A DNA stretch of 64,000 bases from Phycisphaerales bacterium (lineage in GTDB: Bacteria > Planctomycetota > Phycisphaerae > Phycisphaerales > UBA1924). Below, piece after piece: positions 1 through 64,000 of the stretch (the stretch's first letter is position 1; each line of letters opens with the position of its first letter). Under the pieces are notes generated by a model that was not told the origin of the DNA, ran no database searches, and saw only the letters and a list, made by a program, of their open reading frames with translations. The translations under genes and the position numbers were made by a program. The stretch spans positions 186,001 to 250,000 of the forward strand of contig JAHDXL010000006.1 in the NCBI GenBank assembly GCA_023382935.1, in the 5' to 3' direction.

Positions 1-1306
1 AACCGTCCGGGCTGAAGGTGCACCCGGCCAACTCCGAGGCGTCGATGGCGCTGCGGGCGATCCTGTAGACCTGGCCCTGGGGAGTGACGCCGAGCACGAA
101 TGAGTCGGGCGAGGATCCGTCCTCGCACAGCACCAGGTCACCCCACGGGGCCACCACGCAGTTGTCGGGCATGTCGAGCAATGACTTGTCGTCGGGCTCG
201 ATGAAGAGCGTGAGCGTTCCGGGCGAGTCGCTCTCCCGTGCGTTGCCCTCGTGCGGGCTGGGCACATAGCGCCAGACCTGACCGCGCCGGGCGCGTCCGC
301 CGTCGGTGCAGACGATGTAAATGCCGCGCTCGCTCCAGTCGATGCCCTCGCCTCGGGCGAAGATGGCCGCGCCCGCCTTGTGCGAGCGCACGCGCAGGTC
401 GTCCTTCGGGGCTTCGACGTCTTCCAGGTCAAACCAGCGCACCGCCAGCGTTTCGTCGCGCACCACCGTGGCCGTTTCGTGGTTGCGCGTGTCCAAGCCG
501 GGTCGATCGATGATCGCCAGCGCCTGCAGCCGCCCTCCCTCGCTCAGTCGCCCGGGTCTGTTCGGAATGAAGCGATACACGCACCCATCCCCCCGGTCTT
601 CGGTCAGGTACACGATGCCCGTGCCCGGGTCGACGGCCACGGCTTCGTGGTTGAAGCGCCCCATCGCTTTGATCGGCTCGGCCTTGTGGAGCACCGGCTC
701 GGCGGTGGCGGGCACTTCAAACACCCAGCCGTGCGGCTCGGCGTGCTTGTCGTCGGGCATCTGCACCGACTCCTCGCAGGTCAGCCACGAGCCCCAGGGG
801 GTGCGCCCTCCGGCGCAGTTGCGCGCCGTGCCGCCCAGGCTCAGGAACTGGCGCACCAGTTTGTGCTCGCGAGTGTCCCAGACGAAGGTGCTCGTTCCCC
901 CGTGCGATGGGGTGGCATCGTGTCCGCGGTCGAACAACTTGCTCCGGTCGATGCGATCGAGCCGCTCGTAGGCCGTCCCAAAGCCGGAAACGTGCCCACC
1001 GTCGTGTCGTGTCTCGCATTCGTGATTGCGCACCACGATGGTCAGCCCGTCGGGCCCCGGGAACGCGGCCATGCCGTCGGGCTTGCCCGGAACGAGCAGT
1101 CCGTCGCTCATCCGGTCGCCCACGCGCGAGACGATCGAGTATGCAAAGCCCTCGGGCAGGTCGAGGATGCCGCGAGGGTCGGACAGCAACGGAGGCATCG
1201 GCGACCACCGCGACGTCGAAGCGGCGCACGCCTGGCGCAAACTCAGGAACCCCAGCGACGCCAGCCCGGCGGCCTGCATGAACGAACGCCGATCGATCTG
1301 TTGCAT
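1..1306 (-). CDS. PhoX-like (DUF839) Tat-exported phosphatase, C-terminus cut by window edge
   Basis: Seen: an open frame runs from an ATG at 1306 (minus strand) to the window start with no stop, so about 435 residues are present and the C-terminus is missing. The N-terminus has a twin-arginine signal (RRSFMQ at residues 6-11 followed by a hydrophobic stretch), indicating export as a folded protein. The body contains DUF839/PhoX-type strings: FPGPDGLTIVVRNHE, GGTARNCAGGRTPWGSW, TCEE, and later FNHEAVAVDP followed by LTEDRGDG. Known: PhoX-family proteins are periplasmic calcium/iron alkaline phosphatases, although many DUF839 members are uncharacterised. A GAGGGG Shine-Dalgarno lies just upstream of the ATG. 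It is divergent from rsgA, with about 90 nt between starts. Inference: phosphate scavenging from organic phosphates. Confidence 0.85.
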   Translation of the reverse strand, partial: MQQIDRRSFMQAAGLASLGFLSLRQACAASTSRWSPMPPLLSDPRGILDLPEGFAYSIVSRVGDRMSDGLLVPGKPDGMAAFPGPDGLTIVVRNHECETRHDGGHVSGFGTAYERLDRIDRSKLFDRGHDATPSHGGTSTFVWDTREHKLVRQFLSLGGTARNCAGGRTPWGSWLTCEESVQMPDDKHAEPHGWVFEVPATAEPVLHKAEPIKAMGRFNHEAVAVDPGTGIVYLTEDRGDGCVYRFIPNRPGRLSEGGRLQALAIIDRPGLDTRNHETATVVRDETLAVRWFDLEDVEAPKDDLRVRSHKAGAAIFARGEGIDWSERGIYIVCTDGGRARRGQVWRYVPSPHEGNARESDSPGTLTLFIEPDDKSLLDMPDNCVVAPWGDLVLCEDGSSPDSFVLGVTPQGQVYRIARSAIDASELAGCTFSPDG

Positions 1307-1395
1307 CACGCTTTCCCCTCGTTGGTTTGGGCAATACTACCGTTCACCGCTCCCCCGGTCGGATGAAGGATCTGCGAAGGTCGGCCCCCTCTCCC

Positions 1396-2601
1396 ATGAA
1401 TCCCCACCAGCGCCGACAACTCGAAGCCACCCTCGACGCGATGGGCAAGGTCGAGCGCAACCGTCTGTTCAAGGAGGCCGCCGAGCGACGGATCGAGGCT
1501 CAGAAACTGCGGCGGAAGTCCGAGCGGGAGGTCGACGTGCCGGCCGCACGCCGCCGACCCGACCCCCTGCGCGAGTGGGCGCTGAGGATTCTGGCCGAGC
1601 GGCAGCGGGAATCGCCAGCGTGCGACGGCACAGGCGAAGCGTGCGAGGGCTCGATCGGCGTGGTCGTGAGGGTGGGTCGACGACGTTGCACGATCGAGCA
1701 GGCAGGCCGTCTGTTTGAGTGCCTTCTCAGCCCCGATCAGGCGGGCGCCCAGCACGAAGACCTGGCCGTGGGCGACCACGTCCTCTTTGTTGCCGGGCAG
1801 GACGGAGAGCCGTCGCGCCTGTTGCGGGTGCTCCCGCGGCAGAGCGAACTGTCCAGGCCCGACCCCCGCCGCCCCGGGCGTCGGCGCGTGATTGTCGCCA
1901 ACGTCGACGTGGTGGTGATCGTGGTTTCCGTGGTTGCGCCGCCGCTGCACCCCAGGTTGATCGATCGCTATCTGGTGGCCGTGCAGCGAGGTGGGGCACG
2001 CCCGGTTGTGTGTGTGAACAAGATCGACCGGCTCGCGGCCGGCCGACAGGCTGCCCCGGAAGTGCTCGAACCCTACCGGCGTGTGGGCATCCGCGTGATC
2101 GAGACCTCGGCCCAGACGGGCGAGGGCATCGAGCATCTCCGATCCGTACTGCGTGGGTCCGTCTGCGCCTTGGTCGGGCATTCGGGCGTGGGCAAGAGTT
2201 CGCTGGCCAACGCTCTGGACCCCAGCCTAGGTGCGAAGGTGGGGAGTGTTTCCGACGCCTCGCATCGAGGGAAACACACCACGGTCGCGTCGAGTTTGCA
2301 CCTGCTCGCGGGAGACATCCGCCTGATCGACACGCCCGGCGTGCGGTCGTTTTCCCTTGATGACATGACCATCGCCGAGGTGCGGGAAGCCTTCCCCGAG
2401 TTTGTCGGTCTGGCCGACTCGTGCCGCTATCGAGACTGCACGCACACGCACGAGCCCGGGTGTCGCGTGCGTGAGGCGGCGGCGCGCGACGAGATCCCGG
2501 CCCCACGCTACGAGACCTACAGGCGCATCTTGCTCGATCTGGGCGTGACCGATACGGGTGATGAAGAGAGTGAAAACACCCCGCTTCCACGCGATTCGTG
2601 A
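1396..2601 (+). CDS. rsgA: Ribosome small-subunit-dependent GTPase RsgA
   Basis: About 401 residues. It has the circularly permuted GTPase order typical of RsgA/YjeQ: an OB-like N-terminal region, the G4 motif NKID near residue 208, the P-loop GHSGVGKSS at about 261-269, and the G3 motif DTPG at about 312. The C-terminal zinc site is C343-x4-C348-x-H350-x5-C356. Known: RsgA is a late 30S maturation GTPase. It is somewhat longer than the E. coli enzyme because of a basic, charged N-terminal extension. Start choice is uncertain: an in-frame ATG at 1363 and a TTG at 1327 also exist, but residues before the chosen ATG look like untranslated sequence. It is apparently monocistronic. Confidence 0.93.
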   Translation: MNPHQRRQLEATLDAMGKVERNRLFKEAAERRIEAQKLRRKSEREVDVPAARRRPDPLREWALRILAERQRESPACDGTGEACEGSIGVVVRVGRRRCTIEQAGRLFECLLSPDQAGAQHEDLAVGDHVLFVAGQDGEPSRLLRVLPRQSELSRPDPRRPGRRRVIVANVDVVVIVVSVVAPPLHPRLIDRYLVAVQRGGARPVVCVNKIDRLAAGRQAAPEVLEPYRRVGIRVIETSAQTGEGIEHLRSVLRGSVCALVGHSGVGKSSLANALDPSLGAKVGSVSDASHRGKHTTVASSLHLLAGDIRLIDTPGVRSFSLDDMTIAEVREAFPEFVGLADSCRYRDCTHTHEPGCRVREAAARDEIPAPRYETYRRILLDLGVTDTGDEESENTPLPRDS

Positions 2602-2718
2602 TGCCTATGCCGCCCGCTCCGGCGTTTTCGGCGTGCCCGGCTTCAGTCGGCTCGATGAATGGCCGCTTGCATATTCAGATTACTCGCGACCCGGGTGGGC
2701 GTTGGGGCGGAGGTGGTC

Positions 2719-3090
2719 ATGGAGTCGGAGCGGGCGGATCCCAGGCTCGGTCAGGATCGTCGGGCAGCCGAACGCCGTGAGTGCGTGACGGGAGTCCGTC
2801 TGATCGTGCTCGGACCCGACTATGTCCCTATCGCCGAGCGATTCTGCTCGAGTCTGAATCTCTCCCCGGTCGGGCTGGCCGTTTCGACGCCCGGTCCTTT
2901 GGAGCCGGGAACTCATGTGCTAGTCTGCATGCCCGCGGCACAGGGGCAAGGCGTGGATGTGTGGCTGGCCTGCGTCGCTCACTGTCGCCTCAAGCCCGAC
3001 GGCACGCGGGTGGTGGGGCTGGAACGGCGGGACATGCCTGCCAACCTGGCGGCCGCGCCCTGGGTTTCGGTCCTGCGATCGGCCGCCTGA
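2719..3090 (+). CDS. PilZ-like domain protein
   Basis: A small protein of 123 residues. The chosen ATG is preceded by GGCGGAGGTGGTC, a good Shine-Dalgarno; an upstream in-frame ATG at 2659 lacks one. Residues 13-20 (DRRAAERR) match the Arg-rich element of PilZ domains, and NLSPVGL at about residue 47 matches the (D/N)xSxxG element. A beta-rich remainder follows (VWLACVAHC, then VVGLE). Known: PilZ domains bind cyclic di-GMP, or serve as planctomycete housekeeping domains of unknown role. It sits 122 nt before atpD on the same strand. Inference: a cytosolic cyclic di-GMP responsive or degenerate PilZ protein. Confidence 0.6.
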   Translation: MESERADPRLGQDRRAAERRECVTGVRLIVLGPDYVPIAERFCSSLNLSPVGLAVSTPGPLEPGTHVLVCMPAAQGQGVDVWLACVAHCRLKPDGTRVVGLERRDMPANLAAAPWVSVLRSAA

Positions 3091-3131
3091 CGGCCCGCGA
3101 ATTGCCATCTCCAACGTTCAGACTTGGGTAG

Positions 3132-4658
<1,527 letters not shown>

Positions 4659-4711
4659 CCGGACGCACCGGCAGACGCCTGTAAGGCAGGAGCATCAGAT
4701 CGCGATTTCAG

Positions 4712-4740
4712 AGCCCCCGGCGCAAGCCGGGGCTTCTCGT
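4712..4740 (+). terminator. Probable intrinsic terminator of atpD
   Basis: A GC-rich stem (CCCCGGC / GCCGGGG) closes a GCAA tetraloop. It is followed by CTTCTCGTTTCTC, a moderately T-rich tail, 55 nt past the atpD stop. The rest of the 4659-4937 interval shows nothing else convincing. Confidence 0.6.
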
Positions 4741-4937
4741 TTCTCGCCCCACTTCACCAAGTCGCGGGATCCGTGAGGCATGGTGAGAATGGGGCGCGCG
4801 GACGATTCGGACGCGGACTCCGACCCCGTCCCTCAGAAGTCGAGAAGCCGCTCGCACGGGAGGATCCCGATGCGAGCGGTTCAGAGGGGACTGCAACTTG
4901 ATGACTGGGACGAAACCCCGCGGGAAAGCCCCGCCCG

Positions 4938-5621
4938 TCACGCGCGCCGACGCCGGGCAGCGATGACCCCCACGCCGCCCAGCAACGCGGCTGCGCCTGG
5001 CGCGGGAACGCTGGTGAACTCATACGTCAGCGTGAGCACGCCCGACACGGTGATGAGGTCGGTCTCTCCGAAGATGATGCCCGGGGCCCCGCTCGGCCCG
5101 TCCACGACCACGTCGGTGAAGCCGAGAATGCGGGCCAGCACGTCGCCCGAGGTCACCACGCTAAACTCGCCCGCAGCCAGATCAAACCCGCCACCAATGA
5201 AGTTGGAGAGCGACACGCTGACCGAGGGTTCGCCGGGTTCGCCGAAGATGTCGCCGCTCCCGGCGCCCAGTTCGCCAGTGACATGGGTGAAGTCGATGTA
5301 CCCGGCGATGCGCTCGGCCCCGGAGCCGAACTCGCCGAGGTGAATGTTGAAGTTTGCAAAGCCTTCGCCCCACCATTCGTCGGCTGCGAACGACTCTGCC
5401 GAGTAGTTGTGGAAGGTCAGATTCCACCTTGCCTCGGCGTCGATGGCGATATTCACGCCGGTGAGGATGCGGGTGCCGCCCGCATGGTCAAAGCCGGCGA
5501 AGTTGCCGACCTCGAGCGGGCCGTCGCCCGACCAGTTGAAGTTCAGATTCTGCGTGATCGTGTCACCGAGCACGATCGGCGCCGCCAGGCACAATGCAGC
5601 GGCAGCGGTGATAGAACGCAT
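4938..5621 (-). CDS. Secreted protein with PEP-CTERM-like C-terminus (choice-of-anchor type)
   Basis: 227 residues. It starts with a Sec signal peptide (MRSITAAAALCLAAPIVLG) and consists of beta-rich Gly/Asp/Phe sequence. It ends with VPAPGAAALLGG, a short hydrophobic stretch and RRRRA. This tripartite tail is the layout of PEP-CTERM sorting signals (motif, transmembrane segment, basic end). The body (QNLNFNWSGDG near the start, ILTGVNIAID, later LTYEF before the tail) resembles 'choice-of-anchor' exported proteins; assignment to the E subtype is a guess. Known: such tails are processed by exosortases in Gram-negative bacteria. It is convergent with atpD. Function unknown; probably surface or exopolysaccharide associated. 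Confidence 0.75.
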   Translation of the reverse strand: MRSITAAAALCLAAPIVLGDTITQNLNFNWSGDGPLEVGNFAGFDHAGGTRILTGVNIAIDAEARWNLTFHNYSAESFAADEWWGEGFANFNIHLGEFGSGAERIAGYIDFTHVTGELGAGSGDIFGEPGEPSVSVSLSNFIGGGFDLAAGEFSVVTSGDVLARILGFTDVVVDGPSGAPGIIFGETDLITVSGVLTLTYEFTSVPAPGAAALLGGVGVIAARRRRA

Positions 5622-5709
5622 GCGTCTCTCCTTGGTTCAAAGGCAAGCGGACTCACGGGACCGCGTCGGTTGGGAGTGTACCGCCGAGCCGGAGGCTTTG
5701 GAAGAACTC

Positions 5710-5745
5710 TCCGCAGAAATCTTTGCAGATATCTTCGCAGTGCTT
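5710..5745. repeat. Three degenerate 12-bp tandem units
   Basis: TCCGCAGAAATC, TTTGCAGATATC and TTCGCAGTGCTT follow one another, each sharing the core GCAG, in the short divergent gap between the PEP-CTERM-like gene and the 412-residue gene. A tiny repeat with no evident coding role. Confidence 0.4.
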
Positions 5746-5780
5746 TCCCGTCGCCCTGCTTCTTCCTGTAGGATGAATCC

Positions 5781-7019
5781 ATGTCCACCCATGCCCCCGC
5801 CAGCGAACCCGAACGACATCCTGATGAAGTCGATCAAGGCTTTGTCCGGGAAGCCGTCGTCCGCGTGCGGGCGGCTCAGGCGGCCCTGACCGAGGTGCTG
5901 GCCGGTGCAGGACTCGGCGGAGCACGACCCACCGAGGTCAGTCGTACTCTCGGGCTTGACAAGAGCCTGGCGTGGAAGGTCTCTCGCTTCGTCGGCGACC
6001 GCGATCCAGCCCGGGCAGTGCGGCACATTCCCGGGGCGGGAGGGTTGGAAATTGTTCTCCGGGCGGCGACTTTGCGCGGGGTCGACCACGCCCGCGTCGA
6101 GTTGGCGCGAGAAGCCGCCCGCCTGCTCCGCGCCTTCGTTGCCCATGAGGCCGGCGATCAGCGCAGTTTTGAAGCGATGCTCGCTGGCGGCGGGCGGAAC
6201 GAGCAACTCGAATACCAAGAACGCCGTGCGCACTACCGCGCCGGGGCTGCGGTGTGGGGTGTGCGAGCGCGGACGCAGTTTCTCTGCCTGGCGCTGCGCC
6301 CATCCGAGTCCGAGGATGGCATGCTCGACGTGGTACAGGTCGGCGGGCTGATCGACTTCGAGCGGCTGCGTCCCGAGGTTCCGTGGATCATCCGGCGCCT
6401 GCGTGTGAGCGATGACGCGGGGCGCCGCCTGGAGATTCGCCGCGAGCCGCTGGACCCAGCAGGCGCGGGTGGCGGCATGGCGCTGATGCGTTCCCACTGC
6501 TCGCAGCCGTTGCCGGAGATCCGGCAGTTCGTTGGCTCGAACGGGTGGGTCTACGACGAACTGGCCGCGGGCGAGGTGGGACGCAAGGGCGCGCTGACCT
6601 GCGTTTCAGGCGAGGTCTATCGGGCCGCCTTGCCTTCGCGACGCAGCGTCGACAACACCGAAGGGCGCTACACGCTGACCGTGCGCACACCTGTGGAGGC
6701 CGTGCTCTTTGACCTGCTGCTGCACGAGAGCATGACCCATTTCGGGCCTGGGCGCACGGCGGTGCATGGGCTGCTGGAGGACCGCCCGCGCGGGCACGGG
6801 CGGGCGTCGGCTCTCTATGAGTCCGCGGCGGCGTCGGATCTAGGGTTCCCTGCGGTCGTGCAGACGACGCGCATCGATCGTTATGCCTCGCTGGTCGGTG
6901 AGGCACTCGGTCGCGTCGGCTGGGGCGGGCTCGACCGGTTTCGCGGGTATCGCGCCGAACTGGAGTATCCGCCTGCGCCGTGCGAACTGTTGCTGGCGTG
7001 CGAGATTCGCGACCACTGA
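5781..7019 (+). CDS. Conserved-looking hypothetical protein with possible N-terminal helix-turn-helix
   Basis: Not recognised. 412 residues, no signal peptide or membrane segment, so cytosolic. The N-terminal 25-75 is helical and includes PTEVSRTLGLDKSLAWKVSRF (about 50-70), which looks like a helix-turn-helix: a small residue-rich turn between two helices, as in MarR/IclR-like winged domains. The rest (75-412) is mixed alpha/beta with many Arg and Glu. Codon use and GC match the neighbours. It is divergent from the PEP-CTERM-like gene and convergent with the DUF5703 gene. Inference: a DNA-binding regulator with a large C-terminal effector domain; this is not proven by any catalytic motif. 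Confidence 0.7.
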   Translation: MSTHAPASEPERHPDEVDQGFVREAVVRVRAAQAALTEVLAGAGLGGARPTEVSRTLGLDKSLAWKVSRFVGDRDPARAVRHIPGAGGLEIVLRAATLRGVDHARVELAREAARLLRAFVAHEAGDQRSFEAMLAGGGRNEQLEYQERRAHYRAGAAVWGVRARTQFLCLALRPSESEDGMLDVVQVGGLIDFERLRPEVPWIIRRLRVSDDAGRRLEIRREPLDPAGAGGGMALMRSHCSQPLPEIRQFVGSNGWVYDELAAGEVGRKGALTCVSGEVYRAALPSRRSVDNTEGRYTLTVRTPVEAVLFDLLLHESMTHFGPGRTAVHGLLEDRPRGHGRASALYESAAASDLGFPAVVQTTRIDRYASLVGEALGRVGWGGLDRFRGYRAELEYPPAPCELLLACEIRDH

Positions 7020-7060
7020 GCAGCCTGCCACTCGATGTAGAGGTTGCGCCGACTCCGAAT

Positions 7061-9850
7061 TCACGGCTCGCAGATGATCACGTCTGCCCGCCTCGTTTCC
7101 GGCTCGACGGTCCACTCCACCAGCCGCCGGCCCTGCACGCGCCCACTCACCGTCGTCTTGTACGGTGCTTGTAACTTGAAGTGGGCATCCCATCCTTCGG
7201 GCCACGCGGGCAGGAGGTAAATCGTCCGCCCTTCCGTCTGCATCAGCATGGTCTGCAGGGTGCGCATCAGCACTCCGCCGTGATCCTGGTCGGGAATCCA
7301 GTCGTAGTTGGGGCCCCAGAAGGCCTGAAAGCGAGAGCCTTCATGCTTGCTCCGTGCGCGCGCCACCAGGTTCTCGCGTGCCTGCTCGGCCAGCCCCAGG
7401 TAGGTCATGAACAGGTCGTCCTGCCGCCATCCGGCCGCGCCGCGATCCCAGCGATGCTCGAGCGCTCGCACGCCCAGGTCGCGCGTGCCCTTCTCGAAAC
7501 TCACCAGCCGGAAGGGAAACACCGCGTACAACTCGGGATTCTCGACGTTGCTCTTGTGGGCGAACCGCGCCGCCGGCGCCAGCATGCGCACACCATCGAC
7601 CTCCCGCGTCGGCAACGGGGGCACGCTCATGCGGACCTGCAACCACAGAGCGCGCATTTCAGGGGGCGTCAGGCGCGCGGGCAGCGCCACCAGACGCGTA
7701 CTCACGGCCTGAATCCCCGCGACCTCGGGCATCGGATTCGTCGTGTCCCACCACGTCTCCAGCGCCTGACTCGGGTCCATCACCAACTTGCCCTCGCCGT
7801 CAACCTCGTAATGCTCGATGAAGAAGCGCAGAACCTCGGTGGCCAGCGGCAGCGCTCGCTCGCGCAGGAAGGTTTCGTCCTGCGTGTGCTCGTAGTAATC
7901 GAGCATCATCCACGCCAGTTCCAGCCCACTCACCCATTCCCACTTGTGCCACGGGCTGGACTGCAACCGGTCGTCGCCGCGCTGGTGGAACGGCGTCCAC
8001 CCGTAACTCTCCGGAATCTGCCCGCCCCAGAAGTACACGCACTCGGGGATGAACAGCCCCCCGTGCCCGGTGTGCTGGCGCGTGCGAAACAGGTTCACAT
8101 GCATCATGTCATCGACATACATGCGGAACAGCGGAGCCATCAGGTCGAAGTCGCCGCTGGCGCACATCGACAGGTACGGCAGGCGCGTGTTCTGCCACCA
8201 GTAGCCCGGGCCCCAGCGCCGATAGTCGGCGTCGCCCCACGCGCCCTCGTGCGGCACGGTAAAGGTCGAACCGTTGAACTTGATCGGGTGCCGCCCTCGC
8301 CCCGCGCACGCGTTCACGTAACGCTGGAGCGCATAGCCGCGGCTGACAACCTCCGCATCATCGCTGGTGTCGATGGTCTGACTGGCGACCAGTACGCCGT
8401 TGACGAAGATCGCGATCAGCCCACTCGTCGGGTCGGCACTGGCGCACACGTGCGTCCATGCGTCGGGCGGCAGCGCATTCTCGACCCGCACGATGGTCGG
8501 TCCGATGATGAAACGCAACCCGTTGCCCGGGTGCGTGTCGAGCAGCCAGCCGTCGCTGGCCCCAGGCGTGATCCTGTCCACGATGCGAGCGCCGCCGGCG
8601 GGCGACACGCCGGGGTGCACCCAGGCTTCGATGCTCAGCCCGCCGCCGAGATCCCAGTCGTCCGAAGCAGCGATCGGCGCGCCATTCGAGCCGATGTCGG
8701 TGAAGAGTGCGTCCTTGATGTCTTGCAGCAGTTCGTGGGGCGCTGCCCGGCTCCAGGCCTGGATTTCGTCGGGTGTGGCCCCGCGCCCGAAGATGCTCAC
8801 GCGCCCGAGGCCGCCCACGAACTTGTTCTGCCCCCGCTGATCGACGCCGATGCGAACCATGTGAGCGTTCTTCGGCACCAACACGGGCGGCGACGGCTCT
8901 CTCGATGTCACCTCGATCCAACTCCGCTGCCAGAACTCGCGCCACCAGTCGTGGTGGGCGTCGCGGGCCCGCGCGATCGGAGTTTGGCCCGCCTCCGCGA
9001 TCTGCCGTTGCATCGACGCCAGCCACTTCTCCGGCGTCGAGGGGTGCTCGGTTCGCACATGTACGTCGATGCGGTGAACCGTGCCGGCCGCGGCACGCAG
9101 CGTGCCTGCATCCACACGCCGCCCGCGGTCGGCGGTCACCACCGCCCCAAACACGCGGTCACTCAGCGGATACGGCTTGCCCCTGAACGCCTCGGCGATT
9201 CCCTGCACCACCAACATCTCTGCAAAGGTGGATGCCTCGGTCGAGTGGTGATACCACCCGACGCGGTCCCCGGGTCCATCCAACAGCACGTCGCGGTCGA
9301 CGTACACCGTGCGGCGCAGGCGATTCGGCTGCGAAGGGTCTTCAAAGGTGTCGCTGACTTCGGCGTGCGGAATCGCCTGCCGCGCCGTTCGCCACGGCTC
9401 GATCACCACCGTCGCTGTGCGTGGGCTGGCGCTCTCCGCCTCGATGCGCACGACCGGGTGGTTGGCGTCCACCCACAGGCGCATCTCCACCGCCTGATCG
9501 CCGCGCCCCGCGCGAATGACCATCACGCCTGCTTCCAGGTCCAGGCGTTGTTCGAAGTCCACGGTGGGCAGCGCCGGTTCGAGCGTCACCCGCAGTCGGC
9601 CGACTTTCAACAAACGCCCGTGCACATCCCAACTGTCGGACTTTCCGACGTAGAGCAGCAGGTCGCCTTGGGGCTCGATCCAGGCGTTCACCGTGATGTC
9701 TCCGTTGCCCAGCGGCATGCTGCCATGGGCATCGGTGCTGGGAGTCTTCCACACGACGTCGTGCCGGGAGAGGTTTTGGCCCACCGACGGGGCCGTGCCG
9801 AGCAACCCGAGCACAAGCCACGAAACCAGGGGAATGGTGGGGGGTTTCAT
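7061..9850 (-). CDS. Exported DUF5703/GH95-like glycoside hydrolase with inserted LamG-like domain
   Basis: About 929 residues from the ATG at 9850, chosen because MKPPTIPLVSWLVLGLLG is a good Sec signal; an in-frame start 36 nt upstream adds only basic residues. The N-terminal region (VWKTPS, GSMPLGNGDI, AWIEPQGDLLLYVGKSD) is typical of the DUF5703 beta-sandwich in GH95-like planctomycete enzymes. A concanavalin/LamG-like segment lies at about 325-490 (FVGGLGRVSIFGRGATPDEI, LSIEAWVHPG, ASADPTSGLIAIFVNG). The (alpha/alpha) part resumes with RGYALQRYVNACAGRG, IKFNGSTF and WGPGYWWQNTR, and ends in a beta domain (LLPAWPEGWDAHF). Known: the family acts on plant or algal glycans such as fucosides; substrate not assignable here. 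It probably acts in the periplasm or outside the cell. Confidence 0.8.
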   Translation of the reverse strand: MKPPTIPLVSWLVLGLLGTAPSVGQNLSRHDVVWKTPSTDAHGSMPLGNGDITVNAWIEPQGDLLLYVGKSDSWDVHGRLLKVGRLRVTLEPALPTVDFEQRLDLEAGVMVIRAGRGDQAVEMRLWVDANHPVVRIEAESASPRTATVVIEPWRTARQAIPHAEVSDTFEDPSQPNRLRRTVYVDRDVLLDGPGDRVGWYHHSTEASTFAEMLVVQGIAEAFRGKPYPLSDRVFGAVVTADRGRRVDAGTLRAAAGTVHRIDVHVRTEHPSTPEKWLASMQRQIAEAGQTPIARARDAHHDWWREFWQRSWIEVTSREPSPPVLVPKNAHMVRIGVDQRGQNKFVGGLGRVSIFGRGATPDEIQAWSRAAPHELLQDIKDALFTDIGSNGAPIAASDDWDLGGGLSIEAWVHPGVSPAGGARIVDRITPGASDGWLLDTHPGNGLRFIIGPTIVRVENALPPDAWTHVCASADPTSGLIAIFVNGVLVASQTIDTSDDAEVVSRGYALQRYVNACAGRGRHPIKFNGSTFTVPHEGAWGDADYRRWGPGYWWQNTRLPYLSMCASGDFDLMAPLFRMYVDDMMHVNLFRTRQHTGHGGLFIPECVYFWGGQIPESYGWTPFHQRGDDRLQSSPWHKWEWVSGLELAWMMLDYYEHTQDETFLRERALPLATEVLRFFIEHYEVDGEGKLVMDPSQALETWWDTTNPMPEVAGIQAVSTRLVALPARLTPPEMRALWLQVRMSVPPLPTREVDGVRMLAPAARFAHKSNVENPELYAVFPFRLVSFEKGTRDLGVRALEHRWDRGAAGWRQDDLFMTYLGLAEQARENLVARARSKHEGSRFQAFWGPNYDWIPDQDHGGVLMRTLQTMLMQTEGRTIYLLPAWPEGWDAHFKLQAPYKTTVSGRVQGRRLVEWTVEPETRRADVIICEP

Positions 9851-9920
9851 GCCCGGTATTGTCCGCGATCGAGCCCGGACGGACATTGTCCACCGGGCTT
9901 GCCCACAGCCCGCCGCTCGG

Positions 9921-9931
9921 TATACTGTATA
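9921..9931. promoter_or_regulatory. Palindrome TATACTGTATA upstream of the Rrf2 gene, candidate operator/promoter
   Basis: TATAC-T-GTATA is a perfect 11-nt palindrome 35 nt before the Rrf2 ATG, in an otherwise GC-rich divergent gap. It could be an autoregulatory operator, or part of a -10 region. Position and symmetry are seen; function is inferred. Confidence 0.4.
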
Positions 9932-9966
9932 TGTCGATCCGTTTTTCCTAGATTGCGGAGGCAGGC

Positions 9967-10440
9967 ATGATCAGCCAAACATCGGAGTACGCGCTCCGCG
10001 CGGTGGTACACCTAGCCAAGGCCGGTGGCGGACCGGCTGTCGCACAGGAAATCGCCGACTCGACCCATGTGTCCGTGGGCTACCTCCACAAGATCCTGCG
10101 CCTCCTCGCTCGTAAGGGGATACTGGTCGCCCAGCGCGGCGTCGGCGGCGGTTTCAGCCTGGCTCGCGCGCCGGATCAGATCAGCGTACTCGACGTCCTG
10201 CGTGTGACGGAGAACGAACTGGTCCGCATCAGTACCTGCCCATTGGGCATCGAGGGACACTCGGAACTTTGCCCGCTCCACCGCATGCTCGATAACCAGA
10301 TCGCGGCAATCGAGAAGGTCTTCGAGTCGACCACCATCGGAGAGTTGCTGGCGGGCCCGTCCTCTCCCGGGAACCGGGGAACGCTGTGTACTCCCGCCAG
10401 TCGCCCTGTGCCGCTGACGCGCGCCAAAGACATGGATTAG
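9967..10440 (+). CDS. Rrf2-family transcriptional regulator
   Basis: 157 residues. The N-terminal winged helix is classic Rrf2 (MISQTSEYALRAVVHLA, VSVGYLHKILRLLARKGIL, RGVGGGFSLAR). The sensor region has C91 in STCPLG and C102-P-L-H105 in ELCPLHRML. Known: IscR, NsrR and relatives ligate an Fe-S cluster with cysteines here; only two cysteines plus H105 are in this stretch, the next cysteine being far downstream in a loose tail. It lies immediately upstream of the nos gene cluster with 120 nt between. Inference: an Fe-S based sensor of nitric oxide, redox state or O2 that controls N2O reduction, comparable in role to NsrR. Confidence 0.9.
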   Translation: MISQTSEYALRAVVHLAKAGGGPAVAQEIADSTHVSVGYLHKILRLLARKGILVAQRGVGGGFSLARAPDQISVLDVLRVTENELVRISTCPLGIEGHSELCPLHRMLDNQIAAIEKVFESTTIGELLAGPSSPGNRGTLCTPASRPVPLTRAKDMD

Positions 10441-10481
10441 CAAAGCAGTTTTTCGATATCTACTTGTCTTGTATAGCCGAG

Positions 10482-10493
10482 GAGAATATTCTC
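10482..10493. promoter_or_regulatory. Perfect palindrome GAGAATATTCTC before the nos cluster, candidate Rrf2 operator
   Basis: A 12-nt perfect inverted repeat sits 67 nt upstream of the cytochrome ATG, within an unusually AT-rich 120-nt gap after the Rrf2 gene. Rrf2 proteins bind AT-rich dyads near promoters, so it is a reasonable operator candidate. No binding data. Confidence 0.5.
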
Positions 10494-10560
10494 AGGGCTG
10501 AATAGTGGATAACCAGATACATAAACACACAATAGGACCGGTGGGGTCCAGAGGTCGAGA

Positions 10561-11700
10561 ATGCACGGGCTGGCAGGACGGGGAAAGGCGGCGGTCGATG
10601 GTGATCCTCATCGCGTGCCGGCGATACTGGCGGCCACGGTGTTGGTGACGACGTTGCCGGTGCTCATGGGGGCGGTCCTGGTTCTGGCCCCCAAGAGCCC
10701 GCCGGCGGAGCATCGCTTTGCCGCGCAGGCGGCGGCCATCGGCGTCAGCCCGGTTGCGATCGAATTGGGCGAAGCCAACTACCGCGTGGCGTGCGCGACC
10801 TGTCACGGGATGGACGCTCGTGGGGTGCCGCATTTGGGCAAGCCATTGCGCAACAGCGCCTTCGTGCAGGACAGCAGCCCCGAGGCGCTGTTCGCGATGA
10901 TCAAGCGCGGGCGTGCGCCCGGAGAGGCGGGCAACACGACCGGCGTCCTGATGCCCCCGCGGGGCGGGCGTCCGGACCTGAGCGACGCGGACCTGAGCAA
11001 CATCGTTGCATATGTGCGGAGTCTTCAGGAACCGGGGCAGCCGACGGCGGCGATGGACAACTGGGCCACGCCGCTGGCTGGACCGGCGGCCGGTGTACCG
11101 AGCGGACCTGAGGCGGCGCTGTTCGTTTCGTCATGCTCGGCCTGTCATGGCGCTGACGGGGGCGGCGTGGAAGGCCTGGGCAAGTCGTTGAAGGACAGCG
11201 TGTGGGCCAAGGGCAAGAGCGATGACGAACTGCTCGCGTTCATCAAGCAGGGGCGTCCGATCTGGGACGCGGAGAACACGACGGGCATTGACATGCCTCC
11301 CAAGGGCGGCAATCCGGCGCTGACGGACGAGGATCTGCGCAACATCATCAAGCACATTCGGGTGCTCGAGGGCGCTGAGCCCGCTGCGGCGCCAGGTGCT
11401 GCGGAGACTGGTGTTCTCAGCGGGCCCGGTGCGAGTTTGTTTGTCTCGTCGTGCTCGGCCTGTCACGGCGTCCTGGGAACGGGCGTCGAGGGTCTGGGCA
11501 AGTCGCTGAAGGACAGCGCGTGGGCCAAGAGCAAGCGCGATGACGAACTGCTCGCGTTCATCAAGCAGGGTCGTCCGGTCTGGGACGCGGAGAACACGAC
11601 GGGAGTTGACATGCCTCCCAAGGGTGGCAATCCGGCGTTGGCCGATGACGACCTTCGGTTGATTATCGGGTATATTCGGCGACTTCAGGGTCAGGAGTAA
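10561..11700 (+). CDS. Membrane-anchored tri-haem c-type cytochrome of the nos cluster
   Basis: 379 residues. One N-terminal hydrophobic segment (about 22-43) serves as signal or anchor, followed by three cytochrome c domains with CATCH (78-82), CSACH (192-196) and CSACH (298-302). Each has a distal MPPxGG motif that supplies the likely Met ligand. Domains 2 and 3 are near copies spaced exactly 106 codons apart, with an Ala/Pro linker between, so they arose by recent internal duplication. It lies 44 nt upstream of nosZ on the same strand. Known: clade II nos clusters often include cytochromes c that hand electrons to NosZ. Inference: a periplasmic electron wire from the quinol/bc1 pool to NosZ. 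Confidence 0.9.
   Translation: MHGLAGRGKAAVDGDPHRVPAILAATVLVTTLPVLMGAVLVLAPKSPPAEHRFAAQAAAIGVSPVAIELGEANYRVACATCHGMDARGVPHLGKPLRNSAFVQDSSPEALFAMIKRGRAPGEAGNTTGVLMPPRGGRPDLSDADLSNIVAYVRSLQEPGQPTAAMDNWATPLAGPAAGVPSGPEAALFVSSCSACHGADGGGVEGLGKSLKDSVWAKGKSDDELLAFIKQGRPIWDAENTTGIDMPPKGGNPALTDEDLRNIIKHIRVLEGAEPAAAPGAAETGVLSGPGASLFVSSCSACHGVLGTGVEGLGKSLKDSAWAKSKRDDELLAFIKQGRPVWDAENTTGVDMPPKGGNPALADDDLRLIIGYIRRLQGQE
11125..11697 (+). repeat. 318-nt internal tandem duplication encoding cytochrome domains 2 and 3
   Basis: The haem codons at 11134 and 11452 are 318 nt apart. Long stretches are identical at DNA level, for example GATGACGAACTGCTCGCG and the region encoding ENTTG then MPPKGGNPAL. Domain 1 of the same gene is much more diverged. 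Confidence 0.75.
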
Positions 11701-11744
11701 CTCCGGGGCGTGAATCGGCCATCGAGCCGCGAAAGGAAGTACTC

Positions 11745-13721
11745 ATGAGGCAGCAAGGGTCACAGGGAACCGGATGGAAACTCGCAGTCGGGCTGATCGT
11801 TGCGCTGTCCGGCGTGGCGGCAGGTCAGGGCATGAAGGATGTCGAGGCCGTCGCCAAGGAGCGTGGCCTGTCGGCCGCCGACCTGCTGGCGGCCGCCAAG
11901 ACATACACGCCCAGTGGCATGAAGGACGAGTATGTGATCTTCTCGTCGGGCGGGCACTCGGGGCAGGTGTTTGTGATCGGAGTGCCGTCGATGCGCCTGT
12001 TGCGGACGATCGCGGTGTTCACGCCGGAGCCTTGGCAGGGATGGGGCTATGGTGTGGGCAACGACATCCTGGCCGAGGGCAACGTGAACGGCAAGCCCAA
12101 CCTGTGGGGCGACACGCACCACCCGGCGATCTCGGAGACCAAGGGCGACTACGACGGGGAGTTCCTGTTCATCAATGACAAGATCAACGCGCGCATCGCG
12201 GTGATCGACCTGCGGGACTTCGAGACCAAGCAGATCGTGAAGAATCCGCTGACGGTGAGCGATCACGGCGGCGCGTTCGTGACGCCCGACACCGAGTACG
12301 TGATCGAGGGGGCGCAGTACGCCGTTCCGCTCGGTTTTGACTACGCGCCCATCAGCGAGTACAAGGACAAGTACCGCGGCTCGGTGACGATGTGGAAGTT
12401 TGACCGCAAGGCCGGACGCATTGACAAGTCGCAGTCGTTTGCGCTGGAACTGCCACCCTACTGGCAGGATCTGGCCGACTCGGGCAAACTGGCCAGCGAA
12501 GGTTTCTTCTTCCTCAACTCGCTGAACACGGAGATGGCCACGGGCGGCATCGAGAGCAAGCAGCCTCCGTTCGAGGCGGGCGTGAGCCGCAACGCGACGG
12601 ACTATCTGCACATCGTCAACTGGCACAAGGCTGAGCAAGCCTTCAAGGACGGGAAGGCCGAGATGATCAAGGGCTTCCCGGTGCTGCGGATCCAGACTTT
12701 GATCGACGAGGGCATTCTGTTCCTCACGCCAGAGCCGCGCAGCCCGCATGGTGTGGACGTGGCGCCCAAGGGTGACTTCATCGTGGTGGCCGGCAAACTC
12801 GATCCGCATGTCTCGGTGTATTCGATCGACAAGATCAAGAAGGCCATCGCGGACAAGAAGTACTCGGGCAGCGATGATTACGGGATTCCGGTGCTGGATT
12901 TCGACGCGGTGATCGAGGCGCAGGTGGAACTGGGCCTTGGGCCTCTGCACACGCAGTTCGGGCCTGACGGGTATGCCTACACCTCGCTGTTCCTGGATTC
13001 GGCGGTGGCTCGTTGGACGCTGGGCGGCAGTTACGGCGCGGGCACGCCCGAGCCCGACTGGACGCTGGTGAGCAAGACCTCGGTGCATTACAACGTCGGG
13101 CACATCGGCGCGGCGGAGGGCGACACCGTCAGCCCCGACGGCAAGTACTTGGTGGCGTTCAACAAGTGGTCGGTGGATCGGTTCCTCCATCCCGGCCCGC
13201 TGCTGGCGCAGAACTTCCAGTTGATCGACATCAGCGCCCAGGGCACCACCATGCCGGTGATCTACGACATGCCCATCGGCATCGGCGAGCCGCACTATGC
13301 ACAGATCATCAAGGCCGACAAGCTCAAGCCCTGGAGCGTGTACCCGGAGGTCGGCTGGGATCCGCACAAGCAGGCGATCGACCCGATGGCTCCGAAGCCC
13401 AAGCAGGAGAGGATCGAGCGCAAGGATGGTCTGGTGGAGATCTACGGGACCGCGGTGCGCAGCCACTTCACGCCCGAGCATGTGACGGTCAAGCAGGGTG
13501 ACAGGGTGGTGTGGCGTATCACCAATGTCGAGCGCGCGGTCGACGCGATTCACGGCTTTGCCATCCCGGCGTACAACATCAACCTCAGCCTTGAACCGGG
13601 CGAAACCGCGAAGATCGAGTTCGTGGCCGACGTTCCCGGCACCTTCCCGTTCTACTGCTCCGAGTTCTGCTCGGCGCTGCACCTGGAGATGATGGGCTAC
13701 CTCATGGTGGAACCCAACTGA
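11745..13721 (+). CDS. nosZ: Nitrous-oxide reductase, clade II (Sec-dependent) type
   Basis: 658 residues. The N-terminus has a plain Sec signal (WKLAVGLIVALSGVAAGQG) without a twin-arginine motif, a hallmark of clade II (atypical) NosZ. The seven-bladed propeller region shows conserved CuZ-type strings: GDTHHPAISETKGDYDG, VSDHGGAF, SPHGVDVAPKG, LGPLHTQFG and VHYNVGHIGAAEGD. The C-terminal cupredoxin carries the CuA site: C638, C642, H646 and M649 in YCSEFCSALHLEM, with an upstream His in the HGF segment. It reduces N2O to N2 in the periplasm. AGGAAG precedes the ATG. Maturation genes follow directly. Confidence 0.97.
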   Translation: MRQQGSQGTGWKLAVGLIVALSGVAAGQGMKDVEAVAKERGLSAADLLAAAKTYTPSGMKDEYVIFSSGGHSGQVFVIGVPSMRLLRTIAVFTPEPWQGWGYGVGNDILAEGNVNGKPNLWGDTHHPAISETKGDYDGEFLFINDKINARIAVIDLRDFETKQIVKNPLTVSDHGGAFVTPDTEYVIEGAQYAVPLGFDYAPISEYKDKYRGSVTMWKFDRKAGRIDKSQSFALELPPYWQDLADSGKLASEGFFFLNSLNTEMATGGIESKQPPFEAGVSRNATDYLHIVNWHKAEQAFKDGKAEMIKGFPVLRIQTLIDEGILFLTPEPRSPHGVDVAPKGDFIVVAGKLDPHVSVYSIDKIKKAIADKKYSGSDDYGIPVLDFDAVIEAQVELGLGPLHTQFGPDGYAYTSLFLDSAVARWTLGGSYGAGTPEPDWTLVSKTSVHYNVGHIGAAEGDTVSPDGKYLVAFNKWSVDRFLHPGPLLAQNFQLIDISAQGTTMPVIYDMPIGIGEPHYAQIIKADKLKPWSVYPEVGWDPHKQAIDPMAPKPKQERIERKDGLVEIYGTAVRSHFTPEHVTVKQGDRVVWRITNVERAVDAIHGFAIPAYNINLSLEPGETAKIEFVADVPGTFPFYCSEFCSALHLEMMGYLMVEPN

Positions 13722-13805
13722 TTCCCCCTACGGTCGTTTCCCGTCGAAAGGCGGGCAACGGCTTTGCCCGCGGCGATTTCGCCACGGCGATTGCGAGGTG
13801 CCCTT

Positions 13806-14474
13806 ATGTCAGCGACGATGATCGATCGAATCGTCGGTCCGCGCGTCGAGCCGACGGAATTTTCCCGGCGCGGGCTGCGCTACGGCACGCCTGGATTTCT
13901 GCTGCTGGTTGCCCGCGTGCTGCTGCTGGTCTCGCTCTTCCTTCCGTACTGGCATATGGCGCTGCACGCCCCGCAGTATCCGGAAAACCTGCATCTGACC
14001 GCCTACATCAACACACTGACCGGTGATGTCGCGGAGATCAACGGGCTAAACCACTACATCGGCATGCGTCCGCTGGAAGAGGCCGCCCAGTTCGAACGCA
14101 GCATCGGTGTGTACGCCATGATCGGCATGGTCGTGCTGCTCGAACTGGCCGCGTTCATCCATACCAAGTGGGCGGCCCTGCTGGTGATTCCGGCAATTCT
14201 CTTTCCCGCGGTGTTCCTCTTCGACCTGCACTACTGGATGAGCAATTTCGGGCAGAACCTTGATCCGACGGCCCCGCTTTCGAACTCGATCAAGCCGTTC
14301 GTGCCTCCCATTCTCGGCGAAGGTATCATCGGTCAGTTCAAGACCGTCGCGTCGGCGGGGCTGGGCCTGTACCTGGCGTGTGCCGCGTCGGTGGTTCAGG
14401 TGGTGGCGCTGTACTTCCACCGGCGCGCGTATCGCCCGCTGGTGCTGGCTAAGAGGGCGAGCGTGTCGTCATGA
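13806..14474 (+). CDS. Four-helix membrane protein of the nos cluster (NosB-like candidate)
   Basis: 222 residues from the ATG at 13806 with GAGGTG just upstream. There are about four transmembrane segments (near residues 30-48, 95-116, 120-138 and 180-200). Distinctive conserved-looking strings lie outside the membrane: LPYWHMALHAPQYPE, TGDVAEINGLNHYIGM, and DLHYWMSNFGQNLDP. Multiple His, Met and Tyr residues on one face could bind copper. Its position between nosZ and nosD, overlapping nosD by 4 nt (ATGA), ties it to N2O reduction. Clade II clusters carry a membrane protein called NosB at this location; identity with it is inferred from position, not established. Confidence 0.8.
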   Translation: MSATMIDRIVGPRVEPTEFSRRGLRYGTPGFLLLVARVLLLVSLFLPYWHMALHAPQYPENLHLTAYINTLTGDVAEINGLNHYIGMRPLEEAAQFERSIGVYAMIGMVVLLELAAFIHTKWAALLVIPAILFPAVFLFDLHYWMSNFGQNLDPTAPLSNSIKPFVPPILGEGIIGQFKTVASAGLGLYLACAASVVQVVALYFHRRAYRPLVLAKRASVSS

Positions 14475-15865
14475 GACGCCGGACCGTGGGCATCCTGGTG
14501 TGCCTGCTGGGCGTGGCGCTTGCGCCGGCGGGCGAGGGCACGCCCGAGTCTCAAGCCCGACCGGTCTCCGACATCGTCGCATTGATCGAGGCCGCTCCTG
14601 CGGGGGCGACGGTTGACGTTCCACCCGGCCTGTATCGCGGCAGTCTCCGCGTCCGACGCCCGGTGGTGCTGCTCGGGCACGGGCAGGTGACGATTGACGG
14701 CGGGGGGCAGGGCAACGTCGTGGAACTGCTGGCGCCCAACATCACTTTCCAGGGCTTCACGGTCCGGGGGTCTGGCAGCGGAGTCGATCGGGAGCCGGCC
14801 GGCATTCGCGCCGAGACCGGGCCGGTGATCATCGCAGAGAACAGGCTCGAGGATGTGCTCTTCGGTATCGACCTGCGCACGGCCAGCAACTCGGTGGTCC
14901 GCAACAACGTCGTCGTGGGCAAGGACATGGACCCCGGGCGCCGCGGCGACGCGATCTGCCTGTGGTCGAGCCACGAGTGCGTGGTGGAGGGCAACCGTGT
15001 CCGCCAGGCGCGCGACATGGTGTTCTGGTATTCAGAGAATGTCGACGTGCGCAACAACGAGGTGTCTGACAGCCGCTACGGGCTGCACTTCATGTACAGC
15101 CACAACACGACGCTGCGCGACAACCACGTGTGGGGCAACTCCGTGGGCGTGTACCTGATGTACAGCAACGCCATCACGCTGATCGAGAACACCATGGAGC
15201 GCAACCGCGGCCCGAGCGGTTACGGCATCGGGATCAAGGAATGCGACGACGTCGAGATCCGGTCCAATCGCATCATCGCCAATCGCGTCGGGGTGTATGT
15301 GGACAACGCGCCGCTCAGTCAGGGCGCGTTCGGGCGCGTGCATCAGAACCTGATCGCCTACAACGAAGTCGGCATGCTCATGGCGCCGAGCAACCACTCG
15401 CAGCAGACTTGGAACAACGGCTTCATCGAAAACGAGCAGCAGGTGGCGACCAATGGCCGCGGCAACCTGCTCGCCAACGAGTTTCACGTCGATGGCCGCG
15501 GCAACTACTGGTCAGACTACGCCGGATTTGATCGTGCTGGCGACGGCCGGGGCGACGTGGCGTATGTGTCGCAGAGTCTGTTTGAGGATTTGATGGCGCG
15601 CGAGCCCAACCTTCGGCTGTTCATGCACAGCCCGGCCCAGCAGGCCATCGAGTTCACGGCGCGGGCCCTGCCAGTGATGCTCCCGCAGCCGAACTTTGTG
15701 GACGAACACCCGCTCATGACGCCACCGCAGGTGCCAGGCAGGACCGTTTCACCCGGTCCAACGGGGCGCATGGGCGCGTTGTGCGCAGGGTTGCTCGTGG
15801 CGGGTGCGCTGGTGATGCTGGCCGGCACCGAGCCCATCTCGCGCATGCAAGGAGCACGATCATGA
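14471..15865 (+). CDS. nosD: NosD, periplasmic copper-site maturation protein
   Basis: 464 residues. It has a signal peptide followed by a right-handed parallel beta-helix (CASH/PbH1 repeats) with the characteristic NosD strings RLEDVLFGIDL, RRGDAICLWSS, VFWYSENV, GLHFMYSHNTTLRDN, GVYLMYSN and GYGIGIKECDDV. A C-terminal hydrophobic segment near 437-453 may anchor it. Known: NosD works with the NosFY ABC transporter to supply sulfur/assemble the CuZ centre of NosZ. It overlaps the preceding gene and nosF by 4 nt each, so it is translationally coupled in one operon. Confidence 0.95.
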   Translation: MRRRTVGILVCLLGVALAPAGEGTPESQARPVSDIVALIEAAPAGATVDVPPGLYRGSLRVRRPVVLLGHGQVTIDGGGQGNVVELLAPNITFQGFTVRGSGSGVDREPAGIRAETGPVIIAENRLEDVLFGIDLRTASNSVVRNNVVVGKDMDPGRRGDAICLWSSHECVVEGNRVRQARDMVFWYSENVDVRNNEVSDSRYGLHFMYSHNTTLRDNHVWGNSVGVYLMYSNAITLIENTMERNRGPSGYGIGIKECDDVEIRSNRIIANRVGVYVDNAPLSQGAFGRVHQNLIAYNEVGMLMAPSNHSQQTWNNGFIENEQQVATNGRGNLLANEFHVDGRGNYWSDYAGFDRAGDGRGDVAYVSQSLFEDLMAREPNLRLFMHSPAQQAIEFTARALPVMLPQPNFVDEHPLMTPPQVPGRTVSPGPTGRMGALCAGLLVAGALVMLAGTEPISRMQGARS

Positions 15866-16743
15866 TCCGGGCCGAGCGGGTGACGATGAAGTTCGGGCGC
15901 GTCGCGGCCGTCAACGGCGTCAGTTTCGAGGTCGCGCCGGGCGAGTCAGTGGCACTGTGGGGCAGCAACGGGGCAGGCAAGACCACGCTGGTGCGCTGCC
16001 TGCTGGGCATCTTGCGCGCCCGCGGGCGCATCGAGGTCGGTGGCTGCGACGCGCGTCGGCGCGGCAAGGCACTTCGGTCTCTGGTCGGCTACGTCCCGCA
16101 GGAACTGGCCTTTCACGACGACACGCGGCTGGGATCGGCGATGAGTTTCTTCGCGGGTATCCGTCGCGTGCCGGTGTCGCGCGCCCGCGAACTGCTGGAC
16201 CAGGTCGAACTCGACGGGCACGAGCGCAAACGCGTCCGCGATCTTTCCGGCGGCATGAAACAGCGCCTGGCCCTGGCCGTGGCCCTGCTGGCCGATCCCC
16301 CGCTCATTGTGCTCGACGAGCCGACTTCGAATCTCGACGCCGCCGGACGGGCGGCGGTGATGAAGTCGCTGGTGGCGCTCAAGCAGCGCGGCAAGACCAT
16401 TCTCTTCGCCTCGCATCGTCCCGACGAAGTCGCATCGCTGGCCGATCGTGTGCTGGTGCTGAAGCGCGGACGGCTGATCGAGGACACGCGCCCGAGCCTG
16501 CTCTGGCCGAGTGAAGCGGGTGTGCTGACGCTGCGCCTGTTCGTGGATGCGGAGCGGGAGTCGGACGCCGCGGGCGTGCTGCGCGGCGCGGGACACCTGG
16601 TCAATCTCAACGGGCACGGGCTCTGTGTGGCCGTCCCGGGCGATCGCAAGGCCGAGCCCATCGAAGTGCTGCATCGCAGCGACATCCGCGTGCGCGACTT
16701 CCAGGTGCTCGCCGACTATCAACCCGATTGGAGCCGATCATGA
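15862..16743 (+). CDS. nosF: NosF, ABC transporter ATPase for NosZ maturation
   Basis: 293 residues from an ATG preceded by GGAG and overlapping the nosD stop by 4 nt. Seen: Walker A GSNGAGKTT near residue 34, signature LSGGMKQR near 130, Walker B LIVLDEPTSNLD near 150, and an H-loop in FASHRPDE. The C-terminal extension (about 215-293) is typical of NosF/CcmA-like ATPases. It pairs with the permease NosY encoded next. Confidence 0.95.
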   Translation: MIRAERVTMKFGRVAAVNGVSFEVAPGESVALWGSNGAGKTTLVRCLLGILRARGRIEVGGCDARRRGKALRSLVGYVPQELAFHDDTRLGSAMSFFAGIRRVPVSRARELLDQVELDGHERKRVRDLSGGMKQRLALAVALLADPPLIVLDEPTSNLDAAGRAAVMKSLVALKQRGKTILFASHRPDEVASLADRVLVLKRGRLIEDTRPSLLWPSEAGVLTLRLFVDAERESDAAGVLRGAGHLVNLNGHGLCVAVPGDRKAEPIEVLHRSDIRVRDFQVLADYQPDWSRS

Positions 16744-17618
16744 GCAGTGGTGCGGTTCAGACAGCAGTTCCCCTGCCACGGCCCTGCTCGGCCGCGCGCA
16801 ACGTGATCTCTTTCGCTCGCCGCGAAGTGCGCGACGCCGTGAGCAGCCGCTGGTTCGTGCTGTGCACCGGGGCCTTTGCCGTGCTGGCGGTCGGCGTGTC
16901 GTTCATGTCGCTGGCCGGTTCGGGATCGTCGGGCTTTGCCGGGTTTGGGCGCACGACCGCGGGCCTGCTCAACATGATCATGCTCATCGTCCCGCTGATG
17001 GCTCTGGCGGCCGGCGCGGGTTCGATCGCCGGCGAACGGGAGCGCGGCACGCTGCTCTACCTTCTGGCCCAGCCCGTGTCGCGTCTGGAACTGCTGCTGG
17101 GCAAGTACCTCGGCCTGGGGATCGCGCTCACCGGCTCGTTGTGCATCGGGTTCGGGCTCAGCGCCGGCGTGCTGGCGGCCAAGGCCGGTGGCGCCGACGC
17201 GGCCGCCATGCTCATGCTCGTCGCATTCACCTGTCTCCTGGCGTGGGTGATGTTGAGCGTCGGCATGGTGGTTTCGGTCGTTTCGCGCAAGGTAGCCGTT
17301 GCCACCGGCGTGGGTCTGTTCGTGTGGCTGGCACTGGTGTTCGTGAGCGACCTGGGCCTGATGGCCGGTGCGATTGTCTTCAAACTGCGGGTGCAGGAAC
17401 TGTTCATCGTCGCCATGCTCAACCCGCTCCAGGCGTTCAAGATGGGCGTGATCGTGCAGATGAACGCCTCGCTCGACGTGCTCGGGCCTGCGGGCATGTA
17501 TGCCTCGCAGACCTATGGCCGCACGCTGCCGTGGATGCTCGTGGGCGTCCTGCTCGCCTGGGGCGTGCTGTCTCTGGCCGCCGCCGGAGTGCTGTTTCAG
17601 CGGAAGAAGTCGATATGA
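16740..17618 (+). CDS. nosY: NosY, ABC transporter permease for NosZ maturation
   Basis: 292 residues with six likely transmembrane segments. It contains GERERGTLLYLLAQPVSR, the coupling-helix motif of ABC-2 type permeases of the NosY family. The end shows LNPLQAFKMG followed by two helices and a basic tail. The ATG overlaps the nosF stop by 4 nt; a TTG 12 nt upstream is less likely. Partner of NosF and NosD. Confidence 0.94.
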   Translation: MSSGAVQTAVPLPRPCSAARNVISFARREVRDAVSSRWFVLCTGAFAVLAVGVSFMSLAGSGSSGFAGFGRTTAGLLNMIMLIVPLMALAAGAGSIAGERERGTLLYLLAQPVSRLELLLGKYLGLGIALTGSLCIGFGLSAGVLAAKAGGADAAAMLMLVAFTCLLAWVMLSVGMVVSVVSRKVAVATGVGLFVWLALVFVSDLGLMAGAIVFKLRVQELFIVAMLNPLQAFKMGVIVQMNASLDVLGPAGMYASQTYGRTLPWMLVGVLLAWGVLSLAAAGVLFQRKKSI

Positions 17619-18094
17619 AATATCGAACTGCTGCTGCCTTCATCTGCGTTCTGTTCGCTGGCGCTGCTCTCTGGGGCTGCGCCAGGGTGGACCCGCAGGC
17701 GCCGCCGGACGTGACCTACGGCGTGTCGGTGTGCGCCGACTGCGGCATGATCATCAGCGACGAACGCTATGCGACCGCGCTGGTCGTCGAAGATGCGCGC
17801 GGAAGGCCGGAAGTGCTGCTGTTTGATGACGCCGGCGACCAGATCATCTACGAACGTGAAAACCAGACCGGCAAGGTGCTCGCACGCTGGGTGCATGACC
17901 AGCAGACGCGAGAGTGGTTGCGGGCTGAATCGGCCTGGTACATGCGCGCCAAGTCGCTCCCGACACCGATGGCCTCGGGAATCGCCGCCTTCGCTCAGAA
18001 GGCAGATGCCGAGCGACTGGCAGGTGCCCACAATGGTGTCGTGCTGACATTTGAAGAACTGTGGTTCGCCCCGCCGCCGACTTCGAAACCCTGA
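17615..18094 (+). CDS. nosL: NosL, copper-chaperone lipoprotein
   Basis: 159 residues. The lipobox LWGC gives a lipidated Cys22. The copper-binding motif C40-A-D-C43-G-M45 with MIISDERYA follows, as in NosL. Known: NosL is an outer-membrane or periplasmic lipoprotein that delivers Cu(I) to NosZ. The ATG overlaps the nosY stop by 4 nt, making it the last gene of the cluster. The next 243 nt (to 18337) hold no recognised element. Confidence 0.95.
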   Translation: MKYRTAAAFICVLFAGAALWGCARVDPQAPPDVTYGVSVCADCGMIISDERYATALVVEDARGRPEVLLFDDAGDQIIYERENQTGKVLARWVHDQQTREWLRAESAWYMRAKSLPTPMASGIAAFAQKADAERLAGAHNGVVLTFEELWFAPPPTSKP

Positions 18095-18337
18095 GATCGG
18101 GATTGGGCGGCGACCTTGCCCTCGGTGTGGCCGACCCACGGGCAGCACGCCGATTCAGCGATCCATCAACATCCGATCACAGACACTGCCGGCTCGACTC
18201 GGTTACGTGACGCTCCAGGAGATCCTGTGCCCGCGCGGGGTTCTTGATGCAGATGGTTGGGCTTGCCGCGCCGTTGGCTGCCTCCCGTGCCGCCGCTCCC
18301 CGCGATCATGGGTTTCACTTCGTCCTCATGTCTCGTC

Positions 18338-19366
18338 TCATTCCACCACCCACGTCTCGTCGCCGTGGAGGAGGTGTTCGAGCGTGTCGCCCTTGCAGGC
18401 CGATTTCATCTTCGCCTGTGCGATCTGGCTGAAGACCAGTTCGTCATAGGTGGCGGCACCCGGCCTTGCGAACAGCACGCCCATCGGCTCGGGCAGGGCC
18501 GGATGTGCCATCTGAGTCAGGAGGAAGGCCAGGTTCGGATCGGTCTCGTCGTGCACCAGAAGGTCCGATTCATCGACGCCGTCGCCCAACCTCGCGCTCG
18601 TGAGCGTGCCGCCCTTGATCCGGATGCCCCGGTCGCGGTCGGGTCCGAAAATCAGCGGCTTTCCGTGTTCGAGCGTGACGGTGTTGGCCTCGCGGGTCTC
18701 CTTCTGGCTGGCGTAGAAGAAACTGCCGTGGTTGAAGATGTTGCAGTCCTGGTAGACCTCGATGATCGACGTGCCCTTGTGCGCCACCGCGCGCGCAATC
18801 AGCGTCTCGAGCATCTTCACGTCCACGTCAAGCGTGCGCGCGATGAACTGGCACCCGGCCGCCGCCGCCACCGCCAGCGGATTCATCGGGAAATCCAGAG
18901 AGCCCATCGGCGTTGACTTGGTCACCTTACCCACCTCGCTGGTCGGCGAGTACTGCCCCTTGGTCAGCCCGTAAATGCGGTTGTTGAGCAGGATGATCGT
19001 CATGTCAACATTGCGCCGGATCGCGTGAATCGTGTGGTTGCCACCGATCGACAGCAGGTCGCCGTCGCCCGACACGATGAACACGTGCAGATCCGGGTTG
19101 GCCAGTTTCACGCCCGTCGCCACGGCTGGAGCTCGCCCGTGAATGGTGTGGAGCCCGTAGGTGTTCATGTAGTACGGAAACCGGGCCGCACACCCGATCC
19201 CCGAGATGAACACAAACTTCTCCCTCGGAATCCCCAGCCCGGCCAGCGCCTTGCGCACGCCGGTGAGCACGGCGTAGTCGCCGCACCCCGGACACCAGCG
19301 CACGTCCTGGTCCGATGCAAAGTCCCTGGGCGTGTACGAAGGCAGAGGAATATTGGCGGTCGTCAT
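18338..19366 (-). CDS. korB: 2-oxoacid:ferredoxin oxidoreductase subunit beta (KorB-like)
   Basis: 342 residues. It has CPGCG at 25-29, the thiamine-diphosphate motif GDGD at 100-103 with NN at 128-129, and the substrate/TPP region GIGCAARFPYYMNTYG. The YGLTKGQYSPTS string is typical of 2-oxoglutarate:ferredoxin oxidoreductase beta subunits. It starts 11 nt after the alpha gene, so the two form one operon. Known reaction: 2-oxoglutarate + CoA + oxidised ferredoxin to succinyl-CoA. 2-oxoglutarate rather than pyruvate specificity is inferred from similarity in style to KorB. Confidence 0.9.
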   Translation of the reverse strand: MTTANIPLPSYTPRDFASDQDVRWCPGCGDYAVLTGVRKALAGLGIPREKFVFISGIGCAARFPYYMNTYGLHTIHGRAPAVATGVKLANPDLHVFIVSGDGDLLSIGGNHTIHAIRRNVDMTIILLNNRIYGLTKGQYSPTSEVGKVTKSTPMGSLDFPMNPLAVAAAAGCQFIARTLDVDVKMLETLIARAVAHKGTSIIEVYQDCNIFNHGSFFYASQKETREANTVTLEHGKPLIFGPDRDRGIRIKGGTLTSARLGDGVDESDLLVHDETDPNLAFLLTQMAHPALPEPMGVLFARPGAATYDELVFSQIAQAKMKSACKGDTLEHLLHGDETWVVE

Positions 19367-19377
19367 GGCGTCTCCGT

Positions 19378-21270
19378 TCAGCCCTTTGTGTCCATCATCT
19401 CACGCACCTCGTTCACGATGCTGTCCACGCGGAACGAGCGCCCGCGCACATGGTTGATCCCCCGCGCGTCGATCAGGAAGCGCGAGCGAATGATCAGTCG
19501 CAACTGCCCCAGGTTATTCTCCGGGATGACGACCTTCCCGAAGCGGCGCAGCACCTGCTCCAGGTTGCTCGGCATGGGGTTGAGATAGCGCAGGTGCGCC
19601 GTGCTTACACTCAGGCCCGCTTCTCGCAGCCGGTCCCCTGCCGTCGCGATCGCCCCGAACGTCGAGCCCCAGCCCAGGATCAGCACGTCACCCGACTCCG
19701 GTCCGCGCACCTCCAGCGGCGGTATCGTCGCGGCCGCCCGGTCGATCTTCTCCTGCCGCAGTTTGACCATCGCCTCGTGATTGGCCGGGTCATACGACAC
19801 GTTCCCGGTCAGGTGCTGCTTCTCGAGGCTTCCGATGCGGTGCTCGAGCCCGGGCGTTCCCGGCAGCGCCCACGGGCGCGCCAGCGTCCGTTCGTCACGC
19901 GCGTAGGGCTGATACACCCCGTTGACCCTGGCCTCCGGCCCGGGATGCGACACCGGGATCTCCGCGATCGACTCCAGCGAGGGGATCTTCCACGGCTCGG
20001 CCCCGTTGGCAATATATCCGTCTGAGAGCACGATCACCGGCGTCATGTGCCTGATTGCCAGCCGTGCCGCCTCGATCGTCATGTCGAAGCAGTCCGAAGG
20101 TGTCGCCGGCGCCACCACGATGCACGGACACTCGCCCGGCCGTCCGAACAGCGCCTGCAGCAGGTCGGCCTGCTCAGTCTTGGTTGGCATGCCCGTCGAA
20201 GGCCCGGCCCTCTGCACGTCAAACACCAGCAGCGGGAGTTCGTAAATCACCGCCAAGCCCAGGCCTTCGCTCTTGAGCGCCAGACCCGGTCCCGACGTGG
20301 CCGTCACGCCCAGTTGACCGGCGTAACTGGCACCAATGGCCGCGCACATTGCGGCAATCTCGTCCTCGGCCTGAAAAGTCCTCACGCCCAAGTGCTTGAG
20401 CCGCGCCAGCCCGTGCAGGATCTCCGACGCCGGCGTGATCGGATAGCCCGCGAACACCACGTCTTTGTTCGCCTTGGCCGCCACCGTCGCCAGCGCCAGC
20501 ACGATGGCGTGGTTGCCGCTGATGCGCCGGTATGTCCCCGGCCTGGTCGGGGCGGGCGCCACCTCGTAGCGCGTCGGGAACAACTCGGCTGTTTCGCCGA
20601 AGTAGTAGCCCGCCTTGAGCACCATCGCGTTGGCCGCCGCCACTTCTGGCCGCTTCTTCGAGCCGCCGTAGTAGGCATCAAACCGCTCGAGGGTGGTGTC
20701 GATCGGCCTCTGGTACAGCCAGTACGCGATGCCCAGCGCGAACATGTTCCGGCAACGGTCCATGTCCTTGGTGCCGATATTGATCCCCGCCAGCGCTTCG
20801 CGCGTCAGGCGGCTCATGGGCACGCGAAAAATCTGGTACTTGGCGTTCAGCGTCTCGTCCGCGAGCGGGTTGTATCCGGCCGGATACCCGCACTTGCCCA
20901 GGTTTACTGGCGTGAACTCGTCGGAGTCGGCGATGATGATGCCGCCCTCCTCCACGTCGTGCAGGTTCACCTTGAGCGCCGCCGGGTTCATCGCCAGCAG
21001 CACATTGACCATGTCGCCCGGCGTGTGGATGTCAGTGCTGGAGAACTGCAGTTGAAAGCCCGAGACGCCAAAGGTGGTCCCGCGCGGCGCGCGGATTTCC
21101 GCTGGAAAGTCGGGAAAGGTCGCAATGTCATTGCCCACGATCGCCGACGTGGAAGCAAACTCGCCGCCGGCGAACTGCATCCCGTCGCCCGAATCGCCCG
21201 CAAAGCGAATGACCACCGCGCCCACCGGCATGGCCGGCTTCGCCCCCGTTCCCGTCATCGTCTGACTCAT
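19378..21270 (-). CDS. korA: 2-oxoacid:ferredoxin oxidoreductase subunit alpha, gamma-alpha fusion (KorA-like)
   Basis: 630 residues. The N-terminal ~190 residues form the gamma domain (VIRFAGDSGDGMQFAGG, APRGTTFGVSGFQ). They are fused to the alpha pyrimidine-binding domain (FAGYPITPASEILH, FQAEDEIAAMCAAIGASYAG, TATSGPGLALKSEGLG, QRAGPSTGMPTKTEQ) and a C-terminal transketolase-like domain (ILGWGSTFGA, VVIPENNLGQL). The ATG at 21270 is preceded by GGAG; a start 30 nt upstream is less likely. It is first in a two-gene operon with korB. No ferredoxin subunit gene is adjacent, so a separate ferredoxin is needed. Confidence 0.93.
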   Translation of the reverse strand: MSQTMTGTGAKPAMPVGAVVIRFAGDSGDGMQFAGGEFASTSAIVGNDIATFPDFPAEIRAPRGTTFGVSGFQLQFSSTDIHTPGDMVNVLLAMNPAALKVNLHDVEEGGIIIADSDEFTPVNLGKCGYPAGYNPLADETLNAKYQIFRVPMSRLTREALAGINIGTKDMDRCRNMFALGIAYWLYQRPIDTTLERFDAYYGGSKKRPEVAAANAMVLKAGYYFGETAELFPTRYEVAPAPTRPGTYRRISGNHAIVLALATVAAKANKDVVFAGYPITPASEILHGLARLKHLGVRTFQAEDEIAAMCAAIGASYAGQLGVTATSGPGLALKSEGLGLAVIYELPLLVFDVQRAGPSTGMPTKTEQADLLQALFGRPGECPCIVVAPATPSDCFDMTIEAARLAIRHMTPVIVLSDGYIANGAEPWKIPSLESIAEIPVSHPGPEARVNGVYQPYARDERTLARPWALPGTPGLEHRIGSLEKQHLTGNVSYDPANHEAMVKLRQEKIDRAAATIPPLEVRGPESGDVLILGWGSTFGAIATAGDRLREAGLSVSTAHLRYLNPMPSNLEQVLRRFGKVVIPENNLGQLRLIIRSRFLIDARGINHVRGRSFRVDSIVNEVREMMDTKG

Positions 21271-21455
21271 GCCGCCCGCTCCCCGAGAAATGAGGAACAC
21301 CGCAGCCGCGCCGGCTGCGGACCGTCGTCAGTCTACCGCGTCATCCCCCGGCGTCCATCCTCCGGCAGCGCGATGCCCAAAAAGACAGGCGTCGGCCCAC
21401 GCCGCCGCCTGCTGCTCCATCAACCGCCCGCACGCCGCCCGACCGGCATGCCCGA

Positions 21456-23069
21456 TCATGGGCACCCGGCACTGAAGGCCTGCAGGAAGGCCTGCACGTC
21501 GAAGAAGTCGAACGTCCCCTCGCCCGTCAAGTCGGCGATCGGATCGTGCGTCGAAAAGGCCTGCAAGAACGCCTGCACGTCGAAGAAGTCCAGCACCCCG
21601 TCGCCGTTCAGGTCGGGCAGGCATGGGCTTTCGCCCCCGCCCAGCGTCCCGTCGGCGTTCACGCGCTGGGCGTACACGTCGTTGTCGCCGCTGCGCGTGT
21701 CGGCCCACGAGGAGATCAGCGCCCCGCCCGGCGCGGCGGCCAGCGCGATCCGCCCCTTCTGGCTGTTCGCTGTCGAGACCGAGATGGCCCCGTCCTCATC
21801 GATGTACCCGCCACTGCTGTCCACCCGCATCAACTTCAGGATGCCGTTGAAATTGCCTACGCTCGAGTTGGGCTGCAGATCGCTGATCGCCGCCGCCCCG
21901 CCCGCCATCGACACGGCCCGTGGCGGTCCGTTCCACTGGTTGTTGTACGGCAGCAGCACCACGCCCGAGTTGGTCAGCATCCGCGCGCCGGTCGTGCCGT
22001 CAAAACGCTGAACGTTCAGCCCCTGGATATTCTGCACGCCGTCGGTGTTGCGGAAGAACATCATGATGTCTCCGCTCGGGTCAAACGCGATCGCCGGGTC
22101 CAGTTGCTGCCGGGCGGCTTCGTTCGAGGCAAACACGCCGTTGGGCGTGAACATCACAGCACCCGCAGGGCTGATGCGCTGCACATAGCAGTCAAAGTCC
22201 CCGTCTCGCGTGTCGTGCCACGCAACCGCCGCGCCGCCAGCCGCATCGACGATCAGCCGCGGCCGGTGCGCAATCGGCACCACCGTCGCGTTGTTGACGA
22301 TCACCGGTGTGGCGCCCCACAGTGGCGCCCCGTTGGCATCGAACTTCTGTGCATGCACATGGCGCGGGCTGAGGAACGTGGCCGTGTTCCGCACCCACGA
22401 AGCGACGAACTGTCCGCCGCTCGTCGGTTCGACCTCCACGAACGCGGGCTCTTCGGACCCTGCCGAATAGATCGCCACGCCCCCGGCTGCCAGTTGCGGC
22501 ACGCCCGCCGCGTTGAGGCGCTGCATGTACAGACCAGGCGACACGTCAAAGCGGGGCCACACCACCACATAATCGCCTGTCGTCAGTTGGATGATCCGCG
22601 GGTCGGCTTCGAACTCGGCGTTGTTGGAGATCGCGACGCCGTTCGCGCCCCAGAGCATCGTGCCGTTGGGTGCGATCAGGTAGGCGTACACATCGAGGTC
22701 GCCTCCGGCGCGTATGTCGGTGAACGCCAGCATGCAGTTACCGTTCGCATCGACGCGCAGGTCCCAGTCCACCGTCGACGTGTTCTGCGGGTGCGCGCTG
22801 ACCAGCAGCCCGCCCGAGCCGAACGTCTGGTTCCCGTCTGCGTCCAACCGCTCCACCCGCACCTGGATTCCGCCCGGCTGGAAGTCAAACCACCCGTGCC
22901 ACGATGAGCCGTCCGAAGATACGGCCAGTTTGGACACATCCTGCGAACCGGCGCTGGTGACCACCGGTGTGTTAACGCTGGCGTCACTCGTCCACTGTGC
23001 AAAGGCCAAGCCCGCAAGCCCGGCCACCGATGCCAAGGCCCCAACCCGAACCGCGTTCCTCCGCTTCAT
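21456..23069 (-). CDS. Secreted repeat protein with GC-type dockerin tail
   Basis: 537 residues. It has a Sec signal (MKRRNAVRVGALASVAGLAGLAFAQ) and a beta-rich body with recurring short units: LDADGN and LNAAGV, then FDANGA, with AWHDTRDGDFD and SWADTRSGDND. These look like propeller or reporting-type repeats with Asp-rich loops. The end holds two Asp/Asn-rich calcium-loop units (PDLNGDGVLDFFDVQAFLQA, then ADLTGEGTFDFFDVQAFLQA) and closes with SAGCP. Known: the paired DFFDVQAFL/GCP end is the GC-type dockerin of Phycisphaerae, thought to be a surface-sorting tail. Body function unknown. Confidence 0.8.
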   Translation of the reverse strand: MKRRNAVRVGALASVAGLAGLAFAQWTSDASVNTPVVTSAGSQDVSKLAVSSDGSSWHGWFDFQPGGIQVRVERLDADGNQTFGSGGLLVSAHPQNTSTVDWDLRVDANGNCMLAFTDIRAGGDLDVYAYLIAPNGTMLWGANGVAISNNAEFEADPRIIQLTTGDYVVVWPRFDVSPGLYMQRLNAAGVPQLAAGGVAIYSAGSEEPAFVEVEPTSGGQFVASWVRNTATFLSPRHVHAQKFDANGAPLWGATPVIVNNATVVPIAHRPRLIVDAAGGAAVAWHDTRDGDFDCYVQRISPAGAVMFTPNGVFASNEAARQQLDPAIAFDPSGDIMMFFRNTDGVQNIQGLNVQRFDGTTGARMLTNSGVVLLPYNNQWNGPPRAVSMAGGAAAISDLQPNSSVGNFNGILKLMRVDSSGGYIDEDGAISVSTANSQKGRIALAAAPGGALISSWADTRSGDNDVYAQRVNADGTLGGGESPCLPDLNGDGVLDFFDVQAFLQAFSTHDPIADLTGEGTFDFFDVQAFLQAFSAGCP

Positions 23070-23386
23070 CTCGAGTCTCCTTCCCGCGCGATGGCGAATC
23101 GCCAGCATACCGCGCCCCCGAGCCGAACGTCCATCGTCATTCTCATCTCCCCGTCAGCCCAGTCACCTTGCGGTCGCTCGTTCCGATAACTTCACGTCGC
23201 GCGTCGCGGAACGCTTCAGTTCGGAGGATATTCGTCGATGCATCTTGACGTCCCCGTGGACGAGGCGCACACCCGGGCATTTTGGTAGTGCTTGGGCGAT
23301 TCGGTGGTATCGCGTCTGACAGCACGGTTGTCTCGGGGGGCGCGATTCTGCCCGCCCCAGCGTGTCTTGAAAGAGGGAGGTCTGTC
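23070..23386. other. 317-nt divergent intergenic region
   Basis: Between a minus-strand and a plus-strand secreted-protein gene. It contains a 13-nt palindrome near the minus-strand start and a 16-codon open frame at 23238-23288 behind GGAGG (see rejected list). No RNA gene was recognised. Promoters for both genes must lie here. Confidence 0.5.
23092..23104. promoter_or_regulatory. Palindrome TGGCGAATCGCCA, candidate operator
   Basis: A perfect 6+1+6 inverted repeat, 23-35 nt upstream of the ATG of the minus-strand dockerin protein. Symmetry is seen; regulatory role is a guess. Confidence 0.3.
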
Positions 23387-24253
23387 GTGGAACTCGCCAT
23401 CACCACTTCGCTACTCACCGCGACCCTCGCCGGCATCACTTCGGCCCAGATCTACGGCTTCAAGTCCAACGCACCGGCCGGCGTGCAGCCGTCCTCCGCC
23501 CCGGCTGTGCTCTTCTCCTTCAACGAGAACGGCTCGGGCTTCACCTCCATCGGCACCATCTCGCTCGTCACCGGCGGGCAGATCGACGCCGATGGCTTGG
23601 CCCTCTCACTGAACCACGGGCTGATGGCCTTCTGGGTCACGGCCAACGGCTCGACCCTGATGAACCTGAACTCCTCCACGGCCGTGGGCACCACCGTCGG
23701 GAGTATGCTCGGCGGGCGCGACGTGCGCGGCGCCGCCTTCGACATGAGCGATCGGATGTGGGCTGTCGACGCGGCCTCCAACGAACTCATCCGCATCGAC
23801 CCTCTGACCGGCAATATCATCGGCGGACCGCTCAGCGTGCATACCGGTACCGGCGCGCTCGATATCTCCAACGGCGCTGATTTGGCTCTTCACGCCTCGG
23901 GCGCCATGTACCTTGTGATGGACCACTCCTTCTACACAATCGACGTGGCCATCGGATTGGCCACCCTGCTCGGGAGCGACTCCACCGTCAGCCCGCACGT
24001 CAACTTTCTGCCCGGCGCCGCGTTCTCGATGAACGCTCCCGCAGACCGCCTCTTTGCCTATGAGGCCAACGGCAGCGACGACCTCTTCTACTACGACCTC
24101 AACGTCGGGTTCAACCCCAACACACTGCTGGTCAACATCATCTCGTCGTTCAACTCCGGGCGCGGCGACCTGGCTTGGCTCATGATTCCCGCGCCCGCCG
24201 GCAGCACGCTGCTCGGGCTGGCGGGCGTCGCACTGTTGCGCCGGCGCCGCTGA
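23387..24253 (+). CDS. Secreted beta-propeller-like protein with PEP-CTERM-like tail
   Basis: 288 residues from a GTG preceded by AGAGGGAGG at good spacing; the open frame extends upstream but without ribosome-binding signals. Signal peptide: ELAITTSLLTATLAGITSAQ. The body contains propeller-like turns (SDRMWAVDAASNELIRIDPL, TGNIIGGPL, YTIDVAIGLATLLG). The C-terminus IPAPAGSTLLGLAGVALLRRRR is the PEP-CTERM-type arrangement with PAPA in place of PEP. Function unknown; likely surface sorted by an exosortase-type system. Confidence 0.78.
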   Translation: MELAITTSLLTATLAGITSAQIYGFKSNAPAGVQPSSAPAVLFSFNENGSGFTSIGTISLVTGGQIDADGLALSLNHGLMAFWVTANGSTLMNLNSSTAVGTTVGSMLGGRDVRGAAFDMSDRMWAVDAASNELIRIDPLTGNIIGGPLSVHTGTGALDISNGADLALHASGAMYLVMDHSFYTIDVAIGLATLLGSDSTVSPHVNFLPGAAFSMNAPADRLFAYEANGSDDLFYYDLNVGFNPNTLLVNIISSFNSGRGDLAWLMIPAPAGSTLLGLAGVALLRRRR

Positions 24254-24270
24254 GAAGCATCATCCCACCA

Positions 24271-24302
24271 GACGCGAGGGCCTCTGGCGTCCGCGCGTTT
24301 TT
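24271..24302 (+). terminator. Possible terminator after the PEP-CTERM-like gene
   Basis: GACGC...GCGTC with an inner AG/CT pair is followed by CGCGCG and five T residues. It lies between two convergent genes. Confidence 0.4.
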
Positions 24303-24310
24303 CATGCGCC

Positions 24311-25834
24311 TCACGGACACCCCGCGCTCATCGCGGTGAGAAACGCCTGTACGTCGAAGAAGTCAAACGCCCCCTCGCCCGTCAGGTCCGCGCGCGCCTC
24401 CTGGCCCGCGAACGCGCTCAGGAACGCCTGCACATCGAAAAAGTCCAGCGTCCCAAGCGGCGTCGCAAAGTCCGCATCATTGCAGCCCACCACAGTGCCC
24501 GTCACACGCACGCTCACCACGGGATAGTCCGGGTCGTCCGATTGCACGCGGATCTCGGCCTGGAAAGCCCCGCCGCCCGGGTTGGTCGCCAGATCGGCGA
24601 CGAAGCCGTGAGCGTTCGCTGCTCCCCCGGCCGCATCGCTGAAGGGTCCTGCATCGATCGCGATCCCAGCGTCGCCCTCAAGCGTGTAGTGCAACAGCGC
24701 GATCCCGCCCTCGCCCCACCTGGCGACGTCACCGGCGTTCCCTACCGCGATCGAGCCTGACGCCAGTGATCCGAACGGCACATCGCCCAGATCGATGATT
24801 TCGCTGGCCCCGACCTGCGCCGGGACCACCAGGTCCAGAAACACCGGCAGGTGTCCCCCGCTCGATGCCATCGTCACCAGCGCCTGCGCGATCGCCGGCC
24901 CCACCATCGCGTTGCCCTCGATCCTCAGCGCCAAGTCAAAAGTCGTGCCATCGTTGCCCCACGCGCGGTAACTGTGGTTGGGATCGTTCCACGTCGTCGT
25001 GGAGTACGGCACTCCGAACTGCCCGACGTACTCAAGCCCCACGCCATCGCCAAGCGACGCATCGATTAGGATCTGGTCGTGCCGGTCATCCATGCCCCCG
25101 GCCCCGACCGGATCCTGTGTGTGCACGAAGCGGAACGCGCTGTTGTTGTTCCAACTCCCCGGCGTGCCGATGGGGTCGAGAAAGCGCCCGTTGTTGTTCG
25201 TCTGCGAGGCGACCAGTTTCTGGTAGGCCGCCTGATTCGACGACTGGATGTTGAAATCACCGGCGATGACGATGTGGATCGCAGGATCGAGCGTCTCCGC
25301 ATTCTCGCGGATGCGCGTCGCCTCGATCAGCCGGCGCTGCTGGTCCGAACTGGCCGAGCCGGCCTTCATATGCACGCTGTAGATCGCCAGTTGCGTGGAC
25401 AGATCGGCGTATCCCACCAGCCGCAGGTCATAGCGGCGCACGTCGCGCGGGGCCCCGGTCGTCCCCGGGTCTGCGGGCAGCGTGTGCAGCCCGGCAAACA
25501 AGACCTTGCTGCTGCGATAGAAGAGCGCGCTGTCGCTGTCAGGCCCGTCCAGGAACGGGCCGGCCACCCAGTCGCCCGGGCCGCCAGGCGCCGTGTTGAG
25601 CGCACCGAGCAGTGCGTCCACGCCCACCTGCGAAACCATCTCCTGCACCACCAGCACGTCGGGGCTCATCGAGCGCCCCTCGAACGATCCGTAAATCGAC
25701 GTCTGGAGTTCAGCGGTGCGCCCGCCCGAATAACTCGTGATGTTCCACGCCGCCAGGCGCAGTCCGTCCCCGCCCCACGCCGCGCCGGCAAGCATCAGGA
25801 TACCCGTCGCCGCCGCGTGGCTTGTCACACGCAT
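24311..25834 (-). CDS. Secreted endonuclease/exonuclease/phosphatase-family protein with GC-type dockerin
   Basis: 507 residues from the ATG at 25834 (signal: MRVTSHAAATGILMLAGAAWG). Residues ~20-300 form an EEP domain: LAAWNITSY near the start, VLVVQE, the Y-x-V-H string YSVHMKAG, IAGDFNIQ (the GDxN metal site) and DDRHDQILI, with a final SSGGHLPVFLDL matching the catalytic SDH region in position. A beta domain follows (VGASEIIDLGDVPFGSLASG, of the type used for choice-of-anchor/ASPM-like domains). The tail has two DFFDVQAFL units and MSAGCP. Inference: an extracellular phosphodiesterase or nuclease tethered by its dockerin. Confidence 0.82.
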   Translation of the reverse strand: MRVTSHAAATGILMLAGAAWGGDGLRLAAWNITSYSGGRTAELQTSIYGSFEGRSMSPDVLVVQEMVSQVGVDALLGALNTAPGGPGDWVAGPFLDGPDSDSALFYRSSKVLFAGLHTLPADPGTTGAPRDVRRYDLRLVGYADLSTQLAIYSVHMKAGSASSDQQRRLIEATRIRENAETLDPAIHIVIAGDFNIQSSNQAAYQKLVASQTNNNGRFLDPIGTPGSWNNNSAFRFVHTQDPVGAGGMDDRHDQILIDASLGDGVGLEYVGQFGVPYSTTTWNDPNHSYRAWGNDGTTFDLALRIEGNAMVGPAIAQALVTMASSGGHLPVFLDLVVPAQVGASEIIDLGDVPFGSLASGSIAVGNAGDVARWGEGGIALLHYTLEGDAGIAIDAGPFSDAAGGAANAHGFVADLATNPGGGAFQAEIRVQSDDPDYPVVSVRVTGTVVGCNDADFATPLGTLDFFDVQAFLSAFAGQEARADLTGEGAFDFFDVQAFLTAMSAGCP

Positions 25835-25883
25835 CAATCCCGTCACTGGCTTCTCCCGTCTTCTCTTGGTCCGACCGCCGCGA

Positions 25884-27338
25884 TTACGGACACCCGTTTG
25901 CAAATGCCTGCAGGAAGGCCTGCACGTCGAAGAAGTCATACGCCCCGTCGTGATTGAAGTCTCCCGAGGGCTGCTGCGACGAGAACGCCTGCAGGAAGGC
26001 CTGCACGTCGAAGAAGTCGAGCACCCCGTCGCCCGTCAGGTCGGGCGCACACGCCGGCGGAATCGCGAAGAACACCCGGATGCACACGTCACCTGAATAC
26101 CCGGTCACCAAGTCATCGTACCCGTCGCCGTTGATGTCGCCGAACGCCAGCGTGTTGCCGACCTGGGGCGCGTCGAACGTCCAATCGGGGTTGGTCGAGA
26201 TCACGCCGGCGTTGTTCAGATAGATGTAGCACTTGCCGGTGGAGAAGTGAATCTCAGCCAGGTCGAGGTCGCCGTCGCTGTCCACGTCGTGCGAGCGCAT
26301 CTCCTGCGCCCCGCTGAGCGGGTCGGTGTTCTCCCACACCTGAACGAAGACGCCCGCGTTCTGCCCGTACGCGCGCGAGGGGTCGCCTCCGAATGCCACG
26401 TCGAGCCATCCGTTGCCGTCGAAGTCTCCTACGGCCGCGCCCTTGTCGGCGTCGTTGTGCCCGACCGTCCACCCCGGCAGACTGGCCAGCGTTCCGGCGT
26501 TGTTGTAGTAGATGCCGCTGGCGAAGTTGACCCACTTGCCGATGGCCACATCGATCCATCCGTCATTGTTGAAGTCGCCTGTGGCGACACCGTTCTGCAC
26601 CGCCAGATCGCCTGATTGCCATGCCGGCGCACTGGTGAAAACGCCGGCATTGTTGCGGAACAGAAAGTTCGGCTTGTACGGGTCGGGCGACACGCCCTGG
26701 TTGCTGGTGATCAGGTCCAGATCGCCGTCGTTGTCGATGTCGGCCAGTCCACCCGCGGTGCCCCACACCGCCGGTCCGGCAGCCACCCATCCCGCGCTGG
26801 TCGCCGGCCCGCCCGCCGATCCGTAGTAGACCCGCGCCGATTGCGTCGTCACGTTTCCGTGGATCGTCACCACGTCGAGATGCCCGTCGCTGTTGATGTC
26901 GCCGATCTGGACGTCGCCGGTGTGCACCTGCTCGACGGAGATCCACGAGGGCGTGGTCTCGATGCCCGAGCCGGTGTTGTAGAAGATCATGTCGTGCCAG
27001 TCGGTGTAGGGCGGGAAACTCGAACTGTTGTAGCACACCGCGACCACGTCGTTCCGTCCGTCGCCGTTCATGTCTGCCACCGCCACGCCGGCGATCTGCC
27101 GACGCAGGTTGACGACCTGATCGGGCGCCGTACCAAACGGCACACCCGTCCCGCGCGTCCAGCCCGTGTTATCGGTCGCCACAGGCTCGATGCTGGCTTG
27201 CCGAAGCCCATCCTCGGAAATCTCAACCCGAGTCTGTGCCAGCGAGCCCGACGCCAGCCCGGCCATTGTCGCCACCACCGCGACTTGCCCGCACAATATC
27301 TGGGGGAAAATCACCTCGAACAGGTTTGAGTTCAGCAT
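25884..27338 (-). CDS. Secreted FG-GAP/VCBS repeat protein with GC-type dockerin
   Basis: 484 residues. The ATG at 27338 has AAGGAGAGAG upstream; a much longer open frame upstream lacks a signal peptide. Signal region MLNSNLFEVIFP...ASGSLAQ. The body has at least seven FG-GAP/VCBS calcium-loop repeats (ADMNGDGRNDVV, GDINSDGHLDVV, ADIDNDGDLDLI, GDFNNDGWIDVA, GDFDGNGWLDVA, HDVDSDGDLDLAE, GDINGDGYDDLV), giving a beta-propeller. The C-terminus has two dockerin units (LTGDGVLDFFDVQAFLQAFS and FNHDGAYDFFDVQAFLQAFA) and ends GCP. Probably a surface adhesive or glycan-binding propeller. Confidence 0.87.
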   Translation of the reverse strand: MLNSNLFEVIFPQILCGQVAVVATMAGLASGSLAQTRVEISEDGLRQASIEPVATDNTGWTRGTGVPFGTAPDQVVNLRRQIAGVAVADMNGDGRNDVVAVCYNSSSFPPYTDWHDMIFYNTGSGIETTPSWISVEQVHTGDVQIGDINSDGHLDVVTIHGNVTTQSARVYYGSAGGPATSAGWVAAGPAVWGTAGGLADIDNDGDLDLITSNQGVSPDPYKPNFLFRNNAGVFTSAPAWQSGDLAVQNGVATGDFNNDGWIDVAIGKWVNFASGIYYNNAGTLASLPGWTVGHNDADKGAAVGDFDGNGWLDVAFGGDPSRAYGQNAGVFVQVWENTDPLSGAQEMRSHDVDSDGDLDLAEIHFSTGKCYIYLNNAGVISTNPDWTFDAPQVGNTLAFGDINGDGYDDLVTGYSGDVCIRVFFAIPPACAPDLTGDGVLDFFDVQAFLQAFSSQQPSGDFNHDGAYDFFDVQAFLQAFANGCP

Positions 27339-27499
27339 GGCTCTCTCCTTCCGCCCCGGTCCCCCCGGGGGACACCCAACGATGCTATCGAACTGGGGCC
27401 TTCGATGCGAGCCGGATTCCTCACCTCCCGGTGCGGCGAGCCGCTGCCCGCACGCCCCCGAGGCCCCCTGTTCGCAGGCCGATCGAGTACCATGCGCGT

Positions 27500-28324
27500 A
27501 TGAACGTCGCCGACCTCTTGCGCGTGCGTCCGGGATCACCCGTGGACCTCCGCTCGATCGACGCCTCGGGAACGCCGGGGCTGGAAGGTCCGCGGGAACA
27601 GGAAAAGGCCGCCGCCGCGACGCTGCACCAGCAGAACTGCGACGCCATGCAATCGCTCCAGTACCTGCTCTGGGCCGAGCGCAGGCAGGCGCTGCTGGTC
27701 GTGCTGCAGGGCATGGACACGGCCGGGAAGGACGGTACCATCCGCAACGTCTACGGCGTGCTCAATCCGCAAGGCGTGCGCGTCACCGCGTTCACACAGC
27801 CGACCGAGCGCGAACTGGCCCACGACTTCCTCTGGCGCGTGCATCGCGCCACCCCGGCGCACGGGCAGATCGTCATCTTCAACCGCTCACATTATGAAGA
27901 CGTTACCGTGGTGCGCGTGCAGAACCTGGCGCCGAAGGAAGTCTGGTCGAAGCGCTACGAACACATCAACGCCTTCGAAAGACTGCTCGTCGACAGCGGC
28001 ACCTCCATCATCAAGATCTTCCTGCACATCGACCGCGACGAGCAGAAGCAGCGCATCGAGTCACGCCTGAGCGATCCGACGAAATCCTGGAAGTTCGCCG
28101 CCTCCGACATTTCCGAGCGCAAACACTGGGACGACTACACCGACGCCTACAACGACGCAATCTCGAAGTGCTCGACCGCTCACGCGCCGTGGTTTGTCGT
28201 GCCGGCCAACCGCAAGTGGTACCGCAACTGGGCCATCTCCACCATCACGCGCCACACGCTCGAAAAGATGAACCCGCGCACGCCCGCCGCCAAGTTTGAG
28301 GCCGGCTCGATCAAGGTGGATTGA
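27500..28324 (+). CDS. ppk2: Polyphosphate kinase 2 family protein
   Basis: 274 residues from the ATG at 27500. The PPK2 core is clear: Walker A GMDTAGKDGT, then IRNVYGVLNPQGVRV, the lid/Walker B FNRSHYEDV, and HIDRDEQKQRIESRL with WKFAASDISERKHWDDY. Known: PPK2 enzymes transfer phosphate between polyphosphate and nucleoside mono- or diphosphates. Subclass not resolvable by eye. It is divergent from the FG-GAP gene and convergent with the EVE gene. Confidence 0.92.
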   Translation: MNVADLLRVRPGSPVDLRSIDASGTPGLEGPREQEKAAAATLHQQNCDAMQSLQYLLWAERRQALLVVLQGMDTAGKDGTIRNVYGVLNPQGVRVTAFTQPTERELAHDFLWRVHRATPAHGQIVIFNRSHYEDVTVVRVQNLAPKEVWSKRYEHINAFERLLVDSGTSIIKIFLHIDRDEQKQRIESRLSDPTKSWKFAASDISERKHWDDYTDAYNDAISKCSTAHAPWFVVPANRKWYRNWAISTITRHTLEKMNPRTPAAKFEAGSIKVD

Positions 28325-28361
28325 TCGAGTTTTCCGCGCTCTCCGCGTACGCATGCGGACC

Positions 28362-28790
28362 TCAGAGTCCCGCGAGTTTTCGCAATTCCCGGTCGATCTT
28401 CGCCGGCACCGGCATCACCCCGAGGCGACTCTGCCGCACCAGGTCAAACGCCGAAAACCGCGGGTCGGCCTTGATGTTCCGCAGCGTTGCATCTCCGCGC
28501 GTCGCCGCCCGCGCCGGCTCGATGTCGATGAGCACGAACTTCACCTCGCCCGCAGCGGTCAGCCCGGGTTGCTCCGGGTCCGGATACGCCCCTCGCGTCA
28601 CCCGCGCCAGCCCCACGATGCGCTTCTCATCACCCGTGTGATAGAACAGGCACTCGTCGCCGGCCTTGATCGAGCGCAGGTGCTTCTGGGCGGCCGCATT
28701 GGTTACGCCCGTCCATGCCGTTAACCCGTCGCGCTGCAGGTCGGCGTAGGAATAGCAGTCCGGCTCGGTCTTGATGAGATACGTCGCCAT
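28362..28790 (-). CDS. EVE-domain protein
   Basis: 142 residues. YLIKTEPDCYSYADLQRDGLTAWTGVTNAAA is the EVE-domain signature (shown in parts: KTEPD, WTGVTN), followed by DECLFYHTGDEKRIVGLARV and an RFSAFDLV segment. Known: EVE domains resemble PUA folds and bind modified DNA or RNA bases; bacterial single-domain members are of unknown role. The ATG shares one base with the TGA of the upstream thiamine-binding gene (TGATG), so the two are translationally coupled. Confidence 0.9.
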   Translation of the reverse strand: MATYLIKTEPDCYSYADLQRDGLTAWTGVTNAAAQKHLRSIKAGDECLFYHTGDEKRIVGLARVTRGAYPDPEQPGLTAAGEVKFVLIDIEPARAATRGDATLRNIKADPRFSAFDLVRQSRLGVMPVPAKIDRELRKLAGL

Positions 28791-29092
28791 CACGATCCCA
28801 TCTTCGTGCGGACGCTTTGCACCTTTTCGGCCATGGTCTGGGGCTTATCGGTGCGTGTGCCGACCTTGATCATCGTCGAGATGCGCGGCGCGCCCATCTG
28901 GTGCACGACCTCGTGGCACCGGCGCAGAGCCGCGAACACCTCGTCCCACTCGCCCTCGACGCCCGTGCCGTTGGCGTGCAGCGTGTGCCTGAGCCCGGCG
29001 TCGGTCAGCACCTTTTCGCACGCGGCCACGTACGGCGAGAGCGACACGCCCACGCCGATCGGTATGACTGTGAAATCGACGATGACCTGCAT
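28790..29092 (-). CDS. MTH1187-family thiamine-binding protein
   Basis: 100 residues. MQVIVDFTVIPIGVGVSLSPYV matches the first strand and helix of the family (shown in parts: TVIPIG, SLSPYV). The LHANGTGVEGEWDEV segment and KVGTRTDKPQTM near the end are also typical. Known: YqgV/MTH1187 ferredoxin-fold proteins bind thiamine or hydroxymethylpyrimidine-type ligands. The start at 29092 begins directly with the fold; an upstream open frame lacks sense. It precedes the EVE gene in a coupled pair. Confidence 0.9.
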   Translation of the reverse strand: MQVIVDFTVIPIGVGVSLSPYVAACEKVLTDAGLRHTLHANGTGVEGEWDEVFAALRRCHEVVHQMGAPRISTMIKVGTRTDKPQTMAEKVQSVRTKMGS

Positions 29093-29124
29093 GCACCATC
29101 GTAGAGCCGCCCTGCGGGTGCGGC

Positions 29125-30054
29125 TTACTCGAACGCGATGCGCAGATCCCAATGCAGACTCAGCGTTTCCCCGGGCCGGCATGTGCGCACGCCGGTGCCC
29201 TGCCACCCCGCGGCCGCCAGGTTGAACCCGTCATTGACCATCGTCGTCGGCTCGACGCAGAACCACGAGCGTGGGGCGCTGGTCCCCGGCGCCGCGCGCG
29301 GGGTGTAGATCACCACATGCCCTGCCCAGTCTGATGCGATCATCCGCGCCCGCACACCGCTCGAGGGCCAGGAAACTTCGGCCTCAAGGCGATCGACCGT
29401 AAACACGTCATCGAGATCAAGGTCGCCGAAAGCCCCTCCCGCGTTCAGGCGGTCGCATACCTGCTCGCGTCGCGCCTGCATCGTCGGCAGGCAACCCTCG
29501 CACGGGTACCGTCCCGACACCGGCACCCGAAGTTCCACGACGTCCTCGTCCGACCACAGTCGGCGCATGAAGTAGGGGTGGAATCCGCAACCCGCCGGCA
29601 TGTCCTCCTCCCCCGTGTTGGTCAGGTTCAGATCTGCCTCGACGCCACCGGGTGCGACTTCGTAGCGCACCGTGCATCGGAATGGGAACGGAAAGTTCAC
29701 GTTGACGTGCGCGTGCGAGTTGAACTCGAGCGTGGCTGACATCGGCGTGCGATGCCGGATCTGCCAGGCCCGCTCGCGCACGTCGCCGTGCATGGCGGTG
29801 CCGTCGGTGTGCGAAACGTTGAGTTGATGCGTTCGTCCTTGCCAGTCGAAGCGGGCATGCCGCAGCCGGTTGGTCCACGGGGCCATGAGGAAGCACCCCA
29901 TCTGCTCCGACCCGAACCCCCGCTCTGGGGCTCGGCGCAGGAGCGGCGTCGGATCGCCCGAGGGCGAAAGGACCGAGAAGTCGCTAATGCCGGCGCCGAC
30001 GTCGGAGTCGATTTCCAGCAGCAGGCGTCCGCAGGCCAGGGTGAATCGCGGCAT
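29125..30054 (-). CDS. Aldose 1-epimerase-like protein
   Basis: 309 residues from the ATG at 30054. It belongs to the galactose mutarotase-like superfamily: FLMAPWTNRLRHARF (NR motif), DGTAMHGDVRERAW with the catalytic-type His, CGFHPYFMRR (HPYF motif) and SWFCVEPTTMVNDGFN near the end. Known role: interconversion of alpha and beta anomers of aldoses or hexose phosphates. No signal peptide, so cytosolic. It lies downstream of the terminator of the Cys-rich gene and 32 nt from the thiamine-binding gene. Confidence 0.88.
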   Translation of the reverse strand: MPRFTLACGRLLLEIDSDVGAGISDFSVLSPSGDPTPLLRRAPERGFGSEQMGCFLMAPWTNRLRHARFDWQGRTHQLNVSHTDGTAMHGDVRERAWQIRHRTPMSATLEFNSHAHVNVNFPFPFRCTVRYEVAPGGVEADLNLTNTGEEDMPAGCGFHPYFMRRLWSDEDVVELRVPVSGRYPCEGCLPTMQARREQVCDRLNAGGAFGDLDLDDVFTVDRLEAEVSWPSSGVRARMIASDWAGHVVIYTPRAAPGTSAPRSWFCVEPTTMVNDGFNLAAAGWQGTGVRTCRPGETLSLHWDLRIAFE

Positions 30055-30079
30055 GGGGAAAAGTAGGGGACAAAAAGAA

Positions 30080-30107
30080 CCAGCGCCCGGGTCGAACCGG
30101 GCGCTGG
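30080..30107 (-). terminator. Strong intrinsic terminator of the Cys-rich gene
   Basis: An 11-bp perfect stem (CCAGCGCCCGG / CCGGGCGCTGG) with a 6-nt loop. Read on the minus strand it is followed by TTCTTTTTG. It lies 23 nt past the stop of the cysteine-rich gene. Confidence 0.85.
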
Positions 30108-30130
30108 GTCGTGGATCGAGGCGAGGTTGA

Positions 30131-30613
30131 TCAGCCGTTGGACTTGTCGCTCTGGTTGGTGGCGACTTCCTCGGCCGGTTTCTCACACGACTTCATGTCG
30201 CATCCGCCGCACGCGCCGCCGCACCCGGCGGGGTCGCAGCCTTCGCCGCCGCAAACCTTCCCGCAAGCGCCGGTCTTGGTCGCAGCCACTTCCTGGACCT
30301 TCTCGCCGGTCATGGGGCAGACCTTTTCGCCTTCGCACGCCGACTTCTCGCCGGCGCAGGCGGTCTTCTCGCCCATGCAGCCCGAACCGGCGTGCGCCAT
30401 TTCGCTCGCCTTGTCAGAGCAGGCGCCCATCGGGCAGGCGTCTGCTGACTCGGCACCGACGGCCTTCACCGTCGCGTCGGCCTTCGAGTCGCCGCACGAC
30501 CCGCACAACGAGCCGGAGGTGGCATAGTTGAATGCAGCGAACCCGCCGAGCCCGACGGCGACGATGGCGGCGATGAACTTCCCAGCGCTGAAACCGGCTC
30601 CGCAACAGGACAT
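30131..30613 (-). CDS. Cysteine-rich membrane-anchored protein
   Basis: 160 residues from the ATG at 30613, with AAGGAG at good spacing. It begins MSCCGAGFSAGKF, then one hydrophobic segment (about 13-30), then a low-complexity exported or cytosolic domain. There are 17 cysteines, mostly as CxxC-like or CxnC pairs (CGSCG, CPMGAC, CMGEKTACAG, CGKVCGGEGC, CGGACGGCDMKSC) with Lys/Glu between. No family was recognised. The CPMTGE and CPMG strings resemble metal-binding heavy-metal motifs (as in YHS/CPMG-type sequences). It has its own strong terminator. Inference: a metal-storage or metal-trafficking protein facing the periplasm. Confidence 0.7.
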   Translation of the reverse strand: MSCCGAGFSAGKFIAAIVAVGLGGFAAFNYATSGSLCGSCGDSKADATVKAVGAESADACPMGACSDKASEMAHAGSGCMGEKTACAGEKSACEGEKVCPMTGEKVQEVAATKTGACGKVCGGEGCDPAGCGGACGGCDMKSCEKPAEEVATNQSDKSNG

Positions 30614-30855
30614 GCTCAAAACTCCTTGAAAGGTGGATGATCGGTCGGTATGGAGGGTAAACCCGATGCAGTCATCGGATTGTTCCCGCCGGGGCACAGT
30701 GTATTTGCTTCGAGTCCGCCACGCCAGAGGAATGTCCACAGATTGTCGCGATTATCGGACGCGGCGTACCTGCCATCCCCGGGATGGACGGTTCAGTCGA
30801 TCACGGTGTTGGCCGATAGCCGTGACGGACAGCAGTTGTCGCGCCACCCGGGAAT

Positions 30856-30879
30856 CCCCCCGGACCCCCGGACCCCCGG
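30856..30879. repeat. Three tandem 8-bp CCCCCGG(A/C) units
   Basis: CCCCCGGA, CCCCCGGA and CCCCCGGC run head to tail 32-55 nt upstream of the coiled-coil gene start, and related GGCCCCGGGAACCCCCGG follows. Such short GC tracts are prone to slippage. Confidence 0.6.
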
Positions 30880-30910
30880 CCCCGGGAACCCCCGGATTGA
30901 GTGTCGTTCC

Positions 30911-33178
30911 ATGAGTGAGCACCACGACAAGGCGGAGCAGGCGCACCGATCGAGCTCGCCCGGCGCGCCCGAGCCGTCCGCCGGATCGCCTCCCGGGGAA
31001 GACGTGCTCGATGTCATCTCGCAGGTCGAAGCCCAGTTGGAGGGGCTGAAAAAGATCCAGACTGAGCGCCGCAAGTCGGAGCGCGACCTGCTTGCGCGAC
31101 AGGCGGCCGTGGCCGAGCGCGAGGAGCAGTTGCGCGGGCAGTTTGAGCAGTTGGCACGCGACCTCTCGGTGGTGGAAGAGGAGCGCAAGCGCATCGACGA
31201 TCAGCGCCGACTGATCGAACAGGCCGCGGGGCAGGTCGACGAGCGCCGCAAGGAACTCGAACGCCTGGAAAGCGATCTGCAACGGCGTGGCAGCGAAGTG
31301 GCCGAGCAGGTCCGGGCGCTGGAGTCGGCGCGGGCCGAGGCGCTCGAGCGATCGGGCAAGTTGGAATTGCGCGCCCAGCAACTCGAGCAGGCCGAGGCCC
31401 GACTGGCCGCCCAAGCCGAGAGGTTGAGCGGACGGGTCGCCGAACTGGAGAGTGCGGCCCGTGAAGCGACCGAGCACTGGGAGAGCGAAGCCCAACGTGC
31501 CGAAGATGCCGAGCGGGCGCGTGCGCAGGCCGAGTCGGTTGTCGCCGAGTTGCGAGTTGAGTTGCAGCGGGTGCAGGCCGAAGCCAGGCAACTGGGTGAA
31601 GGCATGCAGGCGCGCGACGCGGAGGTGAGCGCGCTGGAAACTCGGGCCGAGGAACTGGCGCGGCAGACTCAGTCACTGCGTGAGTTGCTTGAACAACGCG
31701 AGCAGATGCTGGCCACAGCCGAGCAGCAGCGGAACGAACTGGAGCAACAGGCCGCCGAGCGGATCGGCGCCCTGGCCGAGAAGTTGGCCCAGATCGAGGC
31801 GAGCACCGGACAGGCTGAGTCGGCCGCCGAAGCACAGCGGGCCCGCGTTGCCGAGTTGGAGGCGCAGTCGGCGGCCCTGCGCGCCCGGATCGAGCAGATG
31901 GACCTGGCCGGTTCGCGCGAGGACGACTCGACGCGCCAGCAGTTGGCCGCGCTGCTGGCCAAAGTTGAGGAGCAGGAGCGCGAGATTTCCGGCCGCGACC
32001 AGGTGATCGCGGACCTGAACGCCAGACTGAAGGTGGCGGCCGAGAAGTTGCAGGAGTTTGCCCACCGGCTCGAAAGTCGCGAAGCCGAGGATCCTCGAGC
32101 GACCGAGGCGCTGCAGAAGGCCCTGGCGCTCAACGATCAGATGCAGGCCAGGGTGCGTGAGCAACAGGCCAGTCTTGCTCGACTGGAGAAGGAGAATCGT
32201 GCACTGCGTGAGCAGAGCACGCGGGCAGCGCGCCCCGTCGCGCCCCCGGGCGAGCGCGACGAGTTCATCGAGCGACGTCGGCAGAGGCTCACGCGGCTGC
32301 GCGTGGCGCTGCGCGAGCAGACGCGAAAGGTGCGGCGGGCCAACGCGCTGCTCCAGGAGCGGTTTGACCAGTGCGAGCGCCTGCTCAGTCGGCGTGCGGA
32401 ACTGGCGGCCGCACATCAGGCCATCCAGCAGCAACGCGAGCGCGCCGGGCGGGCGCAGGCTCGTACGGCGACGGCCGGCGTCATGCTGGCCTTCACGGCT
32501 ACGCTGGCGGTACTGCTCGGGCTCAGTTGGGTGCTGGCCGAGAAGATCCACCCGGGGCAGTATGCGGCCTCGGCGGCGCTGGAAGCCGGAACGACCGACC
32601 GCGCGCTCAACGAGCAGGAACTGGCCGAGTGGCAGAACTACCACGAACAGTTGATCGAAGATCCGCGCTTCCTGGAGACCGTCGCCGATCTTCTCAAGCG
32701 GCGCGGGATCACGGCGCTGGCCACTCCCGGTGAACTGAGCGCGCACTTTGACGCGGCGTTGACCATGGAGTCGCCCGGTGACGGACGACTGAACCTGGAA
32801 CTGCGCGGGCAGGGCGCGACGCGCACCGAGCGCGTGCTTGACACGCTGGTGGTGGCGATGGCGCGGGCCGGCAACCGCACCCGCGGACGCCGCATGGACG
32901 GCGCCACCACCGTGGTGGTCGAGCCGCCCGCGGCCCGGGCCGAGGCGATCGACCAGGCCCGCTTGACCTATGCCGGCATCATCTTCGGCGGTGGGTTCCT
33001 TCTCACGTCAGGCTTGGGACTGGTGGTGTGGAAGCGGATGGCGGCTGCCAAGAGTCAGTTTGAGCACGATCAGCAACTCGAAGCCCTGCTCGCCGAGGCG
33101 CGGTGGACCGATCCACGCATCAATCTGGACGGGGCCGGCGCAACGAGTGATTCCGGCAACGAAAGCGGCCAGCGCTGA
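30911..33178 (+). CDS. Giant coiled-coil protein with two C-terminal membrane segments
   Basis: 755 residues from the ATG at 30911; the frame is open further upstream but with Pro-rich, repeat-derived sequence. After a Pro/Ser-rich start, residues ~35-505 are almost unbroken heptads rich in Glu, Gln, Arg, Leu and Ala. A transmembrane segment at about 520-542 (VMLAFTATLAVLLGLSWVL) is followed by a ~140-residue domain (QYAASAALEAG..., RTERVLDTLVVAMARAG) and a second transmembrane segment at about 685-705. The TM, soluble domain, TM layout with a 'YAASAAL' start resembles Wzz-type chain-length regulators, but with a huge cytosolic coiled coil ahead of it. Function unknown; perhaps a scaffold or polysaccharide co-polymerase relative. 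Confidence 0.75.
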   Translation: MSEHHDKAEQAHRSSSPGAPEPSAGSPPGEDVLDVISQVEAQLEGLKKIQTERRKSERDLLARQAAVAEREEQLRGQFEQLARDLSVVEEERKRIDDQRRLIEQAAGQVDERRKELERLESDLQRRGSEVAEQVRALESARAEALERSGKLELRAQQLEQAEARLAAQAERLSGRVAELESAAREATEHWESEAQRAEDAERARAQAESVVAELRVELQRVQAEARQLGEGMQARDAEVSALETRAEELARQTQSLRELLEQREQMLATAEQQRNELEQQAAERIGALAEKLAQIEASTGQAESAAEAQRARVAELEAQSAALRARIEQMDLAGSREDDSTRQQLAALLAKVEEQEREISGRDQVIADLNARLKVAAEKLQEFAHRLESREAEDPRATEALQKALALNDQMQARVREQQASLARLEKENRALREQSTRAARPVAPPGERDEFIERRRQRLTRLRVALREQTRKVRRANALLQERFDQCERLLSRRAELAAAHQAIQQQRERAGRAQARTATAGVMLAFTATLAVLLGLSWVLAEKIHPGQYAASAALEAGTTDRALNEQELAEWQNYHEQLIEDPRFLETVADLLKRRGITALATPGELSAHFDAALTMESPGDGRLNLELRGQGATRTERVLDTLVVAMARAGNRTRGRRMDGATTVVVEPPAARAEAIDQARLTYAGIIFGGGFLLTSGLGLVVWKRMAAAKSQFEHDQQLEALLAEARWTDPRINLDGAGATSDSGNESGQR

Positions 33179-33213
33179 GGCTCGCCGGGATTTCCGGTGT
33201 GTGCATCGGGCGG

Positions 33214-34017
33214 TCAGCCCAACTTATGGGCGATCATGACCATCTCGCCCAGCGCGCCGGCGCCACTGTCGACGAAGATGGCCAGACGAGTGCCCTTCTC
33301 GACCGGGGTTTCCAGATCGAAACTGACGAACCGTCCACCCGACTCGAAGCGCTGGAGGGTGCGGACGAAGCGGTTGTTCTCGTCGACTTCGCACAACTGG
33401 AAGTTGGCCGGGCGTCCGCCGACGGTCAGCCCCTGGCAGATGAAGCGGGACTTCTTCCAGTCGGGGTCGGAGAGCAGGACAGCCTGCGCGATAAAGCCTG
33501 GCCGCGCCACCGCGGGCTGGAAGATGGTGCGCTGGGTAGACTCGTTGAAGAGCGTGTCGGCCAGGTAGCGGGTGCCGACCACGTTGAAGTAGTCGGAAAC
33601 GATGACCTGATCGCCGAGTTGCTGGTTCTTCTGCTGGAGTTGGTTCGCCACGACGCCCAAGACGACCACCGCGACTGAAAGACCGATGGCCGCTGCCCGC
33701 CACAGCGGGCTGACGCGGCGGACCCTGGCGACCTTGGGCACCACGCGGCCCGGATGATGCACCACGGCACGCGCGCCGCCGGCAACTTCGGCTGCCGCCG
33801 CGGCGGAAACGGCCGCGATGACGCGATCGCGCAGATCGGCTGAAGGCTCAGCGTCGACCTGGACCAGATCGGCGATGCGGGCTTGTTCAGCGCGAACCTG
33901 GGCGCGGATCGAGGCGGGCGCCTCGCGGAAAGCGCGCTCGAACTCGGCCTGGTCCTCAGGCTCGAGCATTCCAAGCGCGTCCAGCGCTGCAAGTTCGATC
34001 AGGTCACGCGTGCTCAT
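33214..34017 (-). CDS. Anti-sigma factor (RskA-like)
   Basis: 267 residues. The N-terminal ~75 residues (LIELAALDALGMLEPEDQAEFERAF) match the anti-sigma domain of RskA-type proteins. No HxxxCxxC zinc motif is present. One transmembrane segment at about 105-125 (AAAIGLSVAVVVLGVVANQL) leads to a periplasmic domain with FVSFDLETPVEKGTRLAIFVDSG, typical of the RskA C-terminus. Its ATG shares one base with the sigma-factor stop. Known role: sequesters the cognate ECF sigma factor until a membrane signal triggers proteolysis. Confidence 0.85.
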   Translation of the reverse strand: MSTRDLIELAALDALGMLEPEDQAEFERAFREAPASIRAQVRAEQARIADLVQVDAEPSADLRDRVIAAVSAAAAAEVAGGARAVVHHPGRVVPKVARVRRVSPLWRAAAIGLSVAVVVLGVVANQLQQKNQQLGDQVIVSDYFNVVGTRYLADTLFNESTQRTIFQPAVARPGFIAQAVLLSDPDWKKSRFICQGLTVGGRPANFQLCEVDENNRFVRTLQRFESGGRFVSFDLETPVEKGTRLAIFVDSGAGALGEMVMIAHKLG

Positions 34018-34688
34018 CACACAGTTTCCTCACCCGTCCGTTCGCGGAGCCGCACCAGTGCCCGGGACAACGCCGACTTGATCGTGCCCAGGGGGGTGTC
34101 CAACTCCTCACCGATCTGACGCAGAGTCTGTCCTCCAAGATACGCCCGGGTGACGACGGTCTTCTGCAACTCGGGCAATGCGTCGATCCTCTTCATCAGC
34201 GCTTCGAACCGCTCGTCGCGCTCCACTCGGGATGCCTCGGGACCACTTGACGCAGAGCGCCATGGCTGCGCGTCGTCGAGACTCGAGGTCTTGACCCTCG
34301 CCTTGTTTCGCCGGAGTTTGTCGACCAGGTGCCGTCGGGCGATGAGCATCACCCAAGTGACCAGTGCGGCACGCTCCGGATCATAACGACCTGCTGTCTT
34401 CCACAGTCTGACGAAAATCTCCTGAACCGCGTCTTCCGCCTCTCCCTTGCTCGGAAGCGACTGGTACGCCATCCGAAACACAAGGGAACCGAACCGATCG
34501 TACAACTCGCCGACGGCCTGCTCTTCGCCAGCCGCCACTCGGGTCATCAGGTCCAGATCCACCGCCTCCTGTTGGGCGTCGTGGGTGGCCCGGGTGCGCC
34601 GGGAAACTTCACCGAAATCGTCTGCATCCCCGCCGCCCCCATGCGGCAGTTTGCCCGAGCCCTGACCTTCCGGAACCCGTTCCGACAT
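34017..34688 (-). CDS. ECF-family RNA polymerase sigma factor
   Basis: 223 residues. Region 2 (about 50-118: ELYDRFGSLVFRMAYQ, AEDAVQEIFVRLWKTAGRYD, WVMLIARRHLVDKLRR) and region 4 (about 165-215: LPELQKTVVTRAYLGGQTLRQIG, DTPLGTIKSALSRALVRLRE) are clear. The SigK-like ECF layout pairs with the RskA-like anti-sigma encoded immediately downstream. Probably autoregulated from the divergent gap. Confidence 0.95.
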   Translation of the reverse strand: MSERVPEGQGSGKLPHGGGGDADDFGEVSRRTRATHDAQQEAVDLDLMTRVAAGEEQAVGELYDRFGSLVFRMAYQSLPSKGEAEDAVQEIFVRLWKTAGRYDPERAALVTWVMLIARRHLVDKLRRNKARVKTSSLDDAQPWRSASSGPEASRVERDERFEALMKRIDALPELQKTVVTRAYLGGQTLRQIGEELDTPLGTIKSALSRALVRLRERTGEETV

Positions 34689-34997
34689 GAACTTGTCACC
34701 GGGGCTGACCGCTCCGGCGGGCGCTGAAAGAACCGCTCAGCAACCGCCTGTCCATACGCACCACCCCGGGGGCCGGATCCATCCGAAGACCCGTTGGTTC
34801 AGCGATCCCCGCAGAGTGTCCCCCAGTATGACAGAAGGGGACGCCCCCCGCAATGTTCAAGCATGGTGTGGACCACCTGTTCGGGCAGGCGCAAGATTGA
34901 GCGTCCTATAACACTGAGGTTTTTGCCTCCATGCTCAGTCTAGGGGGTTGCCGGACGTAGCCGAAGTTGGTAGTCTGAGCAACTGGGACCGTTCCCG
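34689..34997. other. 309-nt divergent intergenic region with inverted repeat
   Basis: Between the ECF sigma gene and a pseudopilin-like gene. Seen: ACTGAG (34913-34918) and CTCAGT (34934-34939) flank a T-run and a nested GAGG/CCTC pair, which could form a hairpin. No gene or RNA recognised. It should hold the sigma-dependent promoter of at least one flanking gene. Confidence 0.4.
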
Positions 34998-35753
34998 ATG
35001 GGGCGGCGACCTCCAGCGGAGTCTCGTGTGGGACATCGGGGTCAATATCGGAGGCTCAGACCGGGCCGCGCGTTCACGCTACTGGACGTGCTGGTGTCCA
35101 TCGCGGTGATCGCGCTCCTAATCGCCATTCTCTCGCCCACCCTGTCCAAGGTGCAGGAGACGTCGCGCCGCGTGGTGTGCGCGTCGAATCTGCGGCAGGC
35201 GGGTCTGGCGCTGCAGATGTATGCGGATGACTGGCGTGGGCTCCTGCCGCCCAGCGCGTTCCTGCGTGGCGAGGACGGCGAAAATGCCGAAATGATGACG
35301 CTGCGTCTTCCCCCCGATGTGAGGTGGAGAGTCACTCGCGAAGGGTGGGACGGGCTGGGTCTGCTGTACCGGGCTGAATACCTCCCCGCGGCGGGGGTGT
35401 ACTACTGCCCGTCCCACCACGGCGATCACCCGTATGAGGCCTACGAGTCACAGTGGCGGGGCGCGTCCGGTGAAATCGTTGGGAACTACCACTTCCGCGG
35501 CGAAGACGCCGACGGGCGGCGTGCGCTGTACGCCATTCACCCCGAGGCGGCGATTACCGCCGACGGCATGCGCACGCAGGACGACTACAACCATGACACG
35601 GGCATCAACGTGCTTCGCGCGGGCTTGCACGTGGCTTGGATGGACGACAGCAACCAAGTGCTGCGCAGCATGCTTGCCTTGGGTGACGACGACCACCCCG
35701 ACGATCACTCCCTCGACGATGCTTGGGACTTCCTTGATCGTGGGCGCCGGTGA
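34998..35753 (+). CDS. Pseudopilin-like protein with atypical prepilin signal
   Basis: 251 residues. It has a type IV prepilin-type N-terminus (RAFTLLDVLVSIAVIALLIAIL, shown in parts: RAFTLLDVL, then a hydrophobic helix to about 46). Cleavage would follow Ala25 rather than the usual Gly, and position +5 is Asp30 instead of Glu. The body carries CASNLRQAGLALQMYADDWRG, the DUF1559-type helix, then AGVYYCPSHHGDHPYE and an Asp/His-rich tail. Known: planctomycetes encode many such DUF1559/pseudopilin proteins with secretion or pilus-like roles. Divergent from the ECF sigma gene. Confidence 0.8.
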   Translation: MGRRPPAESRVGHRGQYRRLRPGRAFTLLDVLVSIAVIALLIAILSPTLSKVQETSRRVVCASNLRQAGLALQMYADDWRGLLPPSAFLRGEDGENAEMMTLRLPPDVRWRVTREGWDGLGLLYRAEYLPAAGVYYCPSHHGDHPYEAYESQWRGASGEIVGNYHFRGEDADGRRALYAIHPEAAITADGMRTQDDYNHDTGINVLRAGLHVAWMDDSNQVLRSMLALGDDDHPDDHSLDDAWDFLDRGRR

Positions 35754-35783
35754 TCTCCTCCGCGCGGCGCGCTAAAGTCGCGC

Positions 35784-36881
35784 ATGCCCATCAAGATGCG
35801 GACCTTGGCAAGTGTGGCAGTATGGTGCGCTCTGACGTGCGTGGCCTCGGCACAGATGAGCGCCGACCGGCTCTATAACGGCTTTGGCAGGAGCGTTCCA
35901 GCCACAGTCTCTGCGCCTGAGGGCGCCTCCGGTGAACTGGTGGTGCGCCTGTACGGACAGACGGATGCAGGTGCCTGGGTGTCCGAGCACACGGCGGCGG
36001 CCGTGGCGGGCAGGATCGACTTGGCGACCATGTTCCCGGTACTGTGGACGGGCGAGCGTCCGCGCATCCGATACGCCCAACTGTTCGTGGGTGAGACGCC
36101 TGTGGGCGCGCCGGTAGTGTTGCAGCCGATGCTGACGCCCGAGCGGGCCGAACTCATTATCGCTCGGACGGTGACCGATCCGACCACCGGGCAGACGGTC
36201 TCGGTGCCGCAACTGACCAACGACCCTGCGCAGGGGCGTGTGATGTTCGAGAGCGAGCAGATCGCAATGCTGCGGGCGGCCGGTCGCGCCGTTCCCGACC
36301 GCAGCGTGACCTTCAGCGGGATCAGGGCGTATGTCGAGCAGCACGTGGTGCTCGACACGACGCTGGGAGAGATCGAGTTGAAGATGCGTCCGGATGCGGC
36401 GCCAAACACGGCATTCAACTTCATGCACCTGGTCGGGGGCGGGTTCTACACCGACATCATCTTCCATCGCATCGTGCCTCGGGCGCGCGACGGGTCGCCG
36501 TTCGTGATCCAGGTCGGGGATCCGACGGGCGGCGGGGAAGGGGGGCCCGGTTACGCGATCGACTTGGAGAAATCGAATCTGCCGCACGGGTTTGGCGTGA
36601 TTTCCATGGCGCGGTCGAGCGACCCGGACTCGAACGGCTCCCAGGTGTTCATCTGCCTCAGCCGCGCGGGCACGGCGCGGCTCGACGGGTTGTATACCAC
36701 CTTCGGCCAGACGGTGCGTGGGGGCGACGTGATTCAGGCGATCGCCGCCACGCCGGTGAACGAGCAGGGTCGGGCGGCTGACCCGCCCGTGCTGCGTTCG
36801 GCGCGCCTGGTGCCGGCGCCGCCCTTCGGGACGGGGCCCCAGCCCCTGGGCGAGCCGATGGCCGCTCCCGCGGAGCGATGA
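35784..36881 (+). CDS. Exported cyclophilin-type peptidyl-prolyl cis-trans isomerase
   Basis: 365 residues. A signal peptide (MRTLASVAVWCALTCVASAQ after MPIK) leads to a ~160-residue N-terminal domain of unknown fold. The cyclophilin domain occupies about 190-345: LDTTLGEIELKMRPDAAPNTAFNF, FYTDIIFHRIVPR, GPGYAIDLEKSNLPHGFGVISMAR, GSQVFICLSRAGTARLDGLYTTFG. Known: accelerates proline isomerisation in exported proteins. Its stop overlaps the next gene by 4 nt (ATGA). Confidence 0.9.
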   Translation: MPIKMRTLASVAVWCALTCVASAQMSADRLYNGFGRSVPATVSAPEGASGELVVRLYGQTDAGAWVSEHTAAAVAGRIDLATMFPVLWTGERPRIRYAQLFVGETPVGAPVVLQPMLTPERAELIIARTVTDPTTGQTVSVPQLTNDPAQGRVMFESEQIAMLRAAGRAVPDRSVTFSGIRAYVEQHVVLDTTLGEIELKMRPDAAPNTAFNFMHLVGGGFYTDIIFHRIVPRARDGSPFVIQVGDPTGGGEGGPGYAIDLEKSNLPHGFGVISMARSSDPDSNGSQVFICLSRAGTARLDGLYTTFGQTVRGGDVIQAIAATPVNEQGRAADPPVLRSARLVPAPPFGTGPQPLGEPMAAPAER

Positions 36882-37495
36882 ACATGATCGATTCACTTGC
36901 GAACCTGTCTCTGGCCACGCTGCTGGAGCGCCTGGCTTCGAAAGAGCCAGTGCCCGGCGGCGGGGCGGTGGCGCCCTTGATTGGCGCGTTCTCGGCCGGA
37001 TTGGCGCAGATGGTGGTGGCGTATTCGATCGGGAAGAAGTCGCTGGCCGAGCACGAGGAAGAACTGCGCGAAGCGAGCGTGCGTCTGGAGCGGGCGCGAG
37101 TGGCGCTGCTGGATCTGGCCGACGCCGACGCGGGGGCGTATGCGGTGCTGAATGCGGCCTTCAAAATGGACAAGGCGGACGAACAGCGGGGGGAGAAGAT
37201 TGCGGCCGGGGCGCGGGCGGCCGTCATTCCGCCGCAGGCGACCATGGCCATGGGCGTGGATCTGCTGCGCCTGTACGAGCGGCTGGGGGCAATCACGAAC
37301 AAGCAGTTGGCGAGCGACTTGCGCATCGCGGCGATCCTCGGCGAGGCGTGCGCGCGTGCGTCGGCAGAGAACATCCTCGTGAACCTGCCGATGCTGGGTG
37401 ATGCCAAGCGAGCGGCCGAACTGCGCGGGGAGTGCGAGCGGTCGGTGGGGGAAGCCCACGCACGTTGCCGAGCCGTGGTGCATGCACTGTCGTGA
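36878..37495 (+). CDS. Cyclodeaminase/cyclohydrolase-family protein
   Basis: 205 residues, all alpha. PVPGGGAVAPLIGAFSAGLAQMV is the family signature (shown in parts: PVPGGG, GAFSAGLA). LRLYERLGAITNKQLASDLRIA and ASAENILVNLPML match the FTCD C-terminal/FchA family. Known: methenyltetrahydrofolate cyclohydrolase or formiminotetrahydrofolate cyclodeaminase. It overlaps the cyclophilin gene by 4 nt, an odd functional pairing. Role in one-carbon folate metabolism is inferred. Confidence 0.88.
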   Translation: MNMIDSLANLSLATLLERLASKEPVPGGGAVAPLIGAFSAGLAQMVVAYSIGKKSLAEHEEELREASVRLERARVALLDLADADAGAYAVLNAAFKMDKADEQRGEKIAAGARAAVIPPQATMAMGVDLLRLYERLGAITNKQLASDLRIAAILGEACARASAENILVNLPMLGDAKRAAELRGECERSVGEAHARCRAVVHALS

Positions 37496-37590
37496 CGAGG
37501 AGCCCGTGACTCGCTGCCGAGGCATGTGACGGTGACGAACGTGTCACAACTCACAGAGTCGCAGCACGCGGCGACGCTGGCAGTGCCTGA

Positions 37591-38328
37591 TTACGCGCCG
37601 GCCCGTGTCACCATCAGCATCTCGCTGAACGGCGTGATGCTGCGCCCGCGACCGACTTTGGCCAGGTCAATGAACGCCTGGTAGGTCTCCCAGCGTTCGC
37701 GCAGTTCGACATCGGCGGCGATGAACTCGAACTCGCGCAGGGCCCACGGGTCAATAAAGGTGCCGATTTCGGCGAGGATCTCCAGCCCCGCCTGGCGTGC
37801 AAAGCGCCGTTGCGTGTCTAGCGTGCGCACGCAGGAGTTGGGTCCGAACCACTCCTGTCGCCCGGCGTTGTAGTAATAGTCGGCATTGAGCACGGAGTAG
37901 ATGAGCAGCCCACCCGGCGCCAGCGTCGCAGCGATGTGGCGCAGGAAGTCAATGGTGTGGTCGTCTTCGAGGATGTGCACGACAACGCCGTTGGCGGCGC
38001 AGAGGGCATTGCAGGGGAAGTAGCGTGCCAAGTCAGAGGCAAAGCCGAGATGCGCCTCGTCCATCACGGCCCGGGCCTGGTCGATCACGTCCGGGTTGGG
38101 GTCGATGCCGACGACGCGCTGAAAGCCGAGCGAGCGCCAGTTGTCGGCCCAGGAGCCGTAGGCGCACCCGACATCGACGATCTGCCCGCGCGGCGGGTCG
38201 AAGCGTTGGATGGCCATGGTCCACGCATCGAGGCGGCAAGTGTTGATGAAGCGGCCATAGATGCCAGAGTCGCGATAGGTCTTGCTGACCTTGCCGAGGT
38301 TTCGCACGAAGGAGGGCTGGTCGGACAT
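37591..38328 (-). CDS. Class I SAM-dependent methyltransferase
   Basis: 245 residues. Motif I is VDVGCAYGSWADNW, with an acidic loop GIDPNP at the end of strand 2, then LAPGGLLIYSVLNADY as motif III/IV. A C-terminal aromatic region follows. Substrate unknown. Its start codon (complement of 38326-38328) overlaps the divergent YkgJ-family ATG by two bases, so the two genes share a 5' boundary. Confidence 0.85.
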   Translation of the reverse strand: MSDQPSFVRNLGKVSKTYRDSGIYGRFINTCRLDAWTMAIQRFDPPRGQIVDVGCAYGSWADNWRSLGFQRVVGIDPNPDVIDQARAVMDEAHLGFASDLARYFPCNALCAANGVVVHILEDDHTIDFLRHIAATLAPGGLLIYSVLNADYYYNAGRQEWFGPNSCVRTLDTQRRFARQAGLEILAEIGTFIDPWALREFEFIAADVELRERWETYQAFIDLAKVGRGRSITPFSEMLMVTRAGA

Positions 38329-38839
38329 GACGGGTTCTCAGGCACCTACGCTCCGAGCGATGCACCGGGTGCCCGCATGGTACGAACGCAGTGATCCGAC
38401 AAGCGAGGGCGGCGGGCACGGGTTGCGGTTTTCGTGCACCTCGTGCGGGAACTGCTGCTCGGGCGGACCGGGGTACGTGCGATTCTCGCCCGAGGAAGGC
38501 CGCGCCATGGCCGCGCATATGGGGATTTCCGAGGATGAGTTTGCGGCCGGATACACGCGGGAGGCAGGGGCGGGGCTTTCGCTGACCGAGCGACTGGGTC
38601 CGCGCGGGTATGACTGCGTGTTTCTGGATCGTCAGAGCGTGCCGGGAAAGGCGATCTGCGCGGTGTACGAGGCCAGACCATTGCAGTGTCGCACCTGGCC
38701 GTTCTGGCCGGAGAATCTGCGCAGCCGCGAGCACTGGGAGCGGGCCGCCCGCTCGTGCCCCGGCATGAACACCGGGCAGCGGCATGAGCCGGACTTCATC
38801 CGCCTGACGGTGGAGCGGATGTTGGAATGGGAAGGATGA
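38327..38839 (+). CDS. YkgJ-family cysteine-cluster (putative Fe-S) protein
   Basis: 170 residues. The ATG at 38327 has GGAGGG about 12 nt upstream; a second ATG lies at 38360. SCTSCGNCCSGGPGYV is the N-terminal cysteine cluster of the YkgJ family, with later C in YDCVFLD, CAVYEARPLQCRTWPFWP and SCPG. Known: YkgJ proteins are zinc- or iron-chelating of unknown role. Divergent from the methyltransferase with overlapping start codons. Confidence 0.85.
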   Translation: MTGSQAPTLRAMHRVPAWYERSDPTSEGGGHGLRFSCTSCGNCCSGGPGYVRFSPEEGRAMAAHMGISEDEFAAGYTREAGAGLSLTERLGPRGYDCVFLDRQSVPGKAICAVYEARPLQCRTWPFWPENLRSREHWERAARSCPGMNTGQRHEPDFIRLTVERMLEWEG

Positions 38840-38929
38840 GCCAAACGGCGCCACGTGGGTGTACAATCCCGACCATTCGAGCGAAACACCATTCAGCCCC
38901 TGAACAAGGGGGTATTTTGGAGAGAGGGC

Positions 38930-39985
38930 ATGAAGTCAACCCCGAGCGTCGCCGTGTTGGGATGCGGAGGCTGGGGCCGAAACATCGTGCGAACGCTGGG
39001 GAAGATCGGTGCACTCTCGGCGGTGGTGGATCCGTCAGAGGCGGGCCGGGCGGCTGCGGCGCAGTTGGCGCCGTCGTCTCGGGTCTGTGACGATCCGCAG
39101 GCGGTATGGAACGACCGGTCGATCGACGCGGTGATGATCGCGACTCCGGCCGAGACGCACTACGAGCAGGCGTGCCGGGCGATTGAGGCGGGCAAGGACG
39201 TTTTCGTCGAAAAGCCGCTGACCATTGACGTGGGGCAGTCGCGCGACCTGGTGCGCCGTGCGACGGCGGCCGGGCGGATCCTGATGGTCGGGCACCTGCT
39301 GGAGTATCACCCGGCGATCCTGAAGTTGAAAGCACTGATCGACGCGGGCGAACTGGGCAAGATCCGCTACGTGATCTCGAACCGGCTCAACCTGGGCAAG
39401 ATCCGCACGGAGGAGAACGCGCTGTGGTCGTTCGCGCCGCATGACATCGCGGTGATCCTGCGGCTGGTGGGGTCGAGTCCGATCGAGGTGGTGGCCACCG
39501 GCGGGAGTTACGTCAGCGCGAACATCGCCGACGTGACGGTGACGCAGTTGCTGTTCGCCGATGGGGTGCGCAGCCATGTGTTTGTGTCATGGCTGCACCC
39601 GTTCAAGGAGCAGAAACTGGTGGTGGTTGGCTCGAAGAAGATGGCCAGTTTCGACGACGTGGCCAAGAAACTGGTGCTGTACGACCAGCGGGTGGACTGG
39701 CAGCAGGGCCAGCCGGTGCCGGTCAGGGGCGAGGGCATCGAAGTCGAATACGGCTCAACCGAGCCGCTGATGGCCGAGTGCGAGCACTTCCTGATGTGCG
39801 TGCGGACGCGGTCGACGCCACGGACGGACGGGCTGAGCGGGGTGCGGGTGTTGCAGATCCTGCACGGGGCGCAGCAGTCGCTGATGCGCAACGGGCAGCC
39901 GACGGCGATCCGCCTGGACGAGCCGGGCCTGTTCGAGCCGTACATGATGGAAGTCAAGAGTACAGGAGTAGTTCATGCCCGTTGA
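38930..39985 (+). CDS. wbpB: WbpB-like UDP-sugar acid dehydrogenase (Gfo/Idh/MocA family)
   Basis: 351 residues; GGAGAGAGGGC precedes the ATG. The Rossmann motif VLGCGGWGRN near residue 10, then ATPAETHYE and EKPLTID (the conserved EKP) identify a Gfo/Idh/MocA oxidoreductase. FAPHDIAVILRL supplies the catalytic-type His. WbpB/WlbA oxidises C3 of UDP-GlcNAcA with NAD+. Next genes are WbpD- and WbpE-like, so it belongs to the UDP-GlcNAc3NAcA/ManNAc3NAcA pathway. It overlaps the next gene by 11 nt. Confidence 0.82.
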   Translation: MKSTPSVAVLGCGGWGRNIVRTLGKIGALSAVVDPSEAGRAAAAQLAPSSRVCDDPQAVWNDRSIDAVMIATPAETHYEQACRAIEAGKDVFVEKPLTIDVGQSRDLVRRATAAGRILMVGHLLEYHPAILKLKALIDAGELGKIRYVISNRLNLGKIRTEENALWSFAPHDIAVILRLVGSSPIEVVATGGSYVSANIADVTVTQLLFADGVRSHVFVSWLHPFKEQKLVVVGSKKMASFDDVAKKLVLYDQRVDWQQGQPVPVRGEGIEVEYGSTEPLMAECEHFLMCVRTRSTPRTDGLSGVRVLQILHGAQQSLMRNGQPTAIRLDEPGLFEPYMMEVKSTGVVHAR

Positions 39986-40598
39986 GCATGCGATCGGAAA
40001 CGACGTTTTCGTGCACGAATCGGCCTATGTCGATGAGCCTTGCGAAATCGGCGACGGCACGAAGATCTGGCATTTCACCCACGTGATGAAGAACTGCCGG
40101 ATCGGGCGCAAGTGCAACATTGGGCAGAACGTGGTGGTTTCGCCCGACGTGACGATCGGCGACGGGTGCAAGATCCAGAACAACGTGTCGCTGTATACCG
40201 GCGTGGTGCTCGAGGACTTCGTGTTCTGCGGGCCTTCGATGGTGTTCACAAATGTGGTCAATCCGCGCAGCGAGATCAACCGGCGCAACGAGTATCGGGC
40301 GACGCGCGTCGGTCGGGGCACGACGTTCGGCGCCAACTGCACGGTGGTGTGCGGACACGACATCGGCAAGTACGCGTTCGTGGCGGCTGGCGCGGTGGTG
40401 ACGAAGAACGTGCCGGACTATGCGCTGATGGTGGGTGTGCCGGCGCGGCGCGTGGGGTGGGCGTGCCGGTGTGGCGATCGGCTTCCGGCGGCCGGCGCCG
40501 ACGGGAAGATGTGCTGCCCGTCGTGCGGGAACGAGTATCGGGAGCAGGGAGAGAATCTCAGCCCAGTGCACGAGGTGCAGGACCGGATCAATCCGTGA
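39975..40598 (+). CDS. wbpD: WbpD-like hexapeptide N-acetyltransferase with zinc-ribbon tail
   Basis: 207 residues. Left-handed beta-helix (hexapeptide) repeats run from about 20 to 165: GDGTKIWHFTHV, IGRKCNIGQNVVVSPDV, KIQNNVSLYTGV, FCGPSMVFTNV, NPRSEINRR, GANCTVVCGHDIGKYAF. These closely follow WbpD/WlbB, which acetylate the 3-amino group of UDP-GlcNAc3NA. Extra: a C-terminal zinc-ribbon-like tail with CRCGD and CCPSCG. It shares the operon with the WbpB-like gene. Confidence 0.88.
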   Translation: MPVEHAIGNDVFVHESAYVDEPCEIGDGTKIWHFTHVMKNCRIGRKCNIGQNVVVSPDVTIGDGCKIQNNVSLYTGVVLEDFVFCGPSMVFTNVVNPRSEINRRNEYRATRVGRGTTFGANCTVVCGHDIGKYAFVAAGAVVTKNVPDYALMVGVPARRVGWACRCGDRLPAAGADGKMCCPSCGNEYREQGENLSPVHEVQDRINP

Positions 40599-40721
40599 CG
40601 ATCGACGGGGCGGCAGAACAGGCCGCCCCGGGTGTTTGAGGGTGTGACAGCCGCCTCGGGCGGCCTTTGAGCCGGGCGCGCGAATGTTCAATCCGCGGGG
40701 CCGGCGGAAGTGAGGATATTC

Positions 40722-41918
40722 ATGAGTCAGAAAGTGAACGTGCCGCTGCTCGACCTCAAGGCCCAGTACGCGACGATCCGAAGCGAGATCGAGCCGGTCA
40801 TGCGCAAGGTGGTCGAGGACCAGTGGTTCATCATGGGCCCCGAGGTCTCGAACCTCGAGAAGGAAATCGCAGAGTACGTCGGTGTCAAGCACGCCATCGG
40901 GTGCGCCTCGGGTTCGGATGCGATCCTTCTGGCGGCGATGGCGCTGGACATCAAGCCCGGCGACGAGGTCATCTGCCCCTCGTACACCTTCTTTGCCACC
41001 GGCGGCTCGCTGGCGCGCCTGGGAATCATCCCGGTCTACGCCGACATCGACCCGGTGACGTACAACATGGACCCCGAACATGTGCGCGAGGTCGCCAAGC
41101 GCTGCAAGCGGCTCAAGGCGATCATGCCGGTGCACCTGTTTGGGCAGGCCGTCGACATGGACGCCTTCCTCACGCTGGGCGATGCGCTGGGTGTGCCGGT
41201 GATCGAGGATGCGGCCCAGGCCATCGGCACCAGGGACCGCCACGGGGTCATGGTGGGCAGCCGCGGCACGATCGGGTGCTTCTCGTTCTTCCCCTCGAAG
41301 AACCTGGGCGGCTTCGGCGATGGGGGCATCATCACCACCAACGACGACGCGCTGGCGGCCAAGATGGGCATCCTCCGCGTGCATGGCGGGCAGCCCAAGT
41401 ACTACCACTCGATCATCGGGCTCAACTCACGCCTAGATGCGCTGCAGGCGGCGGTGCTGCGGGTGAAGTTGCGCCACCTCGAGGCCTGGCACAAAGGCCG
41501 GTATGACAACGCGATGTATTATGACCAGCAGTTCGCAAGGGCCGGCGCGAAGACATCGTCGGCTCCCTGGAGCGAGGGCGGGCTTCCCCTGCGTACGCCG
41601 GCGCCGGTCAGGTTGCCCGAGCGGCACGTCTACAACCAGTACGTGGTGCGCGTCCCGGCGGAGATCCGCGACGAGACACGCGAGCACCTGCGACTGGCCG
41701 GCATCGGCACGGAGATCTACTACCCCGTGCCGCTGCACATGCAGGAGTGCTTTGCATATCTGAAGCAGAACAAGCCCGGCACGCTGCCCGAGTCGGAAAG
41801 CGCCGCCGCCGAGACCATCGCCCTGCCGATTTACCCGGAGTTGACAACGGAGCAGAAGGATCATGTGGTGAACACGCTGGTGGCCTACGTGCGCGAGCGG
41901 TCCACGGTGTCGGCATGA
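40722..41918 (+). CDS. wbpE: WbpE-like PLP aminotransferase (DegT/DnrJ/EryC1 family)
   Basis: 398 residues; GGAAGTGAGG precedes the ATG. VPLLDLKAQYATIR, IGCASGSDAILLAAMAL, CPSYTFFATGGSLARLG and IEDAAQAIG are DegT-family landmarks. The PLP lysine lies in FFPSKNLGGFGDGG. WbpE/WlbC transfers an amino group from glutamate to the 3-keto sugar made by WbpB. 123 nt separate it from the WbpD-like gene; GC-rich, probably the same transcript. Confidence 0.9.
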   Translation: MSQKVNVPLLDLKAQYATIRSEIEPVMRKVVEDQWFIMGPEVSNLEKEIAEYVGVKHAIGCASGSDAILLAAMALDIKPGDEVICPSYTFFATGGSLARLGIIPVYADIDPVTYNMDPEHVREVAKRCKRLKAIMPVHLFGQAVDMDAFLTLGDALGVPVIEDAAQAIGTRDRHGVMVGSRGTIGCFSFFPSKNLGGFGDGGIITTNDDALAAKMGILRVHGGQPKYYHSIIGLNSRLDALQAAVLRVKLRHLEAWHKGRYDNAMYYDQQFARAGAKTSSAPWSEGGLPLRTPAPVRLPERHVYNQYVVRVPAEIRDETREHLRLAGIGTEIYYPVPLHMQECFAYLKQNKPGTLPESESAAAETIALPIYPELTTEQKDHVVNTLVAYVRERSTVSA

Positions 41919-41991
41919 GAGTCAGGCGGCCGGTGTCTACCCGTTCGGTTCATGCTGTTTGCCCGGAGGGGGCGGGCGATTGAGTGGGGCG

Positions 41992-42010
41992 CAGCGCCGC
42001 GGCGGCGCTG
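41992..42010. other. GC-rich 19-nt palindrome in the wbpE-glycosyltransferase gap
   Basis: CAGCGCCGC-G-GCGGCGCTG is a perfect palindrome about 74 nt past the wbpE-like stop. It lacks a T tail, so it is more likely an mRNA hairpin or operator than an intrinsic terminator. Confidence 0.35.
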
Positions 42011-42104
42011 GTGGTGATGGCATGGGTGGATGCGTGAACCCCGGCGTCCATCGGCGCCGGACCCGGAGCGCCGGCGTTTGCGGCGCCCGAATCGGAGACG
42101 GACG

Positions 42105-43373
42105 ATGCGCGTGCTGATCATCAGCCCCCTCTATCCGCCGCGGCTGCGGGTGGGGGCGCTGCGCACCTTCTCGTTCGCCCGCGGCTTTGCCGACGCCGGG
42201 CACGAGGTGAATGTGCTCACCACGGCCAAGCGCGCCGACCAGGGCGGGCTGAATGCGCACGATCCTCGCGTGCGCGTGGTCGAGTTGCCCTGGCGCTCCG
42301 GGCCGATCATCGACTGGCTGCGCGGGTCATGCGAGGTCAGCCCGGAGGAGCACGTTCCCGGGCGCGGCAAGGGCCTGCTCGGCAGGCTCAAGGAACGCAC
42401 CGGCGTGTTCAGTTCGGCCCGCATGCCTGACCTGACCGACGGGTGGGTCGAGCCGGCGCGATCGTGGGGGCGTGCCCATGGCCCGTTCGACGTGGTGCTC
42501 AGTTCGTCGGGCCCGTACACGGCGCACCTGGTGGGGCTGGGATTGCGTTCGTGCGCTGGGCGGTGGATCGCCGACTTCCGCGATCTGTGGACTGACAACC
42601 ACAGTTTCCCCGGGCTGTATCCGTTTGTCGTGCGCGAGCGCCTGCTGGAGCGGCGCGTGCTGGCGGCGGCCGATCTGGTGACGACGGTTAGCCAGCCGCT
42701 GGCCGGGCAGTTGCGCCGCGCCGGGGCCCGACAGGTCGAGGTGATTTACAACGGGCACTTCGAGCGCGAGATCGAGCCGGTGCCGGGCGAGCCTGTGTTT
42801 CCAGCCGACGGAACGACGCGGATCGTATACACAGGCTCTCTTTACCCCAGGCAGCAGGACTGCGGGCTGATCTTCGCCGCGCTGGCATCGCTGGGAGAGC
42901 GTGCGGCGTGCTTCCGCGTGGTGGTGGCCGGGTCGGGTCAACCGCACTGGCAGGCCGTGGCCGGGCAGCACGGAGTGGCACACCTGCTCGAGCACCGCGG
43001 CCCGGTGATGCGCCCGATGGCGCTGGCGATGCAACGGGATGCCGATGCGCTGCTGGCTGTGGAGTTCGCCGGCACGTCCGACGGCGTGCTGAGCGGGAAG
43101 ATTTTTGAATACCTCGCGTGCGACGCGCCCATCATCGTCACGGGCCCGCGCGGGTGCGTCGGCGACCTGGTGGAGCAGGCCGGTCGGGGAGTGGCGGCTG
43201 AGTCGGCTGAACGGGTGCGCGAAGCCCTGGAGGCCTTGCTTGAGTCCCGCTCGCCGGTGCGCGGGGAGCGTCGCGATGATCTGATCGCGTCGTTCACGCG
43301 CGAGGCGCAGGCGGCGCGTCTGTGTCGGCTGGCCGAATCGCTGGGCGCCCCCTCGCCGGCTCAGGCCTTGTAG
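42105..43373 (+). CDS. Glycosyltransferase family 4-like protein
   Basis: 422 residues. It starts MRVLIISPLYPPRLRVGALR, a typical GT4 N-terminus; WIADFRDLWTDN and DLVTTVSQPLAGQL sit mid-protein. The C-terminal half has IVYTGSLYPRQQDC and a nucleotide-sugar region (SGKIFEYLACDAPIIVTGP) with the E of the EX7E-type motif. Predicted to add a sugar in surface-polysaccharide assembly; acceptor and donor unknown. It overlaps the convergent WbpA-like gene by 13 nt at the 3' end. Confidence 0.85.
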   Translation: MRVLIISPLYPPRLRVGALRTFSFARGFADAGHEVNVLTTAKRADQGGLNAHDPRVRVVELPWRSGPIIDWLRGSCEVSPEEHVPGRGKGLLGRLKERTGVFSSARMPDLTDGWVEPARSWGRAHGPFDVVLSSSGPYTAHLVGLGLRSCAGRWIADFRDLWTDNHSFPGLYPFVVRERLLERRVLAAADLVTTVSQPLAGQLRRAGARQVEVIYNGHFEREIEPVPGEPVFPADGTTRIVYTGSLYPRQQDCGLIFAALASLGERAACFRVVVAGSGQPHWQAVAGQHGVAHLLEHRGPVMRPMALAMQRDADALLAVEFAGTSDGVLSGKIFEYLACDAPIIVTGPRGCVGDLVEQAGRGVAAESAERVREALEALLESRSPVRGERRDDLIASFTREAQAARLCRLAESLGAPSPAQAL

Positions 43374-44734
43374 ATGACCGCCTTGGGCTCGCGCACGTTG
43401 GCCATCGCGTTGCGCGTGTCCACGACCAGCCGCGCCTCGCGCCCGACCAGGTCGTAATCGACGCGATCGTGATCGGTGATGATGAGCACGCAATCGGCCT
43501 GTTGCAGTTCCTCGGGCGTGAGCGGCACGCTGCGCAGGTCGATCTGGTGTCGGCGCATCTCCGGGAAGGCCGGCACATGCGGGTCGTGATAGCGGATGTG
43601 CGCGCCGTGATGCACCAGTTGCTCGATGATCTCGGCCGCGGGCGACTCGCGCACGTCGTCGACGTTTGGCTTATACGCGATGCCGAGCACCAGCACGCGC
43701 GAGCCGCGCACCGGCCTGGGCACGCGGTTGAGGGCCTCGGCCACGCGCGAGACGACGTACGACGGCATCTGCGAGTTGATCTCTCCGGCCAGTTCGATGA
43801 ACTTGGTCGCGTACCCGGTTTCCTTGGCCTTCCACGTCAGGTAGAAGGGGTCGATCGGGATGCAGTGACCGCCCAGCCCGGGGCCCGGGTAGAAGGCCTG
43901 GAAGCCGAAGGGCTTGGTGGCCGCTGCAGCGATGACCTTCCACACGTCGATTCCCAGGCGGTCGAAGATGACCTTGAGTTCATTGACCAGCGCGATGTTG
44001 ACGGCGCGGTAGATGTTCTCGAGCAGTTTGGCCGCCTCGGCGATTTCGGCCGAATCGACGCGGTGGACGTGTTGGATGACCCGCGTGTAGAAGGCCATCG
44101 CCAAGTCGGCGCTCCGGTCGTCCACCCCGCCGACCAGTTTGGGAATCTGGCTGGTGGTGACGCCGATGCGACCGGGGTCTTCGCGCTCGGGGCTGTAGGC
44201 CAGGAAGAAGTCCACGCCGCATCGCAGCCCGGTCTTCTCCAGAATCGGCTTCATCTCGTCGCGCGTGGTGCCGGGGTAGGTGGTGCTCTCCAGCACGACC
44301 AGTTGCCCGCGGCGCAGCGAGCGGGCGGCCAGTTCGGTGCTGCGGATCACGAAACTCAGGTCCGGCTCGCGATGCCGCCCCAGCGGGGTGGGCACGCAGA
44401 GGATGATCACATCGGCCTGCCTGAGGTCGGCCTCGTCGGCGGTGGGCTTGAAGCGAGGCGAGTTGCAGATCGACCCGGTCAGTTCCGCGCCCAAGTGCTT
44501 GAGGTAACTTTCGCCCCGCTGGAGTTTCTCGACCTTTGACCGGTCCACGTCAAAGCCGATCACGGGATATCCCGCGTCGTGAATCGCCTTGACCAAGGGA
44601 AGCCCGACGTAGCCCAGCCCGACGACGCCGATGACGGCCGTGCGAGACTCCAGTTTGGCGAGGAGCATCGTGAAGGTGTCCAGGGAGGCCTTGGATTCGA
44701 TCTCTGACCCAGTGACGCTGGTGGTGCGACTCAT
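43361..44734 (-). CDS. wbpA: WbpA-like UDP-GlcNAc 6-dehydrogenase
   Basis: 457 residues. NAD motif VVGLGYVGLPL near 38-48, then VILCVPTPLG. Catalytic Cys291 in GPGLGGHCIPIDP. The C-terminal GIAYKPNVDDVRESPA and PHVPAF strings are typical. LESTTYPGTT and YRAVNIALVNEL place it with WbpA/WbpO/TviB type enzymes that make UDP-GlcNAcA or UDP-GalNAcA. It supplies the first step of the pathway whose other enzymes lie on the opposite strand. It is divergent from the ABC exporter gene. Confidence 0.9.
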   Translation of the reverse strand: MSRTTSVTGSEIESKASLDTFTMLLAKLESRTAVIGVVGLGYVGLPLVKAIHDAGYPVIGFDVDRSKVEKLQRGESYLKHLGAELTGSICNSPRFKPTADEADLRQADVIILCVPTPLGRHREPDLSFVIRSTELAARSLRRGQLVVLESTTYPGTTRDEMKPILEKTGLRCGVDFFLAYSPEREDPGRIGVTTSQIPKLVGGVDDRSADLAMAFYTRVIQHVHRVDSAEIAEAAKLLENIYRAVNIALVNELKVIFDRLGIDVWKVIAAAATKPFGFQAFYPGPGLGGHCIPIDPFYLTWKAKETGYATKFIELAGEINSQMPSYVVSRVAEALNRVPRPVRGSRVLVLGIAYKPNVDDVRESPAAEIIEQLVHHGAHIRYHDPHVPAFPEMRRHQIDLRSVPLTPEELQQADCVLIITDHDRVDYDLVGREARLVVDTRNAMANVREPKAVIYKA

Positions 44735-44873
44735 GGACTTGGTCCCGTCCGGTTCGAGAAACAGTTGATATTCTATCGGCGTGCCGGGCGGTCACCGCGG
44801 CATGCACCGGCAAGCCGGAGCGTAGGATCGAAACCGGCCCGCGGACCAACTGGCCGGCGCGAGACCTGCCCGC

Positions 44874-46697
44874 ATGGATGATTTCTGGATCCTGGCGCGA
44901 CGGATGCTGCGATACCGCGGACTGCTGGCCTGCGCGCTGGTGGCCGCGGTCGTGTCGGCCGGCGGGCTTGGGGCGGGCATCGTCGGTGTCGGCCCCATCC
45001 TCCAGATCGTGCTGCAGGAGGGCAGATCACTTCCGCAGATCGTTTCCCAACTCAATCAGCACGCCCTGGTGGACGGGCGGATCCCACAGGCCTGGATCGA
45101 TGCGCTGCCCGCCGGCAAGTTTACCGCCGTACTCTGGATCGTGCTGGCCCTGGGCGTCCTGACGCTGGTTGGGGCGACGGCCAACTTCTTTCACGCCTAC
45201 TTCTCCATGACGATCGTGGAGCGGACCATCGCGCGCCTGCGGCGCGAGTTGTTCGCCAAGGCCGTGCACCAGCCGCTGTGGGCGCTGGCCCGCGGTGGCT
45301 CTTCCGACGCGATCAGCCGAATAGTCAACGATCCGCAGTCACTCGGGCTTGGGTTCACGGCCCTGCTCTCCAAGGCCACGGCCCAGATGACCAAGGGCGC
45401 CGCCGCGCTGGTGGCGGCCTTTGTCATCGACTGGCGCCTCACGCTGGTCTCGCTGATCGTGGCCCCGCTCCTGTACACGGTGATCCGCAAACTGGGCAAG
45501 CGCGTGCGGCGCGCCGCCCGGGCGGCGCTGGTCAGCCAGGGCGAGTTGTACGGCGCGGCGGCCGAGGCGATCCAGGGCCTGCGCGTGGTCAAGGTGCACA
45601 CCAACGAGCGCGCCGAGTGCGGACGGTTTCACCGCATCAACAAGCGGGTGCTGGCCGAGTTGCTCCGCGTGCGCTATGCGCGATCGCTGGCCAGCCCGCT
45701 GGTGGAGGTGCTGGCGATCTTCTCGCTGGGGGCGCTGTGCCTCGTGGCCATCAAGGCGATCGAGGACGGGAAACTCGACCCGGCCGACTTCCTGCTGTCC
45801 ATCGGGGCGCTGGGCGTGGCTGGCGCCTCGCTCAAGCCGCTGACCGGGCTGGTCACCGACATCCAGCAGTCGGCCGGGGCGGCCGGCCGAATCCGGCAGA
45901 TGCTCGGCGTTCCGCCCGAGCAGGTGGACGCCAAGTCGCGCCCGCGGCTGGCGCGGCATCAGCGCTCGATCAGGTTCGAGAACGTGCGGATGCAGTACCC
46001 GAACACCGATCGCCCGGCCATCGACGGGGTGAGTTTGGCGATTCCGCACGGGCAGACGGTCGCCTTCGTCGGGCCCAACGGGTGCGGGAAGACCAGTCTG
46101 CTCTCGCTGGTGCCGCGGCTGTTCGAGCCGGGCGAGGGGCGCGTGCTGGTGGACGACGTGGATATCAGCACGGTGAACCTGCGCTCGCTGCGCCAGCAGA
46201 TCGGCGTGGTGACGCAGGAGACGGTGCTGTTCCGCCTGAGCGTGCGCGACAACATCGCCTACGGGGCCGGCGGGGTGAGCCAAGAGCAGATCATCGACGC
46301 GGCGCGCCGGGCGCACGCGCATGCGTTCATCACCGCGCTGCCGCGGGGTTATGACACGGTGCTGGGCGACCAGGGCTCGACGCTCTCGGGCGGGCAGCGG
46401 CAGCGCCTGGCCATCGCGCGGGCGATCCTGCGCCAGCCGGCCATCCTGATCCTCGACGAGGCGACCAGCATGATCGACGCCGAGAGCGAGTCGGCCATCG
46501 CGCAGGCCATCGCAGGTTTCTCGCGCGGGCGCACCTGCCTGATCGTGGCCCATCGCCTGAGCACGGTGGTCAGTGCCGATCGCATCGTGGTGATGGACGC
46601 CGGGCGCCTCGTCGATCAGGGCACGCACGCCGAGTTGACGGCCCGCTGCCCGCTCTACCAGCAACTGGTCCAGCGCCAGACGCCGGGGCTGGCCTGA
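44874..46697 (+). CDS. MsbA-like ABC exporter (fused permease and ATPase)
   Basis: 607 residues. A six-helix membrane domain (about 15-320) is followed by a nucleotide-binding domain: Walker A GPNGCGKTS at 400-408, Q-loop VVTQETVLF, signature LSGGQRQR at 504, Walker B ILILDEA at 524-530, H-loop IVAHRLS. Known: MsbA-type exporters flip lipid A or lipid-linked oligosaccharides. Placed at the end of the polysaccharide block, it could export a lipid-linked product; specificity is inferred only from context. Confidence 0.9.
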   Translation: MDDFWILARRMLRYRGLLACALVAAVVSAGGLGAGIVGVGPILQIVLQEGRSLPQIVSQLNQHALVDGRIPQAWIDALPAGKFTAVLWIVLALGVLTLVGATANFFHAYFSMTIVERTIARLRRELFAKAVHQPLWALARGGSSDAISRIVNDPQSLGLGFTALLSKATAQMTKGAAALVAAFVIDWRLTLVSLIVAPLLYTVIRKLGKRVRRAARAALVSQGELYGAAAEAIQGLRVVKVHTNERAECGRFHRINKRVLAELLRVRYARSLASPLVEVLAIFSLGALCLVAIKAIEDGKLDPADFLLSIGALGVAGASLKPLTGLVTDIQQSAGAAGRIRQMLGVPPEQVDAKSRPRLARHQRSIRFENVRMQYPNTDRPAIDGVSLAIPHGQTVAFVGPNGCGKTSLLSLVPRLFEPGEGRVLVDDVDISTVNLRSLRQQIGVVTQETVLFRLSVRDNIAYGAGGVSQEQIIDAARRAHAHAFITALPRGYDTVLGDQGSTLSGGQRQRLAIARAILRQPAILILDEATSMIDAESESAIAQAIAGFSRGRTCLIVAHRLSTVVSADRIVVMDAGRLVDQGTHAELTARCPLYQQLVQRQTPGLA

Positions 46698-47095
46698 GCA
46701 GGCCGGGGTCCGGGGGGCCGACCGGTCTGCGACGGCGGCGCGCCGGTGAGCGGGGGGAGCGAGCAGGGGCAAAGTGGGAGACCGGGGCCGTCAGCGGGAA
46801 GGCCCGGGCCGGGCTCGCCTCCGCGTGAGCGAACCTCTTCGGCGCTGGAGCCAAGGTCTTGGGAGCGCGAGGAATTGCTCTCGGCGCTCGAGCAAAGGTC
46901 TTCGGAGATCGAGAAAACCTCTTCGAAGATCGAGCAATTACACTCCGCACTCGAACTCCCCGCCCCGATCACACACGCACGATCGCGACTCTTCCCGTCA
47001 CGATCCAGGCCAATCCCCTCATGTTCTTGCAAGTTCGCGTTGTGTGAGGATGTGTCCGCGTTCCCCCGCCCCCGGATCCCCGCCCCCGGCCCCCC
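46698..47095. other. 398-nt gap between the ABC exporter and the Nudix gene
   Basis: Contains the six-unit 21-bp tandem repeat (separate entry). A plus-strand frame stays open across the gap and into the Nudix gene; it is probably not a real gene because it runs antisense to coding sequence. Nothing else recognised. Confidence 0.6.
46831..46956. repeat. Six tandem 21-bp units (heptad-sized minisatellite)
   Basis: Six exact 21-nt units with shared positions: GAACCTCTTCGGCGCTGGAGC at 46831, then at 46852, 46873, 46894, 46915 and 46936. Core features are TCTTCG or CTCGGC near the middle and a closing (G/C)GAGC or CGAAC. In the plus frame each unit encodes a seven-residue pattern ending S(A/E/K)(L/I)E (SALE, WERE, SALE, SEIE, SKIE, SALE), like a coiled-coil heptad. 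It lies in a non-coding gap. Confidence 0.85.
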
Positions 47096-47791
47096 TCACA
47101 GCGCCTCTAGCAACGCCCGCGACGGCTCGATCAGGTCCAGCGACCCCGGCACCCGCTCAACGCCCCGCAGCCGCTCCCAGCGAACCTGGTCATACTCCCA
47201 GTTGAGCCTGCCCGCGTCCGGCTCGGCCTCCAGGTGCACGGAGAACACCACGTCCACGCTGGGTGCCGCCGGGTCGAAGCACAGCGCCACCGGCACCGCG
47301 GCCGACGCATCGGCGTGCAGCCCGAGTTCCTCGCGCATCTCGCGCGACAGTTGCCGGCGCAGGTCATCCAGCGTGAGGTGCCGCACGCCGTCGGGCGGCG
47401 CGTCGACCCCGCCCGAGGGCGCCACCTCCCACCGCCCCGGATACAGCCGCGTGTCGGGCCCGCGCCGGGCCAGCAGCACGCGCCGGGCCTCGCCCTCGCC
47501 CCTCGTGAGCAGCCCGGTCACCCCCAGTTGCGTGGCGCCGGTGGCCACCTGCGGCTGCACGGCCAGGTGGCGGTACGGCACCACGCAGGCCCGGATGCTC
47601 GCCTGGCTCTGGTCATGATCGAGGTACGCCAACGTGCGCCCGTTGAACAGCCGCGCGTTGCCTTCGCACAGCGCCTGCCAGCGCCGCTCGGCGGCCTGTT
47701 CCACGTCTTCCGGCAGCGGCGCCGCCTCGACGATCTGCACGCGCAGCCTTTCGCCGCAGCCCCCCAGCCGGATGACGCGGTTGGCGCTCAC
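47096..47791 (-). CDS. Nudix-type hydrolase domain protein
   Basis: 231 residues from a GTG that overlaps the M28 peptidase stop by 4 nt (GTGA). The C-terminal ~140 residues carry a Nudix-like fold: LYPGRWEVAPSGGVD, then LRRQLSREMREELGLHADA, which contains the REMREELGL helix of the Nudix box (REUxEExGU). The spacing before it is longer than canonical. N-terminal ~85 residues are unassigned. Substrate unknown. Coupled in translation to the upstream peptidase. Confidence 0.78.
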   Translation of the reverse strand: MSANRVIRLGGCGERLRVQIVEAAPLPEDVEQAAERRWQALCEGNARLFNGRTLAYLDHDQSQASIRACVVPYRHLAVQPQVATGATQLGVTGLLTRGEGEARRVLLARRGPDTRLYPGRWEVAPSGGVDAPPDGVRHLTLDDLRRQLSREMREELGLHADASAAVPVALCFDPAAPSVDVVFSVHLEAEPDAGRLNWEYDQVRWERLRGVERVPGSLDLIEPSRALLEAL

Positions 47792-49764
47792 TCCTTCTCC
47801 CTGACCGCTTCCAGCGTGATCTGCCCGCGGTGCGTCTGCCCGGCGCGCGTGAACTCGATGGGCACCACGTCGCCGGGCCTGCTGTCGAGCAGCAGGGGCA
47901 TCCAGTCGTCCGGGCCGGTGACCGGCGTGCCGTTCCACGAGGTGATGCGGTCGCCCGGCTGCAGCCCGGCCGCCGCGGCCGGCGAGCCGTCCACCACGCG
48001 GCTGATCAGCATGCCCCGGCTGGAAGAACCGGCGCTGGGCACCAGGCCCGAACGCACCTTCGCCCGCTGGTCCCTAGTCTGGTCGCGTGCCTGCCCGCGC
48101 GTGCGCCCGGTCCAGGCCGGCCGATCGGCCGCGGTCGCGGCGTCGAAGGCGATGTCGGCCACCAGTTGGGCCACGCGCGACCCGCCCTCCGCGTCGATTA
48201 GGTCGGGCGTGTCGTACGGCGTGTGATACGCCTCGTGCAGCCCGGTGCAGAAGAACAGCGACGGCACGCCCTTGTCGAGAAAGGAGGCCTGGTCCGATCG
48301 GTCCAGGCCGATCGACTCCAGCGGGCGCGCCTCCAGGCCCGACTCGATGACGCGCTGCTCGATCAGCCGGGCCAGTCCCTCGCCCGATTCGACGCCGCCG
48401 ATCTCCAGGCCGGAGGCGGCGACGCACCCGATCATGTCCATGTTAAGCATCAGCGCGTGCTGCCCGATCGGCGCGACGGGGTGCTCGACGTAGTGGATCG
48501 AGCCCCTGCGGCCCATCTCCTCGGCCGTGAAGGCTAGGAAGAGAATCGACCGCGCCGGCTGGTCGGCGGGCAGATGGTCATAGCGGCTGGAGAGCAGTTC
48601 GGCGCACAGCAGCAGCCCGGCCACGCCCGAGGCGTTGTCGTCGGCCCCGGGGTGAATCTGGCCCTCTTGGCGTTCCCCCGCCGTGCCGGGCCCGGACTCA
48701 CCGGCTTGGCGCCGGCCGAGATGGTCGTAGTGGGCGCCGATGACGATGAACTCGCCGGCCAGCGCGCCGCGGCCGGGCAACACCGCGCCCACGTTGTCCG
48801 ACGTGAGCGTGCGTGCCTGGACCGACGTCTGCACCACCGTGGTCACGCCTTCGAGATTCGCCACCACGCCCTGCCGGTTGGCCAGGCGAAAGAACTCGTG
48901 CAGCCCGCGGCCCTGCGCGTCGCCGGCGCGCAGCACCGTGTCGGCGATCGGGCCGGGCAGGTGCACCACCGGGACTTCAAACGGCTCGATCTGCTCGCGC
49001 ACCGGGTCGGGCGACGGGCTTGCCAGTTCATCCAGGTCGGGCGGGGTGATGACCAGCACGGCCCGGGCGCCGCGCCGCGTCACCGCGTTGATCTTTCGGT
49101 GCAGCGGGGCCGCAAAACTCCAGCCGCGATCGGCCCACAGGCTGCGCCCCAGTTCGTCCATCGGCTCGTGGCTGAACATCAGCACCGCCCGCCCGCTGAA
49201 GTCCTCGGCCCCCGCAAAGCCCAGGTAGTTGCCCCCCCCGGTCACGATCGCATAGCCCGCAAAGGTGCATGGCCCCGAGAAGGCGGCGCTGCCGCTGGTG
49301 GCCGACACCACCGCGTCGGGCACCACCAGCACCTGCCCCGTCGGCAGGGCAAAGGACACGTGCGACTGCAGCGCGTCCACCTGCTGGCCGACCACCAGCA
49401 CCTGCCGGTAGGGCGAGCGGGGCACGAGCCCCTCGACCGGCGCCGCGTGCTCAAACGCCGGCTCGAGGCCCAGCGCCAGCAGGGCGTCCTCGATGGAGTC
49501 GGCCGCCTCGTCGATGCCCGCCGTGCCGGGCGCCCGGCCCTGGCGCTGCGGGTCGGCCAGCCAGTTCACGTGACGCTGGAAGGTCGTCGCCAGTTCGGCC
49601 ACCACGGCGGCCTGCTGCGCGGCCCGCTCCTGCTCGACCAGGCGCCGTTCAAGGCGCGCCGCGCGCAGATCGTCCGTCTCCGGCTGGGACGGTCGGGCCA
49701 GCACTCCCGGCACCCATCCGTTCAACAGCAGCGACGCGAGAACCCACCCCTGCGTGCGTCTCAT
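47788..49764 (-). CDS. Secreted M28-family aminopeptidase with PA and PDZ domains
   Basis: 658 residues from the ATG at 49764. Signal peptide [26 protein letters not shown]-like insert (about 150-290) precedes the M28 zinc peptidase domain: [11 protein letters not shown] (H-x-D ligands), [42 protein letters not shown], and [18 protein letters not shown] with HTPYDTPD. The last ~85 residues form a PDZ domain ([35 protein letters not shown]). Known: M28 enzymes are di-zinc aminopeptidases. It starts 90 nt from the divergent gcvP. Confidence 0.92.
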
Positions 49765-49791
49765 GCGTGCAGTGTACCTGCGATCTGCCGG

Positions 49792-49824
49792 GGTCCGGAG
49801 TCTCCTAGAGTTCTCTTCCGGACC
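49792..49824. promoter_or_regulatory. Inverted repeat in the gcvP leader
   Basis: GGTCCGGA (49792-49799) pairs with TCCGGACC (49817-49824) across 17 nt, ending 30 nt before the gcvP ATG. It could be an mRNA hairpin or an operator. It does not look like a glycine riboswitch, since the required conserved aptamer elements are absent. Confidence 0.35.
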
Positions 49825-49854
49825 GGACAGGCCGGGGTACAGGACCAGTTGCGC

Positions 49855-52755
<2,901 letters not shown>

Positions 52756-52917
52756 ACCTCGTGCCGACGACCCTGTCCTCAGGGTTGCTGGTGGCCGTTC
52801 CGACCGTGATCCGGCTCCGGCTGCCTCCGAGGCCGAGGCCAGCGCGTGTCCTCCGCGGCGGCGCTCCTTCGCGGGCGCGCGGGGCCCTGATTCCATCCCG
52901 GTCCCAACGCCCTGACT

Positions 52918-54369
52918 TCACGGACACCCGGCAGCGAAGGCCGTCAGGAATGCCTGCACGTCGAAGAAGTTGAACGCGCCGTCGCTATTCAGGTCAGCCT
53001 CGGTCGAGTTTCCGGCAAAGGCCGCCAGAAACGCCTGCACGTCAAAGAAGTCGAGCGTCCCGAATGGCGCCGCCAAGTCGGCCTGGTTGCAGTTCCGCCC
53101 GGCAAAGTCAAAGTAGTTGATGTTGAACGCCTGGCCCGAACTCGACCGGTTGGCCAGGCGCAGCACGTGCACGCCCGCCGGCAGGTCGGCCGTGCCGGTG
53201 ATGGTGGTCCAATTCTGCCATCCGCCCGTGACCGGGACCGTCAGCGTGCCGCTGACCGGAACGCCGCCGATCTCGAGGCGAATCGTCCCGCCGGTGGCGT
53301 TGGACGCCACGCGCACCGCGACGTCATGCGTCCCCGCGTGGGCCACGTTGACCGTGTATTCCAGCCACTCGCCCTGGCACAGCCACCCGACGTTGTACCC
53401 GCCCTCGGAGCACGGCTGGATGTCCACGTCCACGTCGGTTCGATACGACCCGCCGTTGTTGCCCGCGTCGCAGTCGTGATAGGCCTCGCCCGGATAACCC
53501 AGGTCAAAGTCCTCCGCCTCGACGCGCCCCGGGATTGCCGCGGGCTGGCCTGTGAAGGGCTGCTGCTCGATGCGATACACGCGCACCCAGTCCACCTGCA
53601 GATCGGCCGGGAACACCGTCGAGGAGTTCGGACTGCCCGGCCAGTTGCCGCCCACCGCCAGGTTCAGCAACAGGTGGAATGGCGTGTCAAATGGGGCGCG
53701 CGGATTCGTCGGCGCGGCCGTCGAATACCATGTCGCGCTGGTCACCGAGTGATACTGCTGTCCGTCCACGAACCACCGAATGGCATCCGGTGTCCACTCG
53801 GCCGCGTAGACGTGAAAGTCCTGCGAGTAGTCCGTGCCCGTGCGTGAACCCCCGTTTTGCACGTTGTTGGGCCAGTTGCCCCCGTAGTGAATCGTGCCGT
53901 GCGCGCTGGTCGCCTGGTTGACGGTCTCGATGATGTCGATCTCGCCGCTGGCCGCCCAGCCGCCATAGGGCGAGTTGGTCGGCAACATCCAGAACGCCGC
54001 CCACAGTCCCTGCCCCTTGGGCACCTTGATGCGGGCCTCGGCGCGACCGTAGCGGAACTCGAACGCGCCCTGCGTGCGCAGGCGCGCCGACGAGTAGTTG
54101 TAGCCGCCGATCGGCAGGTCGCGCGCCACGATGTGCAGCACCCCGTTCTGCACGTACGAGTTGTATGTGTACGGCGTGTAGTACTGCAACTCGTTGTTGC
54201 CCCAGCCGGCCGGCAGCCCATACGCCGTGCCGTCGCCGACCTGGTGCTGCCACACCTGCGTGTTGATGACCTCGCCGTCGAACTCGTCCGCGAAGACCAG
54301 CGCATACTGCGCCAGCGCCGGCGCAGCGCTGGCGAGCAACAGCGTGATGGCAAGTCGCTTCCAGTGCAT
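52918..54369 (-). CDS. Secreted GH16 endo-beta-glucanase-like enzyme with CBM6-like module and GC-type dockerin
   Basis: 483 residues. Signal peptide MHWKRLAITLLLASAAPALAQ. GH16 domain ~22-270 with NNELQYYT, FEFRYGRAEARIK, FWMLP and the catalytic ASGEIDIIE: E143 nucleophile, D145, E148 acid/base. A CBM6-like module follows (RVEAEDFD, GYNVGWLCQGEWLEYTVNV, IRLEIGG). The tail holds two dockerin units (LDFFDVQAFLAA, FNFFDVQAFLTA) and AAGCP. Known: GH16 enzymes of this type cut beta-1,3-glucan or mixed-linkage glucan such as laminarin. It probably lies in one transcript with the GH2/GH5-like lipoprotein gene upstream (16-nt gap). Confidence 0.9.
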   Translation of the reverse strand: MHWKRLAITLLLASAAPALAQYALVFADEFDGEVINTQVWQHQVGDGTAYGLPAGWGNNELQYYTPYTYNSYVQNGVLHIVARDLPIGGYNYSSARLRTQGAFEFRYGRAEARIKVPKGQGLWAAFWMLPTNSPYGGWAASGEIDIIETVNQATSAHGTIHYGGNWPNNVQNGGSRTGTDYSQDFHVYAAEWTPDAIRWFVDGQQYHSVTSATWYSTAAPTNPRAPFDTPFHLLLNLAVGGNWPGSPNSSTVFPADLQVDWVRVYRIEQQPFTGQPAAIPGRVEAEDFDLGYPGEAYHDCDAGNNGGSYRTDVDVDIQPCSEGGYNVGWLCQGEWLEYTVNVAHAGTHDVAVRVASNATGGTIRLEIGGVPVSGTLTVPVTGGWQNWTTITGTADLPAGVHVLRLANRSSSGQAFNINYFDFAGRNCNQADLAAPFGTLDFFDVQAFLAAFAGNSTEADLNSDGAFNFFDVQAFLTAFAAGCP

Positions 54370-54385
54370 GAAGTTCCCCTGTTGC

Positions 54386-55810
54386 TCACTCTACTTCACC
54401 GGCCTGGACCAGGAAAGGGATGTTTGCTGTTCCCGCCCCGCCCCGGCCATCAAACACCGTCACATACAGCCGATACGCTCCGGGCCAGTCCGGCGCCCGC
54501 ACAACGGCCCGCTCCAGCCCCGATTCCACGATCGCCCCGGGAATATCGGGCGTGCCGCGCTCCGCGTCCCCGCCGCTCCTGCGGTCGGTCGATTCGGGTC
54601 GAACCACCCACGTCACCCGCAGCGGCTCTCCCTCGGGATCGCCTGGCTTGCAGGTGGAGACGAACGTCTGCCCCGGCTCGAACACCGGGCCTGAGCCGAG
54701 CGCCAGGTTGCCGACTTCGGGCGCGCGATCCGTCGGCGGCTTGCCCGTCCACAGTTCCTGCATCACGTCCACCGCCGCGGTGCGCTCGCCGCTCTCAAGA
54801 AACATCCCGAACCAGGTCGGCGTCGTCTCCTGCTTGTGCCCCCACAGGAACGCGTACGACCCCAGGCAGCGCCCCGGCATTTCGGCCAGTACACCCTCGG
54901 CCTGCGCCCGCCGGTACATCTCGGCCTTCTCCGAGCTCGAAGGCTCAAAGGGCGCGCCCCAGGGCGTGTGCCCGCCCTCCCAGTGTCCAATCGGCCCGAA
55001 CTCGGTGATGACGTAAGGCCCCGTCCAGCCTTGCGCCGTCAAACGCCGCGGCAGCGACGGCGCGCCGCCGTAGGAGTTGATTCCAAGAACGTCGATGCTG
55101 GGGCAGGCTTCCCGCACACGCCTGGCCTTGTCTTGCCCGATTTCCGCCACGACCGCCATCGTCGGGTGGTGAGGGTCGAGTTCCTTGGTCAGAGCCGCCG
55201 CTTCTTCGATGGCGCGCAGCGCCTTGTCGAGATCCCCCGCCAGTTCAACCTCGTTGCCCAGCGCCCACATCAGCACCGCCGGATGATCTCGATACTTGAG
55301 AACGCAGGCCCGCACCTTGTCCAGTTGCTTCCGGCGCACTTCGGGGTCGTCATAGTCGAAGCCGTGGCGCTCGTGCTCGAGCCAGATGCCCACCGTGACC
55401 GAGATCCCGTGCCGGTGGGCTTCGTCGAGCAGGTCGTCGATGTCGATCGCGTCCCAAGTGCGGATGGAGTTCCCGCCGACGCTGGCCAACACCTCCAGCC
55501 GTCCGCGGCCGGCGGCCCCGCGAATCACGTACGGCGAGTCATCGCGGAGCAGTTCCCAGCGCCCGGGCTCTCCAGCCAGACGGACGCTCGAGCCGGGGTA
55601 ACGGGTACAGGCCCCCAACAGAAGGACCGTGCCCAGTGTGCCGGGCCCAAACCCGACCCGCACCGCCCGATAAGCCCATCCGACGACGTGCTGAAACAGT
55701 TTCGGTCCCAGTCGGATTGAATCATCGCAGTGCCCGGGAATGGCGGCCGAGCCGTCGCCAAGGCGGGAAACCAAAGTCAGACGGGCATTTCGGCGGATAA
55801 GTTTGTGCAT
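54386..55810 (-). CDS. Glycoside hydrolase with TIM barrel (GH2/GH5-like), probable lipoprotein
   Basis: 474 residues from the ATG at 55810. TIM-barrel landmarks: [37 protein letters not shown] with probable acid/base E187, [11 protein letters not shown], and [11 protein letters not shown] with probable nucleophile E270. Near the start is [15 protein letters not shown], a lipobox. A GTG at 55663 would place this lipobox close to the N-terminus and is a better start for a lipoprotein; the ATG is kept because it is the longest choice not overlapping the divergent pseudopilin gene. Acts outside or in the periplasm on oligosaccharides, perhaps exo-type. It precedes GH16 on the same strand. Confidence 0.78.
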
Positions 55811-55916
55811 ACCGGGTTTCCTGGGGGGTTGCATTCCGCGCCCCAATCGGAGAGAATACCGTAACTGTACCGGCACGCCAAGGCGCTCGCCCCACATTGC
55901 CGGCGGAGGCACGAAC

Positions 55917-56906
55917 ATGGAAACCAGACCGAACACCCGCAGCGCACGCCTTTCCCGAGGCTTCACGCTCATCGAGTTGCTGGTGGTCATCGCGATCATC
56001 GCCCTCCTGATCGGCATCCTCCTGCCCGCCCTGAGCCGCGCCCGCGACGCCGGTCGAGATGTGGTGTGCAAGTCCAACGTGAAGCAACTTTCCCTCGCGG
56101 CCCTGGTCTACTCCAACGATTTCCAGGACGCCTTCCCCACCATCCTCGCCGGCTCGGTGGTCATCGACCCCGAGAATGGCAAGCGCAATCTCCTGTGGTA
56201 CGACGTCAACCGCATCGGGCGCTACCTCCCGCAGGAAGACTTCTCCAACCTCGCCTGGAACAACCAGGAGAATCAGACCGTCGGCGGGGGGGTGGTGTCC
56301 TGTCCCAATCACCCGCAGGCCGGTCGCTCATTCACCATGAACTACTGGGCCGCGTCCGCCGCCGAGTATGAGCCCGACTGGACCACCGGCAAACTGCGTC
56401 TGTTCAAGCCAGGGCAGTACGCGGCCAACACCGCGACCTACCGCAAGGGCCGCGCATTCAACAACACCGTGGACGAGTCCTTCAAGATGATGCTCTTCGC
56501 CGAGGGGTGGGGTCTGTGGCGCAGCCAGGTCACCACGCTCAGCGGCGAGACCAACTACTTCACCAACGGGAGCATCGGTTCGACCGACCTGCCGGGGCAG
56601 CGTTTTGGCGGCGGCACCGGACTTCCGTCGGCGCGCTTCAACATCGGCAACTGGCAGGCCGGCACGCGCCCGCCCGAGTTTGAAAGCACCGGCTCGCCTA
56701 CCTCGTACCTGCCGTACTACCGGCATCCGAAGCGCCAGAGCAGCACGCACGCCATCCAGGGCGCGGCCAACATCGGGTTTGTGGACGGGCACGTCGCCCA
56801 GTTTTCCCCCGATCAACTCATCAAGAACATTACCACCGGGCAGAGCAGTTTCGAGGTAATGTGGTCGCCGATGGATCGCGAGTTGGAAGACCACCTCAAC
56901 CCGTGA
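55917..56906 (+). CDS. DUF1559-type pseudopilin
   Basis: 329 residues; GGCGGAGGC precedes the ATG. A canonical prepilin signal is present: [22 protein letters not shown] (shown in parts: GFTLIELL), with cleavage after G15 and Glu at +5. Next is the [19 protein letters not shown] helix. The C-terminal [17 protein letters not shown] is close to the H-x9-DG motif of this family (spaced by 11 residues here). Known: DUF1559 proteins are greatly expanded in planctomycetes and are thought to assemble pilus-like or secretion structures. It heads a five-gene sugar-uptake operon and is divergent from two glycoside hydrolases. Confidence 0.88.
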
Positions 56907-56944
56907 TTCTCCAGGTCGGCCTGCGGAAAGGACAGGGCGCTCCC

Positions 56945-57994
56945 ATGTCGTCAGTGCGGAAGATCGCCAGTTCGCTTGGAGTCTCGGTCGCGACGGTGTC
57001 GCGCGCCCTCAACAACCACCCCGACGTCAGCGCCGAAACCCGGCAGCGTGTGCTCGAAGCCGCGCAGACCGCCGGGTATCTGCCGCAGGTCGGAAAGCGC
57101 CAACTCACCACCATCGGGCTGGCCTACCCCACCAGCCCCGTCCGCCCGGATTACGGCACGTTCGAGTCCATGCTGCTGGCCGGCATCGTCCGCGGCGCCA
57201 ATGAACGCCGCTTCGACGTGACCATCATCAACCTCGAGCAGGATCGCGACCCGCTGGAAAGTTACACCCAGTTCTTCCATCGCAAGGGCGTTCGTGGCGT
57301 AGTGCTGCGCTCCCTGGAAGCCACGCCGCGCCTGGCCATCGACATCGCCGAAGAACGCTTCCCCTGCATCCTCGTCGCAGACCGATGCGACGATCCGCGC
57401 GTCAACTTCGTCGACAGTGACTCGAGGGGCGCCAGTCGGCAGGCGGTCGATCACCTGATCCAACTCGGCCACACCCGCATCGGGCTTGCCATTCACAACG
57501 TCCTCGATTCCGATCATCAGGATCGTGAGGCTGGCTACGAAGAAGCCCTGCGCGAGGCCGGTATACCGCGCGACCCGCAGATGACCGTTCGCGCCCCCGC
57601 CAGCCCCGAGGGCGGCGCCATGATGCTCAACCGCCTGCTCGAGCACGAGAACCCTCCCACGGCCATCTACTTCACCAACCCCCTCTCCACCGTCGGCGCC
57701 CTGCACCGCTGCCTGCAACTGGGCATCCGCGTGCCCAAGGACTTGTCGATCGTCGGTTTCGACGACGGCGACGTGCGCCTGCGCACCTTCCCGAACTTTA
57801 CCGCCGTGTGCCAAGATGCCCACGCCCTGGGCATGGAGGCCGCCCGCTGGCTCACGCGCTCGCTCGCCTCCGACCAGCCGGCCATCTTCCGCGAACTGCG
57901 CCAGACGCGGTTTGCGGTCCACGAGAGCACGGGCTTGCGCCCGGTGACAGCGGTGCGTCTGGTTGGTCCGTACGAAGTCAAGCGCGAGATATGA
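56945..57994 (+). CDS. LacI-family transcriptional regulator
   Basis: 349 residues; GGAAAGGAC precedes the ATG. The N-terminal helix-turn-helix and hinge (VRKIASSLGVSVATVSRALNNH, shown in parts: LGVSVATVSRALNN, VLEAAQTAGYLPQ) are typical of LacI. The periplasmic-binding-protein-like effector domain follows. Known: such regulators repress glycan-use operons until bound by a sugar. Lies 38 nt after the pseudopilin gene and 27 nt before the solute-binding protein gene, so local control of this operon is expected. Confidence 0.93.
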   Translation: MSSVRKIASSLGVSVATVSRALNNHPDVSAETRQRVLEAAQTAGYLPQVGKRQLTTIGLAYPTSPVRPDYGTFESMLLAGIVRGANERRFDVTIINLEQDRDPLESYTQFFHRKGVRGVVLRSLEATPRLAIDIAEERFPCILVADRCDDPRVNFVDSDSRGASRQAVDHLIQLGHTRIGLAIHNVLDSDHQDREAGYEEALREAGIPRDPQMTVRAPASPEGGAMMLNRLLEHENPPTAIYFTNPLSTVGALHRCLQLGIRVPKDLSIVGFDDGDVRLRTFPNFTAVCQDAHALGMEAARWLTRSLASDQPAIFRELRQTRFAVHESTGLRPVTAVRLVGPYEVKREI

Positions 57995-58021
57995 TGCCGA
58001 CGGCGGCGCGCTGGCGCCGAC

Positions 58022-59431
58022 ATGGCGGCCGCACAGGCCGGTGGAGCAGGCGTGCTCGATCTGCAGTGGATCCGCAACTTCTCGCTCGGCACGATCGTCA
58101 TCGCGCTTATGGCGCTGCTCTCCAGTTTCGGCGTCCTGCTGTGGAAGCCGGCGCAGCGCGACGGGCTGGAAATGTGGCTCTTCTCCCTCGAACACGAGGC
58201 CCTCTACCGCAAGGTCGTCGCCGAACGTGACGCGGCCGGGCAGACCCACGTCAACCTCCGCGTCCTCTCCATGCCCGCCCTCGAACGGCGCATGCTCTCC
58301 GGTTTCTTCGGTGGGCTGCCCACCGCCGACCTGCTCGAAGTCGAGCGCCAGATCGCCGGGCGCGCCTTCACCGGCCCGCTCGCAAACGTCGGCTTTGCCG
58401 ATCTGACCGATCGCCTGCGCGCTTCCGGCCTGATCGAACAGATCAATCCCCCCTCGTTTGGTCCGTGGACCAATCGCGGGCACATCTTCGGCCTACCGCA
58501 CGACGTGCACCCGGTCATGCTCGGCTACCGCGCCGACATCGTCGAGGCGGCCGGCATCGACGTTTCGCAGATCGAGACCTGGGACGACTTTGCCCGCCTG
58601 CTCCGCCCCCTGATGACCGATGCCAACGCCGACGGCCAGCCCGACCGCTACCTGCTGGGTCTGTGGGAGTCCGACGCCGATCGGCTCGACACCCTTCTGC
58701 TCCAGGCCGGCGGACGCTACTTCGACGATGCCGGTGCCTGCGTCATCGACGACGAGGTCAACGTCCGGGCGCTGGCCACGATGGTTTCCTGGTTCACCGG
58801 GCCTGACCGCTTTGCCACCGACGTGCCCGACTTCTCGGCCGGCGGCAACAAGTTGAAGGAAGACGGCTACGCCCTGGCCTTCCTCGTGCCCGACTGGATG
58901 TGCAACATCTGGCGCATGCAGATGCCCGGACTGGCCGGCAAGGTCAAGGTCATGCCGCTGCCGGCCTTCGAGCCGGGCGGACGACGGACCAGCGTCTGGG
59001 GCGGCACCATGCTCGGCATCCCCAAGACCGCCCGGTCATTCGACGAGTCGTGGAACGTCGCCGTCGATCTGTACTTCTCCGAAAAACTCGCCAAGGATTT
59101 GTACGCGCGCAACGACATCATCACGCCCGTGCGCTCGCACTGGGACGACCCGGTCTTTGACGTCCCCGACCCGTACTTCTCCGGGCAGGCCAAGGGCCGC
59201 ATGTTCATCGAACTGGCCCCGCAGGTGCCGCTGCGCACCTCGTCGCCCTACTACAAACTGGCGCGTGACAGTTTCCGCGACGCGGCCGCCGCGGTCGCCG
59301 AATGGGCGCGTGCCACCGGCGCCCGCGGACCCGACGCCCTGGTCGAGAGGTGTCGAGAGGAACTTGTCCGCGCCCGTCGCGTCGTCAGCCGGCAGATGGA
59401 GCGCAACGTATTCCTGGAGGTGAACCGGTGA
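58022..59431 (+). CDS. Sugar ABC transporter solute-binding protein, membrane anchored
   Basis: 469 residues. A hydrophobic N-terminal helix (about 17-40: NFSLGTIVIALMALLSSFGVLLW, shown in parts) has no evident cleavage site, so it probably anchors the protein. The body is an extracellular solute-binding protein, family 1 type (LEMWLFSLEHEALYRKVV, GIFGLPHDVHPVML, ETWDDFARLLRPL, GLWESDADRLDTLLLQAGG, WGGTMLGIPKTA). Partner genes: two permeases immediately downstream. It overlaps permease 1 by 4 nt (GTGA). Confidence 0.9.
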   Translation: MAAAQAGGAGVLDLQWIRNFSLGTIVIALMALLSSFGVLLWKPAQRDGLEMWLFSLEHEALYRKVVAERDAAGQTHVNLRVLSMPALERRMLSGFFGGLPTADLLEVERQIAGRAFTGPLANVGFADLTDRLRASGLIEQINPPSFGPWTNRGHIFGLPHDVHPVMLGYRADIVEAAGIDVSQIETWDDFARLLRPLMTDANADGQPDRYLLGLWESDADRLDTLLLQAGGRYFDDAGACVIDDEVNVRALATMVSWFTGPDRFATDVPDFSAGGNKLKEDGYALAFLVPDWMCNIWRMQMPGLAGKVKVMPLPAFEPGGRRTSVWGGTMLGIPKTARSFDESWNVAVDLYFSEKLAKDLYARNDIITPVRSHWDDPVFDVPDPYFSGQAKGRMFIELAPQVPLRTSSPYYKLARDSFRDAAAAVAEWARATGARGPDALVERCREELVRARRVVSRQMERNVFLEVNR

Positions 59432-60309
59432 GTGCCACTTACGCCGCCCGCATGCGCTGGGCCGCGTACGCGCTGCTCGCGCCATTCCTGGCCGCGTTCG
59501 GCGCTTTCCTCGTGCTTCCGCTCGCGCAGGCGGGACGGCTGGCGCTCGAACAGACCTATGGCCCCCAGGCCTCCCGATTCGTCCTCTTCGACAACTTCCT
59601 CAATCTCGCGGGCGATCCCCTGTTCTGGAAGGCGGTGGGCAACACGCTGATCTACACCTCCAGCACCATTCTCATCCAGTTGCCGCTCGCCCTCGGCCTG
59701 GCGCTGCTGCTCAATCACCCCCGCCTGCGCGGGCGGGCCGTCTATCGCCTCGTCTTCTTCAGCCCGCAACTGATGGGCATGGTGTTCGTCGCGATGCTTG
59801 CCGGCCTGATGTTCGAGAAGCGCTCCGGGCTGATCAACCGCGCCCTGCACGCCCTGGTTGGCTTCGATCTCGATTTTGCCTGGCTCCAGGTCTACATCAT
59901 GCCGGCGCTCGTGATCACGACGCTGTGGATGTACGTCGGTTTCAACATGATCTACTTCCTCGCGGCGCTTCAGAACGTCGAACGCTCGCTTGTCGAGGCC
60001 GCCTCGGTCGATGGTGCCGGCCCGTGGGCGCGCTTCCGTCACGTCACCGTCCCGGCCATCCGCCCCGTCGGCTCGTTCGTCGTGCTGCTCAGCATCATCG
60101 GCAGTCTGCAACTCTTCGAACTGCCCTATGTCATGCTTGCCGCCACCTCCGGCCCGCAGAACCGCGGGCTCACCATCGTCATGTACCTCTACCAGAGTGG
60201 CTTTGAGGTCGGTGATCTCGGATACGCCAGCGCCATCGGCTGGGTGCTCGGGCTGATCCTCGTCGCCGTCGCCGCCTTGCAGGTGCGCCTCACAAGGGAG
60301 CGCCCATGA
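59428..60309 (+). CDS. Sugar ABC transporter permease 1
   Basis: 293 residues from a GTG preceded by GGAGGTGAA. Six transmembrane segments; the cytosolic EAA loop is EAASVDGAGPWARFRHVTVP. Resembles MalF/UgpA-type permeases. The stop overlaps the next permease start by 4 nt. Confidence 0.93.
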   Translation: MSATYAARMRWAAYALLAPFLAAFGAFLVLPLAQAGRLALEQTYGPQASRFVLFDNFLNLAGDPLFWKAVGNTLIYTSSTILIQLPLALGLALLLNHPRLRGRAVYRLVFFSPQLMGMVFVAMLAGLMFEKRSGLINRALHALVGFDLDFAWLQVYIMPALVITTLWMYVGFNMIYFLAALQNVERSLVEAASVDGAGPWARFRHVTVPAIRPVGSFVVLLSIIGSLQLFELPYVMLAATSGPQNRGLTIVMYLYQSGFEVGDLGYASAIGWVLGLILVAVAALQVRLTRERP

Positions 60310-61166
60310 AGCGCCGCTCCACCAACCTTGCCTGGGGCTGGGCGGCCCACTTGGCCCTCGTGCCGTTGGCCATGCTGACGCTGGTGCCCTTCGTCTGGCT
60401 CGTCACCGCGTCGCTGAAGAGCCGCGAGGACTTCTTCACTTCGACGTTCCTCCCCATGCGCGAAGGCCCGTCCAACATCGCCTGGGACCGGCTCACGCTC
60501 GAGAACTACCGGCGCCTCTTCACGGAACTGGGCATCGGGCGCGCCCTGCTCAACTCGGTGTTTCTGGCTTCCTCCACCGCCATCCTCGCCACCCTCTGCT
60601 GCGCCGCCGGGGGCTACGCCCTCGCACGGCTCAAGTTCCGCGGCAGCACGGCGATGACGGTGCTCGTCCTGGGCGCTCTGCTCGTCCCGCCGCCCCTGCT
60701 GCTCGCGCCCACCTACCAGGTGCTCTACGAGTTTGGGCTGCTCGACACCTTCGCCGGGCTCATCCTGCCCGCCGTCGCTCCCGCCTTCGGCGTCTTTCTC
60801 TTCCGTCAGGCGGTCCTGCAATCGGTGCCCCATGATCTGCTCGAGGCGTCGCGCATCGACGGGTGCTCGGAAATCGGCATCTTTCTCACGATGGTGCTGC
60901 CTCTCGTGCGCCCGATGATCGGCGCCTTCATCCTCATCACCTTCCTGGCCACCTGGAACAACTTCATCGCGCCGCAGGTTGTGCTTCAGACGGCTGACAA
61001 GTTCCCCCTCTCCGTCGCCGTTGCCCAGTTGCGCGGGGTCTACGCACAGGACTATGGGCTGCTCATGGCCGGGACGATGGTCAGCGTGCTTCCGCCGGCC
61101 GTTTTGTTCCTCATGCTCCAACGGGAGTTTGTCACGGGGCTGACGACCGGTGCGGTCAAGAGTTGA
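60306..61166 (+). CDS. Sugar ABC transporter permease 2
   Basis: 286 residues. Six transmembrane segments; the EAA loop is EASRIDGCSEIGIFLTMVLP. Resembles MalG/UgpE-type permeases. Ends the operon; no ATPase gene follows, so a shared multi-sugar ATPase (MsmK/UgpC type) elsewhere is presumed. Confidence 0.93.
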   Translation: MKRRSTNLAWGWAAHLALVPLAMLTLVPFVWLVTASLKSREDFFTSTFLPMREGPSNIAWDRLTLENYRRLFTELGIGRALLNSVFLASSTAILATLCCAAGGYALARLKFRGSTAMTVLVLGALLVPPPLLLAPTYQVLYEFGLLDTFAGLILPAVAPAFGVFLFRQAVLQSVPHDLLEASRIDGCSEIGIFLTMVLPLVRPMIGAFILITFLATWNNFIAPQVVLQTADKFPLSVAVAQLRGVYAQDYGLLMAGTMVSVLPPAVLFLMLQREFVTGLTTGAVKS

Positions 61167-61388
61167 GCCCTTTCTCCCTTCCAGTCCCGTTCGCATACTG
61201 CTCGGACCGAGAACATTCCGCGTTCGCATCCTGTGTCAAGGCACAACGTTGCGACCGATCCGAGATTGTGCTACGCTCCCGAATGCCCGAGTGGATCTGA
61301 AGATCCGTTATCGATCACCCGACGCTCGTTCGGCTTCGTTCGCGTTGTTCGCCGCGACGATCGTCTTTTTCGCGTGAGGGGACCATCC

Positions 61389-63731
61389 ATGAAGATGCTG
61401 CACCGTTGTCTGTCGCTGTCGATTGTCGCCGGCCTGACGCTCTCCGCGCTGGCTCAGGATCTGCCCGCTCCGGCCGATGAGCGTTTCGCCATCGAAGCAC
61501 GCGCCTTGCTCGTGCCCTTCCGGGCTCCGGCCGTCACGCCGCAGGTCATCGCTCAACTCGAAGAGCGCGATCGCGAGCAGGGCTTGGCCCCGCGCTACGC
61601 CATTCCCAACGCTGTGGACATCTCCCCATTCACCCACGGTGACTGGGAGCAGGTCTCCCAGAGCACGATGGTCTGGCGCCTGCGTGTCACCAGTGAGGAT
61701 GCCGTCTCACTCAACTTCGGCTTCGATCGCTTCCACCTGCCCGTCGGTGCCCAGTTGTACATCTATGACACGCTGGGCGATCTGGCCATTCGTCCCTTCA
61801 CCAGTGAAGACAACGCCGACCACGGGCAACTGTGGACCCCTCCCAGCGTCGGCAATGACGTGGTCCTTGAACTGACGGTCCCCGTCAAGGCCGTCGAGCA
61901 GGTCGATCTGCACCTCGGATTCATCAACGCCGGCTATCGCACCTTCTCTGATGTGTTCGGCGATCGCTCCGGCTCCTGCAACGTCGACGTGGTTTGCCCG
62001 CAGGGCGACGGGTGGCGCGCCGAAATCGCCTCGGTCGCGGCCATCTCCACCGGCGGCTCTCTCTTCTGCACCGGATTCATGGTCAACAACACCTCGGGGA
62101 ACGAGACGCCCTACTTCATGACCGCCAACCACTGCGGTATCTCGTCTTCCAACGCTGCCTCGCTCGTCGTGTTCTGGAACTACCAGGCCACCGTGTGCGG
62201 CGGCCCGCGCAACGGTTCACTCTCCCAGTTCCAGTCCGGCTCGACCTTCCGCGCTTCGAAATCCACCAGTGACTTCACGCTCGTGCAACTCTCTTCCATG
62301 CCCAACCCCGTCTGGATGGTTGCCTACGCCGGCTGGGACGCCTCGGGCGCCGACGCACAGTGGGCCTGCGGGATTCACCATCCCAGCGTCGATGAGAAAG
62401 CCATCAGTTTCGAGTGGCAGGCTACCACCACCACCTCCTACCTCGGCAACACCGTTCCCGGTGACGGGACGCACGTCCGCGTCATCGACTGGGACGTCGG
62501 CACCACCGAGCCCGGCTCTTCCGGCTCACCGCTCTTCAACCAGGATCACCGCGTGATCGGCCAGTTGCACGGCGGATATGCCGCCTGCGGCAACGACTCC
62601 TCTGACTGGTACGGCAAGTTCTCCGTCTCCTGGACCGGGACCGCTGCCAACAACCGCCTCCGCGACTGGCTCGATCCCACCAACACCGGCGCCCTGCAGG
62701 TGGACACCATCTGGCCTGGCGCCTCCGGCATCACCGTCACCCCGGGCGGCACCTTTACCGCCCAGGGCCCGGCTGGCGGACCCTTCACCCCGTCCTCGCA
62801 GGTCTACACAGTCCGCAACATGAGCACCTATCCGCTCAACTACTCGGTCACCAGTTTGTCCAACTGGCTCACCATCACCAATGGCTCGGGCACGATTGCC
62901 GGCGGAAACACCGCCAACGTCACCGTCGCCATCAACTCGGCCGCCAACTCCTTCGGCAACGGGCGCTACGACGCCACCCTCAACTTCGTCAATACCACCG
63001 ACCACGACGGCGACGCCACGCGCCCCGTCACCCTGTTCGTCGGTGTCCCCGAGCAGGTCTACTACTGGGACATGAACACCAACCCGGGATGGACCACCCA
63101 GGGCCAGTGGGCCTGGGGAACCCCCACCGGCGGCGGGGGGCAGTACGGGAATCGCGACCCCAGCAGCGGCGCCACCGGCACCCGCGTCTACGGCTACAAC
63201 CTCGCTGGCGACTACGCCAACTCCATTCCTGAGTATCACCTCACCACCACCGCCATCGACTGCTCCAACCTCTCACGCACCACCCTCAAGTTCATGCGCT
63301 ATCTCAACGTCGAACAGCCCGCCTACGACCATGCCTACATCCGTGTGTCCAACAACGGCACCACCTGGACCCAGGTCTGGACCAACGCCAGCGAAATCAC
63401 CGACAGCGCCTGGACCCCGGTCGAGTACGACATCTCCGCCGTGGCCGACGGACACAGCACCGTGTACATCCGCTGGACCATGGGCACCACCGACAGTTCC
63501 TGGCAATACTCAGGCTGGAATATCGACGACGTGGGAATCTGGGGAGTCCTTCCCAGTGCCGCCTGCATCCCTGATTTCACGCATGACGGGGTGCTCGACT
63601 TCTTCGACGTGCAGGCCTTCCTCCAGGCCTTCTCCAGCCATGACCCCGTCGCCGACCTGACCAACGACGGCACTTTCGACTTCTTTGACGTGCAGGCCTT
63701 CCTCCAGGCCTTCTCCAACGGCTGCCCGTAA
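61389..63731 (+). CDS. Secreted trypsin-like serine protease with GC-type dockerin
   Basis: 780 residues from the ATG at 61389 (signal MKMLHRCLSLSIVAGLTLSALAQ). After a ~160-residue pro-region/beta domain, the chymotrypsin-fold protease has the triad H248 (TANHCG), D295 (TSDFTL) and S378 (GSSGSPLF). Further beta domains follow (BACON-like at about 450-560: YTVRNMSTYPLNYSVTSLSN; a jelly-roll region to about 710). The tail has PDFTHDGVLDFFDVQAFLQA, then ADLTNDGTFDFFDVQAFLQA, ending SNGCP. Resembles lysyl-endopeptidase-type exported proteases. Probably released or tethered at the surface. Confidence 0.9.
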   Translation: MKMLHRCLSLSIVAGLTLSALAQDLPAPADERFAIEARALLVPFRAPAVTPQVIAQLEERDREQGLAPRYAIPNAVDISPFTHGDWEQVSQSTMVWRLRVTSEDAVSLNFGFDRFHLPVGAQLYIYDTLGDLAIRPFTSEDNADHGQLWTPPSVGNDVVLELTVPVKAVEQVDLHLGFINAGYRTFSDVFGDRSGSCNVDVVCPQGDGWRAEIASVAAISTGGSLFCTGFMVNNTSGNETPYFMTANHCGISSSNAASLVVFWNYQATVCGGPRNGSLSQFQSGSTFRASKSTSDFTLVQLSSMPNPVWMVAYAGWDASGADAQWACGIHHPSVDEKAISFEWQATTTTSYLGNTVPGDGTHVRVIDWDVGTTEPGSSGSPLFNQDHRVIGQLHGGYAACGNDSSDWYGKFSVSWTGTAANNRLRDWLDPTNTGALQVDTIWPGASGITVTPGGTFTAQGPAGGPFTPSSQVYTVRNMSTYPLNYSVTSLSNWLTITNGSGTIAGGNTANVTVAINSAANSFGNGRYDATLNFVNTTDHDGDATRPVTLFVGVPEQVYYWDMNTNPGWTTQGQWAWGTPTGGGGQYGNRDPSSGATGTRVYGYNLAGDYANSIPEYHLTTTAIDCSNLSRTTLKFMRYLNVEQPAYDHAYIRVSNNGTTWTQVWTNASEITDSAWTPVEYDISAVADGHSTVYIRWTMGTTDSSWQYSGWNIDDVGIWGVLPSAACIPDFTHDGVLDFFDVQAFLQAFSSHDPVADLTNDGTFDFFDVQAFLQAFSNGCP

Positions 63732-63770
63732 TCCCGTCCTGTCCGGAAGCCGTCCGGGCTGACTGAAAAT

Positions 63771-63815
63771 GCGGCTCCGAGGTCTGCAATCGCGCCCTCG
63801 GAGCCGCGTTGTCTT
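63771..63815 (+). terminator. Strong intrinsic terminator after the protease gene
   Basis: A perfect 12-bp stem (GCGGCTCCGAGG / CCTCGGAGCCGC) is followed by GTTGTCTTT. It lies 40 nt past the protease stop. Confidence 0.85.
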
Positions 63816-63848
63816 TCGCGTCCGGTGGGCAACTGGAAAGGGGTAGCC

Positions 63849-64000
63849 ATGCCTGAGATCGTCAAATTCTCCTTGGTGTCGCGTCCGTTTGCCTGGTTCG
63901 TCCTCTCCACATTGTCCGCACTGGCTTCCAACGCCCAGGCCCAGGGACCATCGCTTCCCCCGCCACCCTTCCCATCCGAAAACCCGCTCACCGAGCCCAA
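63849..64000 (+). CDS. Exported protein, N-terminal fragment (window edge)
   Basis: An open frame of 50 codons runs off the window end. The ATG is preceded by GGAAAGGGG. The start (MPEIVKFSLVSRPFAWFVLSTLSALASNAQAQ, shown as ends: MPEIVKFS, ALASNAQAQ) is a Sec signal peptide. The mature part, GPSLPPPPFPSENPLTEPK, resembles the lead-in of planctomycete cytochrome c peroxidase-like proteins, but too little is present to decide. Confidence 0.6.
   Translation, partial: MPEIVKFSLVSRPFAWFVLSTLSALASNAQAQGPSLPPPPFPSENPLTEP

Follow-up and report, generated by a model that had tools for sequence, protein, structure and literature searches.

A clade II nitrous-oxide reduction locus in a Phycisphaerales genome and a predicted Rrf2-type operator that it may share with nrfHA

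The nos locus and its products

The window, i.e., the whole 64 kb stretch of DNA that was analysed, holds a complete nos locus at positions 9967–18094, comprising genes for an Rrf2-family regulator, a tri-haem c-type cytochrome, NosZ, NosB, NosD, NosF, NosY and NosL (Table 1). An earlier note on this DNA had described a complete clade II nos cluster headed by an Rrf2 gene in a planctomycete-type genome; all eight genes were confirmed, and the genome is a Phycisphaerales MAG. Its last five genes are coupled by ATGA overlaps, as had been claimed, and these lie at four junctions (nosB/nosD, nosD/nosF, nosF/nosY and nosY/nosL).

Nitrous oxide is a strong greenhouse gas, for which NosZ is the main known biological sink; to our knowledge, it is poorly known how clade II nos operons are switched on in non-denitrifiers. 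NosZ of the type found here occurs in 54 of 201 Phycisphaerales genomes, and the cluster thus belongs to a kind already known. New in this analysis is a predicted dyad operator, GATATnTnnATnnAnATATC, which was learned from distant relatives. A short operator common to nos and nrfHA in one lineage would make the question of switching testable with one protein and three DNA fragments.

Table 1. Features of the nos locus (positions in the window)
Feature	Position	Strand	Description and evidence
Predicted operator before rrf2, TATATGTCGATCCGTTTTTC	9928..9947		10.5 bits; p 0.003 vs dinucleotide shuffles
rrf2	9967-10440	+	Rrf2-family regulator, predicted Fe-S sensor; TIGR00738 102.4 bits (cut-off 73.3); PF02082 100.3 bits (cut-off 30)
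Predicted operator before cytochrome-nos operon, GATAACCAGATACATAAACA	10508..10527		8.4 bits; p 0.017 at width 20, p 0.030 at width 18
Tri-haem c-type cytochrome gene	10561-11700	+	three CxxCH at residues 78, 192, 298
nosZ	11745-13721	+	clade II (Sec) nitrous-oxide reductase; TIGR04246 (Sec-dependent) 828.6 bits (cut-off 625)
nosB	13806-14474 (TTG start at 13764 also possible)	+	membrane protein; four long transmembrane-type helices in model
nosD	14471-15865	+	periplasmic beta-helix copper-site maturation protein; TIGR04247 405 bits (cut-off 300)
nosF	15862-16743	+	ABC ATPase; Walker A, LSGGM and Walker B all present
nosY	16740-17618	+	ABC-2 type permease; PF12679 116 bits
nosL	17615-18094	+	presumed copper-chaperone lipoprotein; PF05573 48 bits (cut-off 24); lipobox-like LWGC

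Judged by its sequence, NosZ is a Sec-type clade II nitrous-oxide reductase, as the earlier note had held. Besides the TIGR04246 match, it scores 382.4 bits with TIGR04244 (cut-off 625) and 192.2 bits with L-NosZ (cut-off 700), and its E-value of 2e-249 excludes a chance match. Its placement in a phylogeny agrees with the profile scores: in a tree of 62 rows, which omits L047 and L048 and retains just six loci from the Campylobacterota-rich set with numbers above L056, four Tat-type NosZ split off as a separate group with 100/100 support, and the NosZ of the window was found among those of Phycisphaerales. The N-terminus, read from the sequence, is without a twin-arginine pair, consistent with the Sec rather than Tat signal proposed before. 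Alignment to solved NosZ shows H603, C638, C642, H646 and M649, which we take to be the CuA ligands, in place—again as noted earlier—and all seven histidines that we take to be the CuZ ligands (125, 126, 174, 335, 402, 453 and 517) kept. The cytochrome, in which two CxxCH motifs were counted in frame in 34 of 37 relatives versus three here, is the predicted electron donor to NosZ. In the available passages on clade II nos clusters with nosB (PMC11409646), the NosZ type, Sec export, the position of nosB right after nosZ, nosDFYL and a cluster in which no nosR is seen are all as in the present locus, which differs in the tri-haem cytochrome and the Rrf2 gene at its head.

NosB, encoded directly downstream of nosZ, matched no Pfam or NCBIfam family and shares 90 to 27% identity with 33 other proteins from nos clusters. 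Its model agrees with the four-helix membrane protein described before. All of the best 50 Foldseek rows for this model name claudins, TARP/stargazin or GSG1L with AMPA receptors, DUOX1-DUOXA1, GARLH4 complexes or a designed claudin fold, with E <=0.001 in just two of the 50. In VIA-align, 48 of 50 rows name claudin, TARP or GSG1L, the other two being AMPA-receptor complexes, with Z up to 10.8 and an rmsd of 3.8 over 163, where a Z under about 13 may reflect a common helix arrangement. A claudin/TARP-like fold is tentatively predicted from the model. A literature search found no paper joining NosB, nitrous oxide reductase and claudin, and none on NosB as a membrane protein together with NosD in clade II maturation.

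The Rrf2 regulator

The putative ligand set of the Rrf2 protein consists of C91, H98, C102 and H105, plus C141. The earlier note had listed C91, C102 and H105 as an altered ligand set; these residues are as it described them and the set is indeed unusual, while H98 and C141 had been omitted. Among the nos-linked Rrf2 homologues (the single best match per locus), E7, C91, C102 and H105 are conserved in 30/30, H98 in 29/30 and C141 in 27/30, the lone H98 exception (L024) having a Cys two residues earlier instead. C-x6-C occurs at the same place in the Rrf2 of a Tunicatimonas nos cluster, in those of G208, G210 and G211, and in the Rrf2 that adjoins cbb3 in the own genome, which has two further Rrf2 genes, one of them with the same C/H/C/H motif. 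The idea of a ligand set confined to nos-linked Rrf2 was rejected, since unlinked paralogues carry it as well; by sequence, it is shared by a wider Rrf2 subfamily.

Of 40 loci with a NosZ identity of at least 67%, 29 have an rrf2 gene within the nos locus, namely, upstream on the same strand in 12, divergent in 5 and downstream of nosL in 12. At the same threshold, rrf2 was found in 0 of the 40 other fetched loci, where a distant Rrf2 can escape detection, as happened with that of Tunicatimonas. Rrf2-enriched clade II nos scaffolds from Ushuaia Bay metagenomes (PMC6264515) likewise have Rrf2 and a c-type cytochrome beside clade II nosZ; the operator, the ligand set and the nrf link described here do not appear in the available passages of that paper.

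In structure searches, the Rrf2 model matches RsrR, CymR, IscR and NsrR. RsrR, the ligand positions of which presumably differ from those of this Rrf2, ranks first by Foldseek and CymR ranks first by VIA-align. With the NsrR equivalog NF008240, the protein scores 40.4 bits against a cut-off of 182, so it is not filed as NsrR and is said here only to work like NsrR; with the IscR family TIGR02010, it scores 52.1 bits (cut-off 207.6). The three invariant Cys that serve as cluster ligands in NsrR are not found, their counterpart being C91, H98, C102 and H105. The likeness to NsrR (structures 5n07 and 7b0c; PMC1274295, as far as its available passages go) lies in the fold, the predicted N-oxide gene targets and an A/T-rich dyad with arms beginning GAT. 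Unlike the NsrR motif, given as gATGyAT-N5-ATrCATc (PMC1274295), the dyad predicted here is even-spaced with GATAT arms. For RsrR of Streptomyces venezuelae, the available passages (PMC5015018) liken the spectra to those of [2Fe-2S] clusters with one or two His ligands and name no NO-detoxification genes among the targets.

A predicted operator at the nos and nrfHA promoters

The matrix used to predict the 20-bp dyad drew on 10 distant nos promoters alone. In the window, just two places reach 8 bits, both of them promoters of the nos locus, and both sites are imperfect (Table 1). The promoter set comprised 36 members, after L013, L037 and L040 had been dropped for an unclear start codon or another gene order and loci lacking a cytochrome match before nosZ had been left aside; L033, a near copy of L030, entered neither training nor test. 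At least 8 bits are reached in 12/25 held-out nos promoters versus 0/71 control upstream regions, a hold-out that covers the matrix weights and not the idea itself, because all 36 promoters had been inspected once before the training group was picked. At width 20, p lies above 0.05 in 9/25 held-out promoters, including the cytochrome promoter of the nearest relative, L005 (p 0.14), the rrf2 promoter of which gives p 0.010. Where rrf2 is located downstream of nosL, it has an own site with p <=0.05 in 1/12 cases (L026 only), as expected for a gene on one transcript with nos. A perfect 12-bp palindrome, GAGAATATTCTC, is also present in the promoter of the window at 10482-10493; the motif search did not return it, and it was not adopted as the operator.

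It was considered that the dyad signal might merely mirror promoter A+T richness common to related sequences, given that A+T is higher in the nos upstream regions than in the controls (0.50 vs 0.40) and that many of the loci are kin, with L032 nearly duplicating L034, and L018, L020 and L022 close to one another. This is very unlikely in our judgement: dinucleotide shuffles do not reach the dyad scores, A+T-matched controls gave 0/200 draws with at least 8 bits (repeats allowed), and the window contains no third place of that score.

The genome also encodes NrfHA (NrfH over the curated cut-off; NrfA 380 bits to PF02335), and the nrfHA promoter has a predicted dyad site of 16.0 bits. Twelve places in 3.72 Mb lie within two mismatches of a 12-base pattern, with the nrfHA promoter alone having a single mismatch (control pattern, 0). 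Ten of the other 11 places are inside ORFs, among them two that exceed 8 bits (11.3 and 8.3). A covariance-model search of the genome with the dyad gave no match at E 10, but with 20 bases and sequence alone such a model has little power over 3.7 Mb. Among relatives, the nrfH site is unevenly distributed, with p <=0.05 in 10/29 and at least 8 bits in 4/29 (29 of 30 loci, the own locus left out). NosZ over the cut-off and NrfA occur together in 35/201 genomes versus 17.7 expected with kinship ignored, and in 12 of those 35 genomes the best NosZ and NrfA matches lie within 20 kb of each other.

Nitrogen-oxide metabolism and the proposed control

Apart from nos and nrfHA, a divergent NorCB-like pair of the haem-copper superfamily was found on C7. 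The NorB-like protein matched no NCBIfam family and gave 40 bits with PF00115 (cut-off 34.8), a superfamily model, as well as a single chance match (E 0.078) in a PDB sequence search; the NorC-like protein scores 16.7 bits with PF22085, below the cut-off of 29. The operon has no dyad site of at least 6 bits. For nirS and nirK, there was no match in the whole genome, an absence that is not certain because the genome is 95% complete, and none of its haem-copper proteins matches a curated NO-reductase family. The earlier observation that no nir or nor gene lies in the window stands, as these whole-genome searches gave no match there. The search for nirK, nirS and norB across the genome, which had been recommended, gave no match to the nir genes and brought up the NorCB-like pair; with nir missing at 95% completeness, full denitrification genes elsewhere were not found. 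The molybdopterin family gave a single, short match in the genome.

That the organism may only consume N2O, as the earlier note had proposed, goes too far. A strict consumer lacking any other N-oxide step would suit the missing nirS/nirK matches and the lack of a haem-copper protein matching a curated NO-reductase family, but is most improbable in the face of NrfHA and the NorCB-like pair; the view that no N-oxide gene exists besides nos was rejected on the same finding. Rather, the gene content suggests that the organism can probably form ammonium from nitrite and may also reduce NO. NrfHA corrects the view of a pure N2O sink: the organism is probably a nitrite ammonifier able to remove N2O. 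Bacillus sp. DNRA2 (PMC10653820) is comparable as a nitrite ammonifier with an N2O reductase, having nrfA plus nosZ; it belongs to another phylum, and the abstract mentions no common Rrf2 operator. A literature search found nothing on planctomycete nosZ, nrfA and Rrf2 together.

Gene content, conserved residues and the dyad with its places were established computationally; the dyad predicts an Rrf2-type nos-nrf regulon. The reading that we favour, and consider rather probable, is that the clade II nos operon is controlled, jointly with nrfHA, by an NsrR-like Fe-S Rrf2 binding the dyad. The Rrf2 dimer would hold an Fe-S cluster on C91, H98, C102 and H105, with C141, or the partner's E7, as alternative ligands, and may act as an NsrR-like repressor. 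With its cluster intact, it would occupy the dyad in front of both rrf2 and the cytochrome-nos operon; a change of the cluster by NO, a different N-oxide or a redox signal would release the operon, and through the same dyad at nrfHA, nitrite ammonification and N2O reduction would come under joint control. NosZ would be exported by Sec, take electrons from the tri-haem cytochrome and acquire its copper-sulfide centre with the help of NosL, NosD and NosFY, the roles of which in NosZ copper-centre assembly are established, with NosB as putative membrane assembly partner.

We infer that the dyad is bound by this Rrf2 rather than by a paralogue. It could also be the site of another regulator, i.e., the paralogous Rrf2 on C4, the cbb3-side Rrf2 or a member of another family, with the nos-linked Rrf2 controlling, e.g., Fe-S assembly. 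The presence of the two further Rrf2 genes, one with the C/H/C/H motif, a 9.4-bit site between the cbb3 gene and its adjoining Rrf2, and the persistence of dyad sites in the genomes of L016, L025, L032 and L034, whose nos loci yielded no Rrf2, would fit such a regulator, which is nonetheless unlikely on balance: the window has a dyad site before rrf2 itself, the rrf2-nos linkage outlasts changes of place and orientation, and no site of at least 6 bits occurs at the paralogue locus L122. Moreover, the L011 genome, the only one of 14 without any Rrf2 match, also lacks a significant site (p 0.22 and 0.33; n=1).

Extending the Rrf2-based control to the order, we tentatively suggest, as a possibility that we rate below an even chance, that Phycisphaerales possess a separate Rrf2 subfamily, in which a Cys2His2-type (Rieske-like) cluster site replaces the three cysteines and which acts as an N-oxide switch at GATAT-N10-ATATC, uniting nos and nrfHA in a single regulon, and that NosB is a bacterial claudin-fold protein and assembly partner.

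The nos cluster in its order

The genome under study (3.72 Mb in 35 contigs, completeness 95.4%), whose contig C6 supplies the window at positions 186001-250000, carries all eight nos-locus genes listed in the earlier note as well as the ATGA overlaps proposed there, which occur at four junctions from nosB through nosL. Against the Sec-type profile, whose cut-off is 625, NosZ reaches 828.6 bits; the Tat-type and L-NosZ profiles give 382 and 192 bits. When aligned to solved NosZ, it retains the copper-ligand residues. In a tree of 62 rows, it groups with Phycisphaerales and Planctomycetota relatives, while four Tat-type sequences are separated with 100/100 support, bearing out the proposed clade II placement. 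The closest public NosZ sequences derive mostly from metagenome-assembled genomes (MAGs) titled Phycisphaerales or Planctomycetota. Of 204 confirmed loci, the best 80 include 40 that encode a NosZ 88 to 67% identical. Since relatives' NosZ are this close and 54 of the 201 genomes of the order, including the present one, have a NosZ above the Sec-type cut-off, the nos cluster is ordinary for its group. Clade II nosZ with nosB and non-denitrifying Planctomycetota are already described in PMC11409646. In the tree, Phycisphaerales also enclose the NosZ of two public MAGs, L005 (titled Cyanobacteria bacterium CYA N2_1) and L026 (titled Leptolyngbya sp. PLA1); these titles are probably wrong.

Among 34 NosB sequences, W49, P56, P59, N82, H83, G86, M87 and others are invariant, and the structure is confidently predicted (pLDDT 95.3). 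The best 50 Foldseek rows comprise claudins, TARP/stargazin, GSG1L, DUOXA1 or GARLH4 complexes and a designed claudin fold, with just two at E ≤0.001. Of the 50 VIA-align rows, all but two name claudin, TARP or GSG1L, the two being AMPA-receptor complexes. The Z value reaches 10.8 (rmsd 3.8, 163 residues), a value that can mean a common arrangement. These structural matches suggest that NosB may serve as an assembly partner.

In the cytochrome, haem domains two and three are 78% identical in DNA and each 58–60% identical to the first; hence, an internal duplication seems to have produced the third haem. Two CxxCH motifs are present in 34 of 37 relatives (one frame counted), and the closest relative, L005, whose match is split in two pieces, may have a third. 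Genes flanking this and related loci are listed in the table.

Positions of predicted operators and neighbouring genes (window positions unless a locus is named; bits by the trained matrix)
Feature	Position	Strand	Score
Predicted operator before rrf2, in the intergenic region common to rrf2 and the glycoside-hydrolase-like gene	9928-9947		≥8 bits
Predicted operator before the cytochrome-nos operon	10508-10527		≥8 bits
Predicted nrfH site	86 to 67 bases upstream of nrfH start		16.0 bits
Cytochrome	10561-11700
Gene for a large secreted protein resembling glycoside hydrolases (named by eye), transcribed divergently from rrf2	7061-9886	-
Alpha and beta genes of a 2-oxoacid:ferredoxin oxidoreductase (named by eye), adjoining the nos cluster	18338-21300	-
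The same two genes (named by eye) in another arrangement, directly 5' of norCB-like genes upstream of nos	L016 1093-4019
Unlinked C/H/C/H Rrf2 paralogue, own genome	C4:295691
Third own-genome Rrf2, transcribed away from the fused cbb3 oxidase gene	L003 2907-3166 (contig C2)
Divergent NorCB-like pair, adjoining ResB/CcsA-like genes for cytochrome c biogenesis (named by eye)	L004 455-2271 / L085 8127-9943 (contig C7)

The Rrf2 regulator and its cysteine/histidine pattern

An Rrf2 homologue accompanies 29 of the 40 nos loci whose NosZ is 67% identical or more, lying upstream on the same strand in 12, divergently in five and downstream of nosL in 12; at the same threshold, none was detected in the 40 remaining fetched loci, although some contigs are short and a distant Rrf2 could be missed. 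Residues C91, C102 and H105, to which the earlier note had drawn attention, are kept in all 30 aligned nos-linked sequences, as are E7, Y8 and D109; H98 is found in 29 (in L024, the exception, a Cys stands two positions earlier) and C141 in 27. The Rrf2 adjoining a Bacteroidota nos cluster (Tunicatimonas plasmid) has C-x6-C in place of C-x6-H; the same holds for those of genomes G208, G210 and G211 and for the own Rrf2 adjoining the cbb3 gene. Because other Rrf2 proteins carry Cys there, H98 most likely occupies a ligand place. The C/H/C/H pattern is not limited to nos-linked Rrf2, since unlinked paralogues share it, including one in the own genome; in genome G044, another Rrf2 with it adjoins a hemerythrin-domain gene and lies about 3 kb from the NorCB-like genes. 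The predicted structure (pLDDT 86.7) matches RsrR, CymR, IscR and NsrR.

Rrf2 genes adjoining clade II nosZ are already described in PMC6264515, besides which no paper linking nosZ, clade II and Rrf2 was found in the open-access literature searched.

A predicted operator before nos and nrf genes

A motif search in 36 upstream regions returned a dyad well over shuffles. A symmetric 20-base matrix was trained on ten promoters, nine from loci where rrf2 follows nosL and one (L031) whose contig is too short to reveal the place of rrf2, and scored on 25 others, of which 16 reached p ≤0.05 against dinucleotide shuffles (14 at width 18). At least 8 bits were attained in 12 of these 25 held-out promoters, in none of 71 intergenic regions lying upstream of other genes in the same loci and in none of 200 A+T-matched draws; the 64 kb window holds just two such places. 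L005 has no significant site before the cytochrome (p 0.14) and a predicted one before rrf2 (p 0.010).

Within 16 kb around nrfHA, the predicted nrfH site is the single place above 6 bits. Allowing up to two mismatches, the pattern GATAT-N4-AT-N4-ATATC occurs at 12 places in the own genome versus none for the reversed control; only the nrfH site has one mismatch, and of the other 11, ten lie inside ORFs, two of these exceeding 8 bits. Across 29 other nrfHA loci, the predicted site is patchy (p ≤0.05 in ten, at least 8 bits in four), with the one same-genus locus scoring 12.2 bits at -88, almost the same position as in the own genome. A weaker dyad, of 9.4 bits, sits between the third Rrf2 gene and the cbb3 gene from which it diverges; the stretches scanned near the aa3 oxidase, the NorCB-like pair and the C4 paralogue contain no site of at least 6 bits. 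What merits experiment here is the predicted nos-nrf operator together with the C/H/C/H Rrf2 subfamily. No publication combining planctomycetes, nosZ, nrfA and Rrf2 was found in the open-access literature searched.

The remaining N-oxide pathway

The earlier note had seen no nir or nor gene in the window. For nir, this extends to the genome, in which a search found neither cytochrome cd1 nor copper nitrite reductase; a single short molybdopterin-family match (46 bits, 101 of 353 profile positions) was obtained. For norB, a NorB-like haem-copper protein is present, and it has no NCBIfam match. It is one of three haem-copper proteins, together with a fused cbb3 CcoNO and a CtaD-like aa3-type oxidase (653 bits to TIGR02891, slightly below the cut-off of 671). 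The 459-residue NorB-like protein, whose gene overlaps by 4 bases that of a small c-type cytochrome directly 5', matches PF00115 at only 40 bits and retains the His-His pair and the HGT...H motif in the alignment; two residues past that last His stands a Met, where cNOR has His. It is present in 12 of the 201 genomes, ten of which have NosZ above cut-off (3.2 expected, kinship uncorrected). In two genomes, L016 (one record with L140) and L141, a more distant version, 24 to 30% identical, precedes nosZ by a few kilobases. Because of this co-occurrence and location, the NorCB-like pair is a likely candidate for an NO reductase.

NrfHA is clearly predicted (NrfH 162.9 bits, cut-off 134.2; NrfA 379.8 bits to PF02335), and nitrite ammonifiers carrying NosZ are already described in PMC10653820. 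NrfA was matched in 66 of the 201 genomes and co-occurs with NosZ above cut-off in 35 (17.7 expected, p 1e-8, kinship uncorrected), in 12 of which the best NosZ and NrfA matches are at most 20 kb apart.
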